Below are positions 1 to 64,000 of a stretch of DNA of 64,000 nucleotides, piece after piece; position 1 is the stretch's first letter, and the number at the start of each line of letters is the position of its first letter. Origin of the DNA: Kineococcus xinjiangensis (GTDB lineage: Bacteria; Actinomycetota; Actinomycetes; Actinomycetales; Kineococcaceae); assembly GCF_002934625.1 (NCBI RefSeq), contig NZ_PTJD01000002.1:248001-312000 (forward strand), in the 5' to 3' direction. Below the pieces are notes generated by a model. The model made no database searches. It was not told the origin of the DNA and saw only the letters and a program-made list of their open reading frames with translations. A program made the translations under genes and the position numbers.

Positions 1-883
1 CCGGGGTGCGCAGCTCGTCCGTGGTGGGGAACCCGAGGGGGCCGGCCTCCCAGCCCAGCCGCTCCCACGCCTCGCGGATCAGCCCGTGCACCTCGTGGGC
101 GCCGGTGCGGGCGGTCCAGTAGATCGAGCCGCCGTCGAAGTGCTGGAACACCCCGCCCTCGGCGGGCGTCGGCCGCTCCGGCGTCGTCTGCTCACCCAGC
201 ACACCGGCGGGACCACCGAGGGAGGTGTGCTTGCTGCCGATGGCCGTGCAGTCCTTCAGCGCAGGGGCGCCGTGGGAGTTGGTGCGCTGGTCCGTCGCCG
301 ACGTCGTCGTGCAGTTCCACGACGGGATGCGCCACGGCGGGGTGCACGTGACGACCCGGCACCACACCGGGCCGGTGCAGCGCACGTCCTGGTTGCACTG
401 CCCGTAGCGGAACTCGTTGCAGCACACCTTGCGCTGGTCGCACTGCCCCTTGGGACCGCAGCCGCAGGAGCAGTCCCGGCAACCCTCCCCGCAGTACAGC
501 TTCCGGCCGTCGCAGCCGCAGGAGCAGTAGCTGTGGCAGTCGATGTAGTAGCGCGCGGAGCCGCAGCAGAACCCGGAGCCGTCCGACTTCCACCAGCCGC
601 CCACCAGCGCCCCGGGAGGGCAGCGGTTGACGCCGCCGTTGATGGTGGCGCAGAACACCGTGTAGCCGGAGGTGCAGGTGGAGTCGATGCCGCAGACGGC
701 GGCGTAGGCGGAGACGGGCCGGGTGATGTACGTCCACGGCGCGACGGCCACCGCCGAGCCCACCACCGCGGTGCGGCTGAGGAACCCGCGGCGGCTGGAG
801 CGGCCGGCGAGCAGGCCGGAGAGGCGGTCCACCAGCCGCTCGGAGAGCGAGGCGGCGCGGGGGCGCTCGTCGAGGGTGGTCAC
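1..883 (-). CDS. Tat-exported Cys-rich MauA-like protein with LGFP module (3' end cut by window)
   Basis: The GTG start at 883 follows a GAGGA ribosome site. Residues 26-60 form a twin-arginine signal (SSRRGFL, RR at 31-32, then a hydrophobic stretch ending near VSAYA). The mature part holds about 24 cysteines, clustered as FCCG, YCSCGC and CRDCSCGC, with NRCPPG followed by GGWW. I recognise this as the actinobacterial relative of methylamine dehydrogenase light chain (MauA), whose Trp residues form the TTQ cofactor. The C-terminal part, from about residue 240, matches an LGFP repeat (GGVFQHFDGGSIYW, GPLGFPTTDE), a module seen in secreted envelope proteins. It is the last visible gene of a minus-strand cluster with MauE- and MauD-like genes that could make its disulfides. 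No heavy chain (MauB) is in view. TTQ formation and enzyme activity are inference; a structural wall protein is equally possible. Confidence 0.75.
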   Translation of the reverse strand, partial: MTTLDERPRAASLSERLVDRLSGLLAGRSSRRGFLSRTAVVGSAVAVAPWTYITRPVSAYAAVCGIDSTCTSGYTVFCATINGGVNRCPPGALVGGWWKSDGSGFCCGSARYYIDCHSYCSCGCDGRKLYCGEGCRDCSCGCGPKGQCDQRKVCCNEFRYGQCNQDVRCTGPVWCRVVTCTPPWRIPSWNCTTTSATDQRTNSHGAPALKDCTAIGSKHTSLGGPAGVLGEQTTPERPTPAEGGVFQHFDGGSIYWTARTGAHEVHGLIREAWERLGWEAGPLGFPTTDELRTP

Positions 884-920
884 GGGGTTCCTCCTGCTCG
901 GGTGGAGTTCCGCGGGACGC

Positions 921-1388
921 TCATCGCGACGCGTCCGCGTCGAGGTCGAGCGTGGCGAGCACGTCGTTGAGGCGGTTGACGAGCGCGGCGCGGCGGGCGT
1001 GGCTGCCCAGCACCACGTAGAGGCAGAAGGCGCGGCCGCCCTCCTGGAAGAACCACTGGCAGCCGGACTGCCCGGGGATGCTGCGCTGCAGGCGGTTCGG
1101 GGCGAAGTCCGCGACGGTGGGCCGAGGGCGCCCCTTCGTCGCGAACAACGGGGTGCCGACGGCCTCCGGCCCGTACTCGAAGAGGGAGACGAACAGGTCC
1201 TCCTCGCTGAGCAGGGGCGTCACGCCACCGCCGAAGTCGCCGCGCTCCTCGGGGAGGGCCACGGTGGCCGCGTGCAGCACGGGCCGCCGCTCGGCCCCCA
1301 CCTCCTGGCCCTCGCGGCGGCGGCGGGAGATGCGCACCTCCCAGCCGCGGGGTGCGTCGACGGCCATGCCGTGGGCGCGCAGTTTCAC
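921..1388 (-). CDS. hypothetical protein in the MauDE-like cluster
   Basis: This is a 155-residue protein with a GTG start at 1388 behind a strong GGAGGGG site. It has no signal peptide or membrane segment. It mixes beta-like and charged stretches, with one central Cys (SGCQWFF) and another in AFCLYVVLG. The sequence ends LNDVLATLDLDADASR. I do not recognise the family. The gene lies 37 bases upstream of the Cys-rich Tat protein and about 80 bases downstream of the CcdA-like membrane gene, all in the same direction, so it is probably co-transcribed. A cytoplasmic accessory or chaperone role for the exported protein fits the context but is only inference. Confidence 0.7.
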   Translation of the reverse strand: MKLRAHGMAVDAPRGWEVRISRRRREGQEVGAERRPVLHAATVALPEERGDFGGGVTPLLSEEDLFVSLFEYGPEAVGTPLFATKGRPRPTVADFAPNRLQRSIPGQSGCQWFFQEGGRAFCLYVVLGSHARRAALVNRLNDVLATLDLDADASR

Positions 1389-1467
1389 GGTGCCCCTCCT
1401 TCGATGGTGGAACCGGGTGCGGTGCAGGCGGGTGCGGTGCAGGCGGGTGCGGTGTCCGCCGGTGCGT

Positions 1468-2079
1468 TCACGACAGGGCTCCGGTCAGGGCGAGCTGGGC
1501 GGCGGCGGCCAGCACGAGGACGCCGGAGGTGGTGGCCGCCACCGCGCGGCCGGTCCCGGCGTGCGCCTCCAGCCGCCGGTGCACCGCCACCAGGCGCTCG
1601 GGCGTGGTGACCCGGCGCATCGAGAGCACCGGCAGCGCCCGCGCGGCCCCGAACGCCAGCCCGACGACCGCCCCGCCCGCCGGGCCGCCCGTCAGCACGG
1701 CGAGGGCCAGGGCGGCGTAGAGCAGCGGCGACGTGACGATCGTGACGACGCCGACGCCGAGCTGGACGCCGTAGCCGAAGCCGTACACCCAGCCCCGGTA
1801 GCGGTGCAGCCAATCCTCGTCGACCTGGCGGTGCCACGTGGGCAGCGCCCGCAGCCGGCCCGTCTCCACCGCGAGCGCCACCACCGCCAGCGCCGCGAGG
1901 CCCGCCAGCGCCACCACCGCGCCCGCGGGGTGCTCCAGGGGCAGCAGCCAGCCGACGAGGCCGAGCAGGGCACCGAGGGCGGTGCCGCCGAGGGCGGACC
2001 CCAGCAGGTGCGCCGCTGCCGTCACGGGCCAGCGGCCGGCGCGTCCCCGCTCACCGAGCGGGGTGATGCTCGAGAGCAT
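1468..2079 (-). CDS. polytopic membrane protein, possibly MauF/CcdA-like
   Basis: This 203-residue protein has about five or six hydrophobic segments (roughly residues 20-45, 52-72, 100-125, 128-150 and 178-200). The stretch YRGWVYGFGYGVQLGVG followed by VTIVTSP, and the later GLAFGAARALPVL, resemble the glycine-rich helices of CcdA/DsbD or MauF proteins, which carry thiol reducing power across the membrane. No obvious Cys pair is present in these helices, so electron transfer through this protein itself is doubtful. It sits between the thioredoxin-like gene and the 155-residue protein in the same orientation. The family assignment is inference from sequence character and context. Confidence 0.7.
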   Translation of the reverse strand: MLSSITPLGERGRAGRWPVTAAAHLLGSALGGTALGALLGLVGWLLPLEHPAGAVVALAGLAALAVVALAVETGRLRALPTWHRQVDEDWLHRYRGWVYGFGYGVQLGVGVVTIVTSPLLYAALALAVLTGGPAGGAVVGLAFGAARALPVLSMRRVTTPERLVAVHRRLEAHAGTGRAVAATTSGVLVLAAAAQLALTGALS

Positions 2080-2088
2080 CGACTCGCC

Positions 2089-2169
2089 TCAAGGGGACCA
2101 GGTGGCGCGCAGCGCGGCGAGGGCCGCGGTCGGCACACCCGCCACCAGCGCCCACGTCGAGAGGTCCAC
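2089..2169 (-). CDS. possible 26-residue hydrophobic peptide
   Basis: In the gap between the thioredoxin-like gene and the membrane gene, a GTG-started frame encodes VDLSTWALVAGVPTAALAAL and ends RATWSP. It stops nine bases before the ATG of the membrane gene. A hydrophobic helix followed by Arg and a Trp-Ser-Pro tail resembles other small membrane peptides. The upstream site (GGGCGGGACGG) is weak and GC3 alone is not decisive in a genome this GC-rich. It may be only leader sequence. Confidence 0.25.
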   Translation of the reverse strand: MDLSTWALVAGVPTAALAALRATWSP

Positions 2170-2190
2170 CGCCGCCGCCGTCCCGCCCGC

Positions 2191-2985
2191 TCAGCCCTGC
2201 GCCCGCGGCAGCTCGGCGACCTCTTCGGCGGTCAGCTCCAGGCTCGGGTGACCGGGTGCGATGCCCGCCGCCAGCAGCTCGCGGTCGGCGCGGGCCTCGC
2301 GGTGCGCGCCGTCGCCGGTGTCCTCGCCGTGGCCGTGGCGGTGGGCGGCGATGTCCCGGGCCCGGTCGCCGGTGGCCTCGGTGACGAGGCGCTCCACCTG
2401 CTCCCAGCTCGTCGCGCTGCCCTCGCCCGCGACCCGCCCGGCCGTGCCGTCGACGAGCACGAAGTACGGCGAGCCCGGCACCTCGTAGGCCTCCCACACG
2501 GCGGTGGACATCACGACGGCCAGGCCGGGGGCGGCGAGCTTCTCCACGGCGGTGGCGCTCTCCCGCTCGGTGCCCTGGGTGACCACCACGAGGCGGGTGC
2601 CCGCCGGCAGGCCCAGCGGCGTGCGGTCGCGGAAGCGCTCCCAGATCCCGTGGCAGGTCAGGCAGCCGCTGGAGAGGAACGCCAGCAGCGTGTCCGGCCC
2701 GGCGGTGACGGAGAACTGCACGCTGTCGCCGTCGGGGGTCTCCCCGCTGACGTCCACGGCCCCCGCGCCGGTCACCCCGGCCGGCTCCAGGACCCCGGGG
2801 CGCACCCCGAAGGGCACGTCCACCGGCCCGGCGGCGCGCGGCGCGGTGTCCTCGCGGCCCGCGCCCAGCTCGTGCAGGGAGCGCAGGATCTCGGCGTGGC
2901 TGCGCAGCAGCCCCACGACCAGCACGCCCAGCAGCGCCACCGCCACGGTCAGGCCGACGAGGAGGACGGTCACCAGCACGGTCAC
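2191..2985 (-). CDS. membrane-anchored thioredoxin-like protein, MauD-like
   Basis: This 264-residue protein has an N-terminal membrane anchor (residues 1-27) and a soluble thioredoxin-like domain facing outward. The active-site motif is Cys-Leu-Thr-Cys at residues 108-111 (SSGCLTCHG), followed by a typical thioredoxin core including a GSPYFVLVDG strand with the cis-Pro. MauD proteins are membrane-tethered thiol-disulfide factors needed to assemble the Cys-rich light chain MauA. I chose GTG 2985, four bases after the stop of the MauE-like gene and behind GGAG. An in-frame opening up to 3069 lies in a proline-rich region and only overlaps the neighbour. The C-terminal 50 residues are charged and His-rich. 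The context supports a role in disulfide formation in the Cys-rich Tat protein. Confidence 0.8.
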   Translation of the reverse strand: MTVLVTVLLVGLTVAVALLGVLVVGLLRSHAEILRSLHELGAGREDTAPRAAGPVDVPFGVRPGVLEPAGVTGAGAVDVSGETPDGDSVQFSVTAGPDTLLAFLSSGCLTCHGIWERFRDRTPLGLPAGTRLVVVTQGTERESATAVEKLAAPGLAVVMSTAVWEAYEVPGSPYFVLVDGTAGRVAGEGSATSWEQVERLVTEATGDRARDIAAHRHGHGEDTGDGAHREARADRELLAAGIAPGHPSLELTAEEVAELPRAQG

Positions 2986-2989
2986 GAGC

Positions 2990-3592
2990 TCACGCTCCAG
3001 AGGCGGTCGGGGAGGGCGTACGGGCGGGCGTGCGGGAGGGGACCGCGCGGGCGGCGGCAGGGGCGGCACGGGCCGGAACGGGGGTGCGGGCGGCCACCAG
3101 CCGGGGCAGCGCCGTCAGCACCTGCAGCGCGAGCCACCACACGAGCGCGGCGCTGGCCGCGACCGCCACGGCCGCCGCCGGACCGAGGGCCAGCACGGCC
3201 GGCACGCCCGCGGCCCCGCCGGCCGCGACCGCCGCGCACACCACCGCCGCGACCGCGGTGAGGACCGCGTGCGCCCAGGTCGGCGGCAGGTCCGGCTCGC
3301 CGAAGCAGCCGCAGGAGCTCAGGGGCCGCCCGCGCAGCAGGGCGAGCAGGAGGAACCCCGTGAAGGCGGCGTACGCCAGCGCCGTCAGCCCCGCCGCGGC
3401 AGGCAGCCCGGCCAGTGCCGCCACCGCCAGCACGACCTCACCCGCACCCAGCAGCCGCACCAGGAGCACCGACGACGGCAGCCCCTGGGTGCGCAGCGCC
3501 TGGGACGTCGACTGCGGGCGGCGCAGCTTCGCCACCCCCGCACCCAGCAGGAGGAGGCACCCCGCCAGGAACGGGACGAGCAGCGCATGCAC
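2990..3592 (-). CDS. MauE/DoxX-type membrane protein
   Basis: This 200-residue membrane protein opens the cluster. It has four clear helices (about residues 3-20, 43-62, 66-87 and 107-160) and a Cys pair in the SCGCFGE motif at residues 94-96. That motif is characteristic of MauE-family proteins, which act with MauD in light-chain maturation and are distantly related to VKOR/DsbB-type redox partners. The C-terminal 40 residues are Ala/Pro/Arg-rich and probably cytoplasmic. The stop is followed four bases later by the GTG of the thioredoxin-like gene, so the two are translationally linked. The ribosome site before ATG 3592 is weak. Confidence 0.8.
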   Translation of the reverse strand: MHALLVPFLAGCLLLLGAGVAKLRRPQSTSQALRTQGLPSSVLLVRLLGAGEVVLAVAALAGLPAAAGLTALAYAAFTGFLLLALLRGRPLSSCGCFGEPDLPPTWAHAVLTAVAAVVCAAVAAGGAAGVPAVLALGPAAAVAVAASAALVWWLALQVLTALPRLVAARTPVPARAAPAAARAVPSRTPARTPSPTASGA

Positions 3593-3649
3593 GCCGACAC
3601 GTTGGGTGATGACGTGCTGTCAGGTCAAGGCGAGCGCGCGGGCACCCGC

Positions 3650-4630
3650 TCAGCGCCGCGACAGCAGCTCCTCCTCGATCTTCGCGGGCAGCCCGTGGAC
3701 GTCCCGGTCGGCGCGCTGCGGCGGGACGCCCTCCCGCCGCATCCAGTCCCAGGTGTCCGCGACCGTCTCCGCCACCGGCCGGCACACCAGCCCCGTGGCC
3801 GCCGCCCGCGCGGTGTCCACCGCGAAGAAGCCGGAGAACTCCCCCGCCTCGGGAACCCAGCAGGGCAGGTGCGTCCACGGCTGCGCGCCCGCCGCCTCGA
3901 GCTCCGCCTCCGGGATCCACACCAGGTCCGCGTCCGAACCCGTCACCCGCACGCAGGCGCCGAGCAGCTCCCCGGTGGTGGCGTGGCCGGGGCGGGAGGC
4001 GACGTCGACGGGTCCCGTCAGCCCCGACCCCAGGCCGGAGAGCATCCAGGCCGCCAGGTCGCGCACGTCGACGAACTGCAGCGGCCGCCCGGGACGGCCG
4101 GGGGCGACGATCCGCCCGCCGCGGGCGGTGCGGCGCAGCCACCACGGCAGGCGCCCGATGTCCTCGTGCGGTCCGAGGACGAGCCCCGCCCGGGCCAGCA
4201 GCGCCGCCGGGAAGGACTGCAGCACACCGAGCTCCGCGCCGCGCTTGAGCGCCGCGTACTCTCCGTCCACCGCGTCCGGGTCGCCGTCCACGAGCGGGGA
4301 GCCCTCGTCGACGTGCTGTCCCCAGGTGTAGACGGAGCCGCTGGAGACGTAGCCGTAGCGCCCCGCGCGGCCGGAGAGCGCGCGCGCCGCGAGGGTCGCC
4401 ACCGCGGGCGCGCCGGACCAGGTGTCGGCGACGGCGTCCCACTCCCCCGGGCCCAGCGCGGCGGCCAGGACGGCGGGGTCGCCGCGGTCGGCGTGCAGCG
4501 TGCGCACCCCCGGCGGCAGGTTCCCGGTGACGCCGCGGTGCAGCGCCGTGACGTCCCAGCCGCGGACCAGCGCCTCCGCCACGAGGGCGCGCCCCACGAA
4601 GCGGGTCCCACCCAGCACGAGCAGCCTCAT
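3650..4630 (-). CDS. NAD-dependent epimerase/dehydratase family protein
   Basis: This is a 326-residue extended-SDR protein. The N-terminus carries the nucleotide-binding motif GGTRFVG (consensus GxxGxxG). A catalytic-type serine region (YVSSGSVY) follows, then an unusual active site: the expected YxxxK is replaced by EYAALK at about residue 127 (Tyr and Lys are present with three residues between). The central PLQFVDVRDLA is the usual substrate-domain motif of this family. The C-terminal part (WDWMRREGVPP) resembles reductases acting on sugars or isoflavone-like substrates. The substrate cannot be told from sequence. It stands alone between the MauE-like gene and the diguanylate cyclase, both on the same strand. 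Confidence 0.8.
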   Translation of the reverse strand: MRLLVLGGTRFVGRALVAEALVRGWDVTALHRGVTGNLPPGVRTLHADRGDPAVLAAALGPGEWDAVADTWSGAPAVATLAARALSGRAGRYGYVSSGSVYTWGQHVDEGSPLVDGDPDAVDGEYAALKRGAELGVLQSFPAALLARAGLVLGPHEDIGRLPWWLRRTARGGRIVAPGRPGRPLQFVDVRDLAAWMLSGLGSGLTGPVDVASRPGHATTGELLGACVRVTGSDADLVWIPEAELEAAGAQPWTHLPCWVPEAGEFSGFFAVDTARAAATGLVCRPVAETVADTWDWMRREGVPPQRADRDVHGLPAKIEEELLSRR

Positions 4631-4704
4631 GGCGCGACCCTGCCCGCGGCGGCCGGGAGTGCGACAGGGGGGTTCGCGGCGGGCTGAACGGCTCGGCCGC
4701 GGGA

Positions 4705-5799
4705 TCAGCCCGCGCGGGGAGCGGGGACCGCCTCGACCCCGGCCGCCACCTCGACCCGGTTCCGCCCCGCGCGCTTGGCGCGGTAGAGGGCGGCGTCGGC
4801 GGCGCTGAGGAGGCCCGAGAGGTCACCGGCCGGGGCGACGGCCGCGCCGACGCTGACGGTGACCGCGGCGGGCCGGTCCCGGAACGCCGCGGCCACCGCC
4901 CCGCGCAGCTCCTCCGCGCGCACCCGGACCGTGCCCAGCTCGTCGCCGGGGCGCCCGCGGGCGTCCAGCGGCACCGCGAGGACGAACTCCTCCCCGCCGA
5001 GCCGCGCGGGGACCTCCCCGGGGCGGGCGCCGGCCTCGAGGACGGCACCCAGCTCGTGCAGGACCTCGTCGCCGGCGCCGTGGCCGAACGTGTCGTTGAT
5101 CCGCTTGAAGTGGTCCACGTCGAGCAGGAGGACGCCGACCGGGCCGGCCGCGGCGACGGCCTCGGTGAAGCCCCGGCGGTTGAGCAGTCCGGTGAGGGGG
5201 TCCCGCGCGGCCTGCCGGTGCAGGGAGAGCACGGTCTCGTCGACGAGGGTGCGCAGCCAGTGCACGCAGGCTGCGACGAGCGCCAGGACCGTCGTGCTGA
5301 CGACGAGGCCGAGGACCACGGCGTGCACCGGCTGGGTCAGCAGCAGGTACGCGCCGTAGACGGTCTCCAGCCACAGCAGCTGCCCGACGACCTCGCGCCC
5401 CGAGCGCATCAGCCCGACGACGAGCAGCGGGATGACGAGGGCGGCGGAGCCGATGGACAGGTCCCAGCCGTGCTCGGCCGCAGCGGTGCCCAGGACGACG
5501 ACCGGCGCCGAGGCGGCCGAGCACGCCGCGCGCACCCAGGCGGGTGCGCCGATCGGGATGAGCAGGGCCCAGAGGGCGATGAGCAGGGCGCCGACGCCCG
5601 CCACCGCCATCGCGAGCGGGGCCGCGACGAAGGGGATGAGGACGAGCATCAGGACGCCACCGGTGGCCGCCATGGCCGCACCGGCGCGGGAGTCCCACAC
5701 CTGGCTGACCGGGGAGCCGCGCAGCGGCAGGGCGGCGGCCCTCCCGGCTGCTGCGCGGTCGCGGCTCATCCTCCGGGGATCGACGCGCCAGGCCGGCAC
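4705..5799 (-). CDS. membrane-bound diguanylate cyclase (GGDEF)
   Basis: This 364-residue protein makes the second messenger cyclic di-GMP from two GTP. The N-terminal 180 residues hold about six membrane helices. A short linker (LHRQAARDPLTGLLNRR) leads into a GGDEF domain. The signature is GGEEF at about residue 286 (ARLGGEEFVLAV), which is active in this family, and LDVDHFKRINDTFGH supplies the metal- and guanine-binding residues. The product-inhibition RxxD site is not canonical here (RPGE at the usual distance). ATG 5799 is the longest start; Met at residue 11 is an alternative. No phosphodiesterase (EAL) domain is present. The input signal of the membrane part is unknown. Confidence 0.88.
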   Translation of the reverse strand: MPAWRVDPRRMSRDRAAAGRAAALPLRGSPVSQVWDSRAGAAMAATGGVLMLVLIPFVAAPLAMAVAGVGALLIALWALLIPIGAPAWVRAACSAASAPVVVLGTAAAEHGWDLSIGSAALVIPLLVVGLMRSGREVVGQLLWLETVYGAYLLLTQPVHAVVLGLVVSTTVLALVAACVHWLRTLVDETVLSLHRQAARDPLTGLLNRRGFTEAVAAAGPVGVLLLDVDHFKRINDTFGHGAGDEVLHELGAVLEAGARPGEVPARLGGEEFVLAVPLDARGRPGDELGTVRVRAEELRGAVAAAFRDRPAAVTVSVGAAVAPAGDLSGLLSAADAALYRAKRAGRNRVEVAAGVEAVPAPRAG

Positions 5800-5868
5800 C
5801 TTGACCCGGACGGGGTGGAGCCGGCGCGGGGAGGCACCCGTCCGGCGCCCGTCCGGCCCCGGAGGGAC

Positions 5869-6588
5869 CTACGGAGCCGGCAGCCCGGCGTTGAGGGCGG
5901 CGAGCCGCACCTGGCTGAGGAAGAACGCCTCGCGGGCGGCGGGCTCCATCCAGTCGTAGTGCCCGTACGCCTCCAGGCAGGTGAAGCCGTGCACGGAGTT
6001 CCACGCGTGGAGCATCGCCTGGAAGGTCTCGGGAGGCAGCACCCCGCCGAGGTCCTCGCCCTTGGCGACGGCGCACAGCTCCAGCGCCGGGTCGACGTCG
6101 CGGAGCGTGGGCGGGGTGAGGATGCCGTGCCGGATGGCCTCGCCGAAGAGGGCGGCGAGCTGGGCCATGGCCCGCTGCGCGGCCTCGGTGGTGGGCCCGT
6201 CCTCGGGTGCGGAGTAGCCGGGCAGGGGCAGCCCGAAGATCAGCGCGAACTGCTGCGGCTCGCGCCGGGCCCAGCCGCGGTAGCCCCTGGCCGCCGCGAC
6301 CCAGCGGGCGGGCAGGTCGTCGGCGGGGACGGAGTCGCGGGCCTGCGCGACGGCACGGGCCAGGTCGTCGAAGGCGTCCGCGATGAGTGCGCTGAGGAGG
6401 TCGTCGCGGTCGGCGAAGTACCGGTAGAGGGCCGGCGGGGTCATCTCCATGGCCCGGGCGATGTCGCTGAAGCGGACGTCGACGGTTCCGCTCTCGCGCA
6501 TGAGGGCGCGGGCGGTGTCCTTGATCTCGGCGATGGTCGCGGCCCGGGCGCGCTCGCGGCGGGGCCCGGTGCGGGCGGCGGTGCTCAT
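5869..6588 (-). CDS. TetR-family transcriptional regulator, divergent from MMPL pump
   Basis: This 239-residue protein has an N-terminal TetR helix-turn-helix (FSDIARAMEMTPPALYRYF, about residues 40-60), followed by a ligand-binding region of the TetR_C_13/WHG type (WHG-like motif ARREPQQFALIFGLPLPGY). It is transcribed away from the MMPL exporter gene across a 158-base region with two inverted repeats, so it most likely represses the exporter and itself. The inducer is probably a hydrophobic compound exported by the pump (inference). Confidence 0.87.
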   Translation of the reverse strand: MSTAARTGPRRERARAATIAEIKDTARALMRESGTVDVRFSDIARAMEMTPPALYRYFADRDDLLSALIADAFDDLARAVAQARDSVPADDLPARWVAAARGYRGWARREPQQFALIFGLPLPGYSAPEDGPTTEAAQRAMAQLAALFGEAIRHGILTPPTLRDVDPALELCAVAKGEDLGGVLPPETFQAMLHAWNSVHGFTCLEAYGHYDWMEPAAREAFFLSQVRLAALNAGLPAP

Positions 6589-6634
6589 GCGACCTCCTCG
6601 TCGGGCGGGGTCCGGGTCCTGCGGCGTGACAGAG

Positions 6635-6650
6635 CTTCACATGCGTGAAG
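6635..6650. promoter_or_regulatory. inverted repeat, likely TetR operator 1
   Basis: CTTCAC and GTGAAG form perfect 6-base arms around ATGC. The site lies in the region between the TetR gene and the MMPL gene, just upstream of a TTGACA hexamer at 6655-6660. It is placed to block transcription in either direction. Confidence 0.55.
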
Positions 6651-6654
6651 GGTC

Positions 6655-6683
6655 TTGACAAGTTCGTCCACGCAGTGTTCGTT
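6655..6683 (+). promoter_or_regulatory. candidate promoter for MMPL gene
   Basis: A consensus -35 hexamer TTGACA (6655-6660) is followed at 17 bases by the weaker -10 candidate TTCGTT (6678-6683). The downstream inverted repeat overlaps this -10. The local base composition is much richer in A/T than the flanks. Confidence 0.45.
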
Positions 6684-6713
6684 AAGCCTCGTAACGGCGT
6701 GACGACGCTTAAC
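6681..6713. promoter_or_regulatory. long inverted repeat, likely TetR operator 2
   Basis: GTTAAGCCTCGT (6681-6692) and ACGACGCTTAAC (6702-6713) are inverted arms of 12 bases with one mismatch, separated by nine bases. The repeat overlaps the presumed -10 and start site of the MMPL gene, the usual place for a TetR repressor. Confidence 0.6.
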
Positions 6714-6746
6714 GCTTCTGACGATGACTCACCTGAGGAACGTGCC

Positions 6747-9029
6747 ATGACCGATCTCGCCACCCGCCCCGGCCCCGCTGCCCCGCAGGCCCCGCCCCCA
6801 CCGCGCCCCGGCCCGCTCGGGCGCCTCGCCCGCCTCGCCCACCGCCGGCGCGGCACCGTCGTCCTCGCCTGGATCGCGGCCCTCGGCCTCGCACTCGGCC
6901 TCACCAGCGCCTTCGGAGGGCAGTTCACCGCCGACTACTCCGCACCCGGCTCCGACTCCAGCGCAGCCGCCGACCTGATCGAGGAGCGCTTCCCCGGGCT
7001 CGCCGGCACCGAGCTCGGCCTCGTCGTCCACGCCGACTCCGGGATCGCCTCCGTCCGCGACGACGTCGAGGCGCTGCTGCGCGAGGTGGGCGCCGCGCCG
7101 CACGTGGCGGGCGTCGAGGACCCCTTCGCCACCCCGGGCGCGATCTCCGCCGACGGCAGGACCCTGCTCGCCACCGTCCGCCTCGACGTCGACGTGCCCG
7201 ACGACATGCCGGTCGCCGACAGCCTCCACATCGTCGAGCTGACCCGGGCCGCCGAGGCACCGGGGATGCAGGTCGCCGTCGGCGGGGAGCCCGTCTACAA
7301 CGCCGAGCGCGGCGAGATCGGCTCCGAGGGCATCGGGCTGATCGCCGCCCTCGTCATCCTGCTGCTGATGTTCGGCTCGGTGGTGGCCGCCGGGCTCCCC
7401 CTCGTGGTCGCGGTCGCCGGACTGGCGGTGAGCAGCGCCCTCACCAGGGCCCTCATCGCCCTCGTCGACGCCCCCGACTGGTCGACCTCCCTCGCCACCA
7501 TGATCGGGATCGGGATCGGGATCGACTACGTCCTGCTGATGGTCACCCGGTTCCGGGAGTGGCGCGTCGCCGGGCTCGACCCGGAGGCCGCGACCGTCGC
7601 CACCCTCGACACCGCCGGCCGCTCCGTCCTCGTGGCCGGCACGACGGTCGTCGTCAGCATGCTCGGCCTGTTCGGGATGGGCCTGTCCTTCATGCGCGGC
7701 GCCGCGCTGGTGACGATCCTCGGCGTGGTCGTCGTCGTGACCGCGAGCCTCACCCTCTTCCCCGCGCTGCTCGGCTACCTCGGCCGCCACGTCGACCGGC
7801 TCCGGCTGCCGCTGCGCCGCTCCGCACCCGCTGCGGGGCACCGCGTCGAGGGCCGGCCCGGCCGGGGCTGGCAACGCTGGAGCGCACAGGTCCAGCGCCA
7901 CCGCGTGCTCGCCACCGTCGCCGGGGTGGGCATCCTGCTGGCCTTCGCCGCGCCCTTCCTCGGCGTGCGGTTCGGCTTCCCCGACGCCGGCAACGGCCAG
8001 GAGCACATGTCGACGCGCCAGGCCCACGACCTCGTCGCCGACGGCTTCGGCCCCGGCGCCAACGGGCCCCTGGTCCTGGCCGTGGACCTCGCCGGCGCCG
8101 ACGGCGAGGCCGCTCTGGCCGCGCTGGGCGGTGCGCTGCCCGACGTCCCCGGCATCGCCGCCGTGACCCCGCCGCGGGTCGACGCCACGGGGCGGGCCGC
8201 GCTGCTCACCGTCGTCCCGGAGACCGGCCCGCAGGAGGCCGCCACCGAGGACCTCGTGCACCGCCTCCGGGAGGACCTGCCGCAGACGCTGGCGGGCACG
8301 GGCGCCGAGGTCCACGTGGGCGGGGCCACCGCCGCCTCCCTCGACAGCACGGCGAACACGGCGAGCCGCCTGCCGCTGCTCATCGTCAGCGTGGTGGCCC
8401 TGTCGATGCTGCTGCTGCTCGTGGCGTTCCGCAGCGTGGCGGTGGCGGTCCAGGCGGCGGTGATGAACCTGCTGTCGGTGGCCGCCTCCTACGGGGTGGT
8501 CGCCCTCGTCCTCCAGGGCGGCTGGGCGGGCCGGCTCGTCGGCATCGACACCGAGACGCCGCTGCCGGCGTTCGTGCCCGTCCTGATGTTCGCGGTGCTG
8601 TTCGGCCTGTCCATGGACTACGAGGTGTTCCTCGTCAGCCGGATGCGCGAGGGCTGGGTCCGCACCGGGGACAGCGCCCTCGCGGTCACCGAGGGGCTGG
8701 CCGCGACCGCCCGGGTCATCACGGCGGCCGCCGCCATCATGATCGCGGTCTTCGCGGCCTTCGTGCCGAGCCCGGACATCGTCCTGAAGGTCATCGGCAT
8801 CGGCATGGCGGCGGCCATCCTGCTCGACGCCACCGTGGTGCGCCTGCTGCTCCTGCCGGCGGCGATGCACCTGCTCGGGCGCGCCACCTGGTGGATGCCC
8901 CGCACCCTGGAGCGGGTCCTGCCGGAACTGGCGGTGGAGGGCCGCCCCACCGACCACCTGCCGGCGCAGGGCGCGGCGGCCGTGCCCGCTCCGCCCGCCG
9001 CGGCCGCGCCGGTGCCCGCCCCCCGCTGA
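6747..9029 (+). CDS. MMPL-family (RND) membrane exporter
   Basis: This 760-residue protein has the twofold RND layout. Each half has one N-terminal helix, an extracytoplasmic domain (about residues 60-200 and 420-530) and a five-helix bundle. Conserved helix motifs include IGIGIDYVLLMVTRFRE in the first half and FGLSMDYEVFLVSRMREGW in the second, the Asp-Tyr pairs that relay protons in MmpL proteins. These export lipids, siderophores or drugs by proton antiport. ATG 6747 follows GAGGAA. It is paired with a divergent TetR repressor, which favours a detoxification role over envelope-lipid assembly, but the substrate is unknown. A hairpin terminator follows. Confidence 0.9.
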   Translation: MTDLATRPGPAAPQAPPPPRPGPLGRLARLAHRRRGTVVLAWIAALGLALGLTSAFGGQFTADYSAPGSDSSAAADLIEERFPGLAGTELGLVVHADSGIASVRDDVEALLREVGAAPHVAGVEDPFATPGAISADGRTLLATVRLDVDVPDDMPVADSLHIVELTRAAEAPGMQVAVGGEPVYNAERGEIGSEGIGLIAALVILLLMFGSVVAAGLPLVVAVAGLAVSSALTRALIALVDAPDWSTSLATMIGIGIGIDYVLLMVTRFREWRVAGLDPEAATVATLDTAGRSVLVAGTTVVVSMLGLFGMGLSFMRGAALVTILGVVVVVTASLTLFPALLGYLGRHVDRLRLPLRRSAPAAGHRVEGRPGRGWQRWSAQVQRHRVLATVAGVGILLAFAAPFLGVRFGFPDAGNGQEHMSTRQAHDLVADGFGPGANGPLVLAVDLAGADGEAALAALGGALPDVPGIAAVTPPRVDATGRAALLTVVPETGPQEAATEDLVHRLREDLPQTLAGTGAEVHVGGATAASLDSTANTASRLPLLIVSVVALSMLLLLVAFRSVAVAVQAAVMNLLSVAASYGVVALVLQGGWAGRLVGIDTETPLPAFVPVLMFAVLFGLSMDYEVFLVSRMREGWVRTGDSALAVTEGLAATARVITAAAAIMIAVFAAFVPSPDIVLKVIGIGMAAAILLDATVVRLLLLPAAMHLLGRATWWMPRTLERVLPELAVEGRPTDHLPAQGAAAVPAPPAAAAPVPAPR

Positions 9030-9046
9030 CCCGCGCCCACCGCACC

Positions 9047-9086
9047 GGCGGTGCCGGAACCGGTCCCCACCGGCTCCGGCACCGCC
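9047..9086 (+). terminator. terminator after MMPL gene
   Basis: Two 18-base arms (9047-9064 and 9069-9086) pair with one mismatch around a CCCC loop, 18 bases after the stop. No T-run follows, as is usual in this kind of genome. The remaining 217 bases before the next gene show nothing convincing. Confidence 0.6.
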
Positions 9087-9303
9087 ACGCCCCGGCAGGA
9101 ACCGCGTCACCACCGCCGCGGAGGCCTCGCGCGAGAAGCCCCTGCCCGCCTGAGCAGCCCGGTGCCCGCGACCACCCCCGAGGCGCCGCCACATGGTTGA
9201 AAGCCGCATGATGTTCCTCGGGCGGCGTGCCCGCCGCGCCGATGCCGGAGGGGACGGGACCGCGCAGGGCGGTGCCGGCGAGCGGTGCGGGGAGGAGCGG
9301 GAC

Positions 9304-10545
9304 GTGCGGACCTGGTGGACGTGGCTGCTCGACGTGCAGCACCCCGACCTCGACGTCCGCCGCCGCGGACGGATCCTCGTGCTCCTGTGCGCGGCGACCG
9401 TGGCGGTGCTGCCCGCCATCGCACTCACCCTCGCCCTCACCGTGGAGCAGTGGCGCCTGGCGTGGTGCATCCTCGCCGTGCTGGGCGCGACCTATGCCGG
9501 CGCGCTCGCCGCCGCCCGGCGCGGCCGGCTGGCGGTGGCCGTCTGCATCCTGCTCGTGATGTTCCTGCTGGCCGTCCTCGCCGGGGCGCTCGCGCAGGGC
9601 GAGGCGGCCACCCACCCCCTGTTCATGCCGATGTTCGTGCTCATCGGCGGCCTCGTCCTGCGCCGCCGCGCCCTGCTGCCGGTGCTGGCCGGCGCGGCCG
9701 TGGCCACGTGGACGCTGCCGCTGGCCGTCGGCGGGCGCACCGACGGGGTCGACTACCAGGAGCTGGTCACGTTCAGCAGCATCGTCGCCGGCTACGCCGC
9801 CCTCATCGCGCTCGTCAACAACTCCGTGATGGCCCGGGCCTTCGCGGAGGCCGACGGGGAGCGGCGTCGGGCGGAGGAGCTGGCCGCGGCGCTGCAGGAG
9901 GCCAACACCGACCTGGAAGCACGCGTGGAGGAGCGCACCACCGCCCTGAGCGCCGCCCTGCAACGCTACGAAGCCCTCGCCGAGCAACTCGCGGAACTGT
10001 CCACCCAGGACCACCTCACCGGCCTGCACAACCGCCGCCGCCTCGACTCCGAGATCGACCGCCTCCACCGCGAGCACCACGACACCACCCACGACACCAC
10101 CCACGACGACGACAGCGAGGTCTGCCTGGCCGTGGCCGACCTCGACGACTTCAAACGCATCAACGACACCCACGGCCACCACGTCGGCGACACCGTCCTG
10201 CGACGCGTCGCCGAGATCCTGCGCCGCCACGCCACCCCCACCGATATCCCCGCCCGCATGGGCGGGGAGGAGTTCGTCCTCCTCATGCCCGCCACCACCA
10301 CCACCGAGGCCCGCACCCGCTGCGAACACATCCGCCGCGACGTCGCCGCCCTCGACTTCGACGACACCGTCCCCGGCCTGCGCGTCACCCTCAGCATCGG
10401 CCTGGCCACCACCACCACCGCCGCCACCGCCACCTGGCAGCAGCGCGACGACCTCCTCCACCACGCCGACGCCCTCCTCTACGACGCCAAGCGCGCCGGC
10501 AAGAACCGCGTCACCACCGCCCACCTGCACACCGTCGCCGGCTGA
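9304..10545 (+). CDS. membrane-bound diguanylate cyclase (GGDEF) with coiled coil
   Basis: This 413-residue protein starts at GTG 9304, behind GGAGGAG at 9291-9297; longer in-frame starts have no such site. About six helices (residues 20-180) are followed by a coiled coil (about 190-245, rich in EELAAALQEA-type heptads) and a GGDEF domain with ARMGGEEF. DLDDFKRINDTHGHH gives the substrate and metal site. The usual RxxD inhibition site is not intact (TPTD). A His/Asp/Thr insertion (HHDTTHDTTHDDD) encoded by a short tandem repeat lies just before the first catalytic strand. From about 9960 onward nearly every codon ends in C, more extreme than the first half. Confidence 0.88.
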   Translation: MRTWWTWLLDVQHPDLDVRRRGRILVLLCAATVAVLPAIALTLALTVEQWRLAWCILAVLGATYAGALAAARRGRLAVAVCILLVMFLLAVLAGALAQGEAATHPLFMPMFVLIGGLVLRRRALLPVLAGAAVATWTLPLAVGGRTDGVDYQELVTFSSIVAGYAALIALVNNSVMARAFAEADGERRRAEELAAALQEANTDLEARVEERTTALSAALQRYEALAEQLAELSTQDHLTGLHNRRRLDSEIDRLHREHHDTTHDTTHDDDSEVCLAVADLDDFKRINDTHGHHVGDTVLRRVAEILRRHATPTDIPARMGGEEFVLLMPATTTTEARTRCEHIRRDVAALDFDDTVPGLRVTLSIGLATTTTAATATWQQRDDLLHHADALLYDAKRAGKNRVTTAHLHTVAG

Positions 10546-10572
10546 GCCGGCCGCACCCGGCCGGGTCGGGGG

Positions 10573-12555
10573 TCAGCCGGAGCGGGGCAGGTCGCCCCGG
10601 GCAGCGCCCTCACGCACCACCGCGGGCGCCGGGGGGACCTCCTCGAGCTGCCGCACGGCGAGGTCGACGCAGCGCCGCAGCAGCTCCCCGCCGTCCGGGA
10701 ACCGCGCAGGGAGCAGGCCGCGGCGCGCGCACAGCAGGTCCGCCTCCAGGACCGCCTCCGCGAAGTCGTCGAGCGCGGCCCGCATCCCGGTCGCCAGCTC
10801 CAGCGTCGCGGTGAAGGCGGGCTCGCCGTCGGCGACCGCGGCCGCGGCCTGCGCCCGCACCGCCGCGCGGGGAGCGGCCAGCTCCCCGGCCAGCGCCACC
10901 ACCCGGCGGGCCAGCTCCACCTCCACCGCCGGGAGGCGCTCCCCGTCCGGGCAGGCCAGCCGGGACATCTGGGCGAGCACGTCCTCCGCGTGCAGCCAGG
11001 CGCCGACGACCTGCTCCGTGGGCAGGTCCGGCAGGTACACCCACCGCCACGGGGAGCGGGCCGGGACGGCGGCCGAGGGCACCCGCACCCCGTCACCCCA
11101 CAGCTGCAGCAGCTCCGCCTCGGACAGCTCCGGCTGGGCGGGCGGCGGGCAGGTCAGCTCGAACCACACCACCTTGCCCCCGGTCCCGGCGGGCGCGGTG
11201 CCCCACCGGTGCGCCAGCCGCTGCACGAGCGCCAGCCCGCGCCCGGCACGACCCGGTTCCGGCGATCCGGGTCCGGGCAGCACGCTGGAGGTGTCGTGGA
11301 CCTCCACCCGCACCCGTCCGGGCGCGATCTCGATCCGCACCGTCGGGGCGCTGTCGGTGTGCAGCACCACGTTGGTGACGAGCTCGGCGGTCAGCAGCTC
11401 CGCGTCCTCGGCCAGCTCCGCCAGCCCGCCGCCCCGCAGGACCTCGCCGACGAGGGTGCGCGCCTGCACCGCCGCCCGGCCCTCCCGCGGCAGGGTGATG
11501 CCGCCGGGGACCCCCACGACGGCCGGCCGGAGCGCCGGGCGCTCCAGGCCCAGGACCACGAGGTCGTCGCGCAGGTCCGGGCTGAAGGCGCCGAGGGCGT
11601 CGAGGATGCGGTCGACGCCCTCGGCGAGGCTGCCGCCGGCGAGGGAGCGGACGTGCTGCTCCAGGGGGAAGAAGCCGCCGTCCGCCCCGCGCGCCTCGAT
11701 CAGACCGTCGCTGAAGAACATCAGCCGCGACCCCGGCGGGAGGTGGTGCTCCTCGACCTCCGGGTCGGGCGACAGGCCCAGCGGCGGGCTCGGCCGGGTG
11801 GCGGCGAGCTCGGCGCACGTGCCGTCGGGTGCGACGAGGAGGGGCGGCACGTGCCCGCAGTTGGCGATCCGCAGCGTCCCGCCCGCCGTCAGCTCGGCGA
11901 CGACGGCGGTGACGAAGTCCTCGGGTCCGAGGACGCGGGCGGCGCTGCGGTCCGTGCGGGCGACGACGTCGAGGAGGGAGGTGCCGGGGTCCTCCGCCGC
12001 CTCCCGGAAGGCCGCGACGGTGCGCGCGGCGGTGCGGACGGCCTCCAGGCCCTTGCCGCGCACGTCGCCGACCACGAGCCGGACCCCGCCGCCCCACTCC
12101 ACGACCTCGTAGAGGTCCCCGCCGACGCGCGCCTCGGCGGCGGCCGAGCGGTAACGCGCCACGGCGGGGAAGCCCCCGACCTCCCGGGGCAGCTCCCGCA
12201 GGATCGCGCCCTGGGCGGCGCGGGCGACCGCCGCGAGGTCGCGCAGGCGGCCCTCCCGGCGCTCGCGCACGACGCTGTTGACGACGGCGAAGGCCAGCAC
12301 GGGCAGCAGCGACGCCACCCGCACGAGGTCCAGGGCCGGGCTGAAGGTGGCGTCACCGAGGGCCATGGTCAGCGCGACCGCGAGGGCGTAGGCGCCGAGG
12401 AGGGCGGTGCGCCGCCACCCGAGGAACATGCTCGCGATCAGCGGCGAGAGGGCGAAGACGGACAGCGACAGGAACCGGGTGTCGGCGAGTCCCTGCGCAC
12501 CGGCGGCCAGCAGCGGCAGGGCGAGCAGGGCGGTCACCCAGTACCGGGGGCGCAC
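10573..12555 (-). CDS. SpoIIE-type PP2C phosphatase fused to anti-sigma-factor-type ATPase
   Basis: The protein has 660 residues in four parts. Residues 1-105 are a membrane domain of four or five helices. Residues 115-340 are a SpoIIE/RsbU PP2C serine phosphatase, with AEARVGGDLYEVV and VVGDVRGKG as metal-binding motifs and FFSDGLIEARG. Residues 355-475 are a HATPase_c domain like RsbW/SpoIIAB (ELVTNVVLHTDS, GRGLALVQRLAHRWG). Residues 480-650 are helical and not recognised. Such fusions control anti-sigma antagonists in actinobacteria, here as both phosphatase and kinase in one chain. The start is GTG at 12555, directly after GAGGAG, or GTG 12537; the first is very close to the ribosome site. 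No antagonist (STAS) gene is adjacent. Confidence 0.85.
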   Translation of the reverse strand: MRPRYWVTALLALPLLAAGAQGLADTRFLSLSVFALSPLIASMFLGWRRTALLGAYALAVALTMALGDATFSPALDLVRVASLLPVLAFAVVNSVVRERREGRLRDLAAVARAAQGAILRELPREVGGFPAVARYRSAAAEARVGGDLYEVVEWGGGVRLVVGDVRGKGLEAVRTAARTVAAFREAAEDPGTSLLDVVARTDRSAARVLGPEDFVTAVVAELTAGGTLRIANCGHVPPLLVAPDGTCAELAATRPSPPLGLSPDPEVEEHHLPPGSRLMFFSDGLIEARGADGGFFPLEQHVRSLAGGSLAEGVDRILDALGAFSPDLRDDLVVLGLERPALRPAVVGVPGGITLPREGRAAVQARTLVGEVLRGGGLAELAEDAELLTAELVTNVVLHTDSAPTVRIEIAPGRVRVEVHDTSSVLPGPGSPEPGRAGRGLALVQRLAHRWGTAPAGTGGKVVWFELTCPPPAQPELSEAELLQLWGDGVRVPSAAVPARSPWRWVYLPDLPTEQVVGAWLHAEDVLAQMSRLACPDGERLPAVEVELARRVVALAGELAAPRAAVRAQAAAAVADGEPAFTATLELATGMRAALDDFAEAVLEADLLCARRGLLPARFPDGGELLRRCVDLAVRQLEEVPPAPAVVREGAARGDLPRSG

Positions 12556-12629
12556 CTCCTCAACGTAGCGCCGACGCAGCGGGAAGGCGTGGCGTCGGTG
12601 GGAGCCGGGCCCGGCCTGCTGACGCCGGG

Positions 12630-13349
12630 TCAGCCGGAGGGCGGGAGGTCCGCCGCCAGGGACACCAGCAGCGCCTCGAGGAGCCGGTCGAGCTGGGCGG
12701 CGCCGTCGTAGGCGCTCATCGCGCTCGCCAGGCTGCGCATCCGGGGGAACTCCCCCAGCGGCAGGCGGTGCAGCCCCAGGCGCAGCAGGTCGTCGCGCTC
12801 CTCCGGGTAGGCCACCACCCCCTGGAGCTCGTCGAGGACGTGGCCGTGCAGCAGCCCGAAGAAGGAGCGGCAGGCCGCCACCGCGGCGGCATCGTCCAGC
12901 CCCGCCCGGTTCGCGAGCTGCAGGAACGCCTCCAGGGGCCGCAGCATCCCGAGGGGGCGCAGGCCGAGGGGGGTGGACAGGGAGCGGGCCAGCAGCAGCG
13001 GCACGGCGTTCGGGTGCTCCAGCGCCAGGCCGCGGAACCGGTGCGCCACGCGCCGCAGCTCGTCCTGCCAGGCGGGGGCGTCGGCATCGAGCACGACCTG
13101 CTCCAGCAGCAGCTCCACCACGCCGTCGAGCAGGTCGCCCTTGTTCTCCGCGTGCCGGTAGAGGGCCATGGCGCTACGGTCCAGGGCCTGCGCGAGCCTT
13201 CGGAGGGACAGGGCTTCCACGCCCTCGACGTCGATGAGCTCGAGCGCCGTGACCATGACGTCTCGACGGGTGAGAGGAGGGCGGCGGGTGCGCCCAGCGT
13301 TCCGGCGTCCGGGGTCGCCGTTGGCCGGGGATCGCTCCGCTGCTGCCAC
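12630..13349 (-). CDS. TetR-family regulator, divergent from desaturase
   Basis: This 239-residue protein has an N-terminal TetR helix-turn-helix (LSLRRLAQALDRSAMALYRH, about residues 50-70) and a TetR_C_1-type C-terminal domain. The GTG at 13349 sits five bases after GAGGAG and is preferred. An ATG at 13403 would add 18 residues and run into the TGTAC boxes. It is transcribed away from the desaturase gene, with three TGTAC half-sites in between. By analogy with regulators such as DesT it may sense acyl-CoA or membrane state (inference). Confidence 0.85.
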   Translation of the reverse strand: MAAAERSPANGDPGRRNAGRTRRPPLTRRDVMVTALELIDVEGVEALSLRRLAQALDRSAMALYRHAENKGDLLDGVVELLLEQVVLDADAPAWQDELRRVAHRFRGLALEHPNAVPLLLARSLSTPLGLRPLGMLRPLEAFLQLANRAGLDDAAAVAACRSFFGLLHGHVLDELQGVVAYPEERDDLLRLGLHRLPLGEFPRMRSLASAMSAYDGAAQLDRLLEALLVSLAADLPPSG

Positions 13350-13401
13350 GGGGGCTCCTCGGCGTCTGCACGCGGGAACCGGGTGCTCCCGACGTGCGTT
13401 C

Positions 13402-13434
13402 ATGTACAGCGTACACATACAGTGCAGATGTACG
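13402..13434. promoter_or_regulatory. TGTAC-box cluster between TetR and desaturase genes
   Basis: TGTAC at 13403-13407 and GTACA at 13411-13415 form an inverted repeat around AGC, and another TGTAC lies at 13429-13433. The stretch is AT-rich compared with its surroundings and contains the likely overlapping promoters of the TetR and desaturase genes. It is the best candidate operator for the TetR protein. Confidence 0.6.
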
Positions 13435-13541
13435 GCGTTACGACGATGTCCCTCGGAGCACCCAACGGAGCTGCCGCAGGACCTCGGGGTCGCTCCGCCT
13501 GCGAGCACGCACGCCGCCCCGCCCGTCCCGAGGAGGACAGC

Positions 13542-14669
13542 ATGACCGCACCCACCGCCTCGCACCCGCCCGCAGGGCCGCCGGCCGACGAGCCCGCGGG
13601 CCGGGCCAAGGCGCAACGGCGCAGCACCCCCTACGCGCAGTTGACCGCGCAGGTGCAGGAGGCCGGGCTCATGCAGCGGCGGCGGGGCCACTACTGGGTC
13701 CGCATCGCCGCCACGACCGCCGTCCTGGCCGCCAACGTCGCCGGCATCGTGCTCCTCGCCGACTCCTGGCTGGTGCTGCTGCTCGGCATCCCGCTGGCGC
13801 TGATCATGACGCAGTTCGCGTTCCTCGGGCACGACGCCGCCCACCGCCAGATCTTCGCCCGCCACAGCAGCAACGAGTGGGCCGCCCGGATCTTCGCGGC
13901 CCTCGTCGTCGGCCTCAGCTACGGCTGGTGGATGGGCAAGCACAACCGCCACCACCAGGCGCCCAACCAGCGCGGCATCGACGGCGACATCGAGTCCGAC
14001 GTCGTCGCGTTCTACGACGAGGCCGCGGAGAGCCGCCGCGGGCTGCTGGCCTGGTTCACCCGCCGCCAGGGCTGGTTCTTCATCCCCCTGCTGCTGGGGG
14101 AGGGCCTGAACCTCCACTACGAGAGCACCCGGATCCTGCTCGACCGCGGCAGCATCTCCAAGCGCCGCTGGGTGGACGCCTCCCTCATCGTGGTGCACTG
14201 GACGGTCTACCTCACCCTGCTGCTGACCCTGCTCGGCCCGGGTCGCGGCGCTGCCTTCTTCGGCGTCCACATGGCGATGTTCGGCCTCTCCATGGGCGGC
14301 ACCTTCGCGCCCAACCACACCGGCCTGCCGGTCGTGCCGCGCACCGAGAAGGTCGACTTCATCCGCCGCCAGGTGCTGATGTCGCGCAACATCCGCGGCG
14401 GCTGGTTCGTCAACCTCTTCATGGGCGGGCTGAACCACCAGATCGAGCACCACCTCTTCCCGAGCATGCCCCGGCCCAACCTGCGCCGCGCGCGCCCCTA
14501 CGTGAAGGCGTTCTGCGCCGAGCACGGCATCAAGTACACCGAGACCACCTTCCTCGGCGCCTACCGCGACATCATCCGTTACCTCAACGAGGTCGGCCTG
14601 AAGGCGCGCAACCCCTTCCGCTGCCCGCTGGCCGCCCAGCTGCGCGGCGGCGGCGGCCTGCCCTCCTGA
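13542..14669 (+). CDS. membrane fatty-acid desaturase (acyl-lipid/acyl-CoA type)
   Basis: This 375-residue protein starts at ATG 13542, behind AGGAGGA. It has two pairs of membrane helices (about residues 55-100 and 205-250). All three histidine boxes of the di-iron desaturases are present: HDAAH near residue 97, HNRHH near 133 and QIEHH near 302. It would insert a double bond into acyl chains using oxygen and a ferredoxin or cytochrome electron donor. The order and spacing of the boxes, with Gln in the third, match the DesA3/delta-6-like group in actinobacteria. There is no fused cytochrome b5 domain, so a separate electron donor is needed. Regulated by the divergent TetR gene (inference). 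Confidence 0.9.
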   Translation: MTAPTASHPPAGPPADEPAGRAKAQRRSTPYAQLTAQVQEAGLMQRRRGHYWVRIAATTAVLAANVAGIVLLADSWLVLLLGIPLALIMTQFAFLGHDAAHRQIFARHSSNEWAARIFAALVVGLSYGWWMGKHNRHHQAPNQRGIDGDIESDVVAFYDEAAESRRGLLAWFTRRQGWFFIPLLLGEGLNLHYESTRILLDRGSISKRRWVDASLIVVHWTVYLTLLLTLLGPGRGAAFFGVHMAMFGLSMGGTFAPNHTGLPVVPRTEKVDFIRRQVLMSRNIRGGWFVNLFMGGLNHQIEHHLFPSMPRPNLRRARPYVKAFCAEHGIKYTETTFLGAYRDIIRYLNEVGLKARNPFRCPLAAQLRGGGGLPS

Positions 14670-14688
14670 GGCACCCGCCCCGAGCACG

Positions 14689-14733
14689 CGCGCGAGGAGC
14701 CCCCACCCGGACCGGGTGGGGGCTCCTCGCGCG
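14689..14733. terminator. bidirectional terminator between desaturase and response regulator genes
   Basis: Perfectly complementary 22-base arms (14689-14710 and 14712-14733) are separated by a single A. The genes converge here, 19 bases after one stop and 11 before the other, so the hairpin can serve both strands. Confidence 0.8.
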
Positions 14734-14743
14734 TCCGGCCGGC

Positions 14744-15418
14744 TCAGCCCTCCGCGAGCATCCCCAGCGCCGCCTCACGGCTCGGCGCCTTCAGCTTCTT
14801 CACCACGTTCGAGACGTGGACGCGGACCGTGGCGGTGGAGATGAACAGCTGCTCGGCGACGTCCTCGGTGCTCAGCCCCTCCTGCAGCAGGCCCATGATC
14901 TCCCACTCGCGGCTGGTCAGCTGGGCACCGCGACGGCGCCTGCCCAGCAGCCCCGCCCGCGGCTGGTTGCGGAACTCGTCGAGGACCCGGGCGACCAGCC
15001 CCCGGGGCAGGGCCGCCTCCCCGGCGAGGACGCCCCGCAGCGCCGGCCCGAGCCGGTCGGGGTCCATGTCCTTCAGGAGGAAGCCCTGCACGCCCGCACG
15101 CAGGGCGTCGAACAGGTCTGCCTCGTCGCGGGAGTACGTCAGCATCACCACGACCGTCTCCGGCAGGGTGCGCACGATCTGCCCGGCCGCCGCGACGCCA
15201 CCGCCGGGCATGTGGACGTCGAGGACGCACGCGTCGGGGTGGTGCTCCGCGGCCAGCGCCAGCGCCTCCCGCGCGCTGGCCCCCTCCCCCACGACCTGGA
15301 AGCCGTCCGCCTCCAGCGCCGAGCGGATGCCGATGCGCGTGTGCGCGTGGTCGTCCGCGATCACCACGCGCAGCCCCGTGCCCGGCGGGCCACCGCCGTC
15401 CACCCCACCACCGCTCAC
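14744..15418 (-). CDS. NarL/LuxR-type response regulator
   Basis: This 224-residue protein has an N-terminal receiver domain. Acidic residues are in VVIADDH, the phospho-acceptor Asp is in ACVLDVHMPG near residue 67, and the Lys is in GFLLKDMD. A C-terminal LuxR helix-turn-helix (STEDVAEQLFISTATVRVHV, about residues 180-200) follows. The histidine kinase gene lies just upstream and ends 10 bases before the GTG start, so the two form an operon. The target genes are unknown. Confidence 0.88.
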   Translation of the reverse strand: MSGGGVDGGGPPGTGLRVVIADDHAHTRIGIRSALEADGFQVVGEGASAREALALAAEHHPDACVLDVHMPGGGVAAAGQIVRTLPETVVVMLTYSRDEADLFDALRAGVQGFLLKDMDPDRLGPALRGVLAGEAALPRGLVARVLDEFRNQPRAGLLGRRRRGAQLTSREWEIMGLLQEGLSTEDVAEQLFISTATVRVHVSNVVKKLKAPSREAALGMLAEG

Positions 15419-15428
15419 CGGGTCCCCC

Positions 15429-16820
15429 TCACCACACCACCGTCACCCTCGTCCCCGCTCCGGGCTGCGAGTCGACGCTCAGCCGCCCGGCGATGGCCTC
15501 GGCCCGGTCGCGCATGCTCGTCAGGCCGTACCCGCTGCCCGGCCGGCCGCCGTGCTCGAAGCCGCTGCCGTCGTCGGCGACGATCAACTGCCCTGCTTCG
15601 AGGCTGACGGTGATCCCGGATGGGTCCGCGTGCCGTGCCGCGTTGGACACGGCCTCCCGGGCGATCCGCACGAGCGCCTCCCGCTGCTCGGCGGGCAGCC
15701 GCCCGTCCTCCCAGCGGGCCTGGAAGGTGAGCGGCACGTCGTAGCGGTCCGCGACCTCCCGCACCGCCCTCCCCACCGCCTCGGCGACGGGTTCGTCGAC
15801 GGGCGCGGCGAGGGCCGCGATCGCGCGCCGCGCCTCGTCCAGCGCCCGCTCCGCGGCCGCGCGGATCTGCACGGCGGTCGCACGGTCCAGCGGCTCCGGC
15901 CGCGCCAGCATGCGGATGTAGCCGAGCTCCTGCACGGCGCCGTCGTGCAGGTCGCGCGCCAGTCGCCGTCGCTCCGCCGACGCCGCGGCCTCGGCCTGCG
16001 CGCTCCAGTAGTCGCGGACCTCGCGCACGGCACCGACGAGGAGCAGCAGGTAGAAGCCCAGCCGGAGCAGGTCCCCGGTGTAGAGCCACTCGCTGTAGAT
16101 GGAGGGGAAGAGGAGGTAGTTGACCCGGGCCCATCCGCCCAGCGCGCAGGCCGCCCCGACCCAGCCGAGCAGGTCGTCCCCGCTGCGGTGGGCGCGGACG
16201 GTGAACGCGACGGCCGCCCCCGCGTAGCAGACGAAGCTCACCGCCTGCACGGCCAGGACGACCGGGTGGCCCTCGATGACGGGGCGCGCCGACTGCTCCG
16301 GCTGCGGCAGCGCGGTCACGGCCACCGGCAGCCACGCCGCGGCGAGCTGCACCGCCACCGCGAGGACGCCGAGGAGGGCGCCCAGCACGAGGGCCTCCCG
16401 CAGCGGCCGGACCAGCACCCGCACCCTGTGGTGCGGGACCAGCGCCGCGACCAGGAGCATGACGGCCCCCACGAGGCGGACGAGAAGCGGCGCCCACGTG
16501 GTCAGGGCGCTCTGGTCGCCGGAGCCGGCGACGACGGGCACGGCACCGAAGACGAGGGCGGCGACCGCGAGCAGGACCAGGGCCCGCACGAGGAGCAGCT
16601 CGTCCAGGGCCCGGCTGCGCCGGAACCGCCCGTAGAGCAGCAGGGCGAGCAGCGCGCCGATGAGGGAGACGGCGGTCTCGAGCACCAGGTGCCCGGCGGG
16701 GCTGCGGTAGGCCAGCCGCAGCGAGGGGACGGCGACGACGACCACGGTCAGGATCCCGCCCGCCAGGGTGGCGAGCGCGGTGCGACGCACGATCGGGGAA
16801 CCCGCCGCCCTCGTCGGCAT
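15429..16820 (-). CDS. membrane histidine kinase (HisKA_3 type)
   Basis: This 463-residue sensor kinase starts at ATG 16820, after GAGGAG. The first 260 residues contain seven or eight membrane helices and no large external domain, so the signal is likely sensed in the membrane. The phospho-acceptor box is RRLARDLHDGAVQELG near residue 300. The HATPase domain shows EAVSNAARHAD (N box) and GSGYGLTSMRDRAEAI (G box). It belongs to the NarL-partner class and phosphorylates the adjacent response regulator. Confidence 0.87.
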   Translation of the reverse strand: MPTRAAGSPIVRRTALATLAGGILTVVVVAVPSLRLAYRSPAGHLVLETAVSLIGALLALLLYGRFRRSRALDELLLVRALVLLAVAALVFGAVPVVAGSGDQSALTTWAPLLVRLVGAVMLLVAALVPHHRVRVLVRPLREALVLGALLGVLAVAVQLAAAWLPVAVTALPQPEQSARPVIEGHPVVLAVQAVSFVCYAGAAVAFTVRAHRSGDDLLGWVGAACALGGWARVNYLLFPSIYSEWLYTGDLLRLGFYLLLLVGAVREVRDYWSAQAEAAASAERRRLARDLHDGAVQELGYIRMLARPEPLDRATAVQIRAAAERALDEARRAIAALAAPVDEPVAEAVGRAVREVADRYDVPLTFQARWEDGRLPAEQREALVRIAREAVSNAARHADPSGITVSLEAGQLIVADDGSGFEHGGRPGSGYGLTSMRDRAEAIAGRLSVDSQPGAGTRVTVVW

Positions 16821-17171
16821 CCCGCTCCTCACTCGCCGGCCACCCCGGGGCGGCCGCGACGGACTGGTCGCGCTCTCGACGCGTTCAGGAAGATACACGC
16901 GCAACCCTCGCACCGGGTCGTGCGCTCGGGGCCGCGCAGGCGGGTCCCCGGAGCCGTTCGCACCACGCGGCGTCACCCGGACGCGCATGCCCCCGACCTG
17001 CGTCCGGAGCAGCGGCCGGCACGCTCCCGGGTGAGCCGGCCCGGGCACCTCCCGGGCCGGCCCACCGCGCTCCGGAGCGCGCTCCCCCGGCACCCGGCGC
17101 TAGCCTGCCCGCTGATCGCGCAGCGCCACCGCCGTCCCGGGCGGGGCGTCGGGGCCGCCTGGGGGGACGAC
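16821..17171. other. intergenic region between histidine kinase and trkH-like gene
   Basis: This 351-base region separates two divergent genes. It holds a 16-base perfect palindrome, CGCGCTCCGGAGCGCG, at 17066-17081, about 90 bases before the potassium-transporter start. A slightly A/T-richer stretch near 16886-16900 could hold promoter elements. I see no convincing coding frame. Confidence 0.5.
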
Positions 17172-18524
17172 GTGGCACAGGGCTCGACGCCGCGCCGCGC
17201 GCTGCTGCGGCACCCGGCCCAGATCGTCGTCCTCGCCTTCCTCACCGCCACCGCCGTCGGCACCGCCCTGCTGTGGCTGCCCTTCTCGTCCGAGGGTCCC
17301 GGCAGCGCGACGTTCGTCGAGGCGCTGTTCACCGCGACGAGCGCCCTCTGCGTGACGGGTCTCGTCGTCGTCGACACCGGGGAGCACTGGACCACCACCG
17401 GGCACGTCGTCATCCTCGCGCTCGCCCAGATCGGCGGGTTCGGGATCATGAGCGCGGCGTCCCTGCTGGGCCTGTTCGCCTTCCGCCGCCTGGGGCTGCG
17501 CTCCCGCCTGGTCACGGCCACGGAGACCCGCAGCATCGGCCTCGGCGACGTCCGCTCGGTGCTCCTCGGCGTCGTGCGGGTGAGCCTGGTCATCGAGGCG
17601 GTCACCGCCGTCGTCCTGGTGAGCCGCCTCGCCCTGCACTACGAGCAGCCGTTCCCCCAGGCGCTGTGGGAGGGGGTGTTCCTCGCCGTCTCGGCGTTCA
17701 ACAACGCCGGTTTCGTGCTGCGCGCCACGAGCATGATGGACTTCGTCGCCGATCCCTGGATGAGCCTCGCGGTGGCGTTCGCGGCCATCCTCGGCGGGCT
17801 CGGCTTCCCCGTGCTGCTGGAGCTGCGCAGGCACCTGCACCGGCCGCGGATGTGGAGCCTGCACACCAAGCTGACGCTGGCGACCACGAGCGCCATCTAC
17901 GCCCTGGGCACCGTCCTGCTGACCGCGCAGGAGTGGACCAACCCCGCCACCCTCGGCGCCCTGACGCGGCCCGCACGGCTGCTCGCCGGGTTCTTCATGG
18001 CCTCGGCAACGCGCAGCTCGGGGTTCAACAGCCTCGACACCGCGGAGATGACCACGGGCTCGTGGATGGTGATGGACGTGATGATGTTCATCGGCGGCGG
18101 CTCCGCGAGCACCGCGGGCGGTATCAAGGTCACGACGTTCGCGCTCCTGCTGATGGTGATCGTCGCGGAGCTGCGCGGTGAGAACCACGTCTCGGTGTTC
18201 TCCCGCCGCGTGCCGGAGCGCGTCCACCGGCAGGCGCTGACCGTGGCGCTGCTGTCCGTGGCGGCGGTCGTCCTGGGCACCGTCGTGCTCTCGGAGCTGA
18301 CCCACCACACGACCGACCGGGTGCTGTTCGAGGTGATCTCGGCGTTCTGCACCGTGGGGCTGTCCACCGGCATCACCGGCGAGCTGACGGAGGCCGGGCA
18401 GCTCCTGCTGGTGGTGCTCATGCTCGCCGGGCGCCTCGGGCCGATCACCCTGGGGACGGCCCTGGCCCTGCGCGAGCGGCGGCGGCTCTACGAGCACCCG
18501 GAGGGCAGGCCGATCATCGGGTGA
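17172..18524 (+). CDS. TrkH/KtrB-family potassium transporter
   Basis: This 450-residue membrane protein has the fourfold pore-loop pattern of K+ transporters. The filter regions are TATSALCVTGLV, SAFNNAGF, SATRSSGFNS and SAFCTVGLSTG. The length fits KtrB/TrkH. GTG 17172 lies just after a GGGGGGAC stretch; upstream in-frame codons are possible but have no clear ribosome site. It is followed 25 bases later by the cytosolic gating subunit, giving a two-component K+ uptake system driven by Na+ or H+. Confidence 0.92.
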   Translation: MAQGSTPRRALLRHPAQIVVLAFLTATAVGTALLWLPFSSEGPGSATFVEALFTATSALCVTGLVVVDTGEHWTTTGHVVILALAQIGGFGIMSAASLLGLFAFRRLGLRSRLVTATETRSIGLGDVRSVLLGVVRVSLVIEAVTAVVLVSRLALHYEQPFPQALWEGVFLAVSAFNNAGFVLRATSMMDFVADPWMSLAVAFAAILGGLGFPVLLELRRHLHRPRMWSLHTKLTLATTSAIYALGTVLLTAQEWTNPATLGALTRPARLLAGFFMASATRSSGFNSLDTAEMTTGSWMVMDVMMFIGGGSASTAGGIKVTTFALLLMVIVAELRGENHVSVFSRRVPERVHRQALTVALLSVAAVVLGTVVLSELTHHTTDRVLFEVISAFCTVGLSTGITGELTEAGQLLLVVLMLAGRLGPITLGTALALRERRRLYEHPEGRPIIG

Positions 18525-18549
18525 ACGGGACGACACAGGAGGACCTCGG

Positions 18550-19227
18550 GTGAAGAAGCTCACCGTGCGGCAGCCCAACCGCTCCGTCGCCGTCATCGGG
18601 CTGGGCCGGTTCGGGCGCTCCCTCGCCCTGGAGCTGGCCTCCAGCGGGGACGTCGACGTCCTGGGCATCGACTCCGACCGCGGGCTGGTGGACGAGCTCA
18701 GCACCACGCTCACGCACGCCGTCGTCGCGGACTCGACGCGTGAGGACGCGCTGCGCCAGCTGTCGGTGCACGAGTTCGACCGGGCCGTGGTCGGGATCGG
18801 CTCGAACCTGGAGGCCAGCATCCTCACCGCCTCCCTGCTCGTGCAGTTCGGCATCCCGCACATCTGGGCGAAGGCGATCAGCGAGCCCCACGCGCGGATC
18901 CTCGCGCAGATCGGCGTGCAGCACGTGACGCGCCCCGAGTACGACATGGGGCTGCGCATCGCCCACCTCGTGCGGGGCCGGATGCAGGACTTCATCGAGT
19001 TCGAGGAGGGCTTCGCGATGGTCAAGACCGTCGCGCCGCCCGGGCTCGTCGGGCGGACGCTGCACGAGGCCCGGGTGCGCGCCGACCACCGGGTCACGGT
19101 CGTGGCGCACCACCGGCCGGGTGAGCCCTTCACCTACGCCACTCCGGACACCCTCCTGCAGCCCGGGGACGTGGTGATCGTCTCGGGGGCGACGCGGGAC
19201 GTGGAGCGCTTCAGCGACCTCGCGTAG
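18550..19227 (+). CDS. KtrA/TrkA-type potassium uptake regulatory subunit
   Basis: This 225-residue cytosolic RCK protein starts at GTG 18550, behind AGGAGGAC. The N-terminal Rossmann fold binds nucleotide (VIGLGRFGRSLA, then an acidic GIDSD at the end of the second strand). The C-terminal TrkA_C domain begins near residue 140 (EEGFAMVKTVAPP). It forms the gating ring of the transporter encoded immediately upstream. Cyclic di-AMP or ATP/ADP control is known in the family and is inferred here. Confidence 0.92.
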   Translation: MKKLTVRQPNRSVAVIGLGRFGRSLALELASSGDVDVLGIDSDRGLVDELSTTLTHAVVADSTREDALRQLSVHEFDRAVVGIGSNLEASILTASLLVQFGIPHIWAKAISEPHARILAQIGVQHVTRPEYDMGLRIAHLVRGRMQDFIEFEEGFAMVKTVAPPGLVGRTLHEARVRADHRVTVVAHHRPGEPFTYATPDTLLQPGDVVIVSGATRDVERFSDLA

Positions 19228-19258
19228 GCGGCCCGCGGCCGTGCCCCGGAGGCGTCGC

Positions 19259-19438
19259 TCAGGAGGCCGCCTCCCCGTCCTCCGGGGCCCCGTCCAGCTC
19301 GGGGGGCAGCGGCGGCTCCCGGTCCTCGAGGTCGCGGCGCTCGATGCCCGGCAGGGCACGGCGCTCCGGCTCGCCCCGCTCGGAGCGGGTGAGGTCGAGG
19401 AGCCTGCGGCGCTCGGCGGGCTGGCGACGTTCCTCCAT
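19259..19438 (-). CDS. small charged hypothetical protein
   Basis: An ATG frame at 19438 encodes 59 residues, starting MEERRQPAERRRLLDL. It is rich in Arg, Glu and Asp throughout and ends in a Pro/Asp/Glu tail (EPPLPPELDG). It fits the gap between the convergent KtrA gene and the thioredoxin-NHL gene. The ribosome site is poor. The sequence looks protein-like (long alternating charged residues, no stops), but with this base composition a chance frame cannot be excluded. No family is recognised. Confidence 0.45.
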   Translation of the reverse strand: MEERRQPAERRRLLDLTRSERGEPERRALPGIERRDLEDREPPLPPELDGAPEDGEAAS

Positions 19439-19518
19439 CCCGACAGCTCACCACGCCGACGGCCGTGCCGTCACGCCGAAGGCGGAAGGGCGCGCGCAGA
19501 CGCGGGTGGGGGGTGGGA

Positions 19519-19563
19519 TGCCGGTGCGGAGCCCGCTCTCGGGGCGCGCGCTCCGCACCGGCA
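19519..19563 (-). terminator. stem-loop downstream of thioredoxin-NHL gene
   Basis: Perfect 14-base arms (19519-19532 and 19550-19563) enclose a 17-base loop, about 70 bases after the stop of the minus-strand NHL gene. It may end that transcript. It also lies upstream of the small charged gene. Confidence 0.5.
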
Positions 19564-19630
19564 CTGTGGTGTTCGTCATCCACCGCCGCCGCCTTGAGCC
19601 CTCCCGCGTCCCGCCGCCGCCCCGGGCCCG

Positions 19631-21679
19631 TCACAGCCCGCGCAGGTCGAGGTCGAGCACGGCCGGCGCCCCGGCGCGCACCCGCACGGGGATGCCCCAG
19701 TCCTGCTGGTAAAGGTGGCAGGCGGCGAACTCCGGCACCTCCCCGGTCACCGGATCGCCGTCGCAGGCGGCGGCCTGCACGCTGACGTGCAGCACCCCGC
19801 CCGGCACGTCCGGCGCGATGCGCAGCACCCGGCGCAGGCCCTGGCCCTCACCGGCGCCCTCGGTCAGCAGCTCCGGCGGTGAGGCGTCGACGAGCAGCCT
19901 CGTCGGATCGCCCCAGCGGTCGTCCAGCTTCTGCCCCGTGGGCGGCACGAACCGCACCAGGAGCTCCACCTCTCCGGGGGGCAGGTCCGTGGCGGGGCGC
20001 TGCACGCGGTGGGCGGCACCGTCGACGCGCACCTGCGGGGGCAGCGGGAAGCGGGACACCCGGTGCGCGGCGGCCTCGACGACGAGGAGCCCGTCGTCGT
20101 CGGCGAGGACGTCGGACGGCTCCGCCAGGTCGCGCAGCAGGGTCGTGACCCGCCCGTCGGCCGGGTCGTAGCGGCGCACGGCACCGTTGTAGGTGTCGGC
20201 CACGACGACGGAGCCGTCCGGGGCCAGGGCGAGGCCCAGGGGGTGCTGCAGGAGCGCGACGTCCTCGCCCGCCCCACCGGGGCCCGCGCCGTCGTCGGCA
20301 CTGCCCGGTCCGTCGCGGAAGCCGAAGTCGAACAGGCCGAGGCCCACGGCCGTGCCGACCTCGTAGCCCGCCCCCGCCACCGCCGCCACGTTGGCCATCC
20401 GCTCGTCGGTCACCGCCGGCACGCCGCGGTCGGGTTCGCCGCCGCTGCGCTGCAGCCACCGCAGCGCCGACGTCTCCGCGTCCACGAACCACAGCCGCTC
20501 CCCCGCCCCGCCCGGACCCGGGCCGGCCACCAGGCCCGACGTCTGCGCGAACCACGCCTGCTCCGCCGCGCCGTCGTGCAGGCCCTCGGCGGTGGTCCCC
20601 GCCAGCACCCGCACCACGCCCCGGGCGGGCCCCGCCGTCGTCGTGGCGGTCGCGGCGCCGGCCGGGTCGAACGCCCACAGCTGGTGCGTGCCCGCCATCG
20701 CCACGACCACCTGCCCGTCGAACCACTCCACGTCCCACGGGCTGGACAGGTCCTGCTCCAGCGCCGGGCCGCCGCCCTCCCGCCGGCGCAGCTGCCGTCC
20801 CGTCCCGGCGACCGTGACGACCGAGCCGTCGGCGAGGCGCACCCCCCGCAGGGCGTGGTTGACGGTGTCGGCGACGACGACGTCGTAGCCGGTGCGGGCG
20901 GCCACCTCGGCGGGCAGCAGGCAGAACCCCTGCGGTTCCGCGAAGCTCGCCGTGGCGGCGTCGCCGTCGGTGAAACCCCGCCGGCCGGAGCCGATGCAGC
21001 GCACCGGGGCGGTGAGGTCCGCGTCCAGCTCCACGAGCCGGTGGTGGGCGGTGTCGGCCACCAGGAACGTGCCCGACGGCAGCGGCAGCACCCGGGAGGG
21101 GAAGCGCAGCAGCGACTCCACCCGCTCCGGCGCCACGTAGGGGCCGGCGCCGCGGTGCAGGGTGCCCTTGGCCTCGTGCTCGGCGACCAGTTCCGCCAGC
21201 AGCACCGCCAGCCCCGGGGCGTGCCCCTCCCCCGACAGCTGCGCCACGACGTAGCCCTCGGGGTCGACGACGACGAGCGTGGGCCAGGCCCGGGCCGCGT
21301 AGGCCCGCCACGTCACCAGCTCGGGGTCGTCGAGCACCGGGTGGTGCACGGCGTAGCGCTCCACGGCCGCGTCGAGGGCCGCGGGCTCCGCCTCGTGCCG
21401 GAACTTCGGGGAGTGCACACCCACGGTCACGAGGACGTCGGCGAAGCGCTCCTCCACGTCCCGCAGCTCGTCGAGGACGTGCAGGCAGTTCACGCAGCAG
21501 CTCGTCCAGAAGTCCAGCAGCACGAGCTTGCCGCGCAGGCCGGCGAGGGTGAGGTCGCGGCCGCCGGTGTTGAGCCAGCGCCGTCCGCGCAGCTCGGGGG
21601 CGCGCACCCGGGCCCGGCGCGCGGAGGCGCCCGTCGCGGTGGTGCCCGTCGTGGAGGTCGCAGGAGGGGTCGTCGCCAC
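19631..21679 (-). CDS. thioredoxin-like protein with NHL repeats (NHLRC2-like)
   Basis: This is a 682-residue protein. Residues 25-165 form a thioredoxin/TlpA-type domain whose active site is Cys-Cys-Val-Asn-Cys (TSCCVNC, near residue 61), followed by WPTLVVVDPEG. Residues 190-560 form an NHL beta-propeller with repeated strands such as FLVADTAHHRLVELD, VVVADTVNHALRGV and VVVADTYNGAVRRYD. The C-terminal 100 residues are a beta-sandwich. The order matches the NHLRC2 family, conserved from bacteria to animals but of unclear function. No signal peptide is seen, so it is cytosolic. Its operon role is unclear; it seems to be a single gene. Confidence 0.85.
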   Translation of the reverse strand: MATTPPATSTTGTTATGASARRARVRAPELRGRRWLNTGGRDLTLAGLRGKLVLLDFWTSCCVNCLHVLDELRDVEERFADVLVTVGVHSPKFRHEAEPAALDAAVERYAVHHPVLDDPELVTWRAYAARAWPTLVVVDPEGYVVAQLSGEGHAPGLAVLLAELVAEHEAKGTLHRGAGPYVAPERVESLLRFPSRVLPLPSGTFLVADTAHHRLVELDADLTAPVRCIGSGRRGFTDGDAATASFAEPQGFCLLPAEVAARTGYDVVVADTVNHALRGVRLADGSVVTVAGTGRQLRRREGGGPALEQDLSSPWDVEWFDGQVVVAMAGTHQLWAFDPAGAATATTTAGPARGVVRVLAGTTAEGLHDGAAEQAWFAQTSGLVAGPGPGGAGERLWFVDAETSALRWLQRSGGEPDRGVPAVTDERMANVAAVAGAGYEVGTAVGLGLFDFGFRDGPGSADDGAGPGGAGEDVALLQHPLGLALAPDGSVVVADTYNGAVRRYDPADGRVTTLLRDLAEPSDVLADDDGLLVVEAAAHRVSRFPLPPQVRVDGAAHRVQRPATDLPPGEVELLVRFVPPTGQKLDDRWGDPTRLLVDASPPELLTEGAGEGQGLRRVLRIAPDVPGGVLHVSVQAAACDGDPVTGEVPEFAACHLYQQDWGIPVRVRAGAPAVLDLDLRGL

Positions 21680-21728
21680 GGGAGCATCCTCCCCCGCTGC
21701 GGGCGGGCCCCGCGCCGGCGGTGGGGCC

Positions 21729-22307
21729 TCAGGCCCTCGCCCGGTCCGCGGCGGAGGCGAGGGTGCGCCCGAGGGCGGCCAGCCCCCGCTCGGCGATGCC
21801 GCGCACGACCTCCGGGTCGACCTCGAGGACGTCGGCGACGTCGTCCTCGTCCAGGCCGGCGACCGTCATCAGCGCCAGCACGGAGCGCTGCTGGCCGGGC
21901 AGTCGCCGCAGCGCCTCCAGCAGCAGCGCGTCGTGCGCCGCCGCTCCCGCCTCCCCGCCCGGCGGGTCCCCGTCGCCGCCGGCGGGCGGGTGGCCGCCGC
22001 GCCGCCACCAGGAGGTGCAGGCCGAGACGAGGGCCCGCACGGCGTACGTCTCCGGGTCCTCCTCGTCGCGAACGCGTTCCCAGCGCAGGAGGACCTTCGC
22101 CAGGACGTCCTCCACCACGTCCTGCGCGGCGGCCGGCTCCCGCAGCAGCACCCGGGCGAGGGCGACGAGCACCGCCCCCTGCCGCCGGACGAACTCCTCG
22201 AAACCGACGCCCGGGTCCTGCGCCCAGCCGGAGTCCTGCATCCAGCCCGCCCCGGCCCCGTCGTCGGCCCAGCCGTCGCCGCGGTCGGCGCGGAAGCGCA
22301 CCGTCAC
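21729..22307 (-). CDS. SigE-family ECF-like RNA polymerase sigma factor
   Basis: This 192-residue protein has region 2 (FEEFVRRQGAVLVALARVLL, then QDVVEDVLAKVLLRW) and region 4 (LRRLPGQQRSVLALMTVAGL, VADVLEVDPEVVRGIAERGL). It resembles the actinobacterial sigma-E-family sigma-70 factors. The GTG at 22307 overlaps the stop of the upstream membrane-protein gene (GTGA). Normally the sigma gene comes first in such pairs; here it is second. Its targets are unknown. Confidence 0.8.
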   Translation of the reverse strand: MTVRFRADRGDGWADDGAGAGWMQDSGWAQDPGVGFEEFVRRQGAVLVALARVLLREPAAAQDVVEDVLAKVLLRWERVRDEEDPETYAVRALVSACTSWWRRGGHPPAGGDGDPPGGEAGAAAHDALLLEALRRLPGQQRSVLALMTVAGLDEDDVADVLEVDPEVVRGIAERGLAALGRTLASAADRARA

Positions 22308-23158
22308 CACCCCTGCTCGGTCGCGAGCGCCTGGTACAGCGCCTGCTGCGCGAGGGTCCGGGTCACGTCGAGGGCGTGGTTGAGGTCCCCGCGCACCGTG
22401 ATGTGCAGCTCCACCACGACCGCGCCCTCGCGCATGACGACCGCCGTGCGGAACGCGTCGTAGTCCGGGGAGAGCACCGACCACGCGGCGATGACCTCCT
22501 CCGCCCGGTACTTGCGGACCTCGTCGAACGCCCACGAGGAGGTGTCGTCGGGCGGGGAGAGGCAGGCGGAGGAGCCCACGAGGGTCGCGCGGAAGTACTG
22601 CCGCGCGCCGTCGCCGCGGAAGATCCGGACCCGCTCCTCGACGGTGTCGGTGGGCAGGTCCCCGCCCGGCGCGGCGATCCACGTCTGCCGGATCCCCCGC
22701 TCCAGGGGGTCGGCGGTGAGGACGGGCTCGTCGAGGCAGAGGCCACCGCTGACCGTGCTGAGCCTGCGCTCCGAGACCGGCGGCCCGACCGGCGCGACGC
22801 CCGCCACCACCACGGCGACCTGGCTGTCGGGGAGCAGGGGCGAGGCCTCGGCCTGGTAGGCCATCCACTCCGGCGCCGGGGAGGCGGACGGTGCGGCGGC
22901 GGGTCTCGGGCGCTCCGGCGCGGCCCAGGGGCGCGACATCGCCAGCGGGACGCCGACCGCGAGCACCGCGGCGAGCACCGCGGCCCCCGAGGCCGCGCGC
23001 ACGGTGCGGCGGCGCGCCCCCGCCCGGCGCTGGGCGGCGGCGAGCATGCCCTCCACGTCCACCTCGGCCTGCGCCCGCGTGCGCTCCCGCAGGCCGAGCC
23101 CCGTCAGCGAGCGCTGGACGTCGGCCTCCCGCCGGGCTCCGTCGCCGTGCACGAGCAC
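22304..23158 (-). CDS. single-pass membrane protein, possible anti-sigma partner
   Basis: The GTG at 23158 gives 284 residues; a second GTG at 23152 is equally possible. A cytoplasmic N-terminal part of about 55 residues (RREADVQRSLTGLGLRERT) precedes one membrane helix (about residues 58-78) and an external domain of about 200 residues. The external part includes SPAPEWMAYQAE, a few Cys and ends in WSVLSPDYDAF-type beta segments. Its coupling to the sigma gene by a GTGA overlap suggests it is the cognate anti-sigma factor, but no ZAS zinc motif is present. I do not recognise the external domain. Confidence 0.7.
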   Translation of the reverse strand: MLVHGDGARREADVQRSLTGLGLRERTRAQAEVDVEGMLAAAQRRAGARRRTVRAASGAAVLAAVLAVGVPLAMSRPWAAPERPRPAAAPSASPAPEWMAYQAEASPLLPDSQVAVVVAGVAPVGPPVSERRLSTVSGGLCLDEPVLTADPLERGIRQTWIAAPGGDLPTDTVEERVRIFRGDGARQYFRATLVGSSACLSPPDDTSSWAFDEVRKYRAEEVIAAWSVLSPDYDAFRTAVVMREGAVVVELHITVRGDLNHALDVTRTLAQQALYQALATEQGW

Positions 23159-23574
23159 CCCCGTCCCCACCCGGCCGCTCCGCCGGGCGCCTGGAAGCAG
23201 CCTGCTCCTCCGCAGGGCGGCTCGCACGACGAGTGATCCCCGGCGGGACCACCTGCGTCCCGGGGCGTCTCCGCGCGGCCGCCGGGGTGGGGACGTCAGC
23301 GTCGAGGCCGGTCGCTGACGAGCCGCAGGAGCACGTAGCAGGCCTCGGCGACCAGGCACCACCGGTGCCGGTACTCGTGGACGTAGGGCTCGTCGCACTG
23401 CCGGACGAAGTCGGCCACCCACGCCGGCCGGTGCGACTGCTCCGCGACCGAGGGGGGCCGGGGGCGCCCGCGTCCGGCTGGGCCGCCCGGGTGAGCGCGC
23501 TCGGCGCTGCGGTGGGGGTGCGGACCGACCAAGGGACGACGTGGGTTCCCACCGCGCCTGCCTACGCTGCTGCG
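23159..23574. other. intergenic region with small candidate ORF
   Basis: This 416-base gap lies between the minus-strand membrane gene and the plus-strand histidine kinase. It contains one protein-like short minus-strand frame (23296-23418, listed separately). The rest is GC-rich and shows no repeat or clear terminator. Confidence 0.4.
23296..23418 (-). CDS. possible small protein (40 residues)
   Basis: From GTG 23418 the frame reads ADFVRQCDEPYVHEYRHRW, then CLVAEACYVLLRLVSDRPRR. It is unusually protein-like: three Cys, aromatic residues, and all but two codons ending in G or C. The open frame continues upstream through SVAEQSHRPAWV without a good start, so it could be the tail of a longer gene using a TTG start, or a remnant. 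No ribosome site stands out. No family is recognised. Confidence 0.35.
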   Translation of the reverse strand: MADFVRQCDEPYVHEYRHRWCLVAEACYVLLRLVSDRPRR

Positions 23575-24984
23575 GTGGAACCCGCCGCACCTCCTCGCCC
23601 GGTCGCGCCCGGCGCCGCCGCCCCCGTCTGCACGGCGACCGCGCTCGACGCGACCGCCGCCGCACCGCGCGGGCCGCACGCCGGGGCGCACGCCGTCGTG
23701 CGCCCCGACGCGCATCCCGGGCAGCGCCGCGTCTGGGGCATGCCGCCGGGGCGGGCGGAGCGGGTCCGGGACCTGCTCGCCATCCTCGTCAGCATCCTGG
23801 GTGCGGTGCTCAACACCGGTCTCGTGCTGGACGAGCTGGGGGACCGCGCCACACCCCCCTGGCTGGTGCCGGCCCTGTTCATCGGGATCGCGTCCTCCGC
23901 GGCGATGTGGTGGCGGCGGCGCTATCCCGTGCAGGTCACCGTCGCGATGGGGGCCCTCACCCTCGTCAGCTTCGCCGACTCCGCGCTGCTCATCGCGCTG
24001 CTCACCCTCGCCGTGCGCCGCCGCGACCGCGTGCTCGCCGTCCTCAGCGTCCTGGCCGTACCGGTGCTGATGCTGAACGCGTGGTGGCTGCAGGGGATGC
24101 GCCTCGTCGAGTCGGTGTTCCTCACCCCCGTCCTGGTCGGCCTCTTCGTCTCCCTCGGCGCCTACATCGGCGCGCGCCGCGCCTTGGTCGACAGCCTGCG
24201 GGAGCGGGCCGAGCGCGCCGAGGCGGAGCAGTCGCTGCGCGCGGAGCAGGCCCGCCTGGCTGAGCGCACCCGCATCGCCCGGGAGATGCACGACGTCCTC
24301 GCCCACCGCATCTCCCTGGTCGCCCTGCACGCCGGCGGCCTGGAGGTGCGCCCGGACATGGGGGCGGAACAGGTCGAGGCCACCGCGGCCACCATCCGCG
24401 CCACCTCCCGAGCCGCGCTGGAGGACCTGCGCCGCGTGCTGGGCGTCCTGCGCACCGGCGCCCCCTCGGACTCGGCCGCCGGCGCGGCGGAACTGGCCCC
24501 GCAGCCCACGTTCGTCGACATCCAGCACCTCGTGGCCGACTCCCGGGCCGCGGGTGTCGACGTGGAGCTGCGCACGGAGGTGAGCCTGCACACCCAGGTC
24601 CCGCCGGAGCTGGGCCGCACCGTGTACCGGATCGTGCAGGAGGCTCTCACGAACGTGCACAAGCACGCCCGCTCCGCCCAGGCGCTGGTGACGCTCGGCG
24701 GACGGCCGGGCAGCTTCCTGTGCGTGGAGATCGTCAACGGGCGCCCGGCCGGCGGGGCTCCCCTGCTGCCCGGCAGCGGTTCCGGCCTGGTGGGGTTGTC
24801 GGAGCGGGTGGGCATCGCCGACGGCACCCTGGTCAGCGGACCGGAGCCCGGTGGGGGCTTCGCGGTGCGGGCCCGGCTGCCGTGGCCGACTCCGGACGGT
24901 GCGGAAGCCGCGGATGCGCCCACGTGGGCGCCGCCGGATGCCAGGATCGTGACGCCGCAGCGGCTGTCCCCGGGGGACGAGTGA
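23575..24984 (+). CDS. membrane histidine kinase (HisKA_3 type)
   Basis: This kinase has 469 residues from GTG 23575; shorter starts near 23698 or 23740 are possible because the first 50 residues are low in structure. Four or five membrane helices occupy residues 65-200. A coiled coil (LRERAERAEAEQSLRAEQA) leads to the His box RTRIAREMHDVLAHRISLV near residue 240. The ATPase domain has EALTNVHKHA (N box) and GSGLVGLSERV (G box). It is the partner of the NarL-type regulator 82 bases downstream. Confidence 0.85.
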   Translation: MEPAAPPRPVAPGAAAPVCTATALDATAAAPRGPHAGAHAVVRPDAHPGQRRVWGMPPGRAERVRDLLAILVSILGAVLNTGLVLDELGDRATPPWLVPALFIGIASSAAMWWRRRYPVQVTVAMGALTLVSFADSALLIALLTLAVRRRDRVLAVLSVLAVPVLMLNAWWLQGMRLVESVFLTPVLVGLFVSLGAYIGARRALVDSLRERAERAEAEQSLRAEQARLAERTRIAREMHDVLAHRISLVALHAGGLEVRPDMGAEQVEATAATIRATSRAALEDLRRVLGVLRTGAPSDSAAGAAELAPQPTFVDIQHLVADSRAAGVDVELRTEVSLHTQVPPELGRTVYRIVQEALTNVHKHARSAQALVTLGGRPGSFLCVEIVNGRPAGGAPLLPGSGSGLVGLSERVGIADGTLVSGPEPGGGFAVRARLPWPTPDGAEAADAPTWAPPDARIVTPQRLSPGDE

Positions 24985-25001
24985 CGGTCGCGCGCACGAT
25001 C

Positions 25002-25055
25002 AGCACGCACCGGCTCGCGCCGGTCGAGAGCACGCACCGGCTCGCGCCGGTCGAC
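25002..25055. repeat. two tandem 27-base repeats between kinase and regulator genes
   Basis: Copies at 25002-25028 and 25029-25055 agree at 26 of 27 positions. Each contains an inverted repeat ACCGGC-TCGC-GCCGGT. The pair sits 18 bases after the kinase stop and 11 bases before the regulator ATG, so it overlaps the leader of the second gene. Confidence 0.8.
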
Positions 25056-25066
25056 GAGGGGAACCC

Positions 25067-25765
25067 ATGAACGAGTCGAGCACCTCCGCGCCCGCCCGGC
25101 CCACCCGGCTGCTCCTGGTGGACGACGACGCCCTGGTGCGGGCGGGGCTGCGCATGATCCTGTCCAGCGCCGAGGACCTGGAGGTGGTGGCGGAGGCGAG
25201 CAACGGCAGCGAGGCGCTGGAGGCCGTCGCGGCGCACCGCCCGGACATCGTCCTGATGGACGTCCGCATGCCGGTGATGGACGGGCTGACCGCCGCCGCG
25301 CAGATCACCGGCCGGCCGGGCGCCCCCTCCATCATCATGCTGACGACGTTCGACCTCGACGAGTACGTGTTCCAGGCGCTGCAGGCCGGGGCCATGGGGT
25401 TCCTGCTCAAGGACACCCCGCCGCGGGAGCTCGTCGGGGCGGTGCGGGTGGTCGCGGCGGGCGAGGCGATGCTCTCGCCGACGGTGACGCGGCGCCTGGT
25501 GGGGCACTTCGCCGCCGACGCCGTGAACCCGCGCCGGCAGAAGGCGCAGGAGCGGCTGCGCCTCCTGACCGAGCGGGAGACGGAGGTGCTGGCCGCGGTG
25601 GGCCGGGGCCTGTCCAACGCCGACATCGGCCGGGAGCTCTACATGAGCGAGGCCACGGTGAAGACGCACGTGTCGCGGCTGCTGACGAAGCTGGACGCGA
25701 CCAACCGGGTGCAGGTGGCGATCGTCGCGCACGACGCGGGGCTCATGACCGACCCCGCGAGCTGA
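25067..25765 (+). CDS. NarL/LuxR-type response regulator
   Basis: This 232-residue protein has a receiver domain (LLVDDDALVRAG; phospho-acceptor Asp in DIVLMDVRMPVMDG near residue 65; Lys in GFLLKDTPP) and a LuxR helix-turn-helix (LSNADIGRELYMSEATVKTH, about residues 185-205). It follows the histidine kinase gene and is surely its partner. It is close to the DesR/LiaR class found across actinobacteria. The ATG follows GAGGGGAACCC. Confidence 0.9.
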   Translation: MNESSTSAPARPTRLLLVDDDALVRAGLRMILSSAEDLEVVAEASNGSEALEAVAAHRPDIVLMDVRMPVMDGLTAAAQITGRPGAPSIIMLTTFDLDEYVFQALQAGAMGFLLKDTPPRELVGAVRVVAAGEAMLSPTVTRRLVGHFAADAVNPRRQKAQERLRLLTERETEVLAAVGRGLSNADIGRELYMSEATVKTHVSRLLTKLDATNRVQVAIVAHDAGLMTDPAS

Positions 25766-25774
25766 GCCGGCCCC

Positions 25775-25809
25775 TGCGCGCCCCCCTCCCGTGCGGAGAG
25801 GGGCGCGCA
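25775..25809. terminator. bidirectional terminator between regulator and GH43 genes
   Basis: Ten-base arms TGCGCGCCCC and GGGGCGCGCA pair perfectly, with a further CTCC/GGAG inside. The genes on each side converge on it. Confidence 0.7.
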
Positions 25810-25815
25810 GCGCGC

Positions 25816-26826
25816 TCAGGTCAGGTACGGCCAGCCGTTGGCGTCGTAGGCGAGGCGGTTGACGCCGAGGCGCTCCGGGCCCTCGGGCGTGTAGTAGTGG
25901 TAGACGAGCAGGTCGCCGTCCACGTCGCGCATCACGGACTGCCCGCCCGGGCCGATGGTGCTGCCCTGCGTGGCGTTGATGACGAGCCCACCGCCGGAGC
26001 GCATGTCCTTGCCGGTGTGGTCGAGGTAGGGCCCGGTGATGGAGCGGGAGCGGCCCACCACGGTCTTGTAGGTGCTCGACGCCCCGTTGCAGCACTTGTC
26101 GAACGAGACGAACAGGTAGTACCAGCCGTTGGCCTGGTGGATGTGCGGCGCCTCGACGGCGCCCTCCACGGACAGCGGCCGGGTCGCGAGGTCGTAGCGG
26201 CGGGTGTTGCTCGCGAGCTGCTTGCCGGTGGCGGGGTCGATCTGGATGAGCTTGATCCCCGACCAGAACGAGCCGAACGACAGCCACCACCTGCCGGAGG
26301 AGTCGACGATGAGGTTCGGGTCGATGGCGTTGTAGTTGTCGTTCGTCGTCGAGGAGTAGACCCGGCCGTGGTCGGTCCACGTCCCGGGCGCGCCGCTGGG
26401 GCTGGTGGCGAAGCCGATCGCGGAGTTGTTCGAGCGGAACTGCGACACCGAGTAGTACATGAGGTACCTCCCGCCGTGGCGGGAGACGTCCGGCGCCCAC
26501 AGGTCGGTGGTGGTGCCGTAGCCCGACGACCAGGTCAGGGGCTTGGAGAACGCGGATCCGACCCGGGAGAAGTTCACGCGGTCGGTGGAGGTGCGCATCT
26601 CGACGAGGTTGTGGGTGGAGTAGACGTAGTAGCGCCCGTCGGCGGCGCGGACCATCGACGGGTCGTGCGCGCGGACGTCGCCCGTGACGTACCCGGGGCG
26701 CGGGTAGGCCTCGGCCGGGGAGGCGGTCGCCGCGACCAGCAGGGCCGCGGTCACGGCCGTCAGCACGCGCGGTCGCGTCCTGCTCCGCTCGTGCCGCCGG
26801 CGCGTCCGCAGGGAGGGGAAGGGCAT
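25816..26826 (-). CDS. secreted GH43-family arabinanase-like glycosidase
   Basis: This 336-residue protein starts after GAGGAGCGACG. An Arg-rich N-region and hydrophobic core ending ATASPAEA (cleavage near residue 40) form a Sec signal peptide. The five-bladed propeller of GH43 is clear. The general base Asp is in AHDPSM (residue 55), the pKa-modulating Asp in AIDPNLIVD and the acid Glu in VEAPHIH. The sequence is closest in character to endo-1,5-alpha-L-arabinanases, which cut pectin side chains. A single gene, preceded by a LacI-like palindrome that suggests sugar-responsive repression. Confidence 0.87.
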   Translation of the reverse strand: MPFPSLRTRRRHERSRTRPRVLTAVTAALLVAATASPAEAYPRPGYVTGDVRAHDPSMVRAADGRYYVYSTHNLVEMRTSTDRVNFSRVGSAFSKPLTWSSGYGTTTDLWAPDVSRHGGRYLMYYSVSQFRSNNSAIGFATSPSGAPGTWTDHGRVYSSTTNDNYNAIDPNLIVDSSGRWWLSFGSFWSGIKLIQIDPATGKQLASNTRRYDLATRPLSVEGAVEAPHIHQANGWYYLFVSFDKCCNGASSTYKTVVGRSRSITGPYLDHTGKDMRSGGGLVINATQGSTIGPGGQSVMRDVDGDLLVYHYYTPEGPERLGVNRLAYDANGWPYLT

Positions 26827-26895
26827 CGTCGCTCCTCGCCGTCATCGGACGCTCACCGTTGAGCCTCCGGGATGTCGATCAGTCTGCCCACGATC

Positions 26896-26911
26896 CTTGC
26901 AACGTTGCAAG
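26896..26911. promoter_or_regulatory. 16-base perfect palindrome, LacI-type operator
   Basis: CTTGCAACGTTGCAAG is fully symmetric with a central CG, the hallmark of LacI/GalR-family operators. It lies 70 bases upstream of the GH43 start and 105 bases before the SDR start on the other strand. No LacI gene is in the window. Confidence 0.65.
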
Positions 26912-27015
26912 ACGAGGGCGGGACCCAGGGCGGACGGGCATGCATGCGGCAGGGGCACCGGGGTAGGGGCGGGGCGTAGGGCACGACCGCCCCGCCGAGC
27001 ACCCGGAGGAAGCGC

Positions 27016-27912
27016 ATGCCGCAGGACCAGACCGAGCCGCAGGACCCGACGCAGGAGTACTCCCAGCCCGACTCCGAGGGCGAGCAGATCCCGCACCCCG
27101 GCCGCACCGGGGACATGGGCGACGAGCCCGACCACGGCGAGGAGTCGTACAAGGGCAGCAACCGGCTGGAGGGCAAGAAGGCCGTCATCACCGGCGGCGA
27201 CTCCGGCATCGGCCGCGCGGTCGCCATCGCCTTCGCCCGCGAGGGCGCCGACGTCCTCATCGTCCACCTGCCGGACGAGGAGGAGGACGCCAGGACGACG
27301 GTCGGCCTCATCGAGGACGCCGGGCGCAAGGGGGTGGCCGTCGCCACCGACATCCGCGACGAGGACGCCTGCCAGCAGATCGTCGACCGGGCCGTGCAGG
27401 AGTTCGGCCGCATCGACGTCCTGGTCAACAACGCCGCCTACCAGATGGCGCAGCCCGGCGGCATCGAGGACATCACCACGGAGCAGTTCGACCGGGTGAT
27501 GAAGACGAACATCTACGCCATGTTCTGGCTGTGCAAGAAGGCCGTCCCGCACATGCAGCCGGGGTCGACCATCATCAACACCTCCTCGGTCCAGGCCTAC
27601 CAGCCCTCCCCGCCGCTGCTGGACTACGCCACCACCAAGGCCGGCATCGTGAACTTCACGAAGGGCCTCGGGCAGATGCTGGCGGAGAAGGGGATCCGGG
27701 TGAACTCCGTGGCCCCCGGCCCGATCTGGACGCCGCTGATCCCCGCCACGATGGACGAGGACAAGGTCGCCAGCTTCGGCGAGGACGTGCCGCTGGGCCG
27801 CGCCGGGCAGCCGGCGGAACTGGCGCCGGCCTTCGTGTTCTTCGCCTCGCAGGAGTCCAGCTACATCACGGCTGAGGTCCTCGGCGTGACCGGCGGCAAG
27901 CCGCTGGCCTGA
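27016..27912 (+). CDS. short-chain dehydrogenase/reductase, YghA/stress type
   Basis: This 298-residue SDR has a hydrophilic N-terminal extension of about 50 residues rich in Asp/Glu/Gln/Pro. The cofactor motif GGDSGIGRAVA, the NNAAYQ motif, a catalytic Ser (NTSSVQAY), and Tyr-x3-Lys (YATTKAG) are all present. The extension and overall sequence match the YghA/YhdF group of stress-associated oxidoreductases of aldehydes or sugars. The substrate is unknown. The gene stands alone, with a strong hairpin after it. Confidence 0.87.
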   Translation: MPQDQTEPQDPTQEYSQPDSEGEQIPHPGRTGDMGDEPDHGEESYKGSNRLEGKKAVITGGDSGIGRAVAIAFAREGADVLIVHLPDEEEDARTTVGLIEDAGRKGVAVATDIRDEDACQQIVDRAVQEFGRIDVLVNNAAYQMAQPGGIEDITTEQFDRVMKTNIYAMFWLCKKAVPHMQPGSTIINTSSVQAYQPSPPLLDYATTKAGIVNFTKGLGQMLAEKGIRVNSVAPGPIWTPLIPATMDEDKVASFGEDVPLGRAGQPAELAPAFVFFASQESSYITAEVLGVTGGKPLA

Positions 27913-27942
27913 CCGCGCCGTCCCCCTTCCGGGACCCGCACA

Positions 27943-28001
27943 CGGAAAGGACCCTTCCCGTCGATCCGCCGGCCTGGCGACGACGGGAAGGGTCCTTTCC
28001 G
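27943..28001. terminator. 21-base-stem terminator of the GGAAAGG hairpin family
   Basis: Perfect 21-base arms (27943-27963 and 27981-28001) surround a 17-base loop between convergent genes. The arm contains GGAAAGGACCC, the same core as the hairpins at 40426-40449 and 40468-40491. Confidence 0.8.
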
Positions 28002-28008
28002 CAGAGGG

Positions 28009-28713
28009 TCAGCGTCCCGCGTCCGCAGCTGCCTCCGCCGCCGCGGCCCGGGCCTGCGAGTGCGCGGCGGGTTCCTGGCGCAGCACGCGGAAGGCGACCT
28101 GCGTGGCGGGTCCCAGGGCCAGCGCCATGACGACGGTGCCCGCCCCGACCGGGCCGCCGAGCAGCCAGCCGGCCGCCACGACGCTCACCTCGATGACGAC
28201 GCGGGAGACGCCGATCGGCCACCCGCGCAGGTGGCACGCCACCATGAGGCTGTCGCGGGGGCCCGCACCGAAACCCGCCCCGATGTAGAGCGCCGCACCC
28301 GTGCCGAGCAGCGCGACCGCCGCGAGCAGGGCGAGGATGCGCAGCGCCAGGGCCGCCTCCGGCAGCCCGTCCAGCCACGAGGCGGCCAGCAGCAGGTCGA
28401 GCACGGCGCCGATCAGGAGGATGTTGACGAACGTCCCGAGACCGGGGCGGACGCCGAGCAGCGCGGAGAGGACCACGACGACGACGCCGACGCCGGCGAC
28501 CACGGTGCCGAACGACAGTCCCGTCCACGTCGCCACCCCGGCGTGGAGCACGTCCCACGGGGAGACCCCGAGGCCCGCCTGCAGCGACAGCCAGACGCCG
28601 GTGGCGCAGAGCACGAGCCCGCCGAGGAACTGCAGCACCCGCAGGGAGCGCCTGCGCCTCGGCGGCGCGGTGGTGGGGCTGGACGAGGACGTGCGGGTCC
28701 TGCGAGCGGTCAC
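28009..28713 (-). CDS. YczE/YitT-like integral membrane protein
   Basis: This protein has 234 residues from GTG 28713; longer in-frame starts lack a ribosome site and add Arg-rich sequence. After a 25-residue basic N-terminus there are five membrane helices with conserved stretches GLGVSPWDVLHAG and YIGAGFGAGPRDSLMV, typical of the YczE/DUF161-like family. The function of the family is not established. A MarR- or MocR-type regulator often sits next to it elsewhere; none is here. The gene is divergent from the sigma gene. Confidence 0.8.
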   Translation of the reverse strand: MTARRTRTSSSSPTTAPPRRRRSLRVLQFLGGLVLCATGVWLSLQAGLGVSPWDVLHAGVATWTGLSFGTVVAGVGVVVVVLSALLGVRPGLGTFVNILLIGAVLDLLLAASWLDGLPEAALALRILALLAAVALLGTGAALYIGAGFGAGPRDSLMVACHLRGWPIGVSRVVIEVSVVAAGWLLGGPVGAGTVVMALALGPATQVAFRVLRQEPAAHSQARAAAAEAAADAGR

Positions 28714-28971
28714 GACGGGATCAGGTCCTCTGCGGCAGCGGGAACGGGCTCCCCTCCACCATCGCATCCGCGCGGCGGACGGCACGTCGATCAGCGGGCC
28801 GCCCGTCAGACGGGCGGGAGACCGGACGGACACCGGCGTCCGCATCCGGCTGCAACCGGGGGCCCGGCCCGGGCGTCACCTCTCCGACAGCGAGACCGCG
28901 GCAGGACACTGCAGCGGAGGACCACCGGGCGCGCGGGCGCGCACCGGGTGGACGACGGAGGGGGTGCGTAC

Positions 28972-29490
28972 GTGGGGGACCCCGCGGATTTCGACGACTT
29001 CTACGCCGCGACGGCCAGACGGGTGCTGGGGCACGTCTTCCTGATGACCGGGGACCTGGCGGCGTCGGAGGACGCCGTGGCGGAGGCCTTCACCCGGGCC
29101 TGGGAGCGCTGGCCGGCGGTGAGCGCGTCGCGGTCGCCGGAGGCGTGGGTGCGCACCGTCGCCGCGCGGGTGGCGGTCAGCAGCTGGCGCAAGGCGCGCA
29201 ACCGGCTGCTCGCGCACCACCGGCAGGCGCGGGAACCCGCGCCCGTGGACGTCCTCGGTCCCGACCACGTGGCGCTGGTGCGGGCGCTGCGCACGCTGCC
29301 CGCCAAGCACCGGCAGGCCGTCGTGCTGCACCACCTCGCCGACGTCTCCCTGGCGGACGTCGCCGAGGAGATGGACGCACCGGTCGGCACGGTCAAGGCG
29401 TGGCTCTCCCGCGGCCGCGCCGCACTGCGGGAGCAGTTGCTGGAAGTGGGCACCACGTGGCACCAGAGGGAGGCGCAGGGTCATGCGTGA
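28972..29490 (+). CDS. SigE-family RNA polymerase sigma factor
   Basis: This 172-residue protein starts at GTG 28972, seven bases after GGAGGGGG. Region 2 is FDDFYAATARRVLGHVFLMT with SEDAVAEAFTRAWERW. Region 4 is LRTLPAKHRQAVVLHHLADV followed by VAEEMDAPVGTVKAWLSRGR. It belongs to the actinobacterial SigE group of sigma-70. The downstream gene overlaps its stop by eight bases and encodes a membrane protein that is probably its regulator. Confidence 0.87.
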   Translation: MGDPADFDDFYAATARRVLGHVFLMTGDLAASEDAVAEAFTRAWERWPAVSASRSPEAWVRTVAARVAVSSWRKARNRLLAHHRQAREPAPVDVLGPDHVALVRALRTLPAKHRQAVVLHHLADVSLADVAEEMDAPVGTVKAWLSRGRAALREQLLEVGTTWHQREAQGHA

Positions 29491-30304
29491 CGACATCGAC
29501 GCTCGACTGGAGGACCTCGTGCGCGATGCGGGGCGGGCGGGGCGCCTGCCCCGTGCGGAGGATCTGCGGGCCCGGGGCACGATGCGCCGGCGCCGGCGGG
29601 CGGCGGCGCTGTCCGGGGCGGCCGTCCTGGCCGTCGGCGGGATCGCCGTGGGCGCGTCCGCGCTGAGCGGACCGGTGCAGCCGCTGCCACCGGCGGGGGG
29701 GGCGGCCACACAGCCGGCGCCCGCTCCCGAGCCGACGACGTCCCCCTCCCCCGACTCCTCGGTGCCCGCCGAGCCGTCCACGCCCGCCGAGCCGTCCACG
29801 CCCGCGGAGCCCTCGGCGCCCGCCGAGCCGAAGCCCTCCACCCCGGCCGACCCGTCGGATCCCTACGCGCCGCCGGCGGCACTCACCAACGGGGAGCGGA
29901 AGGTGACCTTCACCGCCGCGGACGGCAGCGGCAGGATCCTGGCGGCGGGCGAGGGGGACGCGGTGGTCACCGCCACCGACCCGGCGGCGGAGAGCAGCCA
30001 CTGGGTCGTCGTCCCCCTCGCACCGGGCAGCGACCAGTACCTCGTCAAGACGGTGCGGCTGGACGGCGGCGAACCGCAGTGCCTGGCCAGCATCGTGGAG
30101 GAGTCCGACCTGGTGCTGCGGGCGTGCGACGCGTCCGCGGAGGAGCAGGTCTTCCGGATGCAGACGTCCTCGGAGGGTGGCCTCATCGTCTACGCCTGGG
30201 GGGGCGTCGTCTTCCTCGACGGCGACGACCCGGGGACGATCCCCGACGACAGCACGGAGTTCACCCTCACCGACCGGGGCGAGTACCTCTCCCCGGTCGA
30301 CTGA
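29483..30304 (+). CDS. single-pass membrane protein with Pro-rich repeat, partner of sigma factor
   Basis: This is a 273-residue protein. The N-terminal 35 residues are cytoplasmic and charged (MRDDIDARLEDLVRDAGR), followed by one helix (about 38-60). A PAEPSTPAEPSTPAEPSA repeat (about residues 93-120) spans the wall-like region, and an external beta-rich domain of about 140 residues follows. The external domain has trefoil-like strands (RILAAGEGDAVVTATD, EEQVFRMQTS) and one pair of Cys. Overlap with the sigma gene suggests an anti-sigma function, although the family is not recognised. The repeat may vary in copy number. Confidence 0.72.
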   Translation: MRDDIDARLEDLVRDAGRAGRLPRAEDLRARGTMRRRRRAAALSGAAVLAVGGIAVGASALSGPVQPLPPAGGAATQPAPAPEPTTSPSPDSSVPAEPSTPAEPSTPAEPSAPAEPKPSTPADPSDPYAPPAALTNGERKVTFTAADGSGRILAAGEGDAVVTATDPAAESSHWVVVPLAPGSDQYLVKTVRLDGGEPQCLASIVEESDLVLRACDASAEEQVFRMQTSSEGGLIVYAWGGVVFLDGDDPGTIPDDSTEFTLTDRGEYLSPVD

Positions 30305-30323
30305 GCGCCGGCGGGAACGGCGG

Positions 30324-30359
30324 CCGGAGCGGGCGGGGCTGCGGCCCCGCCCGTTCCGG
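30324..30359. terminator. bidirectional terminator between sigma-operon and S9 peptidase gene
   Basis: Sixteen-base arms (30324-30339 and 30344-30359) pair with one mismatch around a TGCG loop. The flanking genes converge here. Confidence 0.8.
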
Positions 30360-30365
30360 GCCCCG

Positions 30366-32423
30366 TCAGCGCAGCAGCTCCGGCGTCCGGAACTCCTCCC
30401 CGTGCACGTGGGTGGCGAGGAACGCGAGGACCGTCTCGTACCAGAGCTTCGCGTGCTGGGGCGCGAGGATCCAGTGGTTCTCGTCCGGGTACAGGAGGAA
30501 CTTGTGGGGCAGTTCCTCCGGCGGTCCGTCCCAGCGGGAGACGAGGTCCCACCACAGGCGCAGACCCTCCCCGATCGGGACGCGGTAGTCCTCGTCGCCG
30601 TGGATGACGAGGACGGGAGTGGTGATGGCGTCGGCGTGGGCGCTGGGGTCGTTGGCGGCGGCCATCTCCGCCGTCATCTCCCGCGTCCAGTAGTAGGCGT
30701 CGTCGGTGGTGGGGCCGAACTGGTCCAGCGCCCAGAGGCTGGCGTGGGTGACGATCGCGCGGAACCGGTCGGTGTGCCCGGCGACCCAGTTCGCCATGTA
30801 GCCGCCGAAGGAACCGCCCATGCAGGCGGTGCGTCCGGCGTCGACGTCGTCACGGGTGAGGGCCGCGTCGGTGAGCTCCATCAGGTCGGTGTAGGGCTCG
30901 CGACCCCAGGCGCCCCAGCCGCGCTGGACGAACTCCTGCCCGTAGCCGGTGGACAGCCGCGGGTCCGGCAGCAGCACCGCGTAGCCGCGCGCCGCCATCA
31001 GCCACGGGTTCCACCGCCACGACCAGGAGTTCCACGAGTGCAGCGGACCGCCGTGGATCCACAGCAGCAGCGGTGCGGGCCGCTCCGGCCCGGCGCCCTC
31101 CGGCAGCACCAGCCACGCGCGCAGCGGCGTGCCGTCGGTCGCGGTCGTCTCCACCTCGGTCAGCGTGCCCGCGGGGGCGGGCGGCTGCGCGGGCGCCGGG
31201 AGCGCGACGGGCTCGGCGTCGGTGGCGGTGGCGTCGATCCGGACCGGAGCCGGCGGGGAGTCCACCGTCGAGCGCAGCGCGTAGACCCAGCGCCCGTCCG
31301 GGGAGACCTGCAGGTCGGAGTGGGCGGCGCGGTCGCCGGTGAGGCGGCGCACCTCGCCGGTGGCCACGTCGAGGCGGAACACCGGCGCCGCGCCCCGCTC
31401 GTCGGCGGTGACGAAGAGGGCGCTGGAGTCCGGGGACCAGCGCGGCCCGGCGCCCCACAGGTCCCACTCCGGTGCCACCTCCACGACGTCCCCGGCCCGG
31501 TCGAGGGGGAGCACCACGACGCGCCTGCGGGGTGCGCGGTGCGGGGTGCTGCGCGTCTCCAGCACGGCCGCGACGCGCGTGCCGTCGGGTGAGACCGCGG
31601 GCTCCAGGAAGTCCCCGCCGCCCTCCCCCTCGTCGGCCAGCACGCGGCGCTCCCCCGTGGCGGTGTCCACGGCGACGAGGGTCCTGCGCTGGGAGCCGCG
31701 TCGCTCGGGGACGAGCCAGGTGGTGACGAGGACGGACCCGTCCGCGCTCAGGTCGGTCTCCTGCTGGTCGAGGGCGCGGCCGGGGGTGGGCGTCAGGTCC
31801 CGCAGCGCCGCTCGGGGGGCGGGGGCCCCGGGGAGGTCGAGGACGAAGGCGCGGATCTGCTCGGGGCCGAGGTCGTGGTCCCAGAAGCGGATCGGGTAGC
31901 CCTCGTGGAGGACCGCCGTGACCTTGGCGTCCTTGCGCGCCGCGCGGCGCTCGGCGGCCGAGCCGTCGGCGGGGTCGGCGCCCGCCCCGGGCAGCGTCGG
32001 GGAGGTGAGCACCACGCGGGGCGCCTCGCGGGCGGCGACCACGCCCGTCACGCCGCCGGGGCGGGTGGCGAGGACCTCGGCCTCCCCGCCACCGGCCGGC
32101 ATCCACCACAGGGCGGCGGGGGCGTCGTCCGCGGCCTCGGCGTCGGGGTCCGGGCGCGCCGACGTGAACAGCAGCGAGCCGTCGGCGGCGAACACCGGGT
32201 TCTGCTCGCCCTTGGCGCTGCGGGTCAGCCGGCGGGCGGGGCGCTCCCCCGCCGGGTCCACCTCCCACAGCGCGCTGACGTAGCGGGTGCGGGTGCGGTC
32301 GGGGACCGCCGTGACGACCACGAGCCTGGTGCCGTCGGGGGACAGCGCCAGGCTCGTGGTGCGGGACAGGTCGACGAAGGCGTCGAGGTCGGCGAACGGC
32401 GTCTCGGGTGGCGTCTGCGGCAC
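30366..32423 (-). CDS. S9-family serine peptidase (acylaminoacyl/dipeptidyl peptidase)
   Basis: This 685-residue protein has no signal peptide, so it is cytosolic. Residues 20-420 form the beta-propeller lid with repeats such as LALSPDGTRLVVVT and LEPAVSPDGTRVAAV. Residues 430-680 form the alpha/beta-hydrolase domain with LLLWIHGGPLHSW (oxyanion region), nucleophile Ser in GGSFGGY (about 537), Asp in HGDEDYRVP (about 611) and His in DENHW (about 650). It would remove residues from the N-terminus of short peptides. Single gene. Confidence 0.9.
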   Translation of the reverse strand: MPQTPPETPFADLDAFVDLSRTTSLALSPDGTRLVVVTAVPDRTRTRYVSALWEVDPAGERPARRLTRSAKGEQNPVFAADGSLLFTSARPDPDAEAADDAPAALWWMPAGGGEAEVLATRPGGVTGVVAAREAPRVVLTSPTLPGAGADPADGSAAERRAARKDAKVTAVLHEGYPIRFWDHDLGPEQIRAFVLDLPGAPAPRAALRDLTPTPGRALDQQETDLSADGSVLVTTWLVPERRGSQRRTLVAVDTATGERRVLADEGEGGGDFLEPAVSPDGTRVAAVLETRSTPHRAPRRRVVVLPLDRAGDVVEVAPEWDLWGAGPRWSPDSSALFVTADERGAAPVFRLDVATGEVRRLTGDRAAHSDLQVSPDGRWVYALRSTVDSPPAPVRIDATATDAEPVALPAPAQPPAPAGTLTEVETTATDGTPLRAWLVLPEGAGPERPAPLLLWIHGGPLHSWNSWSWRWNPWLMAARGYAVLLPDPRLSTGYGQEFVQRGWGAWGREPYTDLMELTDAALTRDDVDAGRTACMGGSFGGYMANWVAGHTDRFRAIVTHASLWALDQFGPTTDDAYYWTREMTAEMAAANDPSAHADAITTPVLVIHGDEDYRVPIGEGLRLWWDLVSRWDGPPEELPHKFLLYPDENHWILAPQHAKLWYETVLAFLATHVHGEEFRTPELLR

Positions 32424-32482
32424 CGACCCGTTCTACCGCGCCGCACCGACGCGCCGCCCGGGTGGACGCGCCGGGCCGGGCG

Positions 32483-34090
32483 TCACACCCGGAAGGTCCC
32501 CACGGCCTCGCGCAGCTGGGCGGCGGTGGCGGTGAGCGCGTCCACCGCGGTGGTCACCTGGGCGAGGTTCGCCTGGCCCTCCTCGCTGGCGCGGGCGACG
32601 ACGGCGACCGTGGCGGCGATCTCGCGGGTGCCGGCGGCGGCCTCGGAGACGTTGCGCGACATCTCCGTGGTGGTGGCGGTCTGCTCCTCCACGGCCGCGG
32701 AGATGGTGAGCTGGTAGTCGTCGATCTGCGCGATGATCTCGGAGATCTCCGAGATGGACCGCATCGCGTCGGCGGTGCCGGCCTGGATGGCGGCCACCTT
32801 CGCGGCGATGTCCCCGGTGGCGGCGGCGGTGGACTGCGCCAGCTCCTTGACCTCCGAGGCGACGACGGCGAAGCCCTTGCCCGCCTCACCGGCGCGCGCG
32901 GCCTCGATGGTCGCGTTGAGGGCCAGCAGGTTCGTCTGCTCGGCGATCGCCGTGATGGTCTTGACCACGGAGGCGATCTGCTCCGAAGCCCCGCCCAGCG
33001 CGCTGACGGTGGCACCGGTCTGCTGGGCGGCCTCGACGGCCTGGCGGGCCACACCGGCCGCGGCGGACGTGCCCTGGGCGATCTCGCTGATCGCCTGTCC
33101 CATCTCCCCGGAGCCGATGGAGAGGGTGTCCACGCTGCGGGAGACCTCCTCCGCGGCACCGGAGGCCGAGGCCGCGCGCTCGACGGCCTCCAGGTTCGAC
33201 GTGGAGAGCCGGTGGGCGGTGCAGGTGAGGGCCTCCGCCATGCCGGCGACGTCGCGGGCGCCGTCGCTCACGTTGCGGACGGTCTCGCGCGTGGAGGTCA
33301 CGGCCTCGGCCAGCGCCTCGCCCATCGCGGTGAACTCGTCGCACCCGTCCACGGCGGGGACGACGGTGAGGTCGCCGCGGGCCACCGCACGCAGGTCGGC
33401 GACGGCCCGGGACAGCGGGCCGGTGATGCTGCGGGTGAGGCCGACCAGCAGGACGAGGCCGAGGGCCACGGCGGCGGCGAGCGTGCTCAGCACGACGGTG
33501 CGGGTGTGCTGCGCCTGCGCCTCGGCCCTGGCGAAGGCGGCGTCGGAGCGGGCGTTGACGGATTCGGTGATCTTCGTGGTCGCCTCGAGGATCTCCCCGT
33601 AGATCACCCACCCGACGTCCATGACCTCCGCGTCGCCCGCGGTGAGGTCGCCGGCGCGGTAGTGCTGCGCGGAGCGCTCCTCGGAGACGAAGTACTCGCC
33701 CCACTTGGCGACGATGACGTCGTGGAGGGCGCGCTCCTCGGCGGTCATGAGGTCCAGGGGCGCGGCGTCGAGCTCGGCCAGCAGCGCGGCCTTGTCGGTG
33801 AGGAAGCCGGCGCGGTTGCCGGCGTCGTCCAGCATGGCCTCCTCGGCGCCGAGGCGGTAGACGTCCCAGACGTAGGCGGCCTGCCAGCCGGTGACGTCGG
33901 CGTCCCAGAACTTCTGCATGTCGACGTAGTGGGTGAGGCGCGAGAGGTCGCGCAGTTCCTCGGCGGTGTCGCGCTGCTTCGCGGAGCCCACGAGGGCGAC
34001 GCCCGCGGTGACGGCGAGCAGGGCGATGACGATGCCGACGGCGACCGCGAGGCGGGTGCCGACGCGCAGTCGGCGGAACAGGGCGGTCAC
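32483..34090 (-). CDS. methyl-accepting chemotaxis receptor
   Basis: This 535-residue receptor has an N-terminal helix (residues 10-34), an external four-helix-bundle-like sensing domain (about 40-185), a second helix (188-210), a HAMP domain ([20 protein letters not shown]) and a cytoplasmic signalling coiled coil with the highly conserved hairpin tip ([20 protein letters not shown]). The C-terminus has no CheB/CheR docking pentapeptide. GTG 34090 is preceded by a FliA-type promoter at 34142-34169. It signals to the CheA kinase; ligand unknown. Confidence 0.92.
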
Positions 34091-34141
34091 GGGGGCTCTC
34101 CAGGGGGCTGCGGAGCGACGAGGTCGAGGGGTTCCGTCTTC

Positions 34142-34169
34142 TCATCGGCTGCTCCGGCGGCTGCTTGAG
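34142..34169 (-). promoter_or_regulatory. FliA/WhiG-type (sigma-28) promoter for the chemotaxis receptor
   Basis: On the minus strand CTCA (34169-34166) and GCCGAT (34149-34144) followed by GA are separated by 16 bases. This matches the flagellar sigma consensus of motile actinomycetes, CTC(A/T), N15-16, GCCGA. It is 53 bases upstream of the receptor start. Confidence 0.65.
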
Positions 34170-34223
34170 AGGGACGGGGCCGGCCGGGCGGGGGGTGTCG
34201 GCGCCGGCGGGGAGGATGGGCGC

Positions 34224-36068
34224 GTGCCCGCACTCCCCGACGCCCCGGACGCGGTCGCCGTCGACGCGACCGTCCTGCCGGGCGCCCTGGCGGCGGCGGG
34301 GTTGCGCGCCGGGGATCCGCTGGCGCTCTGCGCGGTGCCCGGGACGGGCCTCGGCCTGGCCGGCGCCGGCCGCTCCTGGGCCGTCGCCGCGGCGCGGCCG
34401 GAGGCGGTGGTGGCGGGGATCGACGCCGCGCTCGGCCCGCGCTGGGTGTGGTGGTCGGCGGCCGCGACGGCGGGCCCGCTCGTGGCGGGCGGGGTGCGTC
34501 CCGGGCGCTGCTGGGACGTGGGCGCCGTGCACCGGCTCCTGCACGGCGACCCGCACGACGACGCGGCCTCGGCGTGGGCGGCCGCCCTGCACCTGCCGCC
34601 GCCGGCGCCGTTCGCCGCGGGCCGCCCCGTGCGCCCGGGCCTGACCGCGCTGGACCTCGACCTGGGCGGGGACGGCCTGGACCGCCCGGAGGATCCGCTG
34701 CGCGAGGACGGCGGGCTGCGGGCCCGCTGGGTGGACGGCTCCGCCCTGGCCCCCGAACCGGGCGGCGACCCGGCGCCGCTGCTGCGGCGGGCCGCGCGGT
34801 GGGCGGGCCTGGCCCTGCACGTCGCGGCGCTGCAGGAGCGCGCCGTGGCCGACCTGCCGGACCGGCGGGTGCAGCGGCGGGGCCCGGCGCTGCCGCTGCA
34901 GACGGCGTGGTCGGAGTCGGCCGCCGCCCTGCTGGCGGTGGAGCTGGAGCACGACGGCCTGCCGGTGGACCGGGCCGCGGCGGAGGCGCTGGTCGCCGCG
35001 GAGGCCGGCCCCCGCCCGCGCGGCGCGGCGGAGGAGGCCGCGCTGCGGGCGGGCCGAGACCGGGCGGTGACGGACCTGCTGCCCGCGGGCGCCGGCGTGC
35101 CGGACCTGCGCAACCCCGCCCAGGTGCTCGCCGCGCTGCGCGGTCTCGGCCTGGACCTGCCCGACACGCGGGCGTGGCGGCTGGAGCGCTTCCGCGACGC
35201 GCACCCGGCGGTGGCGGCGCTGCTCACCTGGCGCAAGGCGGAGCGGATCGCCACCACGTACGGCTACGCGTGGCTGGACCGCCACGTCGGGGTGGACGGG
35301 CGGCTGCGGGGGGCGTGGGGTGCGGCCGACGCCGCCGCAGGCCGGATGACGGCGCAGGCGGGGCTGCACAACATGCCCGCGGAGCTGCGCCCGGGGGTGG
35401 CGGCGGAGCCGGGCCACGTGCTCGTCCGGGCAGACCTGGGCCAGGTGGAGCCGCGGGTGCTGGCAGCGGTCTCGCAGGACCCCGCCCTCGCGGCGGCCAC
35501 CCTCGACGACGACCTCTACACCCCCGTGGCGGCGGCGCTCGGCTGCGACCGGCCGACCGCGAAGATCGCGGTGCTGGCGGCGATGTACGGGCAGACGTCG
35601 GGCACGGCGGGGCAGGCGCTGCGCCGGATGGATGCGGCCTACCCGCGCGCGCTGGCGTTCCTGCGCTCGGCCGAGGCCGCGGGGCAGGAGGGCCGGGACC
35701 TGCGCACGGCCGGTGGGCGCCTGCTGCGGCTGGCCGACGCGGCCGCGGCGGGAGGCGAGGCGCACGGGCGGGGGCGGTTCGCGCGCAACGCCGTCGTGCA
35801 GGGGGCGGCGGCGGAGCTGTTCAAGGCCTGGGCGGCGACCGTGCGGGCCGGGCTCGGGGCGGCGGACGCGCGCGAGGGCGGCACGGGCCGGATCGTGCTG
35901 TGCCTGCACGACGAGCTGCTGGTGCACGTCCCCGCGGAGCGCGCGGGGAGCACGGTGGAGCTGCTGCACGCGGCGCTGGCGGCGACGGCGGCGCGGTGGG
36001 CGGCGGGCAGCGGGGTGCGGTTCGTCGCGGACGTGGCGGTCGTGCGCCGCTGGTCGGAAGCGAAGTAG
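34224..36068 (+). CDS. family-A DNA polymerase (bifunctional exonuclease/polymerase-like)
   Basis: This 614-residue protein starts at GTG 34224 after GGGGAGGAT. The first 230 residues are GC/Ala-rich and hold no readable exonuclease motifs (no clear DxE triad). From about residue 235 the PolA fold is visible: motif A VRADLGQVEPRVLAA (Asp and Glu for metal), motif B PTAKIAVLAAMYGQTSG (Lys and Tyr-Gly for dNTP), and motif C LCLHDELL. It resembles actinobacterial proteins called bifunctional 3'-5' exonuclease/DNA polymerase. It lacks the finger length of true Pol I and has no 5' nuclease. A role in repair synthesis is plausible; it may be poorly active. Confidence 0.85.
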   Translation: MPALPDAPDAVAVDATVLPGALAAAGLRAGDPLALCAVPGTGLGLAGAGRSWAVAAARPEAVVAGIDAALGPRWVWWSAAATAGPLVAGGVRPGRCWDVGAVHRLLHGDPHDDAASAWAAALHLPPPAPFAAGRPVRPGLTALDLDLGGDGLDRPEDPLREDGGLRARWVDGSALAPEPGGDPAPLLRRAARWAGLALHVAALQERAVADLPDRRVQRRGPALPLQTAWSESAAALLAVELEHDGLPVDRAAAEALVAAEAGPRPRGAAEEAALRAGRDRAVTDLLPAGAGVPDLRNPAQVLAALRGLGLDLPDTRAWRLERFRDAHPAVAALLTWRKAERIATTYGYAWLDRHVGVDGRLRGAWGAADAAAGRMTAQAGLHNMPAELRPGVAAEPGHVLVRADLGQVEPRVLAAVSQDPALAAATLDDDLYTPVAAALGCDRPTAKIAVLAAMYGQTSGTAGQALRRMDAAYPRALAFLRSAEAAGQEGRDLRTAGGRLLRLADAAAAGGEAHGRGRFARNAVVQGAAAELFKAWAATVRAGLGAADAREGGTGRIVLCLHDELLVHVPAERAGSTVELLHAALAATAARWAAGSGVRFVADVAVVRRWSEAK

Positions 36069-36251
36069 GCCGCGCGCCGGCGGGCGCCGGATTCCGGGGA
36101 CTGCATCGTCACTCTCCGCAGTGGCCCGGTTCCACGGGTTTCCCCTTCCGCGACCCGGCGTGCAAACCTTCGGCGTCACGCACCCCCCTGGCCGGGGCCG
36201 TCGCCCCCCGACGGTGCACCGGCTCAGTCGACCGACCGCTCGGAGGGATCC

Positions 36252-38111
36252 TTGGGCAGCACCCGAGAAAGCTCGCAACCGGCACGGGGCCGTCTGCGCC
36301 GCATGCGGCGACTCACCGTGACGACGGCCTCGATCCTGGCCCTCGGAGTGAGCAGCGCCGTGCCCGGCCAGGCCGCCCCCCGGCCCGAGGTGTCGGCCCA
36401 GTCGGCCGACAGGGCCGCGCCGGACCGCGAGGAGGGGCGGACGCTGCAGCAGATGCTCGCCACCGAGGGGGCCGTCCAGAACGCCCCGCGGAACCTGTCC
36501 CTGCGGAGCGGCGGGGTTTCGCGTGTCTCGTTCGTCAAGGGCCAGATGAACGGCATCAGCGTCAACGCGCCGATCCCGGCCGCGGACGAGGCGGTCCTCA
36601 GCTACCAGGTCCGCGTCCCCGAGGACACCTACGAGGGCATCTACTCCCGGGTCGGCGGCAAGATGCCCGGTCTCGCGGGCGTCCCGGACGACGAGACCCT
36701 CTGGTACGCCTCCTCCGGCGGAAAGCTGAAGCGGGACTCCTGGTCGGTGCGCTTGCACCCGCGCCAGTCCAGTCTGAACGGGGTCGGGCGCCCGTGGTGG
36801 GACGCCTACGTGTACGCACCTCGCGCGGACGGCCGGCGCCACCAGCGCTGGGGCATCCAGGTGCCCCTCACCGACGGGCTCAACGGCGAGGGCGAGCACC
36901 TGCGCATGCCGGTGGACCGCTGGTTCGAGGTGAGGATGCGCGTCGAGCTGAACACCCCCGGCAAGGACGACGGCGAGCTGGACATCTGGATCGACGGGGT
37001 CCAGGGCGTGAAGCTGCGCGACGTCCGCTGGCGCGACGCGGGAGTCACCACCCCCATCAACACCTTCATGGGCAACACCTTCGTCCAGCCGCGTGCACCC
37101 GAGAACGGCTACGTCGACTTCAGGGAGTTCCGCATCGGGCCGGCCACCGGCTCCGGCTCCGCCACCGAGGGCGACGGGAAGAAGGACGCGGGCCGGTCGA
37201 GGAGCACCGCGACCACCTCCGCTCGCGAGTCCGCCGGGTCGCCGTTCGGGGCGGGTCGCGCCTGGGTGGACCCGAACAGCAAGGCAGCGCGTGCCGCCGC
37301 CGCTGCGACGGACCCGCAGGAGGAGGAAGCACTGCGACGCCTCGCCGCGGAGGGTTCCGCGGTGTGGATCGGCGACTGGACCGAGGACGTCGCCACGACG
37401 ACCGCGGATGTCGTGCGCCGGGCCGAGAGCAAGCGGCAGACGCCGGTGTTCGCGGCCTTCGCCATCCCGGACCGGGACTGCTCGGGCGGCCACTCCGCCG
37501 GCGGCGCCGCGGATGCGGCCGCCTACCGGGAGTGGATCGACTCGCTCGCCGAGGGCGTGCGCGGCTCCGGCGCCGTGGTGATCCTCGAACCGGACGCGCT
37601 CGCCGATCTCGACTGCCTCTCTGCGGCGGGCCGCGCGGAGCGGGCCCGCCTGCTCGCTGAGGCAGGCAAGGAGCTCACCGCGGCGGGGGCCACCGTGTAC
37701 CTCGACGCGGGGTTCCCCGGAGGGCAGAGCGCACAGGAGATGGCGAAGCGACTGAAGGCGGCCGGAGTGAAGGGGGTGCGGGGCTTTTCCTTGAACGTCT
37801 CGAACTACTCCTCCACCGCCGCCAGCACCGCGTACGGCCGCGAGATCCGCAAGGAGCTGGGCGGCAGCGGACACTTCGTCATCGACACCAGCCGCAACGG
37901 CGCAGGTCCGGTCTCCTCCGAGGACGAGGAGGCCTCGTGCAACCCGCCCGGTCGCCGCATCGGCGACGGCTTCACCACCGAGACCGGCGATCCGGCAGTC
38001 GACGCCTGGCTGTGGGTCAAGCCCCCGGGTGAGTCCGACGGCGCCTGCAACGGCGGGCCGGCGGCCGGGAAGTGGTGGCAGGAGCGAGCCGTGCAGCTCG
38101 CTGGAGACTGA
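36252..38111 (+). CDS. secreted PL14-like/GH6 two-domain polysaccharide-degrading enzyme
   Basis: This 619-residue secreted protein starts at TTG 36252, five bases after GGAGGG; ATG 36303 is the alternative start and lacks a ribosome site. A signal peptide precedes VPGQAAP. Residues 75-300 match a PL14-like jelly-roll lyase (GGKMPGLAGV, then SWSVRLHP and later RVELNT). Residues 300-345 are a Ser/Thr/Ala linker. Residues 345-619 are a GH6 domain (endo/exo-beta-1,4-glucanase) with AFAIPDRDCSGG (about 405, general acid region), VVILEPDALADL (about 445) and WLWVKPPGESDGAC (about 589). All three catalytic regions are intact, so cellulose or related beta-glucan cleavage is likely. The lyase-like part may be a lyase or a binding module. 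Confidence 0.8.
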   Translation: MGSTRESSQPARGRLRRMRRLTVTTASILALGVSSAVPGQAAPRPEVSAQSADRAAPDREEGRTLQQMLATEGAVQNAPRNLSLRSGGVSRVSFVKGQMNGISVNAPIPAADEAVLSYQVRVPEDTYEGIYSRVGGKMPGLAGVPDDETLWYASSGGKLKRDSWSVRLHPRQSSLNGVGRPWWDAYVYAPRADGRRHQRWGIQVPLTDGLNGEGEHLRMPVDRWFEVRMRVELNTPGKDDGELDIWIDGVQGVKLRDVRWRDAGVTTPINTFMGNTFVQPRAPENGYVDFREFRIGPATGSGSATEGDGKKDAGRSRSTATTSARESAGSPFGAGRAWVDPNSKAARAAAAATDPQEEEALRRLAAEGSAVWIGDWTEDVATTTADVVRRAESKRQTPVFAAFAIPDRDCSGGHSAGGAADAAAYREWIDSLAEGVRGSGAVVILEPDALADLDCLSAAGRAERARLLAEAGKELTAAGATVYLDAGFPGGQSAQEMAKRLKAAGVKGVRGFSLNVSNYSSTAASTAYGREIRKELGGSGHFVIDTSRNGAGPVSSEDEEASCNPPGRRIGDGFTTETGDPAVDAWLWVKPPGESDGACNGGPAAGKWWQERAVQLAGD

Positions 38112-38144
38112 TCCGCGAACCTCTTCCGACGTCCGCGCTGTTCG

Positions 38145-38188
38145 ACTGCGGGGCTGGGCGATCCTACGGGATCACCCAGCCCCGCAGT
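38145..38188 (+). terminator. terminator after the GH6 gene
   Basis: Twenty-base arms (38145-38164 and 38169-38188) pair with one mismatch (a G-U pair in RNA). The loop is TACG closed by C-G, a very stable UNCG tetraloop. It lies 33 bases after the stop. Confidence 0.85.
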
Positions 38189-38329
38189 GCTTCCGCGACC
38201 GACTCCTCGCGGAGCTGGTGACGCGCGACTGGAGCCACCGTCGTGGTTCCGCACCGGGGGGCGGCGGATGGCCCACCACCCGCCGGCGTCCACGTCTGGC
38301 GCGAGCGGGGATCGTGGTGCCATACTCCA

Positions 38330-38355
38330 AGAGTTATAGAACTCTGATCTAGAAC
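38330..38355. promoter_or_regulatory. operator region of trpBA with two TCTAGA-like sites
   Basis: AGAGTTATAGAACTCT (38330-38345) is a 16-base inverted repeat, with core GTTATAGAAC. GATCTAGAAC follows directly at 38346-38355. Both resemble GTTCTAGAAC, found before the SDR gene at 42289-42298. It sits 10-35 bases before the trpB start and would block transcription or translation start when bound. Confidence 0.65.
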
Positions 38356-38364
38356 GGAGTCATC

Positions 38365-39585
38365 ATGGCGACCGTCCCGGCCCTCCTCACCCCCACGGGC
38401 AGCGCACCCGCCGCCCTCGCCACCGACGGCCGCTTCGGGGACTACGGCGGCCGGTTCGTCCCCGAGGCGCTCGTGCCCGCCTGCGAGGAGGTGGAACGGG
38501 CCTTCACCGACGCCTGGGCCGACCCGCGCTTCCGCAGGGACCTCGACCGCCTCCTCGCCGTGCACGCCGGACGTCCCACCGCCCTCACCCCCGCGTGGAG
38601 GCTGTCCGCCGAACTCGGCGTCACCGTCCTCCTGAAGCGGGAGGACCTCGCCCACACCGGATCGCACAAGATCAACAACGTGCTGGGCCAGGCGCTGCTC
38701 GCGCGACGGATGGGCCGCGGGCGCCTCCTCGCCGAGACGGGGGCCGGGCAGCACGGCGTCGCCACGGCCACCGCCGCCGCGCTCCTCGGCCTGCGCGCCA
38801 CCGTCTACATGGGCGAGCGCGACATCGAGCGACAGGCCCTCAACGTCTACCGGATGGAGGTCCTCGGAGCCGAGGTCGTGCCCGTCCGCACCGGCAGCCG
38901 CACCCTCAAGGACGCCACCAGCGAGGCGCTGCGCGCGTGGGTCTCCTGCGCCGACGAGGCGCACTACTGCCTCGGCTCCGTGATGGGCCCGCACCCCTAC
39001 CCGACGATGGTGCGGGAGTTCCAGCGGGTCATCGGCGACGAGGCCCGCGCCCAGTGCGCCCGGGAGCTGCCCACCGCGGTCCCCGACCACGTCGTCGCCT
39101 GCGTCGGCGGCGGTTCCAACGCCGCCGGCACGTTCGCCGGCTTCCTCGGCACCGGTGCCCGGCTCGTCGGCGTGGAGGCCGCGGGCGGAGCGGCCATCAC
39201 GCACGGCCGCCCGGGCACGCTGCACGGGTTCCGCTCCTACGTGCTGCAGGACGAGCACGGGCAGGTCGGCGAGGCGCACTCCGTCGCCGCGGGCCTCGAC
39301 TACCCCGGCGTCGGCCCCGAGCACGCCCACCTCGCCGACACCGGCCGCGTGCACTACACCACCGTCGGCGACGACGAGGTGCTCGCAGCCGTGCACCGCC
39401 TGGCCCGCACCGAGGGCATCATCTGCGCGCTGGAGTCCGCCCACGCGGTGGCCTGGGTGCTGCGCGCCGCGACCTCCGGGGAACTCCCGCGGGGCTGCAC
39501 CGTGCTCGTCACCCTCTCCGGTCGCGGGGACAAGGACATCGCGACGCTGATGGCCGCCCGCGACGGCGCCGGGGACGTCCGGTGA
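38365..39585 (+). CDS. trpB: tryptophan synthase beta chain
   Basis: This 406-residue PLP enzyme condenses indole and serine to tryptophan. The N-terminal [13 protein letters not shown] is the TrpB signature. The PLP Lys is residue 102 ([11 protein letters not shown]), and [10 protein letters not shown] is the phosphate-binding loop. It lacks neighbours trpE/G/D/C/F. The unusual arrangement with only trpBA and a GntR gene suggests separate control from the main pathway. The ATG is immediately after the operator region. Confidence 0.95.
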
Positions 39586-40376
39586 GCGCGGCGACCGTCA
39601 CCGGCGGGGCCCTCCACCGGCACCTGGGTTCCCGCGCCGCCGCCGGCCGCAGCCTCCTCGTGCCCTACGTCATGGCGGGGCTGCCGGGGTGGGCGGAGCT
39701 CGTGGGCGAGTTCGCCGCCGCCGGAGCCGATGCGGTGGAGATCGGGCTGCCGTTCTCCGATCCCATCCTCGACGGCCCCGTGATCTGCGAGGCCGCCGAG
39801 CGTGCCCTGGCGGGCGGCACGACGGCCGCCACGGTCCTGGCGGAACTCCCGGGGCTCGCCGCGCAGGTGCCCCTCGTGGTGATGACGTACTCCAACATCG
39901 TCCTGCACCGCGGAGCGCCCGCCTTCTGCGCCGCCCTGCGCGCCGCGGGGGTCAGCGGTCTCATCGTGCCGGACGTGCCGTTCGCCGAGGCGGCGGAACT
40001 CGGCGGGGCGTGCGGGGCGGAGGGGATCGACCACGTCCTGCTCGCCGCGCCGTCCACCCCGCCGGGCCGGCTCGGCGAGGTGGCGCAGCGCTCCCGCGGT
40101 TTCGTCTACGCCTCGGCCGTCATGGGCACCACCGGCGTGCGGGAGCACCTGCCCGCCACCGCCGCCCGGCTGGCCGCGGACCTGAAGGCCCTGACCGGAA
40201 CCCCGGTGCTGCTCGGCCTCGGCATCTCCTCCCCCGCCTCCGCCCGCGCGGCGGCCGCCGTCGCCGACGGGGTCGTCGTCGGCTCCGCCCTCGTCCGGGA
40301 CGTCCTCGAAGGCCGCGGCCCCGCCGAGGTCGGCCGCCGCCTCGCCGCCCTGCGCACCGCCCTCGACGAGGCCTGA
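39582..40376 (+). CDS. trpA: tryptophan synthase alpha chain
   Basis: This 264-residue TIM-barrel protein cleaves indole-3-glycerol phosphate. It has the catalytic Glu in [13 protein letters not shown] (residue 53), catalytic Asp in PILDG (residue 64) and phosphate-binding GLGISSP. GTG 39582 overlaps the trpB stop (GTGA), so both are translated together and form the alpha2beta2 complex. Confidence 0.95.
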
Positions 40377-40425
40377 CCGAACCCGTCCCCCTCCCCCCGG
40401 ACCCCCTCCCTCCGGACCCCCCGCC

Positions 40426-40449
40426 CCCCGGAAAGGACCCTTTCCGGGG
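40426..40449 (+). terminator. hairpin 1 after trpA (GGAAAGG family)
   Basis: CCCCGGAAAG and CTTTCCGGGG form 10-base perfect arms around GACC. The site lies 50 bases after trpA. Confidence 0.75.
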
Positions 40450-40467
40450 TCCAGACCGGCACCCCGA

Positions 40468-40491
40468 CTCCGGAAAGGGTCCTTTCCGGAG
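40468..40491 (+). terminator. hairpin 2 after trpA (GGAAAGG family)
   Basis: CTCCGGAAAG and CTTTCCGGAG form perfect 10-base arms around GGTC. The core is the reverse complement of hairpin 1, 18 bases downstream of it. It lies 90 bases before the GntR gene start. Confidence 0.75.
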
Positions 40492-40581
40492 CTGGAGGGC
40501 CGGGGTGGAGAGGACGGACGCGGCCGTCGGGGAGACTGGCCCCTCCGGCACGGGGCCGGGGCAGCGACGGGAGGGACGGCG

Positions 40582-41379
40582 GTGGGCGGCATCCAGGAGG
40601 GGCAGGGCCCCGGCGGCGGCACGGCCGGGCGCGGGGGCAACCCGCCGCGCTACCGGACCATCGCCGACGACCTCGCCCGCCGCATCCGCGAGGAAGAGTT
40701 CCGCCCCGGTGAGGCGCTCCCCGCGCAGCGCGACCTCAGCGCGCAGTACGGCGTCACGCTCATGACGCTGCGCCAGGCGCTGGCAGGGCTGCAGGAGAGC
40801 GGGCTCGTCGTGCAGCAGGCCGGGCGCGGCACCTTCGTCTCCGCCCCCGTGCCCGCCTACCGCCTCGACACCCTGCGCAGCTTCGCCGCGGACCTGCGCG
40901 AGCAGGGCCACCCCGTCACCACCGAGGTGCTCTCCGCCGCGATGCGCCCGGTGCCCGCGTGGGCGGCCGAACGCCTCGCGCTGCCCCGCGGGGACCGCGC
41001 GCTGCGGCTGGAGCGGCTGCGCGTGGTGTCCGGCCGCCGCGCCGTCCACCAGGAGTCCTGGGTCCCCGAACCGTGGGCGCAGCGGGTCAGGGGGCGAGAC
41101 TTCGCGCGGACCTCGCTCTACGAGGCGCTCGCCGACGCCGGCGTGGAGGTCGCCCGCGCATCCGAGCGCGTCGTCGGGGAGGACCTGCCCGACGCCGTCG
41201 CCCGCCACCTGGGGGTGGACGCGGGCCGGGCGGCGTTCCGCAGCGAGCGCACCACCTACGACTCCGGCGACGTGGCGGTCGTCGTGGACCGCGCGTGGAT
41301 GCTCGGCTCCCTGCTGGAGGTGCGCACCGAGCGCGCCCGCAGCGCGGTCTCCGTGAGCTGGGGCGCCGTCACGCCCTGA
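40582..41379 (+). CDS. GntR-family regulator, HutC subfamily (UTRA domain)
   Basis: This 265-residue protein starts at GTG 40582 after GGGAGGGAC. The winged helix (IADDLARRIREEEFRPGEAL, DLSAQYGVTLMTLRQALAGL) occupies residues 30-95 and a UTRA ligand domain the rest (about 105-255). HutC-type regulators bind palindromes with a GTCTAGAC-like centre; TCTAGA-centred sites occur before trpB and the opposing SDR. It thus probably controls trpBA and the SDR (inference). The ligand may be an indole- or amino acid-related compound. Confidence 0.85.
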   Translation: MGGIQEGQGPGGGTAGRGGNPPRYRTIADDLARRIREEEFRPGEALPAQRDLSAQYGVTLMTLRQALAGLQESGLVVQQAGRGTFVSAPVPAYRLDTLRSFAADLREQGHPVTTEVLSAAMRPVPAWAAERLALPRGDRALRLERLRVVSGRRAVHQESWVPEPWAQRVRGRDFARTSLYEALADAGVEVARASERVVGEDLPDAVARHLGVDAGRAAFRSERTTYDSGDVAVVVDRAWMLGSLLEVRTERARSAVSVSWGAVTP

Positions 41380-41408
41380 GCCCGCCTCGGGTCCGGGCCG
41401 GGCGGGGC

Positions 41409-41457
41409 GGGGACGTTTCGCGGGCGACGCGCCGGTGGCGCCCGGCCGAACGTCCCC
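41409..41457. terminator. bidirectional terminator between GntR and SDR genes
   Basis: Arms GGGGACGTT and AACGTCCCC pair perfectly, with an inner CGGGCG/CGCCCG stem. The flanking genes converge here. Confidence 0.7.
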
Positions 41458-41498
41458 GGCCCGGGTCCTGGCGGAGACGTCGGGCCGCGCCCGGGGGC

Positions 41499-42248
41499 TC
41501 AGCCCGGGAAGAGCGGGCCGCGGTGCACCTTGTGCTGGGCGGCCTGGGCGAGGGGCCGGACCACGAGGTGGTCGACGTTGACGTGCGGGGGCAGGGACAC
41601 GGCCCAGCGCACGCACTCCGCCACGTCCTGCGCCGTCAGGGGCCGGTCGACGCCCTCGTAGACGGCGGCGGCCCGGGCGGCGTCCCCGCGGAAGCGCTTG
41701 AGGGCGAACTCGTCGGTGCGGACCATGCCGGGCGCGACCTCCACGACGCGCACCGGCTCCCCGCACAGCTCGAGGCGCAGCGTTTCGGTGAGCGCGTGCT
41801 GACCGTGCTTGGCGGCGCTGTAGCCCCCGCCACCCTCGTAGTTGACGGCCGCCGCGGTGGAGGTGAGGTTGACGATCGTCGCCACCGGCGCGGAGCGCAG
41901 CAGCGGCAGCAGGGCCTGCGTGACGCGCAGCGTGCCCAGCACGTTGACCTCGTACATCGCCGCCCAGTCCGCGGGGTCGCCGTCCGCGACGGGGTCGCCG
42001 CCGAACGCCCCGCCGGCGACGTTGACGAGGACGTCGCAGCGCTCGAGCGCCGCGGCCAGCGCCTCGACGCTCGCGGGGTCGGTCACGTCGAGGGCCACGG
42101 CTCGCCCGCCCACCGCCGCGGCGACCTCGCGCAGCCGGTCGGCGCGCCGCGCGGCGAGCACCACGTCGAACCCGTCACCGGCCAGGGCGGCGGCGCAGGC
42201 CGCACCGATCCCGCTGCTGGCTCCCGTGACCACTGCGACCGCGGACAC
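41499..42248 (-). CDS. short-chain dehydrogenase/reductase
   Basis: This 249-residue classical SDR has the cofactor motif VVTGASSGIGAA, then NVAGG, catalytic Ser in NLTSTAAAV, and YSAAKH for Tyr and Lys. The Arg in the VVLAARRADRL stretch after the second strand suggests NADP preference. A TCTAGA palindrome lies 41 bases upstream of the GTG start. The substrate is unknown. Confidence 0.88.
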   Translation of the reverse strand: MSAVAVVTGASSGIGAACAAALAGDGFDVVLAARRADRLREVAAAVGGRAVALDVTDPASVEALAAALERCDVLVNVAGGAFGGDPVADGDPADWAAMYEVNVLGTLRVTQALLPLLRSAPVATIVNLTSTAAAVNYEGGGGYSAAKHGQHALTETLRLELCGEPVRVVEVAPGMVRTDEFALKRFRGDAARAAAVYEGVDRPLTAQDVAECVRWAVSLPPHVNVDHLVVRPLAQAAQHKVHRGPLFPG

Positions 42249-42288
42249 GCGGTACCCCTCTCGCCCGTCCCCGGCCCGGCCGGCCGGA

Positions 42289-42298
42289 GTTCTAGAAC
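42289..42298. promoter_or_regulatory. TCTAGA-centred palindrome before the SDR gene
   Basis: GTTCTAGAAC is a perfect 10-base palindrome, the best copy of the motif also seen twice before trpB. HutC-type GntR regulators bind this type of site; the GntR gene lies at 40582-41379. Confidence 0.6.
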
Positions 42299-42349
42299 GC
42301 TAGGAACCGTAGCCGCCCGCCGCCGCCGGGTGCAACGGCGGGTGCACGC

Positions 42350-43756
42350 CTACTGGCCGCCGAAGACCTGCACCTGCGGGCTGTCGACGTCACCGAACGA
42401 CCACGGCTGCCCCGTCGCCTCCAGCACCGACCACCACAGGTCGCCGTTGGGGTCGACCTGGTTGCGGGAGCTGACGGCCATGGCGATCGGGATGTGCACG
42501 AAGCGCCGCCGCCAGCGGCCCACCACCATGTTCGTGCGCCCCGCCATCGCCGCGTGGACCGCCGCGTGCGCCAGGCGGATGCAGTACACGGCGTCGTAGG
42601 GGTTCGCCGGGACGCTGCGGATGACGTAGCTGGGGTCGATGTAGCGGAAGTTCAGCTCCAGGCCGTGCTCCGCGAAGTCGTCGGTGATGCGCTGGCGCAG
42701 CAGCGGCCCGACGTCCTGGAGCCGCTTGTTGCCCGACGCGTCACGCGCCTCGTCCGCCTCGAACAGCTCCTGCCCCGCACCCTCGGCGACCACCACGACC
42801 GCGTGGCCCTGCTCCTTGACGCGGCTGCGCAGGTCCGCGAGGAAGCCGTGCGGGCCGTCGAGCTGGAACGGCACCTCGGGGATGAGGACGTAGTCGGCGT
42901 CGTTCTGCGCCAGCGCCGCGTAGCAGGCGATGAAGCCGGAGTGCCGGCCCATCAGCTTCACCACGCTGACGCCGTTGGGCGCCGTGCGCGCCTCCACCTT
43001 CGCGGAGCGGATCGAGCGGGTGGCCTCGGAGAAGGCCGTCTGGAACCCGAAGCTCTGGTCGATGAAGGGGATGTCGTTGTCGATGGTCTTCGGGACGCAG
43101 ACGACGGCCGTCTTCTGCCCGCGCTCGCGCAGCTCCGCGGAGATCTTCTGCGCCCCGCGCATCGTCCCGTCGCCGCCGACGACGAAGAGGATGGAGATGC
43201 CCATCCGCTCCAGGCAGTCGGCGATCTCGCCGACGTCCTGCTGCCCGCGGGAGCTGCCGAGGATGGTGCCGCCCTCGGCGTCGATGCCCTCGACGCTCTC
43301 GGGTGTGAGGTCCACGACGTCGTGGCCGTAACGGGGGATGAAGCCCTGGTAACCGTTGCGGAAGCCGTAGATGCGCCGCACGCCGTAGTGCGTGCTCAGC
43401 TCCGAGACGAGGCCACGGATGACGTTGTTGATGCCCGGGCACAGGCCGCCGCAGGTCACGATGCCCACGCGGGTCTTCGACGGGTCGAAGAAGATCTTCT
43501 CGCGCGGGCCGCAGGGCTCCAGAGCGGGCAGCTCCGCGACCGGACCCTCGCGGCGCTCGATCTTGGAGAGCGTGTCGTCGAAGAGCACCCGGTCCGTCGG
43601 CTGGACGTAGTGGTGGGTCGTGCGGCGGGCGTTGAGCCGGGGCGCCAGCGGGGACTCCACCGTGCACGGCCCGAGGGTGTCCACCGAGAAGTCGATGGGC
43701 CGGCCCCTGCCGCCGCCGGTGCCGGTGTCCGCGTCGTGGTTCGTTCCGCTGTCCAT
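42350..43756 (-). CDS. 6-phosphofructokinase, plant-type ATP-dependent clade
   Basis: This 468-residue protein starts at ATG 43756; the longer open frame to 43993 is not supported and would overlap the Ohr remnant. An unstructured N-terminal stretch of 25 residues is followed by the PFK fold: GIVTCGGLCPGINNVIRGL, ILFVVGGDGTMRGA (Gly at the position that favours ATP), and PKTIDNDIPF (Lys usual in PPi enzymes but also in plant ATP-PFKs). MGRHSGFIA and the ELNFRYIDPSYVIRSVPANP tail match the group. It phosphorylates fructose 6-phosphate in glycolysis. Confidence 0.9.
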   Translation of the reverse strand: MDSGTNHDADTGTGGGRGRPIDFSVDTLGPCTVESPLAPRLNARRTTHHYVQPTDRVLFDDTLSKIERREGPVAELPALEPCGPREKIFFDPSKTRVGIVTCGGLCPGINNVIRGLVSELSTHYGVRRIYGFRNGYQGFIPRYGHDVVDLTPESVEGIDAEGGTILGSSRGQQDVGEIADCLERMGISILFVVGGDGTMRGAQKISAELRERGQKTAVVCVPKTIDNDIPFIDQSFGFQTAFSEATRSIRSAKVEARTAPNGVSVVKLMGRHSGFIACYAALAQNDADYVLIPEVPFQLDGPHGFLADLRSRVKEQGHAVVVVAEGAGQELFEADEARDASGNKRLQDVGPLLRQRITDDFAEHGLELNFRYIDPSYVIRSVPANPYDAVYCIRLAHAAVHAAMAGRTNMVVGRWRRRFVHIPIAMAVSSRNQVDPNGDLWWSVLEATGQPWSFGDVDSPQVQVFGGQ

Positions 43757-43906
43757 GCCGGTGTCCACCCTCGCTCGAACGACTCTGCGCGTACATCGTG
43801 CCGGATGCGGGGGGGTGCTTCCGACCACGGGTGGGGCCGCCGCGGACGGGCCGCGGCACCCGATGATCACCGGGCGCGCGGGGGCGGGCTCCCCTGGCGT
43901 CGGAGC

Positions 43907-44143
43907 ATGGCCGAGGACCTCTGCACCGCCGTCGTGACCGCCACTCCCGGAGCGGCTCGATCCTCCGACGGCGCCCTCTCCGTCACCGTGCACGAACCCG
44001 GCGAGCTGGGTGGCGCCGGGGACGGGACCAACCCCGAGCAGCCGATGGCCCCCGCACTGGGCAGCTGCCTGCTGGAGTCGCTGCGCCCGTTCACCAGGAC
44101 GCTGGACGCGACGAAGCTCGACGTGCAGCTCGCCCCCGTCTGA
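43907..44143 (+). pseudogene. truncated Ohr/OsmC-family organic hydroperoxide reductase
   Basis: Seventy-eight residues from ATG 43907. Residues 5-45 match the N-terminus of Ohr (VVTATPGAARSSDGALSVTV, then ELGGAGDGTNPEQ), which carries on in a normal protein as LFAAGY and a reactive Cys. Here NPEQ is followed by PMAPALGSCLLESL, and the protein ends about 60 residues early, losing the second catalytic Cys and most of the fold. Nothing in the next frame restores it before the CtaG gene ends at 44166. Normal Ohr is about 140 residues. It is probably a decayed copy; translation of a short peptide cannot be excluded. Confidence 0.75.
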
Positions 44144-44165
44144 GCCGCACCCGGCGGCTCACCGC

Positions 44166-46226
44166 TCAGGAGCGCCCGCCGGGGCCGCGCTCGGCCATCC
44201 GGGCCAGCATCTCGTTGTAGGCGCGCAGCTCCGCGTCGCCGTCGCGGGTGGCGGCGCGGTCGCGGCGGCGGTTCTCCCGGGTGTCGGAGCGGGCCCACCC
44301 GATCGCGACGCCCAGCACCAGGAAGAGGGTGGGCAGCTCCCCGATCCCCCAGGCGATGCCGCCGCCGCGGTGCTGGTCGGCGAGCAGGTCGCCGCCCTGC
44401 CCGACCTGCTGGAACCAGTCGGCGGCCAGCAGGGTGCTGGACTGCATGATGCCCACCCCGAAGAAGGCGTGGAACGCCATCGTCGCGAAGAGCAGCAGCA
44501 GCCGCAGGGGGTAGCGGGGCCGGTGCGCGCCGGGGTCCACGCCGATGAGCACGGAGGCGAACAGGTACCCCGAGCCGAGGAAGTGGACCATCATCAGCTC
44601 GTGCCCCAGGTGGGTGCGCAGGGCGATCTCGAACAGCGGCGTGTAGTAGAAGACGATGATGCTGCCCGCGAAGATCACCGCCGCGACCACGGGTGATCCG
44701 AGGACGCGCAGGTAGCTGGAGTGGACGAGCGCGAGCAGCCACTCCCGAACCCCGCGGGAGCCGTCGCGGCGGGCGGGCAGGGTGCGCAGCGCCAGGGTCA
44801 CGGGGCCGCCGAGGACGAGCAGCGGCGGCACCGCCATGGTCAGCAGCATGTGCTGGAGCATGTGGGCGCTGAAGGAGATCCGCCCGTAGGCGGCGGGCCC
44901 GCCGCTGGTCACCCACAGCAGCAGCAGGCACCCGGCCAGCCACGCGACGGTGCGACCCACCGGCCAGCGGTCCCCGCGGCGGCGCAGCAGCACGAGGGCG
45001 CGCACGTACCAGGCGGCGAGACCGGCGGCCACGAGCAGCCAGAGCAGGTCGGGGGCGGTCTCGGTGAACCAGCGCAGCGGTGTGGCCGGCGGCGGCAGGG
45101 GCCGGCCGAGGAGGTCCTCCGCCAGACCCGTCTCGACGGCCTGCTCCGGCGCCGGCGGGACCGTGCGGCTCAGCGCCACCCCCAGGCCGGTGGCCGCGCC
45201 CATGAGGACCAGCTCCCCCGCCGCGAGGCGGGCGAACGGCCCCCACGTGGTGGAACCGGCGGGGCCGGCGTCGAGGGTGCGCAGGGTGCGGCGGCGGTGG
45301 GCCCACCCCATCGCGCCGAGGACCAGCAGCGCCGCGGTCTTGGCGATCAGGAGCGCGCCGTAGCCGCTCGCCAGGCCGGACCAGCCGCCGAGGCGGACGG
45401 AGGCGTTGAGGACGCCGGAGAGGGCCACCGCGGCGAAGCACCAGAGCGCGAGGGTGGAGTAGCGGCGCGCGGCCCCCGCCCGGTCGACGCCCGCGGCCGC
45501 CGGCCCGCTGCCCGCGCGCTCCCCCGCCGGGGCGAGGCAGCCCCACACGGCCAGGAGCGCGGCGAGCCCGCCGACCCAGACGGTGACGGCGACCAGGTGC
45601 AGTCCGAGGGAGGTGACGGCCGTCTCGTGGTCGGCGGAGCCCGCGGAGTGCCCGGCCAGCGACAGCGGCACGAGGGCGGCGAGCGCGGCGGCGGCGGCGG
45701 TGGCGGCTCCCGCGTAGGCCGTGCCTCCGGCGGCGGCGGTGGTGGCGACGGCGGCGAGCAGCGTCGTGGCGAGGAGGGCGCGCCCGAGGGGGAGGTCCAG
45801 GGTGAACTGGGCGAGGCCGGCACCGAAGCCCGGTGCGCCCAGCGGCGAGCCGGCCGCCCCGGAGTACGTCAGGACGAGCACGGCGACCGCGGCGAGGGTC
45901 CAGGCCGCCCCGGCCGCGGCGGCGGTGCGCAGGGCGCGGTCGAAGGCTCGGGAGCCCCGGGACAGGACGGTGCACGCCAGCACGAGGCCACCCACCATCA
46001 GGGCCGCGGCGAGGTCGTGGACGGTGCGCGCCACCGGCAGCCCGTAGCGGGCGGTGGCTCCCGGGTCGCCGAGCGCCCCCGCCGTCAGCGCGCCGGTGGC
46101 GCCGAGCGCGACCAGGGCCGCCAGCACGGCCGCGGCGAGGACGCCGGCGCCGAGCGGCAGGAGGCCGCCCGCGGGAGCGGGGGTGCGGGAGGGACGAGCG
46201 GGACCGGGGGGCGCGGGAGCAGCCAC
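44166..46226 (-). CDS. CopD-CtaG fusion membrane protein
   Basis: This 686-residue membrane protein joins two domains. Residues 20-360 form a CopD-like copper import domain of seven or eight helices, with His residues at ARTVHDLAAAL and SLGLHLVAVTVWVGG. Residues 380-640 form a CtaG_Cox11-like (caa3 CtaG) domain with ISFSAHMLQHMLLTMAVPP and GHELMMVHFLGSGYLF, with several membrane His. It supplies copper to cytochrome c oxidase. The C-terminal 40 residues are charged. This fusion is known in actinobacteria. Confidence 0.88.
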   Translation of the reverse strand: MAAPAPPGPARPSRTPAPAGGLLPLGAGVLAAAVLAALVALGATGALTAGALGDPGATARYGLPVARTVHDLAAALMVGGLVLACTVLSRGSRAFDRALRTAAAAGAAWTLAAVAVLVLTYSGAAGSPLGAPGFGAGLAQFTLDLPLGRALLATTLLAAVATTAAAGGTAYAGAATAAAAALAALVPLSLAGHSAGSADHETAVTSLGLHLVAVTVWVGGLAALLAVWGCLAPAGERAGSGPAAAGVDRAGAARRYSTLALWCFAAVALSGVLNASVRLGGWSGLASGYGALLIAKTAALLVLGAMGWAHRRRTLRTLDAGPAGSTTWGPFARLAAGELVLMGAATGLGVALSRTVPPAPEQAVETGLAEDLLGRPLPPPATPLRWFTETAPDLLWLLVAAGLAAWYVRALVLLRRRGDRWPVGRTVAWLAGCLLLLWVTSGGPAAYGRISFSAHMLQHMLLTMAVPPLLVLGGPVTLALRTLPARRDGSRGVREWLLALVHSSYLRVLGSPVVAAVIFAGSIIVFYYTPLFEIALRTHLGHELMMVHFLGSGYLFASVLIGVDPGAHRPRYPLRLLLLFATMAFHAFFGVGIMQSSTLLAADWFQQVGQGGDLLADQHRGGGIAWGIGELPTLFLVLGVAIGWARSDTRENRRRDRAATRDGDAELRAYNEMLARMAERGPGGRS

Positions 46227-46283
46227 GTCCCCAGGGTAGGTCGGGCGCCGGACGCTCCCGTCCGGCAGGTCGCGCGGGGCGGC

Positions 46284-46745
46284 TCAGGCGGTGAGCTGGC
46301 GGGTGCCGCAGCCGGAGGGGGTGTGGTACCGCGGGCGGTGCGCGGGGGCCTGCAGCGCGGCGGTGGGCAGCGCCAGGGTGTCCACGTCGAACCAGACGGT
46401 CTTGCCCTCGGGGGAGACGTCGATGCCGTGGCGCTCGGCGAGCGCCTCCACGAGGACGAGGCCGCGGCCGTTGAGGGCGTCGGGGTCCGGGTCGCGCCGC
46501 TGGGGCAGGCGGGTGTTCTCGTCGCCGACGCTGACGCGGACGCGGCGCGCGGTCGAGGTCAGCGTGAGGACGACGTCGCTGCGGCCGTAGACGACGGCGT
46601 TGGTGACGACCTCCGCCGTGAGCAGGAGCAGGGTGTCGACGGGCTCGCCGACGATGCCCTCGCGCTCGCAGAAGTCCGCCACGAAGCGGCGGGCCGCCCG
46701 CGACGACGTGGGCTCGGGGGCCAGCGTCACCACGCTCGGAGCCAT
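46284..46745 (-). CDS. small RsbW-like ATP-binding anti-sigma-type protein
   Basis: A stand-alone HATPase_c domain of 153 residues from ATG 46745. It has the N box LTAEVVTNAVVYG and the G box LNGRGLVLVEALAERHG typical of RsbW-like serine kinases. A 30-residue tail with His and Cys follows. It is preceded by a shared regulatory region with the MarR gene. Its antagonist is unknown. Confidence 0.82.
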   Translation of the reverse strand: MAPSVVTLAPEPTSSRAARRFVADFCEREGIVGEPVDTLLLLTAEVVTNAVVYGRSDVVLTLTSTARRVRVSVGDENTRLPQRRDPDPDALNGRGLVLVEALAERHGIDVSPEGKTVWFDVDTLALPTAALQAPAHRPRYHTPSGCGTRQLTA

Positions 46746-46823
46746 GTCCACCACGTCCTCACCGCTCGATCTCCCCGGGTGGTGCCGGCCGGACCGGCCC
46801 ACGGAAGAAGTACTTGTACGAAC

Positions 46824-46833
46824 CAACTAGTTG
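46824..46833. promoter_or_regulatory. MarR-type palindrome CAACTAGTTG
   Basis: A perfect 10-base palindrome within an A/T-richer stretch (TACTTGTACG to TTGTATGTAG) between the divergent ATPase-type and MarR genes. The repeat sits 158 bases upstream of the MarR start and is the best candidate binding site for its product. Confidence 0.55.
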
Positions 46834-46990
46834 TATGTAGCATCCATCTCGGGGCGGGCATCGGCCCGCGCGTGGAGTTCTCGCTCGATCACCCTCTGGC
46901 GTTACACCCCGTGAGCAGTGATCGTCCTCTTCGTCACCCAGAGTGCACCGTTTGTGCCTGTCCGCCTCCTCGGCACCCGTTCGGAGCAGC

Positions 46991-47593
46991 ATGACCACCC
47001 AGCCCGTCCCGGGGTCCCCGCGCCCCAGCTCGGCCCCCGCCGACCGCAACGCCGGCGCGGCCGACCCCCACTCCGAGGTCGCCCGGCTGCTGGCCCGCCA
47101 GCACCGGACCATGCACGCCGTCAAGGCACTGCTCTCCCGGGGCGTCTCCGAGGCCGAGCGGGCCTCCGCGATGCTGCTCGTCACGCTCGCCGAGACCGGC
47201 CCCGTCCGCGCGGGCGCCCTGGCCGACGCCGTGCACTCCGACCCCTCCACCGTGAGCCGGCAGACCGCCCAGCTCGTCACCCGGGGGCTCGTCGAGCGCC
47301 AGCCCGACCCCGCCGACGGGCGCGCCTGGCGCCTCGCGCTGACCGCGCAGGGCCGGGAGTTCCTCACCACCCTCCGGGCCCACCGCCTCGCTCTGGTCCA
47401 CGAGGTGCTGCGCGACTGGGAGCCGGCGGACGTCGAACTCCTCGCCGGCAGCCTCGAGCGCTTCACCGACTGCCTCGACCGCGTCCGGCGCGAGCTCGCC
47501 GAGGGCACCTCCCCGCTGCTGGAGCGGCCAGCCCCCGCCCCCGGCGGCGCCCTGCCCGACCCCGACCCCGACCCCGCGGAGGCCACCCCGTGA
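46991..47593 (+). CDS. MarR-family regulator of the downstream exporter
   Basis: This 200-residue protein starts at ATG 46991 behind GGAG. The winged helix-turn-helix spans residues 60-130 (AGALADAVHSDPSTVSRQTA, LVERQPDPADGRAWRLAL). The C-terminal 40 residues are Pro/Asp-rich and unusual. Its stop overlaps the GTG of the exporter gene (GTGA), so the two are co-transcribed. Confidence 0.88.
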   Translation: MTTQPVPGSPRPSSAPADRNAGAADPHSEVARLLARQHRTMHAVKALLSRGVSEAERASAMLLVTLAETGPVRAGALADAVHSDPSTVSRQTAQLVTRGLVERQPDPADGRAWRLALTAQGREFLTTLRAHRLALVHEVLRDWEPADVELLAGSLERFTDCLDRVRRELAEGTSPLLERPAPAPGGALPDPDPDPAEATP

Positions 47594-49341
47594 GCACCAC
47601 CGGCACCGCCGCGGGCGGGCACCCCGCGCCGGCACCCGCCTTCACCCACCGCCAGATCATGGTCATCCTGTCCGGGCTGCTGCTGGGGATGTTCCTCGCG
47701 GCCCTGGACCAGACGATCGTCGCGACGGCGATCCGGACCATCGCCGACGACCTGCACGGCTTCGACCAGCAGGCCTGGGCGACCACCGCGTTCCTCATCA
47801 CCTCGACGATCTCCACCCCGCTGTACGGCAAGCTCTCCGACACCTACGGGCGCCGGCCGTTCTTCATGGCGGCCATCGTGATCTTCGTGGTGGGCTCGCT
47901 GCTCTGCGGCTTCTCCGGCTCGATGTACCAGCTGGCCGCCTTCCGCGCCCTGCAGGGCCTCGGCGCGGGCGGCCTGATGTCGCTCGCCCTGACGATCATC
48001 GGCGACATCGTGCCCGCCCGGGAGCGCGCGAAGTACCAGGCGTACTTCATGGCCGTCTTCGGGACCTCCAGCGTGCTCGGCCCGGTCGTCGGCGGCTTCT
48101 TCGCCGGCCACGACACCATCCTGGGCGTCACCGGCTGGAAGTGGATCTTCTGGATCAACGTGCCCATCGGCATCGCCGCGATGGTCGTGGTCTACCGCAA
48201 CCTGCACCTGCCCAAGCCGGGCGTGCGCCACCGCCTCGACTGGCCGGGGGCCCTCGCCCTCGTCACGGCCCTCGTGCCGCTGCTCGTCGTCGCCGAGCAG
48301 GGCCGCGACTGGGGCTGGACCTCGACCGCCGCGCTGCTCTGCTACGCGATCGGCGGCGCCGGGGTGGTGGCCTTCGTGGTCGCCGAGCGGGCGATGGGCG
48401 ACGAGGCGCTCCTGCCGCTGCGCCTCTTCCGCAACCGCACCTTCGCGGTCGGCAGCCTCGGCAGCTTCGTCCTCGGCATGGGCATGTTCGGCGGCTTCGC
48501 CGTCCTGCCGCAGTACCTGCAGGTGGTCAAGGGCTCCACCCCCACCGAGGGCGGCCTGCAGATGCTGCCGCTGACGCTGGGCATCATCGCCGCCAGCGCC
48601 GTCTGCGGTCAGGTCATCGCCCGCACCGGCCGGTACAAGCCGCTGCCCGTGATCGGCACCGTGCTCATGGTGGTGGCCCTGCTGCTGTTCTCCCGGATCG
48701 ACGCGGACACCCCGGTCTGGCAGACCATGCTGATCATGGTGGTCATGGGCCTCGGTCTCGGCGGCAACATGCAGCCCGTCATCCTCGCGGTGCAGAACGC
48801 CTCCGACCCGCGGGAGATCGGCGTCGCCACGTCGTCGGTGACCTTCTTCCGGCAGATGGGCGGCACGCTCGGCACCGCCGTCTTCCTCTCCATCCTCTTC
48901 AGCACGCTCGGCGAGCGGATCGCGGAGGGCTACCAGCGGGCGGCCGGCACGCCGGAGTTCGCCGCCGGCCTGCGGGACGCGGGACTCACGCCGCAGCAGC
49001 TGCAGGAACGGCTGGGGCAGGCGACGAGCAACACCTCGGTCGTCGCCGCTCTGCCCGACGTGCTGTCGCACCCGTTCAGGGAGGGCTTCACCGCCTCCAC
49101 CAGCCTGATCTTCCTGGTCGCCGCGGGGATCATGGCGATCGGCGTGGCCGTGGTGGCGTTCCTCCCCAGCCTGCCCCTGCGCGCCGGTTCCCCGATGGCG
49201 GCCCGCGGGGGCACCGGGGCGGGCAGCGGGACCGAGGGCGTGGCCGGCGCCGCCGCCCCGCTGCCGCACGACGGCGGGGTGGCGGACGCCGCGACGCATG
49301 ACACCCGCGCCGAGGCCCGCGAGGCGGCCTCGGAGCGCTGA
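47590..49341 (+). CDS. DHA2-family MFS multidrug exporter (EmrB/QacA type)
   Basis: This 583-residue protein has 14 membrane helices. Motifs of the family are clear: FLAALDQTIVATAIRTI (helix 1), LYGKLSDTYGRRPFFM (motif A), and ALQGLGAGGLMSLALTIIGD (motif C-like). GTG 47590 overlaps the MarR stop by four bases (GTGA). The C-terminal tail of about 50 residues is Gly/Ala-rich and presumably cytosolic. It would export drugs by H+ antiport under control of the adjacent MarR. Confidence 0.92.
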   Translation: MSTTGTAAGGHPAPAPAFTHRQIMVILSGLLLGMFLAALDQTIVATAIRTIADDLHGFDQQAWATTAFLITSTISTPLYGKLSDTYGRRPFFMAAIVIFVVGSLLCGFSGSMYQLAAFRALQGLGAGGLMSLALTIIGDIVPARERAKYQAYFMAVFGTSSVLGPVVGGFFAGHDTILGVTGWKWIFWINVPIGIAAMVVVYRNLHLPKPGVRHRLDWPGALALVTALVPLLVVAEQGRDWGWTSTAALLCYAIGGAGVVAFVVAERAMGDEALLPLRLFRNRTFAVGSLGSFVLGMGMFGGFAVLPQYLQVVKGSTPTEGGLQMLPLTLGIIAASAVCGQVIARTGRYKPLPVIGTVLMVVALLLFSRIDADTPVWQTMLIMVVMGLGLGGNMQPVILAVQNASDPREIGVATSSVTFFRQMGGTLGTAVFLSILFSTLGERIAEGYQRAAGTPEFAAGLRDAGLTPQQLQERLGQATSNTSVVAALPDVLSHPFREGFTASTSLIFLVAAGIMAIGVAVVAFLPSLPLRAGSPMAARGGTGAGSGTEGVAGAAAPLPHDGGVADAATHDTRAEAREAASER

Positions 49342-49353
49342 CCGCTCGATCAC

Positions 49354-49383
49354 GACGGGCCGCCCCCCGGGGGGCGGCCCGTC
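49354..49383 (+). terminator. terminator after the exporter gene
   Basis: A 30-base perfect palindrome centred on CCCCCGGGGG, 12 bases after the stop. Confidence 0.8.
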
Positions 49384-49466
49384 GGCGTCCCCGCATCCTG
49401 CGACGACACGGCGACACACCGTGACACCTGCCGCGCTCGCGGTCGGCGGCCTGCCATGCTCCCCGC

Positions 49467-49688
49467 GTGGCCAGGCACCTCGTGGAGCGGACCCCCCAGC
49501 AGATCGTGCGCGCCCGCGCCGCGGCGGCGCTGCTCGTGCTCGCCGTCGCCTCGGCGTGCGCGTGGGCCGCGTGGTCCGCCGTGCACGGGACGGCGGACGC
49601 GGGCATCTTCTCCGCCGCCGTGGTCCTGGCCTGCGGTGGCCCGGGCGGCACGCCGCGGCACCGCAAGGGCCGCCGGTCCGGCTCCTGA
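49467..49688 (+). CDS. small membrane protein
   Basis: Seventy-three residues from GTG 49467. A 15-residue basic N-terminus is followed by two hydrophobic stretches (AAAALLVLAVASACAWAAW and AGIFSAAVVLACGG), then a charged tail (PRHRKGRRSGS). Its topology resembles small hypothetical membrane proteins of actinobacteria. The function is unknown. Confidence 0.6.
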   Translation: MARHLVERTPQQIVRARAAAALLVLAVASACAWAAWSAVHGTADAGIFSAAVVLACGGPGGTPRHRKGRRSGS

Positions 49689-49744
49689 CGGGCGGGCGGG
49701 GCGAGCACTCCCCCGCGACGCCGCGGAGGGTGGAGGAGACCGGC

Positions 49745-50740
49745 ATGACCGACGCGCAGGAGCTCGACGGCGACCAGCGCCGGGTGCTCGCCGCGCTGCT
49801 GGCGATGCAGCGGCAGTCGTGGGAGCAGGGGGTGACGGGCCACGCCCTCCTCGACCTCGGGCAGCACGCCCTCGCCCGGGTGGTGGCGCGCGACGCCGTG
49901 ACCCGCCAGACCGCGCAGGGCAGGCTGGCGGAGATCGAGGACTCCGGGCACGTGAACTCCGGCGCCGCCGCCGAGGTCGTCCGGTGGGCCGCGGGCCTGG
50001 ACGGCGACGACCCGGACGGTGGCGGGGAGCTCGCGGGCGCCTACCGCCGCCAGATGCGCTGGCTGCTCCACGACTGCCCGCGCGCCGGGGACGGCACCGT
50101 GTTCCTGCCCGCCGGAACCCGCGAGGTGTGGTCCGACAGCGTCTACATGGTGGTGCCGGCACTGGCCGGCGGCGGCTGGGTGGACGAGGCCGTCGCCCAG
50201 TTCGAGGGCCACCGCCGCCGGCTGTTCGACGGCAGCCGGGGGCTGTACGCAGCGAAGTGGGACGAGGAGCGCGGGGCGCTCTGCGACGCGCGGGCCTGGG
50301 GCACGGGCAACGGCTGGGTCGTCGCCGCCGTCGCCCGCACCCTGCACGCGCTGGGCCCGGGCGCCGGGGACCTGCGCACCCGCCTCGGCGGGCACGCCCG
50401 GGAGGTGATCGACGCCTGCCTGCGCCACCGCAGCGCGGACGGCGCCTTCACCGACGTGGTGGACGACCCGACGACGTTCCCCGAGGCGAACCTCGCGCAG
50501 ATGCTGGCCTACGCCCTCCTCACGGGCGTCGCCGACGGGTGGCTGCCGCGGCACTACGCCGGCACCGGACGCGAGCTCCTCGCCGAGGGCCGCCGCCGCA
50601 TCGACGCGGACGGGTTCGTCACCGGCGTGTGCGGCGCCCCGCACTTCGACCGGCAGGGGACCTCGGCGGAGGCGCAGGCGTTCTTCCTGCTCGCCACCGC
50701 CGCGGAGCACCGCCTCGACCGCGCTTCCCCGCACGGCTGA
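49745..50740 (+). CDS. GH88/GH105-like unsaturated glycosyl hydrolase
   Basis: This 331-residue protein starts at ATG 49745 behind GGAGGAGAC. Its (alpha/alpha)6-barrel motifs match the YteR-like unsaturated rhamnogalacturonyl hydrolases: TREVWSDSVYM (catalytic Asp, about residue 130) and ARAWGTGNGWVVA (about 185). It has no signal peptide, so it would cleave unsaturated oligosaccharides released by lyases after uptake. Family placement is fairly secure, the exact substrate is not. It is not in an operon with sugar transporters. Confidence 0.78.
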   Translation: MTDAQELDGDQRRVLAALLAMQRQSWEQGVTGHALLDLGQHALARVVARDAVTRQTAQGRLAEIEDSGHVNSGAAAEVVRWAAGLDGDDPDGGGELAGAYRRQMRWLLHDCPRAGDGTVFLPAGTREVWSDSVYMVVPALAGGGWVDEAVAQFEGHRRRLFDGSRGLYAAKWDEERGALCDARAWGTGNGWVVAAVARTLHALGPGAGDLRTRLGGHAREVIDACLRHRSADGAFTDVVDDPTTFPEANLAQMLAYALLTGVADGWLPRHYAGTGRELLAEGRRRIDADGFVTGVCGAPHFDRQGTSAEAQAFFLLATAAEHRLDRASPHG

Positions 50741-50755
50741 CCCCACCGGAGCACC

Positions 50756-51580
50756 TCAGCCGCCGAACGCCGCGGCGTTCTCCCGCGCCCACTGCGCGAA
50801 CGTGCGGGCGGGCCGGCCCGTCACCTCCTCCACCGTGGGCAGCACCGTGCGCCCGGCCTCCGGCGGGTCGGTCCGCATCGCGAGGAAGAACTCGACGTCC
50901 TCCTCGGAGAAACCCTCCGCCCGCCACCTCGCCACGACCTCGTCCCGCCCGAGCGGGACGTAGCGCACGTCACGACCGAGGACGTCGGCGAGGATGCGGA
51001 CCCGCTCCGGCACCGTGAGCGCCTGCGGCCCGGTCAGCCAGTGCTCCCTGCCGTGGTGGTCGTCACCGGTGAGCGCCACGGCCGCCACCGCCGCGATGTC
51101 GGCCTCGTGCACCACCGCGCTCGGCACGTCGGGGAACCCCTCGCGCACGACCCCCTCCTCCCGCACGGAGTCGGCCCACTCCAGCGCGTTGCCCATGAAC
51201 TCCACCGGCGCGAGCGCGGTCCAACGCAGCGAACCCGCCCTGACGGCACGTTCCAGCGGGCTGGGCTCGACGTCCCCGCGCAGCACCGTGACGGCCCGCA
51301 CCCCGGCCGCCTCGGCGGCCCCCGCGATCCCCTCCCCGTCGGCCAGCGGCGCGGCCGTCGCACCGTCGAAGGTGATGAGGTGTGCGGTCGTCGCACCGTC
51401 GAACAACCCCGGCAGGCACGCGGTGTCGGTGAGGTCGCCGGCGACCACCTCCGCCCCGGCAGGCAGTGCGGCCCGGGCGGGGGCGCGGGTCAGCGCCCGC
51501 ACGCGGGAACCTCCCGCCAGCAACCGCCGGACCAGCGGACGACCCACGGTGCCGGTGGCCCCGGTCACGAGAACGGTCAT
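50756..51580 (-). CDS. NmrA-type NAD(P)H-binding protein
   Basis: This 274-residue protein opens with the atypical-SDR motif VLVTGATGTVGRPLVRRLL. No Tyr-x3-Lys pair is placed for catalysis in the usual way. It resembles NmrA/HSCARG-like NAD(P)-binding regulators and quinone oxidoreductase 2 (YtfG). ATG 51580 follows GGAG. Single gene. Confidence 0.82.
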   Translation of the reverse strand: MTVLVTGATGTVGRPLVRRLLAGGSRVRALTRAPARAALPAGAEVVAGDLTDTACLPGLFDGATTAHLITFDGATAAPLADGEGIAGAAEAAGVRAVTVLRGDVEPSPLERAVRAGSLRWTALAPVEFMGNALEWADSVREEGVVREGFPDVPSAVVHEADIAAVAAVALTGDDHHGREHWLTGPQALTVPERVRILADVLGRDVRYVPLGRDEVVARWRAEGFSEEDVEFFLAMRTDPPEAGRTVLPTVEEVTGRPARTFAQWARENAAAFGG

Positions 51581-51696
51581 GGAACTCTCCTCCCGACGTC
51601 GGTTCCCGCGGTCGGACCCGCGGAGGACCGACGCTAGGAACCCCTGCGGTCAGTTTCCGTCCTGATCCGCCGCCGGGTTCCGGCCCACGACGTCGC

Positions 51697-52797
51697 TCAG
51701 ACGCGCTCCCGCACCGGCGCGGGAGCCCGGCGCAGCGGTGGCGGCGCACCGCCGCTGCGGACGAACTCGCGACTCTCGGCGATGCTGCGCTCCACCGCGG
51801 CCTCCCACGCGTCCCGGTCCCGGCGCAGCCGGGCGCGGCGGCGCCGCACCACTGCCGCCACCAGCCGCACCAGCAGGTGCGCACCGCCGGTGCCGGGGAT
51901 GCCGAGGGCGTCGGAGACCTCACGGCCGTGCATGGCGCGAGCCACCGCCTGCACGGCGAACAGGGTGAGGGGTGCGGGCACCCGCGTCAGATCGGTGAGG
52001 GAGGAGGCGAGGGCCGCCAGCCCGGCTCGGGTCAGTCGCCGGGAGTCCTCGGACGGCGGCGCGGTGCGGGCGAGGACCCGCGCCTCGAGGTCCTCGGCGG
52101 CACGGCGGTCGACGACCCCCTCCAGGAGGGCGGGATCCACGCCCAGCAGCTCGCCCAGCAGCCGCCAGTAGCGCAGCAGCGCGGCGTGCTCGTCGGGGGT
52201 CAGCGCGAGACCCAGCCGCTCCGCGCAGCGCGGGGCCACCAGCGTGAAGTCCAGCCACGTGCGGGTCATGTCGAGCTGCGACACCTCCGTCCGCCCCGGC
52301 GCGGAAGCCGCCTGCCGGACCAGCGCGTGGGCCAGGCGGACGTGGCCCGTGGCGACGTAGCCGGGCTCCCCCGGGCGCAACCCGCCCGGCACCGACACGG
52401 CGTTCTGCCAGCGCGCCGTGTCGAGCAGCCGCGCGGAGGCGTCGTCGAGGAGCTGCCCCGTCCCCACCAGGACCGCCGCCGCACCCGGTGGGCGGTAGGA
52501 GTTGATGAGCGCCCCGGCGCCCATGTCGAAGACGTGCGCGGCGAACGGGACGGTGTGGGCGGCACGGGCGTCGACGAGCACGACGCTGTCGGGCGCGGCG
52601 CGGGCGGTGCGCTCCATCTGACCGGCCAGCTCCCGCACCGGCTCGGACGTGACGCCGGGCGCGTCGGCCCCCTCCGTCAGGGCGCGCGCGAACTGGCGGC
52701 GCACCACCCGGTCCGCCAGGACCTCCACAGCCAGGGCGTCGGCGAGCGGGTCGCCGAGGACGGCGGCGCGCTGGAGGAGGACGTCGAGGGTCTGCAC
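51697..52797 (-). CDS. DUF2236/MpaB-type oxygenase family protein
   Basis: This 366-residue helical protein belongs to the DUF2236 family related to the latex-clearing and MpaB haem oxygenases. It shows YVATGHVRLAHALVRQA and QLDMTRTWLDFTLVAP, with the His and Arg positions that hold haem or Fe in the family. There is no signal peptide. The substrate is unknown. It sits next to but not coupled with the LysR gene. Confidence 0.75.
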   Translation of the reverse strand: MQTLDVLLQRAAVLGDPLADALAVEVLADRVVRRQFARALTEGADAPGVTSEPVRELAGQMERTARAAPDSVVLVDARAAHTVPFAAHVFDMGAGALINSYRPPGAAAVLVGTGQLLDDASARLLDTARWQNAVSVPGGLRPGEPGYVATGHVRLAHALVRQAASAPGRTEVSQLDMTRTWLDFTLVAPRCAERLGLALTPDEHAALLRYWRLLGELLGVDPALLEGVVDRRAAEDLEARVLARTAPPSEDSRRLTRAGLAALASSLTDLTRVPAPLTLFAVQAVARAMHGREVSDALGIPGTGGAHLLVRLVAAVVRRRRARLRRDRDAWEAAVERSIAESREFVRSGGAPPPLRRAPAPVRERV

Positions 52798-52864
52798 CGG
52801 TCGAGTGTGCGACGCACCGCGCCGGGGCGCGCGACCGGCACCGGAGCCGGGGCGTCCGTCGCGG

Positions 52865-53713
52865 TCAGAGGCGCGTCGCGGTCCGGACCAGGCCCGCGAC
52901 CGCTGCAGAGCGGCTGTGCGGCGGCCACGCGATCACCGTCGTGACCGCCGGCGCGTCGAGGACGGGAACGGCCGCCAGGTCACCGTGCAGCTGTGAGCGG
53001 CAGGAGTCCGGCAGGACGGCCGAGGTGCGGCCGAGCGCGATGAGCTGGAACAGCTGGGCCTGGTCGTGGACCTCGGGGCCGGGGCCGTCCGGGTACCTGC
53101 CGTCCGGCCCGGGCCAGCGCGGCCCCGGCAGACCGGGCAGTTCGGTCGCCTCGGCCAGCCGCACGTGCGGCCTGCTGGTGAGGGGATGCCCGGCCGGCAG
53201 GACGAGGACCTGCCCCTCCGTGCGCAGATCCTCGGTGTCGAGCCCGGCCATGACGTCGTAGGGCCGGTGCAGCAGGGCCACGTCGGCCCGCCCGTCGCGG
53301 AGCAGTCGTCCCTGTTCGCCGATCCCGCACAGCAGCACGTCCACGGTGGCAGCGCCGGGTTCGGCTGCGTGGGCGTCGAGCAGTTCCGCCAGCAGTTCGC
53401 TGGACGCGCCGGCCTTGGTGACGAGGACCACACGGGCGTGGCCGGTCGCGGCGAGGGCGACGCGGCGGGTGCGCCGCTCGGCGGCCTCGATCGCTTCCAG
53501 CGCCGCCCGGCCCTCGCGCAGGAGGACCGCGCCGGCCTCGGTCAGGGCGACCGAGCGGCTGGTGCGTTGCAGCAGCGTCGCCCCCAGGCGCCGCTCGAGC
53601 CGGCCGATCGCCCTGGACAGCGGGGGCTGAGCCATCCCGAGGCGCCGGGCGGCCCTGCCGAAGTGGAGCTCCTCGGCGACGGCGATGAAGTACCGCAGCT
53701 CGCGTGTCTCCAT
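52865..53713 (-). CDS. LysR-family regulator, divergent from SDR
   Basis: This 282-residue protein starts at ATG 53713. The N-terminal helix-turn-helix is LHFGRAARRLGMAQPPLSRA (about residues 17-36), and a substrate-binding domain follows (about 90-280). The adjacent SDR is transcribed the other way, with a T-N11-A box at 53744-53762. Confidence 0.9.
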   Translation of the reverse strand: METRELRYFIAVAEELHFGRAARRLGMAQPPLSRAIGRLERRLGATLLQRTSRSVALTEAGAVLLREGRAALEAIEAAERRTRRVALAATGHARVVLVTKAGASSELLAELLDAHAAEPGAATVDVLLCGIGEQGRLLRDGRADVALLHRPYDVMAGLDTEDLRTEGQVLVLPAGHPLTSRPHVRLAEATELPGLPGPRWPGPDGRYPDGPGPEVHDQAQLFQLIALGRTSAVLPDSCRSQLHGDLAAVPVLDAPAVTTVIAWPPHSRSAAVAGLVRTATRL

Positions 53714-53743
53714 GACACGACGGTAGTCCGCTCCACCCGGCAC

Positions 53744-53762
53744 CGATGCCCCTCGGGTATCG
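53744..53762. promoter_or_regulatory. LysR T-N11-A box
   Basis: CGATGCCC and GGGTATCG are inverted arms (7 of 8 match) around CTC. T at 53747 and A at 53759 are 11 bases apart, the LysR consensus. It lies 31 bases from the LysR start and 57 from the SDR start. Confidence 0.6.
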
Positions 53763-53818
53763 ACGGCCACCCGATCGGTGTTGGCCGCCGCACCGGTCCA
53801 CGGCACAGGATCGAGCGC

Positions 53819-54544
53819 ATGGACGAGCGGAGGACCGCGCTGGTGACCGGCGCGAACAAGGGAATCGGCTACCAGATCGCGGCCGGCCTCGGGGCCCTGG
53901 GCTGGAGGATCGGCGTCGGAGCGCGGGACGGGCAGCGCCGCGAGAGCGCGGTGGAGGCTCTGCGCGCGGCCGGCGTCGACGCCTTCGGCGTTCCGCTCGA
54001 CGTGACCGACGACGGAAGCGCGGCCGCCGCTGCCGATCTGGTCGAGGAGCGCGCGGGGAGCCTCGACGCGCTCGTCAACAACGCAGGGATCACCGGCGGT
54101 GGGCCTCAGCTGCCCACCACGGTCGACCTGGCGAGGGTGCGGACGGTGGTGGAGACCAACGTGCTCGGCGTCATCCGGGTCACCAACGCGATGCTGCCCC
54201 TGCTGCGCCGCTCGGCGTCGGCACGGATCGTGAACATGTCCAGCAGCGCCGGATCCCTCACCCGGCAGAGCTCCCCCGGCGCCGGTACGGGCCCGGTCGC
54301 CGTTGCCTACCCACCGTCGAAGACGTTCCTCAACGCGGTCTGCATCCAGTACGCCAAGGAGCTGCAGGGCACGGGAATCCTGGTCAACGCGGCCTGCCCC
54401 GGCTTCGTCGCCACCGACCTCAACGGCTTCCGCGGCGTCCGCACCCCCGAGCAGGGCGCGGCGATCGCGATCCGGCTCGCGACCCTGCCCGACGGCGGAC
54501 CGACGGGCGGGTTCTTCGACGACGCGGGGGCGGTGCCCTGGTGA
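53819..54544 (+). CDS. SDR-family oxidoreductase (carbonyl reductase-like)
   Basis: This 241-residue SDR has VTGANKGIGYQIA for cofactor, NNAGITG, catalytic Ser in NMSSSAGS and Tyr-x3-Lys in AYPPSKTFL (Tyr-Pro-Pro-Ser-Lys). The TGANKGIG start resembles plant and animal carbonyl reductases. It is transcribed away from its likely regulator (LysR). Substrate unknown, likely a quinone or aldehyde. Confidence 0.88.
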   Translation: MDERRTALVTGANKGIGYQIAAGLGALGWRIGVGARDGQRRESAVEALRAAGVDAFGVPLDVTDDGSAAAAADLVEERAGSLDALVNNAGITGGGPQLPTTVDLARVRTVVETNVLGVIRVTNAMLPLLRRSASARIVNMSSSAGSLTRQSSPGAGTGPVAVAYPPSKTFLNAVCIQYAKELQGTGILVNAACPGFVATDLNGFRGVRTPEQGAAIAIRLATLPDGGPTGGFFDDAGAVPW

Positions 54545-54570
54545 ACCCGCGGGTCCCCGCCCTCCGCACC

Positions 54571-54606
54571 GGGCGGGGTCAGGCGGGCGGGGTCAGGCGG
54601 GCGGGG

Positions 54607-54611
<5 letters not shown>
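54571..54611. repeat. three tandem 14-base repeats at the end of the Clp gene
   Basis: GGGCGGGGTCAGGC is repeated from 54571, 54585 and 54599 (the last shortened by one base). The third copy overlaps the stop of the Clp-like gene; each copy also contains TCA, a stop on the minus strand. Confidence 0.85.
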
Positions 54612-57147
<2,536 letters not shown>

Positions 57148-57249
57148 GGTCGTCCTCCTCCGCCGTGCTCACCGGGCGCCGGGCGTCCGGTCGACGGCAC
57201 CGGCCACCCGCCACCGAGCGGTACCCCGGCAGCGGGAGCCCATGCGCCC

Positions 57250-57280
57250 GCGCCCGCCCACCGCGCGGGTGGGCGGGCGC
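57250..57280 (-). terminator. terminator after the secreted-protein gene
   Basis: Perfect 13-base arms (57250-57262 and 57268-57280) with a five-base loop, eight bases after the stop of the minus-strand gene. Confidence 0.8.
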
Positions 57281-57288
57281 AGTGGGGC

Positions 57289-58488
57289 TCAGCCCGTGAC
57301 GGCGTAGAGCCGGTTGCCGCTGAAGACGAGCGCGGTGGACCTCCCGGAGCGCTGGTAGACGAGCGCCGCGACCCCGAAGGTGTCGATGCTGGACGGCACC
57401 GCGTTCGGGGCCTCGCTCACGACCCACTCCGCCGACCCGTTGCGGGAGGCCATGAGCGCGCCGCCGGGGGGCTCGTCGCCCGCGCCGAACGCGGTGAAGA
57501 CGGCGGTGGAGACGCTGTGCAGGTGCGCGTCCCAGGTGCCCAGGTAGGAGTCGCCCAGGGGGGTGCTCGTCGACCACGCCCCGCCGCCGGAGGAGGCGAC
57601 GATCGCGCGCTCCCCGCTGGTCTCGGGGGTCCAGTCCACGGCGGTCCAGCTCGCGAAGGTCCGCCGGTCGGTGACCGCGACGTCGAGGGACGGGTGCTGG
57701 GCGCTGATCCGGACGCCTGCGGCGACCCGCGTGGCGGGGTTCCAGGACGTCCCGGCACCCACCGACAGCAGGAGGTCCTGCCCGCCGGTGACGGAGCGCT
57801 GCCACAGCAGGCGCGGCTGGCCGTCGGGGCCGAGGGCCAGCGCGGGGTGGGTGTCGCTGGAGGCGGCGGTGGTGGGGGTGCTCACGGACAGCGGTGCCGC
57901 CGTGGCGCTGCGGCCGCCGAGCGTGCCGGCCTGCCGCAGCTCGTAGCGGCCGGGCGTGCCGGTGTACTGCGACCACACGGCCAGCCACCGGCCACCGGTG
58001 GTCACGATGCTGCCGCGCCCGTCCAGGGGGGCCCCGGCGGTGACGGTGGCCAGCACCGCGAGGCGGGTGAGGGTTCCGTCACCGGCCCGCCGGGCGACCA
58101 CGAGGCGGGGGGTGGCGGTGTCGCGGGCGACGTAGAGGAGGTAGGCGCCGGTCTCGTCGGCCGCCACGTCGACCACGTCGCCGACGAGCGTCGTGGAGCG
58201 CCTCGTCCAGGCGGTTCCCGCACCCTCGAAGTAGGTGATCCGGTCACCGCACTGGCTGCTGTAGCGGAACTTCGCGAACCCCTGGGCGGAGCCGTCGGCG
58301 CGCCTGGCCGCGGCCACGGTGTCGCCGTCGAGGTAGCCGTCGGTGCAGATGCCGCCGAGGACGACGACGGGGGCGGTCTGCGCGGCGGCCGGAGAGGCTG
58401 CCGCCGCGAGCCCGGACAGGCCCAGGGCGAGGGCGGCGAGGCCGCCGCCGAGCCGGTGGGTGGTGGGAGTGGTGAGGGATCGGTTCAC
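57289..58488 (-). CDS. secreted beta-propeller-like protein of unknown function
   Basis: This 399-residue protein has a Sec signal peptide (GLAALALGLSGLAAAASPAAA). The mature part repeats short beta stretches ending in Trp or Asp (WLAVWSQYTG, ALALGPDGQPRLLWQRS, TFASWTAVDWTP), as in sialidase- or WD-like propellers, but no catalytic residues stand out. Two Cys pairs occur. GTG 58488 follows GGAG. I do not recognise the family. Confidence 0.72.
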   Translation of the reverse strand: MNRSLTTPTTHRLGGGLAALALGLSGLAAAASPAAAQTAPVVVLGGICTDGYLDGDTVAAARRADGSAQGFAKFRYSSQCGDRITYFEGAGTAWTRRSTTLVGDVVDVAADETGAYLLYVARDTATPRLVVARRAGDGTLTRLAVLATVTAGAPLDGRGSIVTTGGRWLAVWSQYTGTPGRYELRQAGTLGGRSATAAPLSVSTPTTAASSDTHPALALGPDGQPRLLWQRSVTGGQDLLLSVGAGTSWNPATRVAAGVRISAQHPSLDVAVTDRRTFASWTAVDWTPETSGERAIVASSGGGAWSTSTPLGDSYLGTWDAHLHSVSTAVFTAFGAGDEPPGGALMASRNGSAEWVVSEAPNAVPSSIDTFGVAALVYQRSGRSTALVFSGNRLYAVTG

Positions 58489-58883
58489 GGGAGGCGCTCC
58501 ACGCTTCGTGCGGGCCGGTGAGCGCGTGACCCCGTTGTCGACGCCGCGGGGCGGAGGTCCGCCCCACGGGTCCGCAGCACCGCGGACCGGACGTGATCCT
58601 ACGAGCGGTTCCGGGTTCCACGGGACCGCCGCGGCGCGGCGGAGACCCCGTGCCGGGAGCGTGACGGAGAGCCGGAATCGCCTGCGCCCCAACCGCAAGA
58701 ACTTGCCAGCACTGACCGGACCCGGCACCGACTCGCCGCCGGGACGACGGCCGCGACAGGGTCGGGGAGTTCCGGCGTGGAGGAGTTCCGAGGCGGAGGA
58801 GTTCCGCGCTCCGGATCCGGCCGCACCGCGACGGTCACCCGCCGGCCGGGAGTCCTCGCCGGCCGGCGGGCGAGCGCGCAGTG
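58489..58883. other. intergenic region with hairpin and direct repeats
   Basis: This 395-base stretch has a hairpin GGGGCGGA/TCCGCCCC (58548-58565) and three copies of GGAGTTCCG at 16-base spacing (58766-58806). No coding frame is convincing. Confidence 0.6.
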
Positions 58884-59489
58884 CTACTCGCCGAACGGCG
58901 TGGGCACCGCGCCCTGCCAGCGGTCCCTGCCCTTGACGCGGTACTCCGCCGACGGCACGGTGCGGAGGCTGGAGTTCATCGTCAGCGCGACCCTCTGCAC
59001 CCGCAGCTCGTACATCATGGGCTGCGTGCCGGCGGGGCAGTTGCGCGGCTGGGCGTCCTCCAGGAACGCGTAGGCCTCCGCCGGCACCGTGTCGGCGTCG
59101 GTGGGGAGCGTGAAGGTCATCCCCCGGCGCGGCCCCAGCCGGACGTTCTCGGAGACCGTGGTGTCCAGATGCCCGAGCCGCACGCCCTCGGCCGACTCGC
59201 AGCCGTAGACGCGGCTCACCCGCGCGCTGCCGGTGACGTACCCCTGGCGCTCCTCCCAGGAGTCCTGGGAGGACACGCGCCCGGAGAGGCCGGAGAAGGT
59301 GGCGTGGACCCCGACGTAGCCGCAGTCGATCATGATGTGGTCGCAGTAGGTGGCGTCCGCGTGCGGCGCACCGGCGACGACCTCCACCTCCTGCAGGCGG
59401 AGCGGTGCCGCGGCCGAGGACGCCTGGGCAGGCACCATCCCCACCGCCAGGAGCAGTGCCGCCGTGCCGCCGATCATCGCTGTGCGCAT
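58884..59489 (-). CDS. secreted Cys-containing protein of unknown function
   Basis: This 201-residue protein has a Sec signal (IGGTAALLLAVGMVPAQA). The mature part has five or six Cys (TYCDHIMIDCGY, YGCES, RNCPAG), consistent with disulfides, and beta-type strands. An A/T-rich stretch before the start (around 59520-59545) holds a GCTACGTAGC palindrome. No family recognised. Confidence 0.72.
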   Translation of the reverse strand: MRTAMIGGTAALLLAVGMVPAQASSAAAPLRLQEVEVVAGAPHADATYCDHIMIDCGYVGVHATFSGLSGRVSSQDSWEERQGYVTGSARVSRVYGCESAEGVRLGHLDTTVSENVRLGPRRGMTFTLPTDADTVPAEAYAFLEDAQPRNCPAGTQPMMYELRVQRVALTMNSSLRTVPSAEYRVKGRDRWQGAVPTPFGE

Positions 59490-59531
59490 GTCATCCCCCG
59501 TTCAGCTGCCCCCCTGTAGAGCAATAATTAC

Positions 59532-59541
59532 GCTACGTAGC
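59532..59541. promoter_or_regulatory. palindrome GCTACGTAGC in A/T-rich promoter region
   Basis: A perfect 10-base palindrome next to TAATTA, in one of the few A/T-rich spots in the window, 43 bases before the start of the secreted-protein gene. Confidence 0.4.
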
Positions 59542-59595
59542 CAAAAGCCCGCTGACAAGGGCGTTGGGCCGTTCGGGGGATGGAAACGGTGACTC

Positions 59596-61014
59596 TCAGT
59601 TCCAGGTCAGCGCGCGCGCCGGGTCCTCCAGCACCGCGGCGATGTCGGCGAGGAACCGGCTGCCCAGCTCCCCGTCGACCATGCGGTGGTCGAACGACAA
59701 CCCGAGGGTCGTCAGCCAGCGCGGCTTGACCTTGCCCTTGTGCACCGCCGGCTGCTGCGCGATGCGCCCCAGCGCGAGGATCGCCGCCTCGCCGGGGTTG
59801 AGGATCGGGGTTCCGGTGTCGATGCCGAACACCCCGACGTTGGTGATGGTGATGGTGCCGTCCGCGGTGTCGGCGGGACTCGTGCGGCCCTCGCGAGCGG
59901 TGCGGGTCAGCTCACCCAGCGCCTCGGCGAGCTCCCGCATCCCCATCGCGTCGGCGTCCTTGACGTTCGGCACGAGCAGTCCGCGGGGGGTCGCGGCGGC
60001 GATGCCGAGGTTCACGTAGTCCTTCACGACGATGACCTGCGCCTCGTCGTCCCAGGTGGCGTTCACCTCGGGATTGCGCCGCACGGCCACCAGGAGCGCC
60101 TTCGCCACGATGAGCAGCGGGGAGATCCGCACCCCGGCGAAGTTCGGGTCCTCCTTCAGCCGCCGCACCAGCTTCATCGTGCGGGTCACGTCGACCGTGG
60201 CGAAGACGGTGACGTGGGGCGCGGAGAACGCGCTCTCGACCATGGCCCGGGCGGTGGCGCGGCGCACCCCGCGGATGGGCACGTGGCGCTCGCGCTCGCG
60301 GCGGGCGCGCTCCGTCGCGGGAGCGGCGGCCGCGGCCGGCGCGGTCCCGTTGCCGTTGCCGTTGCCGTTGCCGTTCGCGAGCGTGAGCACGTCCTCGCGG
60401 GTCACCGTCCCCCCCGGCCCCGTGGCGCGCACCTGCGCGAGGTCGACGCCGAGGTCGCGCGCGAGCTTGCGCACGGGGGGCTTCGCGAGCACGCGCTCGG
60501 GCACGACCCCGGTCCCGGCAGCCTCCCCGGCGGGTTCCGGCGCGGGCTCGGCCTGCGCCGGACCGGCCTGCGCAGGAGCGGACGGATCGGGTTGCACCGC
60601 AACAGGTTCGGCCGGGACGGCGGTGCGCTGGTGGGGCGGTCGCACCACGCGGCGACGGCGCGCGGCCGGGGTGCGGGTGCCGTAGCCGACGAGCACCGCG
60701 CCGGAACCGGCCTCGTCGGTCCCGCCCTCGCCGGAACCGCCGGAACCGGCCTGCTGCGCGGCCCCGGAGGGGTCCACGTCGACGCTCACGATGGGCGTGC
60801 CGACGTCGACGGTCGCTCCCTCGGGGACGTGCAGCTCCGCCACCACACCGGCGAACGGGCTCGGCAGTTCCACGAGGGACTTCGCCGTCTCGATCTCCAC
60901 GAGGACGTCGTTGACCGCGACGACGTCACCGGCCTTGACCTTCCAGGAGACGATCTCCGCCTCGGTGAGCCCCTCCCCCGCGTCGGGGAGGGTGAACTGC
61001 TTCAGCGTGGGCAC
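59596..61014 (-). CDS. bkdC: branched-chain 2-oxoacid dehydrogenase E2 (dihydrolipoyl acyltransferase)
   Basis: This 472-residue E2 starts at GTG 61014, after AGGAAC. Residues 1-80 are the lipoyl domain (lipoyl Lys in [12 protein letters not shown]). The subunit-binding domain is near residues 190-225 ([20 protein letters not shown]). A linker (NGNGNGNGNG) leads to the catalytic domain with [10 protein letters not shown]. It is the last gene of the operon E1alpha-E1beta-E2. E3 is not in the window. The gene symbol follows actinobacterial naming and is approximate. Confidence 0.88.
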
Positions 61015-61060
61015 GGTGTTCCTGTCTGGATCGGTGTCGCTGTCGGGAAGGGGGCTGCGC

Positions 61061-62044
61061 TCAGGCGGCCAGGGAACGGTCCACGGCGTCGAGCACCCGG
61101 TCGACGCCGGGGAGGTAGTGCTCCTCCACCCGCGCCGCCGGGTAGGGCAGGTGGAAACCCCCCACCCGCAGCACGGGGGCCTCCAGGGAGTAGAAGCAGC
61201 GCTCGGTGATGCGGGCCGCCAGCTCGCCGCCGACCCCGCCGAACGTCGGCGCCTCGTGGACGACGACGAGCCTGCCGGTGCGCCGCACCGACTCCGCGAC
61301 CGTGCCCACGTCCAAGGGCGAGATGGTGCGCAGGTCCACCACCTCCAGCTGCGTGCCGTCCTCGGCGGCGGCCTCCGCGGCCTCCAGCGCCAGCCGGACC
61401 GTCGGCCCGTACGCGGCGACGGTGACGTGCTCACCGCGGCGCACCACGCGGGCGCGGTGCAGCGGCGCCACGTCCGCGAGGGTGGCGTCCGTCTCGACCT
61501 GCCCCTTGTCCCAGTAGCGGCGCTCGGGCTCGAAGAACACCACCGGATCCGGGGAGGCGATCGCCTGCTGGATCATCCAGTAGGCGTCGGCGGAGGTGGC
61601 GGGCGTGACGACGCGCAGGCCGGAGACGTGCGCGAACAGCGCCTCGGGGCTCTCGCTGTGGTGCTCCACGGAACCGATGCCGCCGCCGAAGGGGATGCGC
61701 AGCACCACGGGCAGCTCCAGGCGCCCCTGCGAGCGGGCGCGCAGCTTCGCGAGCTGGGTGACGATCTGGTTGAACGCCGGGTACACGAACCCGTTGAACT
61801 GGATCTCGCAGACGGGGCGGTAACCGCGCAGCGCCAGCCCGATCGCGGTGCCGACGATGCCGGCCTCCGCGAGCGGGGTGTCGAGGACGCGGGCCTCGCC
61901 GAAGTCCTTCTGCAGGCCCTCGGTGACGCGGAAGACCCCACCGAGGCGGCCGATGTCCTCACCCATGAGCAGGACCTTCGGGTCGCGCTCCATGGCGGTG
62001 CGCAACCCGGCGTTGATCGCCTTGGCGAGCGGCAGGTTCGGCAT
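61061..62044 (-). CDS. bkdB: branched-chain 2-oxoacid dehydrogenase E1 beta subunit
   Basis: This 327-residue transketolase-like protein ([33 protein letters not shown]) matches the beta subunit of BCKDH E1. It overlaps the alpha stop by one base (TGATG) and is followed by E2 after 46 bases. Bound with alpha it decarboxylates branched-chain 2-oxoacids using thiamine pyrophosphate. Confidence 0.9.
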
Positions 62045-63237
62045 CAGCGGGTCCTCCCGGCGACGGTGGCGGGCTGCTGGTGCGGGTCCCCGCCGGACGG
62101 GGCCGCGTCGAACGAGGCGAGGTAGGCGGCGAACTCCTCCCGCTCCTCCTCGACCTGCTCGTGGGGCTCGGCGTAGGCGTGGTCGAACATCGCCAGCGGC
62201 GCCGGCTCGGGCAGTTCCCGCACGCCCGCGCGCAGGTGCTCCGCGAGCTGCTCGGCCTCGGCCTCCAGCGCGGTGGTGAAGTCCTCGTCGAGCAGGCCCT
62301 CGGACTCCAGGTACCGGCGGAACCGGTCGATCGGGTCCTTGGCCCGCCACACGTCGACCTCCGCCGCCGAGCGGTAGCGCGTCGGGTCGTCGGAGGTCGT
62401 GTGCGCACCCATCCGGTAGGTGTACGCCTCGACGAAGGTGGGTCCCCCGCCGGAGCGGGCGCGGTCCAGGGCGGCGCGGGTGACGGCCAGGCAGGCCAGG
62501 ACGTCGTTGCCGTCGACGAGCACGCCCGGCACCCCCACCCCGTCCGCGCGCCGGTGCAGGGGGACGCGCGCCTGCACGGAGACCGGCTCGGAGATCGCCC
62601 ACTGGTTGTTCTGGCAGAAGATCACGACGGGGGCGTTGAAGACGGCGGCCCACTGCAGGGCCTCGCTGGCCTCCCCCTGCGAGGTCGCGCCGTCGCCGAG
62701 GTAGCCGATGACGGCCGTGTCCCGGCCGGGGTCGCCGGTGCCGACCGCACCGTCGCGCTGCACGCCCATCGCGCAGCCGACCGCGGGCAGCAGCTGCGCG
62801 GCGATCACGAGGGTGTACGGGTGCAGGCGGTGGGCGACGGGGTCCCAGCCGCCGTGGCTCGTCCCGCGGAAGATCTCCAGGATGCCGAGGGGGTCCACCC
62901 CGCGGCACCAGGCGACGCCGTGCTCGCGGTAGGTGGGGAAGGCGTGGTCCTGGGGGCGCAGCGCGCGGCCGGAGCCGACCTGCGCGGCCTCCTGCCCGAG
63001 CAGGCCCGCCCACAGGCCCAGCTCACCCTGCCGCTGGAGGGCGTTGGCCTCGGTGTCGACGCGGCGGACCAGCACGAGGTCGCGGTAGAGGCCGAGCAGC
63101 TCCTCCGGTTCCAGCGCCACGTCGTAGTCGGGGTGCTCGACGCGCTCACCGGCGGGGGTGAGGAGCTGGACCATCCCCTCGGGGTCGCCACCGGGCACGG
63201 GGCCCCCTCGGGGCGGTGCGGTCGGGCTGTCGCTCAC
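62044..63237 (-). CDS. bkdA: branched-chain 2-oxoacid dehydrogenase E1 alpha subunit
   Basis: This 397-residue TPP-binding protein has IGYLGDGATSQGEASEAL and an NN end (VVIFCQNN), the TPP motif (about residues 175-205), and the phospho-loop-like YRMGAHTTSDDPTRYR. GTG 63237 follows GGAGGAACCTG and is preferred over an upstream start at 63258. The first gene of the operon, with a large palindrome 43 bases upstream. Confidence 0.9.
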   Translation of the reverse strand: MSDSPTAPPRGGPVPGGDPEGMVQLLTPAGERVEHPDYDVALEPEELLGLYRDLVLVRRVDTEANALQRQGELGLWAGLLGQEAAQVGSGRALRPQDHAFPTYREHGVAWCRGVDPLGILEIFRGTSHGGWDPVAHRLHPYTLVIAAQLLPAVGCAMGVQRDGAVGTGDPGRDTAVIGYLGDGATSQGEASEALQWAAVFNAPVVIFCQNNQWAISEPVSVQARVPLHRRADGVGVPGVLVDGNDVLACLAVTRAALDRARSGGGPTFVEAYTYRMGAHTTSDDPTRYRSAAEVDVWRAKDPIDRFRRYLESEGLLDEDFTTALEAEAEQLAEHLRAGVRELPEPAPLAMFDHAYAEPHEQVEEEREEFAAYLASFDAAPSGGDPHQQPATVAGRTR

Positions 63238-63279
63238 CAGGTTCCTCCACTGCGCCACGGCACCGCCATGTCGGGTGCG

Positions 63280-63320
63280 CCGGACCTACGGTTGCGTACC
63301 TTACGCAACCGTAGGTCCGG
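63280..63320. promoter_or_regulatory. 41-base palindrome upstream of the bkd operon
   Basis: Perfect 19-base arms (63280-63298 and 63302-63320) flank CCT. The core is TTGCGTA-N3-TACGCAA, like Lrp/AsnC or similar sites. It lies between the aminotransferase stop and the E1alpha start and could be operator, terminator, or both. Confidence 0.7.
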
Positions 63321-63371
63321 TCGGCACCGCCCGCCACCGCGTGTCCGGCGCGCCGCGCCGGGCGCGCGGCC

Positions 63372-64000
63372 TCAGGCCGACCCGGCGCGCAGCTCCCCCG
63401 CGACCTCCAGCAGCCGGTCGTTCGCCTCCGGCTCGGCCACCGTCACCCGCACGCCGTCGTCGCCGTAGGGGCGCACCACGAGGCCGCGCTCGCCGAGGCG
63501 CGCCGCCACCCGCGACGAGTCCGCCCCCGCCGGCAGCCACACGAAGTTGCCGTCCGCGTCCGGCACCGCCCAGCCCTGCGCCCGCAGCCCCGCGAGCACC
63601 CGCGCCCGCTCGGCGACCAGCGCCTCCACCCGCTCGTCCAGCTCCCGCGCCGCCTCCGGCTGCAGGGAGGACACCACCGCGGCCTGCGCCACCCCCGAGA
63701 CCCCGAACGGCGTGGCGGCCTTGCGCAGGGCCGCGGCCACCTGCGGGTGCGCCACCGCGTAGCCGACGCGCAGGCCAGCGAGCCCGTACGCCTTGGAGAA
63801 CGTGCGCAGCACCACCACGTTGGCCCGGCCCTCGCGCACGGCGAGGCCGTCGGGGACCTCCGGATCGCGCACGAACTCCCGGTACGCCTCGTCGAGGACG
63901 ACGAGCACGTCGCGCGGCACCTCGTCGAGGAAGCGCTCCAGCTCCTCCCGGCGCAGCGCGGGCCCGGTGGGGTTGTTCGGGGAGCACAGCATCACCAGGC
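63372..64000 (-). CDS. HisC-type PLP aminotransferase (5' end cut by window)
   Basis: At least 208 residues are present. The visible part has [27 protein letters not shown] (the Asp for PLP) and [16 protein letters not shown] (PLP Lys), typical of histidinol-phosphate/aromatic amino acid aminotransferases. It ends 52 bases before the large palindrome. Since it precedes bkd, a role as aromatic aminotransferase is possible; HisC is equally possible. Confidence 0.85.

Follow-up and report, generated by a model that had tools for sequence, protein, structure and literature searches.

What do homologues of the methylamine dehydrogenase helpers fold in an actinobacterium where no heavy chain accompanies them? 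The window examined here, a 64,000-nucleotide stretch of the Kineococcus xinjiangensis genome, opens with five minus-strand genes that run from position 3592 to 1 and encode, in this order, MauE-like, MauD-like and MauF-like proteins, an unnamed cytosolic protein and a Tat-signal protein, hereafter the target (Table 1). All five co-directional genes of the original prediction were found as open reading frames. Probably the operon's product is a surface protein rich in disulfides and free of TTQ, which resembles the methylamine dehydrogenase light chain in its N-terminal domain, either through distant kinship or as a close structural look-alike; MauE, MauD and MauF would serve as its disulfide machinery. 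A client lacking TTQ, MauB and MauG would uncouple the folding of disulfides from the making of the cofactor, and would make the roles of MauE and MauD testable in another phylum. The literature matches listed include no description of this operon.

Table 1. Features of the operon and of the target gene, in window coordinates.
Feature	Position	Strand	Description
MauE-like membrane protein	2990..3592	-	200 aa; SCGCFGE motif; PF07291, E 3.8e-15
MauD-like membrane-anchored thioredoxin-type protein	2191..2985	-	264 aa; CLTC; TIGR02661, BLAST, HMM
MauF-like polytopic membrane protein	1468..2079	-	203 aa; Cys-free; PF13386, BLAST, HMM
Unnamed cytosolic protein	921..1388	-	155 aa; no Pfam or NCBIfam family
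Target gene, 5' part	1..883	-	Rest outside window, to L001 15405 (genome C2:247405)
Target Tat signal region	704..883	-	SSRRGFLSRTAVVGSAVAV; long n-region; TIGR01409
24-Cys MauA-like domain of target	248..700	-	Residues 62-212
First LGFP repeat of target	41..199	-	PF08310, residues 229-281; other repeats beyond window

Helper genes and the adjoining 155-residue protein

The MauE-like protein matches PF07291 at 56.8 bits (cut-off 27), and the CGC string occurs in all 64 matched MauE frames of the 81 loci. An HMM built from the actinobacterial loci recovers Paracoccus denitrificans MauE at 1.8e-12. The MauD-like protein carries the motif GCLTCH and matches TIGR02661 at 9.8e-6, its 25.2 bits lying so far under the equivalog cut-off of 188.6 that it is classed as a MauD-like homologue and not as an equivalog; BLAST aligns it with MauD at 25% identity over 106 aa (1e-7, the E-value for that single comparison), and the HMM of the actinobacterial loci reaches MauD genes at 2.5e-12 at best. 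Its reading frame is open up to 3069, and the start was set at GTG 2985, 4 bases after the mauE stop, because the homologues begin there. The polytopic protein, to which the original prediction gave no identity, is a MauF homologue (PF13386, DsbD_2, 1.4e-5 and 25.5 bits against a cut-off of 24.9; BLAST to MauF, 39% over 72 aa, 2e-6 for that single comparison; locus HMM to P. denitrificans MauF, 7.2e-20). The expectation that Mau helpers stand beside an exported Cys-rich target was borne out, with homologues of E and D joined by one of F.

Among the 46 related loci with enough flanking sequence, 38 hold all five genes, 37 of these on one strand, a recurrence that argues for an association beyond chance; MauF is absent in eight of the 46 and MauE in three. 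One locus, L101, has none of the Mau helpers nearby.

Two protein families of this operon, the Cys-rich domain of the target and the adjoining 155-aa protein, are absent from Pfam and NCBIfam. The latter family is present in 76 of the 81 loci. Its AF2 model (pLDDT 93.4) returned no Foldseek match at E 0.001 or better, an absence not used as evidence, and gave a best Z of 6.8 in VIA, with Tsi3, MucB/RseB, LpqN, PsbP, EagT6 and Mog1 at Z 5.0-6.3. The predicted fold is Mog1/PsbP/LpqN-like, and on this model the protein is proposed to be an export chaperone. The fold behind that proposal is common to many unrelated proteins.

The target and its likeness to the MauA light chain

The full target gene (L001 15405-16883) encodes 492 aa with 24 Cys, arranged as a signal, a 150-aa Cys-rich domain and four LGFP wall-binding repeats. 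A Tat signal is recognized at residues 30-59 (TIGR01409, 1.2e-3, above the cut-off), and the leader shows weak BLAST similarity to that of MauA (4e-4 for that single comparison); PF08310 matches the repeats in four stretches at 298.5 bits. Several motifs of the CC and CxC type lie in the Cys-rich domain, where conservation extends to W97-W98, D115 and many of the Cys but not to W174. Sixty-three phage records matched the target; all five of those listed align at residues 201-294 and carry lysin annotations. In a plasmid collection the Cys-rich domain matched nothing at E up to 0.01.

Likeness of this domain to MauA is faint but specific. In Foldseek a TTQ-enzyme light chain ranks first of eight matches from 350,542 chains, but with E 2.4 and TM 0.28; of 26 chains re-aligned in VIA, the only four rows at Z of at least 2 are light chains (Z 2.1-2.4), and a Z of 2.4 may mean little according to the tool's own warning. 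The domain and MauA also share a CPPG...W...DC motif in the same order. The possibility that the two are unrelated by descent, MauE, MauD and MauF having simply been taken up by a disulfide-rich surface protein that arose by convergence, draws on the profile searches: PF02975, the light-chain family, finds no match at E up to 1 in the target or in 79 family members (control 3.6e-54), the target-family HMM finds no match to MauA at E up to 1, and hhalign gives a probability of only 1-18% for target against light chain. Against convergence stand the light-chain ranking and the ordered motif, as well as the hhalign profile score of 25.5, which was reached by none of two sets of 200 shuffles (best 24.2 and 24.6), 200 of these 400 holding the Cys columns in place. 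The trio of helpers also recalls methylamine dehydrogenase, as does the propeller partner of some lineages, and convergence is considered unlikely. The MauA-like label originally given to the target survives in part, with weak but specific structural and profile support and no PF02975 or HMM match in either direction.

Cofactor, cysteine pairing and proposed assembly

Were the target to bear TTQ or another tryptophan-derived quinone, some other partner would have to replace MauB and MauG. MauA has its two cross-linkable TTQ tryptophans at W57 and W108. The first has a counterpart in W97-W98, which is unchanged in 81 of 81 scored rows, and MauA D76 has one in the Asp of the DC motif (81 of 82 rows). 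The second is not conserved, Trp occurring in seven of 81 rows at column 135 and in none of 81 at column 129 under the two plausible alignments. A W174-Cys pair is present in the eight sequences of the window's family, and the window protein itself has W174, so the failure of the second Trp belongs to the wider family and not to this protein.

Because PF06433 (MauB) and PF02975 matched none of 14 control genomes, positive controls were added; PF06433 then found MauB on a Paracoccus plasmid (2.4e-212) and nothing in the host genome, four relatives or 14 further carriers. No MauB follows the target in the operon, and neither the MauB nor the MauG HMM, both shown to work, matches in related loci; the heavy chain that the original prediction did not see was not found in the host genome either. 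The MauG-type di-heme family PF03150, which matches two control genomes, has no match in the host genome and a single weak one among the 14 other carriers (G660, 2.2e-4). With the second Trp not conserved and MauG and MauB missing, the TTQ reading was rejected; from these alignments TTQ in the target is unlikely, and a quinone with a substitute partner is very improbable. On the broader proposal set out below, the invariant Trp pair and Asp might yet contain some other modified tryptophan.

The cysteines behave in a way that suggests disulfides: their columns change in partner pairs (approximately 13.8 of 14 independent supported changes are concordant), and Cys number is even in 70 of 80 family members. 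In the target the predicted partners are C107-C212, C70-C142, C138-C154 and C140-C155. Not all Cys form clean pairs, given that columns 2, 11 and 16 fall on the same 10 rows and columns 76, 89 and 93 nearly coincide. That the cluster instead binds metal, as its very high Cys content and CC and CxC motifs might indicate, is hardly credible for an exported protein encoded alongside CGC and CxxC thiol proteins and losing its Cys columns in pairs. Of the two alternatives originally offered, an exported disulfide-rich or a quinone-cofactor protein, the first accords with the export signal and the paired columns; the second lacks support, given the second Trp and the absence of a PF02975 match.

For the preferred disulfide-rich surface protein, the following route is proposed. 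The target would be synthesized with its Tat signal and kept export-competent by the Mog1/PsbP-fold cytosolic protein. Outside the cytoplasm, MauE, MauD and MauF would put its disulfides (here 12 at most) in place and sort them, a client relationship to which synteny and Cys-column pairing point. Attachment to the cell wall would follow through the C-terminal LGFP repeats, by analogy with the LGFP domains of MytA, which bind the cell wall according to PMC11299179. A structural or ligand-binding role is most likely for this surface module. The Corynebacterium MytA-type proteins share its tandem C-terminal LGFP repeats, whereas MytA is a mycoloyltransferase and the target has an N-terminal Cys-rich domain.

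Relatives, propellers and known systems

Relatives numbered 95, of which 80 were kept, and the Cys-rich domain was found in 30 of the 396 genomes sampled from the host phylum. A first genome search had placed it in 17 of 297 genomes, the host included, leaving out L019-L021 (E 3e-4 to 8e-4, with internal stops) as judged chance matches; L023, from another search, was left out on the same judgement.

The closest known parallels are the mau and aau clusters for methylamine and aralkylamine dehydrogenase, which likewise place MauE and MauD, joined by MauF in the mau type, beside a small Tat-exported Cys-rich protein, and which share a secreted beta-propeller with some relatives of this operon. 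They differ in that MauB and MauG were not found here, the second TTQ Trp is absent in most members, the target exceeds theirs in size and Cys number and has wall-binding repeats fused to it, and the propeller, in loci that have one, is of the PD40 type, with no significant profile match to MauB. The MauA-like proteins of Thermomicrobium roseum (L030) are also Cys-rich and adjacent to propeller-like proteins with no mauB annotated nearby; they differ in that the two that were scanned match PF02975, that neither TTQ Trp position is lost in any of the three, and that they have no fused surface repeats.

In Streptomyces, candidate RiPP clusters identified by decRiPPter carry MauE homologues, accompanied in one family by MauD, next to Cys-rich products and lack other mau genes; the predicted precursors have at least 8 Cys, and the passages concerned mention neither MauF nor LGFP targets, while describing the disulfide role of MauE as speculative and the function of MauD as unclear (PMC7794033). 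A RiPP reading prompted by that source is unlikely for the target, a large Tat protein with repeats.

In other lineages the Cys-rich domain either carries different fused surface repeats or forms a protein by itself. The next gene of the operon encodes a secreted beta-propeller for seven of nine stand-alone domains, for example in the Egibacteraceae-type locus L047; the remaining 76 loci of the first set show no such gene. In one exception (L141) the contig ends too early; in the other (L142) a second thioredoxin-like gene (CRAC) follows the 155-aa gene up to the contig end, in place of the propeller. Such a domain and propeller would together form an arrangement like that of MauA with MauB. 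No homology is claimed between the PD40 propeller and MauB (hhalign probability 2%).

A broader and more tentative proposal, itself somewhat doubtful, is that a widespread actinobacterial surface assembly follows the methylamine dehydrogenase plan without its cofactor: a light-chain-fold domain would join a surface module, for instance a beta-propeller, either in trans or in cis, and would depend on MauE, MauD and MauF for folding. If true, these three would be a general folding system for light-chain folds, separable from TTQ chemistry and perhaps older than it, and a possible evolutionary path to the propeller-plus-light-chain enzyme would emerge. Selenocysteine was considered for in-frame TGA codons in four divergent domains (G353, G557, G410 and G332) and rejected; they are ordinary stops that end stand-alone domains.

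A five-gene operon with MauE, MauD and MauF homologues

The operon proposed in the original prediction is real, all five genes lying on one strand (Table), and it encodes no MauB. The MauE-like protein is a clear member of its Pfam family, the MauD-like protein is a CxxC homologue that scores well under the MauD equivalog cut-off, and the polytopic membrane protein previously left nameless is a homologue of MauF. Profiles of these helpers grown on actinobacterial loci alone were run on 680 frames of public control loci (12 in number, from mau/aau clusters and Thermomicrobium), where at < 1e-3 each picked solely its own gene, with best values of 7.2e-20 for Paracoccus MauF, 1.8e-12 for control MauE and 2.5e-12 for control MauD. 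On its own the MauF-like protein probably does not carry thiols, since the window's copy contains no Cys and, of the 62 loci matched, 33 (the window's included) have none in the matched part.

Features of the operon, its surroundings and related loci. Positions are in the window (bases 248001-312000 of contig C2 of the 4.6-Mb genome) unless a locus is named; L001 is the 20-kb stretch around the target.
Feature	Position	Strand or direction	Remark
Operon: MauE-like, MauD-like, MauF-like, 155-aa protein, Tat target	3592 to 1	minus	target cut by window edge
End of target gene	L001 15405		full protein 492 aa, 24 Cys
GGDEF/EAL-type ORF adjoining target gene	L001 13151-15358	convergent	identity by eye
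NAD-dependent epimerase	3653-4630	minus	PF01370, 1.3e-9; immediately upstream of operon
TetR-type regulator ORF	6588-5869		divergent from next ORF
Long ORF resembling MMPL/RND-type transporters	6645-9029	plus	likeness by eye
Split target gene, Kineococcus rubinsiae	L046 6320-8274		also in L010/L022
Second thioredoxin-like gene (CRAC)	L142 1-480	minus	directly after 155-aa gene
Three MauA-like Cys-rich proteins, Thermomicrobium roseum	L030 4652-10950		plasmid NC_011961.1

The fourth product, a 155-aa protein, has no export signal by eye. In Foldseek its predicted structure (pLDDT 93.4) matched MucB best, at E 0.059, and nothing within E 0.001; VIA placed 3hlz_A on top (Z 6.8), with Tsi3, MucB/RseB, LpqN, PsbP, EagT6 and Mog1 at Z 5.0-6.3, in a range (Z < 8) that may reflect a common arrangement. 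Because of this modelled fold and its operon position, it may serve as a dedicated export chaperone.

A scan of species genomes yielded 113 pattern stretches and 95 relatives, the best 80 of which were kept (identity 47-87%); among these, the named relatives nearest to the target are Kineococcus species. Targets 85-88% identical occur in genomes of a different genus of the same family. In the resulting 81 loci (window and truncated loci included), iterated profiles matched MauE in 64, MauD in 73 and MauF in 62; the 155-aa protein was matched in 76 and LGFP repeats in 54. Where the target ORF had a minimum of 4 kb ahead of it and 2 kb behind it (46 loci), all five genes were present in 38, in 37 on a single strand; MauF was absent from eight, MauE from three, and MauD and the 155-aa protein from one each. 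The Cys-rich domain was matched in 20 of 297 genomes of the order, including three discarded as chance, and in 30 of 396 genomes of a phylum-wide sample. No Pfam or NCBIfam family covers this domain or the 155-aa protein, the few matches listed coming from single members at 0.0047 or weaker.

In Streptomyces, mauE homologues, once with mauD, adjoin Cys-rich candidate precursors (PMC7794033). These clusters, perhaps related to this operon, are the nearest earlier mention found; the presence of MauF, phylum-wide conservation, paired cysteines, variable surface modules and propeller neighbours are new.

The target genes of K. rubinsiae and L010/L022 change frame within the Cys-rich domain and so fall into two parts, through either a frameshift or a sequencing error.

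Cysteine pairing, light-chain likeness and the quinone question

The disulfide side of the original prediction was borne out. Of 80 rows, 70 have an even number of Cys in the stretch aligned, and six pairs of alignment columns tend to be occupied together: 98-114 (77 rows both, 3 neither, of 80; window C140-C155), 24-169 (52 both, 28 neither, of 80; both Ala in the window protein, A79 and A208), 15-100 (60 both, 1 single; C70-C142), 96-113 (62 both, 1 single; C138-C154), 54-174 (29 both, 2 single; C107-C212) and 76-93 (49 both, 1 single; less certainly C122-C135). Clean pairing is not universal: columns 76, 89 and 93 almost coincide, and columns 2, 11 and 16, carried by an identical 10 rows, also form no clean pair. 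On a tree built from two further proteins of the operon (73 loci, the traits being present for 72 rows), the supported independent changes matched by the partner were 1.0/1, 5.0/5, 2.0/2, 1.8/2, 3.0/3 and 1.0/1 for the six pairs, p 0.05 being unreachable for any single one; among 30 cross pairs, formed by taking one member of each pair, no value exceeded 1.8/5 and no share 0.4. As the pairs were picked on the same data, this test addresses the independence of events, not the choice of pairs.

Comparison with MauA-type light chains by hhalign gave probabilities of 1.3% (16 family members against 6 light chains), 15.8% (79 against 9) and 18% (against 14; score 25.5, reversed 12.3). None of 200 shuffles of all columns (best 24.2) came up to 25.5, nor did any of 200 that kept the Cys columns fixed (best 24.6); sequence support taken alone is weak. 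An AlphaFold2 model of the domain from 79 sequences (pLDDT 87, pTM 0.84) had eight matches at E up to 10 among 350,542 PDB chains in Foldseek, led by 1mda_L, a light chain of methylamine dehydrogenase (E 2.4, prob 0.06, TM 0.28/0.36, 19% identity). When the 26 top Foldseek chains were re-aligned with VIA, which is not independent since it re-examines Foldseek's list, four reached Z >= 2, all of them light chains of methylamine or aralkylamine dehydrogenase (Z 2.1-2.4 over 73-89 residues). These scores are individually non-significant; it is their specificity that counts, the fold search being blind to the operon, and a light-chain fold is treated as probable.

The original prediction also allowed for a quinone cofactor, which is unlikely. 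In MauA, TTQ is formed from W57 and W108, with D76 close by. The alignment pairs MauA CPPG...W57 with CPPG...WW of the family; this WW is kept in 81/81 scored rows, and the Asp preceding the next Cys in 81/82 (two fragments from K. rubinsiae included). At the second tryptophan, column 135 holds W in 7 of 81 rows (V 32, H 15, A 10, others 17), and the alternative column 129 holds W in none of 81. The window protein retains it (W174); among the first 16 sequences it was W in eight from the window's family and in none of the other eight. For MauB, PF06433 had no match in this genome, four relatives or 14 further carriers, and matched the Paracoccus control. For the MauG type, PF03150 had no match in this genome and one weak match in 14 other carriers (G660, 2.2e-4), two control genomes matching; G660 may therefore have a MauG-like protein. 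Neither a MauB nor a MauG profile matched within the 81 loci at E up to 10; the former matched five control loci, one outside its building set (1.3e-101), and the latter both loci used to build it.

On the T. roseum plasmid, three MauA-like proteins lie near propeller-like hypothetical proteins, with no mauB annotation nearby. Both TTQ tryptophan positions are kept in all three, the two light chains scanned match PF02975 (2.5e-5, 9.3e-8), and both propeller-like proteins scanned give weak PQQ_2 matches; possibly these form an undescribed TTQ-type enzyme set.

Surface modules and propeller neighbours

The C-terminus of the target is variable. LGFP repeats, present in most loci, are replaced elsewhere by SLH (L109, 8e-25), FG-GAP (L094, 6e-13) or ricin-type lectin modules (L101, 4e-14), or by repeats that Pfam does not name (L058, L099, L105). 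In MytA, a stalk of LGFP domains binds peptidoglycan-arabinogalactan (PMC11299179).

In five loci (L042, L045, L047, L063, L066) the protein ends at most five residues past the Cys-rich domain, and exactly these share an extra gene directly 3' of the 155-aa gene. Its product, which looks secreted from its N-terminus, is a PD40 beta-propeller in the four scanned (1e-24, 2e-23, 4e-30, 1e-6); that of L047 also carries FG-GAP over the cut-off, and that of L066 SLH under it. A profile from the five propellers had no further match among the 81 loci. The phylum-wide scan added four stand-alone domains, with a propeller at the same position in L139 (7.5e-38) and L140 (1.5e-37). Propellers thus neighbour seven of nine stand-alone domains; L141, whose contig stops within MauF, is not assessable, and L142, whose contig ends 480 bases past the 155-aa gene, is against at that position, which holds the CRAC gene. 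No propeller accompanies the three domains whose tails are 29-45 residues long (L090, L093, L096). Stand-alone domain and propeller are laid out like MauA and MauB; since the propeller gives no significant profile match to MauB, this likeness of layout does not demonstrate common ancestry.

One MAG (JAUJNH) carries the Cys-rich domain twice, at L096 and L101; at L101, which ends in the lectin domain, the four helper genes are absent within ~5.5 kb. Within the family, loci L139-L143 make up a branch of greater divergence: four are stand-alone, L143 has FG-GAP-like repeats by eye, and all five have MauE, MauD and MauF matches.
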